Origin: Bacillota bacterium
Lineage (GTDB): Bacteria > Bacillota_A > Clostridia > Lachnospirales > WQUN01
Length of the DNA stretch: 11,089 bases
Assembly (NCBI GenBank): GCA_009786175.1
Contig: WQTQ01000154.1
Location: 1-11,089, forward strand
Direction of reading: 5' to 3'
The notes under the pieces are model-generated. The model had not been told where the DNA came from and made no database searches. It saw nothing but the letters and a program-made list of their open reading frames with translations. Both the position numbers and the translations under genes were made by a program. Below, one piece after another: positions 1-11,089 of this stretch; the stretch's first letter is position 1, and each line of letters starts with the position of its first letter.

Positions 1-1
1 C

Positions 2-1375
2 ATCGACAATGCCAACGTGCGGCGGCGATATATTTATAACAATTTATCTATGGAACGGTTTAACGGCCTGGCCACATACTTGTATTTTCTGCAGCCAAAC
101 AGGTATACACTGCCCGCCTGGCTGGCCTCGGGCATTGAAGACTACCTGCTGCAACCGGCGGAAGCTGCGGCCATGACACGGGACGATTTAGCATTGTGGC
201 TACAAATAAACAAAGCCCCGGGCATGCCCCTGTTTGGTGACGCTTTTTTTGTAGGTTCTTTTGGCTTTTATGATGCCGCAGTTGTACGAAACATTGCGTA
301 TACCACCGTACGGCTTTTAAGCGAAGAAGGCGTTTTATGGGATTGGGTAAGCCTGGCTTTGGCCGACAGAGAGGGATTTATCCAAAAGGCCAACGGCTTT
401 TTCCGGTCACTTGCCGGAAGCAGCCACGAAGTAACTACCAACTTCTTTTACCATTTTGGCACCGTGGAAATATGGACACCCTACGGCATTTACAATTACA
501 TCGCCCACGGGTACGATTGGCCGTGGGAGCAGGTGCAGGGTTATAACAAATACATGGACGCGGCTATTTTGTTTGTGCGGGAATGGTTAGAGTTTGACGA
601 ACCGGGAAGAATTACAGTTGAGTTAAACCCGTTTAGCAGCCGAAATACAAATTATCCGGTTATATTCCAAACTGCAATGATTACTCACGGCGAAGTGTTG
701 GGACTCTACGGAAATTTTGGGTATTCGGGCAAGGTTCTTTTGACTAATGCCAGCTATGGGCTATATGTTCTTACACACGAGATTGTTCACGCCATTCATT
801 TACAAATCACCAACGCTGCACCGGCTTGGGTAACAGAAGGGCTTGCGGTTGCCGGTGAAAGTCTTTTTCGCCAGCGGTATTACGATTTTATAGAAAATTT
901 GCAAGTATACCATTTGCATTACTCGCGGACTTTGGATAGTATTCATTTATTTGTACTTATAGCTGAGGGGCTTGATTTTTTCTTCAGAATGGGCACAGAG
1001 CCAACATTCGGCAGACTTGATTGGACATATGAGGATGCAGGCAGTTTTTTTACCTTCCTCTATCGCAATTACAGCCGCCGGCAGTTTTTGTACTTTATCT
1101 CCAACGCAACATCATGGAATCAACACGACTTAGCCTACAACACTTTCGGCAAAACCCTTGAAGAAATAATGTATGACTGGCGCAACTACCTGTGGCCGTG
1201 CGGCGAGCCGGAAGGCTGGTGGGCTTACAGGGTATTTGACCCATATTTTCTGTATATTGAAGACATAGACGAGCAGTACGAATATCTGATAAATAATCTC
1301 TGCTACTGTTGGGAAAAATTGATACCGTGGTTTTCGATGCTTATTTACAATTACCGTGCCACAATGGATGGATAG
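2..1375 (+). CDS. Peptidase-MA-like gluzincin metalloprotease, 5'-truncated by window edge
   Basis: The reading frame is open from the first bases, so the true start lies outside the window; a GTG at 17 is internal. Residues are numbered from that GTG. A zinc metallopeptidase signature HEIVH is seen (H254, E255, H258), followed by PAWVTEG with E274 as probable third zinc ligand. The C-terminal part (about 335-392) has the usual ending of this fold, with an aromatic helix and then FGKTLEEIMYDWRNYL. These features fit the peptidase MA superfamily of putative extracellular proteases, but the substrate is unknown. Residues 33-45 (PAWLASGIEDYLL) resemble the PAWVTEG motif of the second half, which suggests a degenerate first copy. 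Any signal peptide or lipobox would be upstream of the window. The gene ends with TAG, 55 bp before the PHP gene. The fold call is fairly sure; the function is not. Confidence 0.75.
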   Translation: MDNANVRRRYIYNNLSMERFNGLATYLYFLQPNRYTLPAWLASGIEDYLLQPAEAAAMTRDDLALWLQINKAPGMPLFGDAFFVGSFGFYDAAVVRNIAYTTVRLLSEEGVLWDWVSLALADREGFIQKANGFFRSLAGSSHEVTTNFFYHFGTVEIWTPYGIYNYIAHGYDWPWEQVQGYNKYMDAAILFVREWLEFDEPGRITVELNPFSSRNTNYPVIFQTAMITHGEVLGLYGNFGYSGKVLLTNASYGLYVLTHEIVHAIHLQITNAAPAWVTEGLAVAGESLFRQRYYDFIENLQVYHLHYSRTLDSIHLFVLIAEGLDFFFRMGTEPTFGRLDWTYEDAGSFFTFLYRNYSRRQFLYFISNATSWNQHDLAYNTFGKTLEEIMYDWRNYLWPCGEPEGWWAYRVFDPYFLYIEDIDEQYEYLINNLCYCWEKLIPWFSMLIYNYRATMDG

Positions 1376-1430
1376 TAATCCGGTGGCTAACCATCAAGTT
1401 CTTACAAAAATAATGAGAGGGACGTAAAAT

Positions 1431-2282
1431 ATGTTCGCAGACTTACACGTACATTCCCAATATTCCGACGGCACCTTAACTGTTGGGGAATTGATAGAAA
1501 AAGCCCTGGCGCAAAATATATCCCTGTTTTCCATTTGTGACCACAACACGGTGGAGGCCTATGTAAATGAAGGGGATTTGTGCAGCCGTGCGGATATTAA
1601 AGTAATCACGGGCGTAGAAATAAATTCCTACATGGACGGTACGGAACACCATATACTGGCCTACGGTTTTGACATCCACGATAAGGCACTAAACGAACTG
1701 CTTGAATACAACCGCAATATTTATGCCGACAGGGATGCCGCCTTAATAAGCGGCATGATAAAAGACTTCCCTACCCTGTCTGTGGAAGAGTTTCTCCTGT
1801 ACGAGCGCGACCGCAGAAACGGCGGCTGGAACAGCATCGACTATCTTAGAAGCAAGGGCGTTGTAAAAGGCTTGCCCGGCTATTTTGACTATGTAAAAAA
1901 GTATGACGCAAAGCCTACCCACAAGTTCCCGCACCCGGCAAATATTATAAAAATTATCCAGAACGCGGGCGGCTATGCGGTTGTTGCCCACCTTGGGGAG
2001 TCGCTTTTACGGGGCGAAACCAACCATGGTGTACAAAAGTGGGAAGAACTGGCCAATCAATTTCTAGCCATTGGCATTGACGGCTTCGAATGTTACTACA
2101 CCACCCATACTAAGGAAATCACCGAATTTCTGCTGGACTTCTGCCGTAAAAATGACTTGATTATTACAGCGGGAAGCGATGACCATGGCGGGTTTAACAA
2201 CGAAGATGACGGGCATGTATGCGATATGTGGTTGGGGAAAATTGAAGTAGAGAAGCTGACGCTGTTTTGCCGGGAGTCGTAA
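1431..2282 (+). CDS. PHP-domain metal-dependent phosphoesterase
   Basis: The 283-residue product begins FADLHVHSQYSDGT, the first PHP motif (H6, H8, D13). The other metal-ligand motifs follow in order: CDHNT (D37, H38), GVEIN (E63), EHH (H73/H74), VAHLGE (H187) and GSDDHG (D250, H252). A full set of ligands implies an active tri-metal phosphoesterase. Length and order match stand-alone PHP proteins such as the TrpH/YciV group, members of which hydrolyse nucleoside 3',5'-bisphosphates or small RNAs. The substrate here cannot be read from sequence. The middle section (about 90-170) is more variable and would form the insert between motifs. The ATG at 1431 has a ribosome binding site GAGAGGGA at 1415-1422. 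MoeA-PBP starts 38 bp downstream on the same strand, so the two are probably co-transcribed, though no functional link is evident. Confidence 0.85.
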   Translation: MFADLHVHSQYSDGTLTVGELIEKALAQNISLFSICDHNTVEAYVNEGDLCSRADIKVITGVEINSYMDGTEHHILAYGFDIHDKALNELLEYNRNIYADRDAALISGMIKDFPTLSVEEFLLYERDRRNGGWNSIDYLRSKGVVKGLPGYFDYVKKYDAKPTHKFPHPANIIKIIQNAGGYAVVAHLGESLLRGETNHGVQKWEELANQFLAIGIDGFECYYTTHTKEITEFLLDFCRKNDLIITAGSDDHGGFNNEDDGHVCDMWLGKIEVEKLTLFCRES

Positions 2283-2320
2283 GACGACGAAGCAATCCGG
2301 TGACTTAAGGAGTAAACCAC

Positions 2321-4210
2321 ATGCAAAACATATATCTGGAAAATGTAACCCTGGACGATGCCCTTGACAACTACCTATCCCACCTCACCCCCTTCCCTCT
2401 TACTGTCGGCCAAGTACCTGTAACCGACGCCTTAGGCCGCGTAACCTCCCATGCCGTCTTCGCGGCCAACAATTCCCCGCTGTACGACTGTGCCGCTATG
2501 GACGGCATTGCAGTTGTGTCCCGGCATACACAAGGCGCGCGGGAAGTTTCGCCCGTTACGCTAAAACATGGCCAGGATTTTGTATATGTAGACACCGGCG
2601 ACCCGGTTCTGCCCCCCTACGACGCGGTAATTATGGTCGAGGAAGTACAGAAAGCCGGTAACGACGTAATCATTCGCAAAGCCGCCGTAAGTTATCAACA
2701 CATACGTGCAATTGGCGAAGATGTGGTAAAGAACGAGTTGATAATTCCAACCGGTAGGAAAATCCGACCGGTTGACATCGGCGCACTTCTGTCCGGCGGC
2801 ATAACCTCCGTTTCCGTAAAAGCACAGCCCATAATCGCCGTTATCCCCACAGGGTCCGAGCTTATTGAGCCGGGAGACGAAATTAAAACCGGCAGCATAA
2901 TCGAATCCAATTCGCGGATGCTGGAGGCGTTAATACAAGAAGACGGCTGCCAACCCTGCCGTTTTCCCATTGTGCCGGACATTGAAACAGAACTGCGGGA
3001 AACCCTAAAGCACGCCGCAGCCGCTTGTGACATGGTTTTGCTATGCTCCGGCACCAGCGCGGGGCGGGAAGATTACACAAGAAAAATAATCGAGGAACTT
3101 GGGGAAGTTGTAACCCACGGTGTTGCCATTAAGCCCGGCAAACCCGCCATACTTGCCATAATCGGCGGCAAACCTGTAATCGGTGTACCCGGGTACCCGG
3201 TATCCGCATACATTGTGTACAAAAATATTATTTCTCCCATTATAAAAAGCTTGCAGCACATGGACCGGGAACACCCCGCAACCATAGAAGCCACCCTTAC
3301 AAGGCGGCTGGTGTCTTCCGTAAAGCACAAGGAGTTTGTGCGTGTCAAACTTGGTAAAATTAACGGCAGATTTATTGCCACACCACTGTCACGGGGGGCC
3401 GGGGCAGGCATGAGCCTTGTTAGGGCAGACGGCTTTTGTGTAATAGATCAAGATCTGGAAGGGCTGGAAGCGGGCGCGACCGTTCAAATATCCCTGTTGC
3501 GAGACTTGGCGGGCATAGAAAAAACCGTAATATCCATCGGCAGTCACGACATTATCATGGACATTTTGTCAGATTTAATGGGAACCGACATATGCCTATC
3601 AAGTTCCCACGTGGGTACAATCGGCGGGCTGATGGCCCTAAAAAACAAAGAGTGTCACATTGCACCAATCCATCACTTGGACGAGGCAACCGGCACGTAT
3701 AATGTAAATATTATCAAACAGCTGTTCCCGGGCCGGCAAATGGCACTAATCAAGGGCGTACAGCGGGTGCAGGGCATAATGGTGGCAAAAGGAAACCCGC
3801 TAAACATCACCGGCGTAGCAGACGTAAAGCGGTGCCGCTACGTAAACCGCAGCCGCGGCACGGGCACGCGGATGTTTCTCGACTACCAATTAAAGCTTGC
3901 CGGTATCCCGCCGGAAAATATAAACGGCTACGACAGGGAAGTTTCTACCCATATGAACGTGGGCGGCATAATTGCAAACGGCGGCGCAGACGCGGGGCTG
4001 GGTGTAATGTCTGCTGCTTTAGCCTGCAGCCCGGACTTTGTGCCCATTGGCGTAGAAGACTACGATTTTGCCCTTTTCGCAAATACGCTGGACAATGAAT
4101 ATGTTAAAGTTTTCATACATCATCTAAAATCGGAAAAATTCCGCAAAAAACTAAACGAACTGGGCGGATATACTGCAACTAATTGCGGGGAGGTTGTCAT
4201 CATTGAGTGA
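2321..4210 (+). CDS. moeA: MoeA molybdopterin molybdenumtransferase fused to a PBP-like (substrate-binding) domain
   Basis: The 629-residue protein has two parts. Residues 1 to about 395 are MoeA: the MDGIAV motif (60-65, usually MDGYA), IPTGSEL (175-181), SGTSAGREDY (243-252), KPGKP (271-275), GVPGYPVSA (288-296, where most MoeA have LPGNP) and a C-terminal domain near 320-395. MoeA inserts Mo or W into adenylylated molybdopterin. Residues about 400-605 are a periplasmic-binding-protein-like domain of the COG1910 type, recognisable by SSSHVGTIGGL (427-437), NRSRGTGTR (509-517) and the ADAGLG block near 556-561. This MoeA-PBP fusion is known in Bacillota and archaea; the extra domain is thought to bind the metal oxyanion or a ligand. 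The ATG at 2321 has TAAGGAG at 2306-2312. The stop overlaps the next gene, an E1-like enzyme, by 8 nt. An AOR lies nearby, so it may serve tungsten-cofactor assembly (inference). Confidence 0.9.
   Translation: MQNIYLENVTLDDALDNYLSHLTPFPLTVGQVPVTDALGRVTSHAVFAANNSPLYDCAAMDGIAVVSRHTQGAREVSPVTLKHGQDFVYVDTGDPVLPPYDAVIMVEEVQKAGNDVIIRKAAVSYQHIRAIGEDVVKNELIIPTGRKIRPVDIGALLSGGITSVSVKAQPIIAVIPTGSELIEPGDEIKTGSIIESNSRMLEALIQEDGCQPCRFPIVPDIETELRETLKHAAAACDMVLLCSGTSAGREDYTRKIIEELGEVVTHGVAIKPGKPAILAIIGGKPVIGVPGYPVSAYIVYKNIISPIIKSLQHMDREHPATIEATLTRRLVSSVKHKEFVRVKLGKINGRFIATPLSRGAGAGMSLVRADGFCVIDQDLEGLEAGATVQISLLRDLAGIEKTVISIGSHDIIMDILSDLMGTDICLSSSHVGTIGGLMALKNKECHIAPIHHLDEATGTYNVNIIKQLFPGRQMALIKGVQRVQGIMVAKGNPLNITGVADVKRCRYVNRSRGTGTRMFLDYQLKLAGIPPENINGYDREVSTHMNVGGIIANGGADAGLGVMSAALACSPDFVPIGVEDYDFALFANTLDNEYVKVFIHHLKSEKFRKKLNELGGYTATNCGEVVIIE
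4187..4193 (+). promoter_or_regulatory. Ribosome binding site GGGGAGG that decides the TTG start of the E1-like gene
   Basis: GGGGAGG at 4187-4193 lies inside the end of the MoeA-PBP gene. It directly abuts a TTG at 4194, which leaves no spacer, but stands 9 nt before a second in-frame TTG at 4203. The second TTG is therefore the more likely start. Confidence 0.7.
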
Positions 4211-4895
4211 CTTTATAAAACCACGATACAAACGAAACCTAAACGCTTTATCCGCACCGGACATGCAAAAACTCCACAACGGAAAGGTCTGCGTAGTTGG
4301 GGCTGGGGGCCTGGGCGGATACATTGTGGAACTTTTGGCGCGCATAGGCGTGTTACACATTACCGTCGTAGACTATGATTTATTTGAATCCGGTAATTTA
4401 AACCGCCAGCTTTTCTCCGAAGAATCTAATATGGGCAGTTACAAAGCAGATGCGGCAATTGACCGCGTGGCCAGAATAAATTCTGACGTGGCCATTAACG
4501 GCATAAAAGAAAAATTAACGCAGAACAACGCACCAAAAATTATTGCAGGCCATCATGTAGTCATGGACGCGCTGGACAATATACAAACGCGATTAATGCT
4601 TGCTAATGTATGCGCAAAGCTTAACATCCCGATGATACACGGCAGCATTGCAGGCTGGTACGGGCAAGTGGCATGTATATTCCCAGGCGACGGAACCCTT
4701 GGTAAAATTTTTGGCGGCACAAAAAAAGAACACGGCGTCGAAAATGAACTGGGCAATTTGCCATTCACCGCTTCTGCAGTGGCGTCTGTACAATGCGCAG
4801 AATGCGTTAAAATTTTAACCGGCAAAGATGTTGTAAAAAATTCCGTTATACGGATAGACTTACTAAACTGTGAGTACGATACCATTTCGCTATAA
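4203..4895 (+). CDS. ThiF/MoeB/HesA-family E1-like adenylyltransferase
   Basis: Members of this family adenylate the C-terminal glycine of MoaD/ThiS-type sulfur carriers. The 230-residue product has the ATP-binding VGAGGLGG (32-39), D57/D59 in VVDYDLFESGNLNRQLF with N65 and R68, K81, and MDALDN (121-126, D125). A C-terminal helix ends in ECVKILTG. It lacks the paired CxxC zinc motifs of classical MoeB; the CAEC at 198-201 falls in the helix that normally reads QAxEA, so it is probably not a zinc site. No rhodanese domain is present. The start is TTG at 4203 rather than 4194, based on ribosome-binding-site spacing. It overlaps the MoeA-PBP gene by 8 nt, so translation is probably coupled. The likely partner is the MoaD/ThiS-like protein at 6732-6935. 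MoeB, ThiF and HesA types cannot be told apart with confidence here. Confidence 0.85.
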   Translation: MSDFIKPRYKRNLNALSAPDMQKLHNGKVCVVGAGGLGGYIVELLARIGVLHITVVDYDLFESGNLNRQLFSEESNMGSYKADAAIDRVARINSDVAINGIKEKLTQNNAPKIIAGHHVVMDALDNIQTRLMLANVCAKLNIPMIHGSIAGWYGQVACIFPGDGTLGKIFGGTKKEHGVENELGNLPFTASAVASVQCAECVKILTGKDVVKNSVIRIDLLNCEYDTISL

Positions 4896-4904
4896 TCCCC
4901 ACGG

Positions 4905-4934
4905 TGGACTATATCCTTGCTCATGTGCTACAAT
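4905..4934 (+). promoter_or_regulatory. Sigma-A-type promoter for the ABC-F leader transcript
   Basis: A -35-like TGGACT (4905-4910, 4 of 6 matches) is followed by 18 bp and TACAAT (4929-4934, 5 of 6). TG at 4926-4927 makes an extended -10. Transcription would begin near 4941, about 37 nt before the leader ORF. Prediction from motif only. Confidence 0.55.
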
Positions 4935-4977
4935 GCAATAACCTTATAAGAAATACGATGGAAAGGGGTGGTTTTAT

Positions 4978-5055
4978 ATGTTCTTATCTTGGAAAGTTAC
5001 CAAGTGCAGAATCGGACATGCTTCCCTCCGTACAAGGTCTGAATTTTTGGGCTAA
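4978..5055 (+). CDS. Putative 25-residue leader peptide of the ABC-F gene
   Basis: The ATG at 4978 is preceded by AAAGGGGTGG (4961-4970), close to the ideal ribosome binding site at good spacing, and the frame runs 25 codons to TAA at 5053-5055. The peptide starts MFLSWKVTKC and ends RTRSEFLG. It ends 126 nt before the ABC-F start. Codons 19-22 (5032-5042) form one arm of an 11-bp pairing with the segment that otherwise sequesters the ABC-F ribosome binding site. Leader ORFs that sense ribosome-stalling antibiotics are well known upstream of ABC-F and erm genes in Bacillota. I do not recognise this particular peptide. A 38-codon ORF in another frame (4958-5074) overlaps it but has only a weak ribosome binding site. 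Confidence 0.6.
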   Translation: MFLSWKVTKCRIGHASLRTRSEFLG

Positions 5056-5176
5056 GGCGATTACGCTTTTGTAAAAACAAAAGTGTTGTGCGGAGGTAAT
5101 TTAGTATCGCCTCAATAAAGTATCAAAATCTCGGGCCTTGTTTAAAGTTGAGAATACGATTTTTCACAAGGAGAGA
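5032..5176 (+). promoter_or_regulatory. Translational attenuator: competing antisequestor and sequestor of the ABC-F ribosome binding site
   Basis: Segment 5131-5141 can pair in two exclusive ways. The antisequestor joins 5032-5042 (ACAAGGTCTGA) to 5131-5141 (TCGGGCCTTGT) as 11 continuous pairs including two G-U. The sequestor joins CCTTGT (5136-5141) to ACAAGG (5166-5171) and TCTC (5129-5132) to GAGA (5173-5176), 10 pairs around a small 3x1 internal loop. It covers AAGGAG (5168-5173), the ABC-F ribosome binding site. The hexamer ACAAGG occurs both in the leader ORF and at the ribosome binding site, so the leader copy acts as a decoy. A ribosome stalled early in the leader would leave 5032-5042 free and open the site. 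One reaching the stop codon would cover that arm and allow sequestration. The pairings are seen; the switch is inferred. No terminator-like U-run was seen, so control looks translational. Confidence 0.65.
5056..5111 (+). repeat. Nested hairpin inside the attenuator loop
   Basis: An outer stem GGCGAT (5056-5061) with ATCGCC (5106-5111) encloses ACGCTTTTG (5063-5071) paired to CAAAAGTGT (5078-5086). The inner stem is 9 bp with one G-U and a 6-nt loop. Both lie in the loop of the antisequestor, beginning just after the leader stop codon, and would bring its two distant arms together. A purine-rich GCGGAGG at 5090-5096 is also held in this structure, but no start codon follows at a useful distance. 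Confidence 0.5.
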
Positions 5177-5181
5177 GACAT

Positions 5182-6789
5182 ATGATTGAAATTGCAATAA
5201 ATTCTATTCACAAAAATTTTGGGTTTAACCCTGTATTAAAAGATGCCAACTTCGAAATTTACACAGGCGAACATGTTGGGCTTGTAGGCAGAAACGGCGC
5301 AGGTAAAACCACACTGTTCAACTTAATCTTAGGCAAAGAACAGCCGGACAAAGGTACAGTTTCTATTAGGAAAAACGCCTCTTTGGGCTACCTGGAACAA
5401 ATTCATAAAACCACTGCCAGCAGCCTTTCTGCAGAAGGGGTTTTAAAGGAAGCCTTTGCGGATGTGTTTGCCATTGAAAAACGGCTGCGGCAACTGGAAA
5501 TTGAAATGGCAGAAGACGAAAAAAATCTCGACAAACATCTGCGAGAGTATTCACGGCTGCAGGATCAATTTATTGCCATGGACGGCTATTCCATAGACGA
5601 GGAGTTTAACCGTATTGTAAACGGTTTCAAGTTATGGGATATTCTTGCCACGCCATTCAACAGCCTTAGCGGCGGCGAAAAAACTATTATAAAATTGGCG
5701 GCCTTACTGCTAAACAAGCCGGATATTCTTCTGCTGGACGAGCCGACCAACCACTTGGACATAACTATGCTGGAATGGCTGGAAATTTTCCTGGCCAAGT
5801 ACCAGGGTACGGTGCTGATGATTTCCCACGACAGATATTTCCTGGATAAAACCACCACCAAGACAATTTTAGTGGAAAGCGGCGTATGCGATGTTTACAA
5901 CGGCAATTATTCCTACCATGTAGAGGAAAAAGAACAGCGGCTGATTCAGGAATTTAGCGAATACAAAACCCAACAGCGCAAAATAGAGGCAATGGAAGCA
6001 GCCATTAAGCGGTACAGGCTATGGGGAGCCCAAGGCGATAACGAGAAATTTTTCATAAAGGCCAAAGAGTTGGAAAAACGGCTGGAGAAAATGGAAATTT
6101 TAGACGACCCAAGGCCAAAGGAAATAAAACTGCCCCTCACCTTCAACACAGAGCGGGGCAGCAAAGACGTTGTGGTTATACGGGACCTGTGCTTTGCCTA
6201 CGGCAGCAACGTCATCTTCGATAAATTTGACATGGATATTTACTACGGCGAAAAAGTATGTATTCACGGCCCCAACGGTGCCGGTAAGTCTACACTGTTC
6301 AAGTTAATTTTGGGCAGCTTGCAGCCAAGTTCAGGTGGTCTCAAAATTGGACCGACTGTAAACATCGGATTCATACCGCAGGAAATTACATTTGCCAACG
6401 ACAAAGCCAGCATTGTTGACACATTCCGGGATGAAGTTGTTTGCCTGGAAGGCCAGGCCAGACATATTTTGGCCAAGTATTATTTCGTGGGCGATTCTGT
6501 TTTTAAGCGGGTTGGCGGCCTGTCCGGCGGCGAAAAGGTGCTGCTTAAGCTGGCAATACTAATACAAAAAAACGTAAACTTCTTTATCCTGGACGAACCC
6601 ACCAACCACATTGATATTGTCTCCCGCGAAATTTTAGAAGAAGCCTTATTGGCGTTTAAAGGTACGCTTCTGTTTATTTCCCATGACAGGTATTTTATAG
6701 AAAAGCTTGCCGAAAGAAAAATTGCAATACATCACCCGCCTACAATAGACGGGTACAGCGTAACTTCATCCTCATCCGCAAGGACATAA
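5182..6789 (+). CDS. ABC-F family ATPase, possible antibiotic-resistance ribosome-protection type
   Basis: The 535-residue protein has two ABC ATPase domains and no membrane segments. Domain 1 has Walker A GRNGAGKT (36-43), LSGGEK (162-167), Walker B with DEPTNH and the ISHDRYF switch region near 214-220. A charged helical linker (about 250-310) is the part that reaches toward the ribosomal P-site region. Domain 2 has GPNGAGKS (363-370), LSGGEK (447-452) and DEPTNH (471-476). ABC-F proteins act on the ribosome; some displace lincosamides, pleuromutilins or macrolides. The attenuator-like leader supports an antibiotic-response role, but sequence alone does not prove resistance. The ATG at 5182 has AAGGAG at 5168-5173. 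Domain 1 continues after SHDRYF to an NGNYSYH motif; domain 2 stops short at KIAI (516), and the last 19 residues are encoded across the convergent MoaD-like gene. The C-terminus therefore looks truncated and replaced. Confidence 0.88.
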   Translation: MIEIAINSIHKNFGFNPVLKDANFEIYTGEHVGLVGRNGAGKTTLFNLILGKEQPDKGTVSIRKNASLGYLEQIHKTTASSLSAEGVLKEAFADVFAIEKRLRQLEIEMAEDEKNLDKHLREYSRLQDQFIAMDGYSIDEEFNRIVNGFKLWDILATPFNSLSGGEKTIIKLAALLLNKPDILLLDEPTNHLDITMLEWLEIFLAKYQGTVLMISHDRYFLDKTTTKTILVESGVCDVYNGNYSYHVEEKEQRLIQEFSEYKTQQRKIEAMEAAIKRYRLWGAQGDNEKFFIKAKELEKRLEKMEILDDPRPKEIKLPLTFNTERGSKDVVVIRDLCFAYGSNVIFDKFDMDIYYGEKVCIHGPNGAGKSTLFKLILGSLQPSSGGLKIGPTVNIGFIPQEITFANDKASIVDTFRDEVVCLEGQARHILAKYYFVGDSVFKRVGGLSGGEKVLLKLAILIQKNVNFFILDEPTNHIDIVSREILEEALLAFKGTLLFISHDRYFIEKLAERKIAIHHPPTIDGYSVTSSSSART

Positions 6790-6935
6790 TCCTTTGGCAC
6801 GGCTTTCCCGTTTATAACCCCAAAACCAATGTCGTCTGCCGGAAAACCACCGGCGGCTATGGCATCATCAATAGTAGAGCCTTCAGGCAGGTCAATTTCT
6901 GACCTGCCTTTTAAATATTTTACGGTTATTTTCAC
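6732..6935 (-). CDS. MoaD/ThiS-like ubiquitin-fold sulfur carrier
   Basis: The 67-residue product begins MKITVKYLK and ends YPSIVGG. The terminal Gly-Gly is the site adenylated by an E1-like enzyme and converted to thiocarboxylate in MoaD and ThiS. The pattern of a first strand, an LPEGSTIDDAI helix, a VNGK-like INGKAV segment and DEDEVTLYPSIVGG matches the beta-grasp fold. The start is GTG at 6935-6933, overlapping the AOR stop as GTGA, so translation is probably coupled and the carrier belongs to the AOR operon. It probably supplies sulfur for the AOR pterin dithiolene, with the ThiF-like protein at 4203-4895 as activator (inference). Its last 58 bp overlap the opposing ABC-F gene. A plus-strand terminator hairpin falls within its codons 9-17. 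ThiS cannot be excluded, but no thiazole genes are nearby. Confidence 0.85.
   Translation of the reverse strand: MKITVKYLKGRSEIDLPEGSTIDDAIAAGGFPADDIGFGVINGKAVPKDYVLADEDEVTLYPSIVGG
6885..6912 (+). terminator. Intrinsic terminator for the ABC-F transcript, inside the MoaD-like gene
   Basis: AGGCAGGTCA (6885-6894) and TGACCTGCCT (6900-6909) form a perfect 10-bp stem with a 5-nt loop, followed by TTT and then AAATATTTT. On the plus strand this is a classic stem plus short T-run, about 95 bp after the ABC-F stop. On the minus strand the stem is not followed by a T-run, so it should not stop the AOR operon. Confidence 0.65.
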
Positions 6936-8683
6936 TCAAACTCATCCAATCCGGTTATTTTTTCTTTGTATTTCTCGATTATCTCCATGGCCACATCTTC
7001 TTTTAACAGATTTTGCATGGCCGGTGTTTCAAAAAACCTTTTGGGCAGTTTAATTTTTGTCAAGTCTATACCAAGAGCCTTTTTTATGCGCAGTTTTGTT
7101 GCATAAGTGCGCTTTGCCACTGCGTCCAGTTCTTCGTTTGTCATTTGTACGCCAATTGCCTCAAAGGCATCAATAATTGTTTGCCTGTCGTAAACCTTAC
7201 GGGCAAACAGGCAGATAACCAACGAATTTAACATGCATCGCTCTACTTCCTCTTTTAGCAGCCTGTCAACCATGTTGTCTATGTCCAGCGGCTTCATTTC
7301 CTGGTCTATAGAGTAGCCCCCATTGTCCAAATGGGATTGACGGGCACCTACAGCCGCGCCCACAAGGGAGCCGTAGCCTGTATGGTATCCGGGCATTTCA
7401 TTACCGGCTATTTGCATGGCGTAATCTTTGCCGCCATAAATTTCTGCCGCATGTTTTACGCCCTTACCCAAATTTTTGTAAAACTCATTTTTCATATTGG
7501 CGATAAAGCGTACTGCGGTCAAATATTCCTTATAGCTGCCAAATTTTAGGGGCAGCAACGTATGTTTTTCGGAAATAATGCCCTTCTCCAGTGCTTCTGT
7601 GGCCCAGCCAAGAGCAACACCGGCACTCATGGCGTCAAGGCCCGCAATTTCAACTTCCTCAATCAGCTCTAAAATATGCTCCGGGTTGTTTAGCCCCAAA
7701 TTTGAGCCAAGGGCAAATATAAGCTCGTAGTCGTAGCCTACATTTATAGTCTCGTATTCGTGACCGGTTACATCAAACTCCCGCCTAAACTGCCCTATGT
7801 GTATACACCCAACAGGGCAGCCCGCGCAAGCAAGCTTACGCACCTGCCGCTCTTCGGAAAAGACTTCACCGCTAATTTTATCCGCATATTCAAATGTACT
7901 TTGCTGCATGTTGCGCGTAGGCAATCCGCCCGCCGCGTTTAATGGCAGTACATTTACCGGTGTGCCAATGTCATGATACTTTTTCATAACATCCGACTTA
8001 TCGCAAACTTCGTAAATTTTACGGTACATTTTAAAGTATTGCGGGAAATTTTCGATATTCATTTCCCTGTCGCCTGCGATATTTATTGCTTTTAATTTTT
8101 TCGCGCCAAACAACGCCCCAAGACCCAAACGGCCAAAATGGCGGTACCTGTCAACGGTAACATTCGCGTAGGAAATTTGATTTTCCCCGGCGGGGCCGAT
8201 ACGAATAATAGAACGCTTGCCGCCGTGCTGCTCTTCAAAGCGGATAATTCGGCCTATATTATCTTTTTCTGTACCCCACATTGGCCGGGCATCCCGCAAA
8301 ATAACATCGTTGTTGGAAATGGAAATGTAACAGGGTTTTTCCGCCTTGTTATTTATCACAATAGCGTCAAACCCGGCAGAAAACATACTAAGTGCCAAGC
8401 GGCCCCCGGCATATGACTCCCCAAGTTCCCCTGTAAGGGGCGAGATAAACATGGCCACAGTTTTTGTAATGACGGGATAAATTGTGGAAAGAGGCCCAAT
8501 GGCAAGCACAATTGGCTGGGACGGGTCTAATGGCGAAAGGTCCGTATGCATATTTTCTTCTAACAATTTTGACGCGATACCAACGCCGCCCATGTAGCGG
8601 TTAAGATCTTCCCGTTCAACTATACGGATTTTTTTGGTACTCATATCAATATACAGCACGCGAATGGTTCTTTGATAAATCAT
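6932..8683 (-). CDS. Aldehyde:ferredoxin oxidoreductase-family tungsten/molybdenum-pterin enzyme
   Basis: AOR-family enzymes oxidise aldehydes to acids and pass electrons to ferredoxin, using a bis-pterin tungsten centre and one [4Fe-4S] cluster. The 583-residue product has the AOR N-terminal domain (RVLYIDMSTKKI, GIASKLL, GLGALFGAKKLKAI at 187-200). Cluster ligands are seen as C286, C289 and C293 (CAGCPVGC), with C491 in LVICLFAR; this spacing closely matches the archaeal AOR. Pterin-binding segments include HEYETINVGYDYELIFALGSN (308-328, in two parts) and GLDAMSAGVALGWATEALEKG. The region around H451 (SHLDNGGYSID) is unlike the usual GxxH segment, so this is a divergent member with unknown substrate. 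The start is ATG 8683, overlapping the ferredoxin stop as ATGA, with GGAGGAG at 8692-8698. An upstream start at 8743 would overlap the ferredoxin gene and lies outside the family alignment. Confidence 0.9.
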   Translation of the reverse strand: MIYQRTIRVLYIDMSTKKIRIVEREDLNRYMGGVGIASKLLEENMHTDLSPLDPSQPIVLAIGPLSTIYPVITKTVAMFISPLTGELGESYAGGRLALSMFSAGFDAIVINNKAEKPCYISISNNDVILRDARPMWGTEKDNIGRIIRFEEQHGGKRSIIRIGPAGENQISYANVTVDRYRHFGRLGLGALFGAKKLKAINIAGDREMNIENFPQYFKMYRKIYEVCDKSDVMKKYHDIGTPVNVLPLNAAGGLPTRNMQQSTFEYADKISGEVFSEERQVRKLACAGCPVGCIHIGQFRREFDVTGHEYETINVGYDYELIFALGSNLGLNNPEHILELIEEVEIAGLDAMSAGVALGWATEALEKGIISEKHTLLPLKFGSYKEYLTAVRFIANMKNEFYKNLGKGVKHAAEIYGGKDYAMQIAGNEMPGYHTGYGSLVGAAVGARQSHLDNGGYSIDQEMKPLDIDNMVDRLLKEEVERCMLNSLVICLFARKVYDRQTIIDAFEAIGVQMTNEELDAVAKRTYATKLRIKKALGIDLTKIKLPKRFFETPAMQNLLKEDVAMEIIEKYKEKITGLDEFE

Positions 8684-9123
8684 TCCGCAGTCTCCTCCGT
8701 TTCCATTGAGGTCTCGTCCGGCACTACGTCCAAGTACATACAATTATGCGGGCAATATATGGCGCATACCCCGCAGTGGTGGCAAATAAGCGGCAGCTTA
8801 GTACTCTCACAAAAATCTATCGCGCCCACAGAGCATATACGGACGCAACGCTTGCAGCCTATACACGCATCTTTTTTTAGTACTACGCCCCCGCCTTTTC
8901 TGGGTATCAATGCATCGGACGGACAAACTTCCACACAGGCGGCATCAAGGCAAGCGTGACAAACCGTATCAACAAACTTGCCGGAAACACCACCGTAAGT
9001 GCGTATTTTAATACGGCTTTGCTGCAGCGAATGGCTTTTGGAATTAACCGCAGCGCACACTAACATACAGGTAAAACAGCCGATACATTTAAACATACTT
9101 TCGGTTCGCAAAATTTTAGCCAT
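8680..9123 (-). CDS. Four-cluster [4Fe-4S] ferredoxin-like electron-transfer subunit
   Basis: The 147-residue protein has four cysteine sets: C13/C16/C19/C23, C55/C58/C63/C67, C87/C90/C93/C97 and C114/C117/C120/C124, with extra C105 and C128. This pattern is typical of HycB/DmsB/AorA-type subunits with four [4Fe-4S] clusters. It is the first gene of the minus-strand operon and is joined to AOR by a 4-nt ATGA overlap, so it is most likely the AOR electron-acceptor subunit. The tail (about 134-147) is acidic and of low complexity (DETSMETEETAE). No signal peptide or Tat motif is seen, so it should be cytoplasmic. The start ATG 9123-9121 has AGGAG (CTCCT at 9132-9136 on the plus strand) 8 nt upstream. 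No flavin (AorC-like) subunit is present in the window. Confidence 0.9.
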   Translation of the reverse strand: MAKILRTESMFKCIGCFTCMLVCAAVNSKSHSLQQSRIKIRTYGGVSGKFVDTVCHACLDAACVEVCPSDALIPRKGGGVVLKKDACIGCKRCVRICSVGAIDFCESTKLPLICHHCGVCAIYCPHNCMYLDVVPDETSMETEETAE

Positions 9124-9137
9124 TAAAACAACTCCTA

Positions 9138-9146
9138 TGGTATAAT
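9138..9146 (+). promoter_or_regulatory. Extended -10 promoter for the CotH-like gene
   Basis: TGGTATAAT at 9138-9146 is a perfect extended -10 (TGN plus TATAAT). The -35 region falls at the start of the opposing ferredoxin gene and is poor, as is common with extended -10 promoters. Transcription would begin near 9153, about 80 nt before the ATG. Confidence 0.5.
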
Positions 9147-9147
9147 C

Positions 9148-9175
9148 ACAATATCACGATAACATAACCGGGCAA
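9148..9175 (-). promoter_or_regulatory. Candidate promoter of the ferredoxin-AOR-MoaD operon
   Basis: On the minus strand TTGCCC (9175-9170), a 16-bp spacer and TATTGT (9153-9148) preceded by TGA give a weak extended -10 promoter. The start near 9141 would leave a short leader that still contains the ribosome binding site at 9136-9132. Each hexamer matches only 4 of 6 positions. Confidence 0.35.
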
Positions 9176-9231
9176 CGTGCGCAAGGAGGAAAAGACTCTT
9201 TTGCGTGCCTATCTATTTTCCGAGGTGCCAT

Positions 9232-10935
9232 ATGAAAAAAAACAAACGCTTAATTGCCGCCTGCATAATACTGGCTGTAATCATCATCGCAACCGTCGCC
9301 ATCAATTTGTTAGGCGGCGGTGTAATTAATGAATTAAATCAAACCGTTGCAGAGCCGCAGCCATTTTCGCCGGAAACAATTGCCGCTTTAGCCGACGAAG
9401 GCGAACTGACATTGGCATTTTCCGAAACTGAGGCTTTTCACAGAACAGGCATAGCCATTGACATTATTGCTTCAAACCCAAATGCCAGGATCTACTACAC
9501 AAGAGACGGTTCGTTCCCAACTACACAGTCAAGTTTGTTTACCACCCCACTGCGGTTCCTGCCCGCAGGCCCCGCAAGTGCCGTAGTACTTCGCGCAATT
9601 GCTGTCTATGGCGACCAAGTGTCCGCACCGCTTACCCAAACATTTTTTATGGGGCTTAATATTGAAACACGCTTCGATACCCTTGTCTTTTCTATTTCCA
9701 CCAACCCGGATTACTTGTTTTGCCATTACAACGGCATTTTTGTGCCGGGTATAATCCGTGAGGAATTTATCCGGGACAACCCGGGGCATTACGTTATCCC
9801 GCCGGACCCGGCAAATTTTAACTTGCGTGGCCATGAAGCGGAACGCCCCGGGTATATGGAAGTATTTTCTTCGTGCGGGGAGAGAATATTCTCCCAAAGT
9901 ACGGGAATACGTACCCATGGCGGCTGGTCGCGGGCGGCAGAACAAAAGTCTATACGGCTTATCGCCCGGGATGAATATTCCCCGGGCTTTGGGCAATTTC
10001 ATTTCGACTTTTTCCCCTGGGATTTTGCCCACGACGGCTCCCCAATTGACCGCTACGATACACTAATTTTGCGCAACGGCGGCAACGGGCGCAACCACGA
10101 TATGATGCGCCACGAAGTTGGTTCTATTTTGGCCAGGAATGCAGGGTTTACGGCAGTAAGCCCCGTACGGCCTGCGGCAGTGTTCCTAAACGGGCTGTAC
10201 TACGGCTTTGCGTGGCTGCAGGTACGTTTTAACGAGCAGTATATGGAACGCCTGTTTAACACCCCCACCCGTAATTTTGACATTGTGGGCATGGGCGAAC
10301 GCTGGATTGACACAGACGACCAACGCATTAGGCAGGACCTTTATCACAAAAATTCTTTCGCAAACAAAAATTTGCTTGATGACGATATTTTTACGGAGTT
10401 TGAAGCTTTAGTAGACATAGACAACATGCTGTTTTATTACGCCTTTCAAATTTTCATGGGCAACGAAGACTGGCCACACAATAATCTAAGGCGTTGGCGG
10501 TACACAGGCCCGGAACTTGGCCTAACCCCGGAAACGGACGGCCGCTGGCGGTATATTTTCTTTGACCTGGACTGGACACTTGGGCTGTACGGTGACGATT
10601 ATACAAAACCTACATTTTACAGGGTAGTAAGCAGTAACGAACCCCGAAGCCCGCTTTTGGCAAACGTCCTTACCCGCCCGGATATGCAGCAGCGTTTTAG
10701 AGAAATTATGCACCACATTGCGGAAGAAGTAGTGACAGAACACACTGTAACCCAGGCAATAAACTATTTGCATTCCATATTTATCAATGAGTTTACCCAC
10801 GCGTTTAGGGCAGGAAAGTACGCCCATTGGTTTAACATCGGCTTTATGGAATACAACCACCGGAACATGATTAACTTTGCCAGATTCCGTTACCGGCAAA
10901 TTTTTGCGGACATGGACGCGTTTTTTAGACATTGA
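9232..10935 (+). CDS. Membrane-anchored CotH-type protein kinase homologue with chitobiase-like domain
   Basis: The start is ATG 9232 with GAGGTG at 9222-9227. A GTG at 9205 would add nine residues ahead of the MKKNKR signal anchor and is less likely. Of 567 residues, 6-27 form one hydrophobic segment after a basic N-terminus, so the rest is probably outside the cell. Residues about 69-141 resemble the chitobiase C-terminal-like domain (ARIYYTRDGSFPTT, later VLRAIAVYGDQVSAPL). About 146-510 match the CotH kinase domain: GIRTHGGWSRAAEQKSIRL with K239, LRNGGNGRNHDMMRHE, GNEDWPHNN (D413, N417) and IFFDLDWTLG (D445, D447, probable metal-binding aspartates). CotH is an atypical kinase that phosphorylates spore-coat proteins, and homologues occur as surface proteins. 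No Cot substrate gene is visible nearby. It is divergent from the AOR operon. Confidence 0.85.
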   Translation: MKKNKRLIAACIILAVIIIATVAINLLGGGVINELNQTVAEPQPFSPETIAALADEGELTLAFSETEAFHRTGIAIDIIASNPNARIYYTRDGSFPTTQSSLFTTPLRFLPAGPASAVVLRAIAVYGDQVSAPLTQTFFMGLNIETRFDTLVFSISTNPDYLFCHYNGIFVPGIIREEFIRDNPGHYVIPPDPANFNLRGHEAERPGYMEVFSSCGERIFSQSTGIRTHGGWSRAAEQKSIRLIARDEYSPGFGQFHFDFFPWDFAHDGSPIDRYDTLILRNGGNGRNHDMMRHEVGSILARNAGFTAVSPVRPAAVFLNGLYYGFAWLQVRFNEQYMERLFNTPTRNFDIVGMGERWIDTDDQRIRQDLYHKNSFANKNLLDDDIFTEFEALVDIDNMLFYYAFQIFMGNEDWPHNNLRRWRYTGPELGLTPETDGRWRYIFFDLDWTLGLYGDDYTKPTFYRVVSSNEPRSPLLANVLTRPDMQQRFREIMHHIAEEVVTEHTVTQAINYLHSIFINEFTHAFRAGKYAHWFNIGFMEYNHRNMINFARFRYRQIFADMDAFFRH

Positions 10936-10961
10936 CACACCTCTACACAGCTATGTACAAT
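10932..10961 (+). promoter_or_regulatory. Sigma-A promoter of the VOC gene
   Basis: A perfect TTGACA (10932-10937), an 18-bp spacer and TACAAT (10956-10961) lie directly at the end of the CotH-like gene. The -35 contains that gene's TGA stop (10933-10935). Transcription would start near 10968. Confidence 0.65.
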
Positions 10962-10995
10962 GGAGTTACTAAAATTTGCAGGAGGCACGATTATC

Positions 10996-11089
10996 ATGAG
11001 CACAGGAAAAGTAACAGGCTTGGCCCACATTGGGATATTTGTTAAAGACATCGAAAAATCTATGGATTATTACAAACGCCTTGGGTTTA
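10996..11089 (+). CDS. VOC/glyoxalase-fold protein, 3'-truncated by window edge
   Basis: Only 31 codons are present. The start ATG 10996 has AGGAGG at 10980-10985, 10 nt upstream, and a sigma-A promoter before it. The sequence AHIGIFVKDIEKSMDYYKRLGF is the standard first strand and helix of the vicinal-oxygen-chelate fold (glyoxalase, fosfomycin-resistance and extradiol-dioxygenase group), with H11 at the usual first metal-ligand position. The specific activity cannot be told from this fragment. Confidence 0.8.
   Translation, partial: MSTGKVTGLAHIGIFVKDIEKSMDYYKRLGF

Follow-up and report, generated by a model that had tools for sequence, protein, structure and literature searches.

The ABC-F gene in the stretch of Bacillota DNA analysed here (the window, 11,089 nucleotides) is preceded by a leader that probably attenuates translation in the manner of ermC. 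Several marks of an erm-type system are found together in this leader. A leader open reading frame (ORF) with its own Shine-Dalgarno (SD) site is present ahead of the regulated gene, as judged by presence only; a predicted hairpin hides the SD site of that gene; an alternative pairing becomes available, in the computation, once a ribosome stalls within the leader; and a consensus scan indicates a leader without an intrinsic terminator. Translational attenuation and the attenuation of ABC-F genes are both already known. Literature searches by leader string and, through the titles and abstract openings listed, by topic, with most subscription journals outside their scope, returned no report of the leader peptides of the window or of its relatives.

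Organisation of the leader

The leader comprises the 286 bases between a ThiF/MoeB-like ORF, which ends at 4895, and the ABC-F gene, which starts at 5182. Its elements, and the gene that it precedes, are as follows.

4905-4934, plus strand: promoter-like site TGGACT-18-TACAAT, whose second hexamer is preceded by TG; 9/12 matches to the consensus
4963-4969, plus strand: SD site of the leader ORF, AAAGGGG; 7 contiguous positions, six exact and one G-U
4978-5055, plus strand: leader ORF of 25 codons, putatively translated as MFLSWKVTKCRIGHASLRTRSEFLG
5025-5034, plus strand: competitor arm 1, pairing with 5087-5096 in the predicted fold of 5017-5128 (z -3.97)
5032-5042, plus strand: anti-sequestor arm ACAAGGTCTGA within the leader ORF, pairing with 5131-5141
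5047-5053, plus strand: partner of 5036-5042 in a small predicted hairpin that also holds the anti-sequestor
5063-5086, plus strand: local hairpin (5063-5072:5077-5086) between the leader stop and competitor arm 2
5087-5096, plus strand: competitor arm 2 (predicted fold)
5129-5141, plus strand: anti-SD arm, with an outer part (5129-5132) and a core (5136-5141)
5144-5163, plus strand: inner stem of the sequestor, 5144-5150:5157-5163 (predicted fold)
5166-5178, plus strand: 3' arm of the sequestor, containing the ABC-F SD site AAGGAG (5168-5173)
5182-6789, plus strand: gene for the ABC-F protein, 535 amino acids, ribosomal protection-like

The SD site of the leader ORF is strong and has a spacer of 8 bases, and the leader stop lies 126 bases before the ABC-F start. 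The promoter-like site is weak, as two such sites were found against 1.3 expected on both strands of 4700-5400. A second ORF of 38 codons (4958-5074, ATG at 4958) overlaps the leader ORF in another frame and lacks an evident SD site. No homologue of it was found among predicted proteins; it therefore shows no sign of being the coding frame, and it was set aside as a candidate. No Rfam family was found in the window at gathering thresholds, and searches of the window for tRNA and tmRNA returned none.

A simple consensus scan, which can miss sites, found no terminator-like site on the plus strand of 4700-5400, and neither the hairpin at 5063-5086 nor that at 5129-5178 has a T-run after it. Control of the ABC-F gene is therefore probably translational rather than by termination. 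The competing explanation, transcription attenuation, would have the leader choose between a terminator and an antiterminator. Such control is published for vmlR (PMC9226507) and msrD (PMC10314930), and a terminator-like site stands between the leader ORF and the gene in three relatives described below (Listeria L089 and L104, and E. gilvus L094). The window itself contains TTTTT at 5159-5163; these bases, however, sit within the inner stem of the sequestor. Two staphylococcal relatives (L090 and L106) likewise gave no terminator-like site. Taken with the result of the scan in the window, this makes transcription attenuation unlikely.

Mutually exclusive pairings around the ABC-F SD site

A sequence-only reading of this DNA had pointed to an ACAAGG in the leader ORF (5032-5037), the same six bases at the ABC-F ribosome-binding site (5166-5171) and a CCTTGT (5136-5141) able to pair with either, and all three are present. 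The 11 consecutive pairs that it described between 5032-5042 and 5131-5141 are also found, two of them being G-U. Its sequestor does have 10 pairs, but they are interrupted by a 3x3 internal loop and end at 5178 rather than at 5176, with four pairs (5129-5132:5175-5178) on one side of the loop and six (5136-5141:5166-5171) on the other. These pairs enclose a 7-pair inner stem (5144-5150:5157-5163) that was absent from the earlier reading. In total the sequestor has 17 pairs at -17.6 kcal/mol (z -4.27), and 0/200 shuffles were equally stable.

Two further predicted elements were absent from that reading, namely the competitor helix 5025-5034:5087-5096 and the small hairpin 5036-5042:5047-5053. 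Both belong to the fold of the domain 5017-5128, the stability of which was equalled in none of 200 shuffles. As the anti-sequestor takes part in both pairings, it is held by two helices in that fold. The whole leader (4941-5200) folds with a z of -2.43, and 1/200 shuffles were equally stable. The claim that the leader pairing and the sequestor exclude each other is thus borne out by the computation.

Computed dependence of SD-site opening on ribosome position

A ribosome was placed at each leader codon in turn, only the RNA 3' of its leading edge was allowed to fold, and the free energy cost of unpairing 5167-5175 was calculated. With the edge at +16 and the RNA taken to 5215, opening costs 5.5-7.4 kcal/mol at codons 1-11, only 2.0, 1.9 and 3.1 kcal/mol at codons 12, 13 and 14, 7.2 kcal/mol at codon 15 and 9.1-11.5 kcal/mol at codons 16-26. 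It is at codons 12-14 that the leading edge of the ribosome reaches competitor arm 1 (5025-5034). RNA ends at 5200 and 5240 gave similar values, with 6.1-8.2 kcal/mol at codons 1-11, 1.2-2.8 at codons 12-13 and 3.6-4.0 at codon 14. The profile keeps its shape when the footprint edge is set anywhere between +12 and +19, although the best codons shift within 11-15, and also with four energy parameter sets, two of which give a smaller span. When the pairing between leader and anti-SD arm was penalised, the cost rose to 9.6-12.2 kcal/mol at every position and the opening gain was lost, and the gain therefore needs this pairing.

The sequence-only reading had proposed that a stall before about codon 13 opens the gene and that reaching the stop codon closes it. 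The second part agrees with our profile, in which a ribosome near the leader stop leaves an opening cost of about 11 kcal/mol (3' RNA only). The first part holds in outline, since opening costs most when ribosomes occupy the final third of the leader and less when they stop sooner, but opening before codon 13 is not uniform: with 3' RNA only, it peaks at codons 12-14, and codons 1-11 give partial opening. The reason is that the competitor helix keeps the anti-sequestor until the ribosome covers its 5' side.

When upstream RNA was allowed, the probability of pairing between leader and anti-SD arm at codon 13 was about 0.8 or higher in each of 60 settings (combinations of RNA start, end and footprint), and it rounded to 0 from codon 16 onward. 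Letting the RNA pair across the ribosome made codons 7-9 the easiest, at 3.8-5.3 kcal/mol. Under this treatment the ABC-F start is paired with RNA near the start of the leader, which keeps the cost at codons 10-13 at 7.5-7.9 kcal/mol; at codons 22-26 it is 10.0-11.2 kcal/mol. Both treatments agree that the site is closed late and easier earlier; therefore the direction of the effect holds and the best codon does not. The easiest codons are 12-14 in the one treatment and 7-9 in the other. In the free full-length RNA, opening costs only 2.9-4.7 kcal/mol, and an untranslated leader should therefore be leaky.

The position dependence was compared with shuffles of 4941-5128 that kept dinucleotides and left the sequestor intact, 16 of the 26 positions being sampled. 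The drop in opening cost is 9.3 against 1.3 +/- 1.7 in the shuffles, and the mean drop is 5.9 against 0.3 +/- 1.3; neither value was reached in 400 shuffles, while the minimum opening cost alone was matched by 5/400. The duplex of leader and anti-SD arm, taken alone, is modestly unusual, being equalled by 26/2000 shuffles of the leader ORF and 83/2000 shuffles of 4941-5128. The position dependence of the whole arrangement is much more unusual than the isolated duplex. These figures bear on the idea of a plain structured 5' leader, whose sequestor would lower expression constitutively and whose leader ORF would be a chance frame or an insulator. A duplex that is only modestly unusual suits that idea. 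Against it stand a position-dependent drop found in 0/400 shuffles, a leader ORF with a strong SD site at a spacer of 8 bases, and the leader ORFs that precede the gene at every clade locus examined (11/11, see below), and we regard it as quite improbable.

With the peptide fixed and its codons resampled from the usage of the window, 11/300 sequences reached the drop and 26/300 the mean drop, a mild sign that the RNA has been selected beyond the peptide. The same method was applied to ermC of pE194 as a positive control. It gave 6.7-6.8 kcal/mol at codons 1-7, 1.1-2.9 at codons 8-16 and 5.7-7.2 at codons 17-20, with a drop of 4.7 that was reached by 2/400 shuffles. The known stall in the ermC leader, at codon 9, falls within the computed open stretch (codons 8-16).

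Comparison with known attenuators

The leader of ermC (pE194, with the 19-codon ermCL) resembles that of the window in having a leader ORF, an SD sequestor, an anti-sequestor and a competitor helix that is broken by the stalled ribosome, as well as a computed profile that is harder early, open in the middle and closed late. The two differ in several respects. The downstream gene of the window encodes an ABC-F protein and not an rRNA methylase, and its 25-codon peptide is unrelated to that of ermC. The anti-sequestor arm of the window is inside the leader ORF, the leader stop is 126 bases from the gene, and early stalls already open the site in part.

Several upstream ORFs (uORFs) offer further comparisons, drawn here from the accessible parts of the respective reports. 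In Clostridioides difficile, the ABC-F gene cplR has a uORF encoding MRI, a hairpin containing the SD site of the gene and an intrinsic terminator, and mutation of the T-run indicated that translational attenuation is sufficient for drug-free suppression (PMC10201436). The gene cplR is like the window in its uORF before an ABC-F gene and in the hairpin that holds the SD site, whereas it combines a three-codon uORF with an intrinsic terminator and the window has a 25-codon leader without a terminator-like site. For Bacillus subtilis vmlR, stalling on the uORF MIN changes the pairing of the RNA, and one hairpin partly sequesters the SD site (PMC9226507). The uORF, the ABC-F gene and the partial sequestration of the SD site by a hairpin are shared with the window; the vmlR leader differs in its uORF of three codons and in containing an intrinsic terminator with an antiterminator.

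The streptococcal ABC-F gene msrD is controlled by the leader peptide MsrDL (MYLIFM) under a ribosome-targeting drug (PMC10314930). MsrDL and the window peptide both carry an aromatic residue followed by Leu at positions 2-3. Unlike the window leader, MsrDL has six codons, stalls at its own stop codon and works by transcription attenuation. For the Escherichia coli uORF toiL of topAI, a proposal is that drugs of several classes halt the ribosome at distinct positions and so lift the occlusion of the ribosome-binding site (PMC12121999). The uORF and the occluded ribosome-binding site are as in the window; in contrast to the window, the target of toiL is a toxin-antitoxin operon of E. coli, and Rho-dependent termination is involved.

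The ABC-F protein and its genomic setting

The protein contains two ABC_tran stretches and an ABC_tran_Xtn domain, and it scores 434.3 bits with NF000355.4, above the curated cut-off of 380. Among the best 25 of 191 models listed, the named resistance subfamilies OptrA, Vga, Sal, Msr, CplR, CarA and Lsa all lie far under their cut-offs; the CplR model, for instance, gives the window protein 275.9 bits against a cut-off of 780. The best fold matches of an AlphaFold model of modest confidence (pTM 0.45) are with EttA, at the top, and other ABC-F proteins, resistance and non-resistance kinds alike. The ABC-F ORF extends 58 bases (6732-6789) into a convergent MoaD/ThiS-like gene (6732-6935, minus strand). 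The other 17 rows of alignment A1 end earlier, and the C-terminal tail is therefore probably read from the other strand of the neighbour.

The gene lies amid genes for a molybdenum or tungsten cofactor and aldehyde ferredoxin oxidoreductase (AFOR) at 2321-9123. Its neighbours encode a MoeA-PBP fusion, ThiF/MoeB-like and ThiS-like proteins, AFOR and a 4Fe-4S protein, and this neighbourhood has no obvious tie to antibiotic stress.

Relatives and their leaders

Among the homologues listed, 18 relatives (P0001-P0018) have 67-96% protein identity to the ABC-F protein, and among at least 120 homologues the few at 52-57% with a named source are labelled, for example, Turicibacter, Oscillospiraceae or Coprobacillaceae, which points to Bacillota. 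Of the relatives in named records whose DNA was compared, the best have 38-43% identity. A contig scan returned one locus at 28%, an off-target match in a metagenome-assembled genome labelled Hellea. Viral contigs gave no relative with a single-protein query and 146 confirmed matches with alignment A1 as the query; 80 of the 146 were retained, with at most 44% identity in a best segment. The leader peptide as a query had no match in plasmids; four matches in Bacillus phages (E = 8) were taken as chance.

In a midpoint-rooted tree of 40 proteins, the window falls in a set of 21 rows (support 97/90) that also includes Listeria L089, the staphylococcal plasmids L090, L105 and L106, and the pair of E. 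gilvus L094 and Listeria L104. Acetoanaerobium L007 lies outside this set despite similar identity. A leader ORF with a strong SD site was found at 11 of 11 clade loci (four lineages) against 2 of 25 outside, by a criterion (ATG ORF of 12-60 codons, at least 6 exact SD matches) that was set after the clade leaders had been seen; the clade count includes four loci outside the tree (L091 and L107-L109), whose leader peptides equal those of members or are one residue off, and the outside count includes 6 loci not in the tree and 12 of the 80 viral-contig loci, with gene starts picked by hand. The clade leader ORFs span 25-48 codons (11/11 loci). The two outside loci with a leader, L097 (annotated as optrA) and the viral-contig ABC-F locus L017, have nearly the same one, a 14-codon uORF (MKSTT[I/K]VTFKELHV) with a strong SD site.

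The window, Listeria L089 and the staphylococcal loci share MFL at the start of the leader peptide, and the identity of the window peptide to those of its relatives is only 16-32%. The leaders of E. gilvus L094 and the second Listeria, L104, are alike (SKITLNE.../TKITSNE..., then ...HAIAF/HAIGF...) and are followed by the terminator-like site. Those of Listeria L089 and L109 and of staphylococcal L090, L091 and L105-L108 have TTGGYGAAGTCTGYC in common, which encodes L-x-K-S, and the ABC-F proteins of these Listeria and staphylococcal loci are only 47-49% identical. The window has CAAGGTCTGA, and the 5' arm of the Listeria terminator, TCGGGCGCTTGT, is like the anti-SD arm of the window, TCGGGCCTTGT; these resemblances are suggestive and were given no weight in the argument.

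In the staphylococcal loci L090, L091 and L105-L108, the leader, placed 165-166 bases before the gene, begins with MFLIAYCCRYLQIIRNKF and has a strong SD site, and a pairing CTTCTTCC:GGAGGAAG stands at the SD site of the gene. The plasmid leaders stop at codon 40 in some copies and at codon 48 in others, and the stop of the 48-codon copies is only 19 bases before the gene. For five staphylococcal leaders the computed cost of opening the SD site is 2.6-6.2 with the ribosome at codons 1-31 and rises to 7.8-11.2 at codons 33-39. In L106 and L107 it is still high at the very end of the leader (8.7-9.0), and in L090, L091 and L105 the site eases past codon 40 (3.8-6.9), a stretch in which the ribosome is close to the anti-SD arm or lies over it. 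The mean drop of L106, 4.2, was reached by 1/200 shuffles. The staphylococcal position dependence is similar to that of the window, not identical.

The easing at the end of the 48-codon leaders, so close to the gene, would suit translational coupling, in which ribosomes that finish the leader feed the ABC-F gene and the leader raises its expression; the mere placing of a leader ORF before the gene fits such coupling as well. In the window, however, 126 bases separate the leader stop from the ABC-F start, and opening the site is close to its most costly when the ribosome is at the stop. We therefore consider coupling very improbable there, and prefer attenuation by a stalled ribosome.

The leaders of Listeria L089, L109 and L104 and of E. 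gilvus L094 had no clear ribosome dependence in our model, the terminator stem having a probability of 0.80-1.0 throughout. The stem forms at nearly all ribosome positions in these Listeria and E. gilvus leaders, a modelled result that counts against a clade-wide switch. That the clade (the window lineage, Listeria, Staphylococcus and Enterococcus) was ancestrally under leaders of 25-48 codons and has swapped their output, using a terminator in Listeria and Enterococcus and an SD sequestor in the staphylococcal plasmids and the window, is a possibility that we hold only tentatively.

Proposed mechanism and implications

We propose that a ribosome would load at the strong SD site of the leader and, in running to the stop codon, would cover the anti-sequestor arm (5032-5042). 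With the anti-sequestor covered, the newly made anti-SD arm (5129-5141) would pair with the ABC-F ribosome-binding site, and expression of the gene would stay low. A stall before the midpoint of the leader or close to it, ideally at about codons 12-14, would break the competitor helix 5025-5034:5087-5096; the freed anti-sequestor could then capture the anti-SD arm and so expose the ABC-F ribosome-binding site. We infer that the stall would be caused by a drug acting on a ribosome that translates the leader, and that in the cell the effect would be induction of the ABC-F protein.

As to which drug might act as inducer, stalling at the start codon has been reported for some ABC-F uORFs (PMC9226507). 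In our computation such a stall would cut the opening cost of the window from about 11 to about 7 kcal/mol, and a stall at codons 12-14 would cut it to 2-3. The motif +x+ is described as a macrolide-arrest motif in PMC10314930, and the window peptide has two such sites. KCR (codons 9-11) would place codon 10 in the P site, where the ABC-F site is partly open, and RTR (codons 18-20) would place codon 19 there, where it is closed. Since neither site would stop the ribosome at the best position, a macrolide +x+ trigger was not adopted. Many early stall positions lower the opening cost, so the leader could, by analogy with what has been proposed for toiL, sense several drug classes and not one motif-specific drug.

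If the proposed attenuator is correct, it would provide a well-defined drug-inducible translational switch for a group of ABC-F proteins whose inducers we did not find described in the literature searched. The drugs that stall the leader should then indicate the drugs against which the ABC-F protein guards. It would also suggest that control by leader peptides is general in this ABC-F clade, the plasmid-borne staphylococcal genes included.
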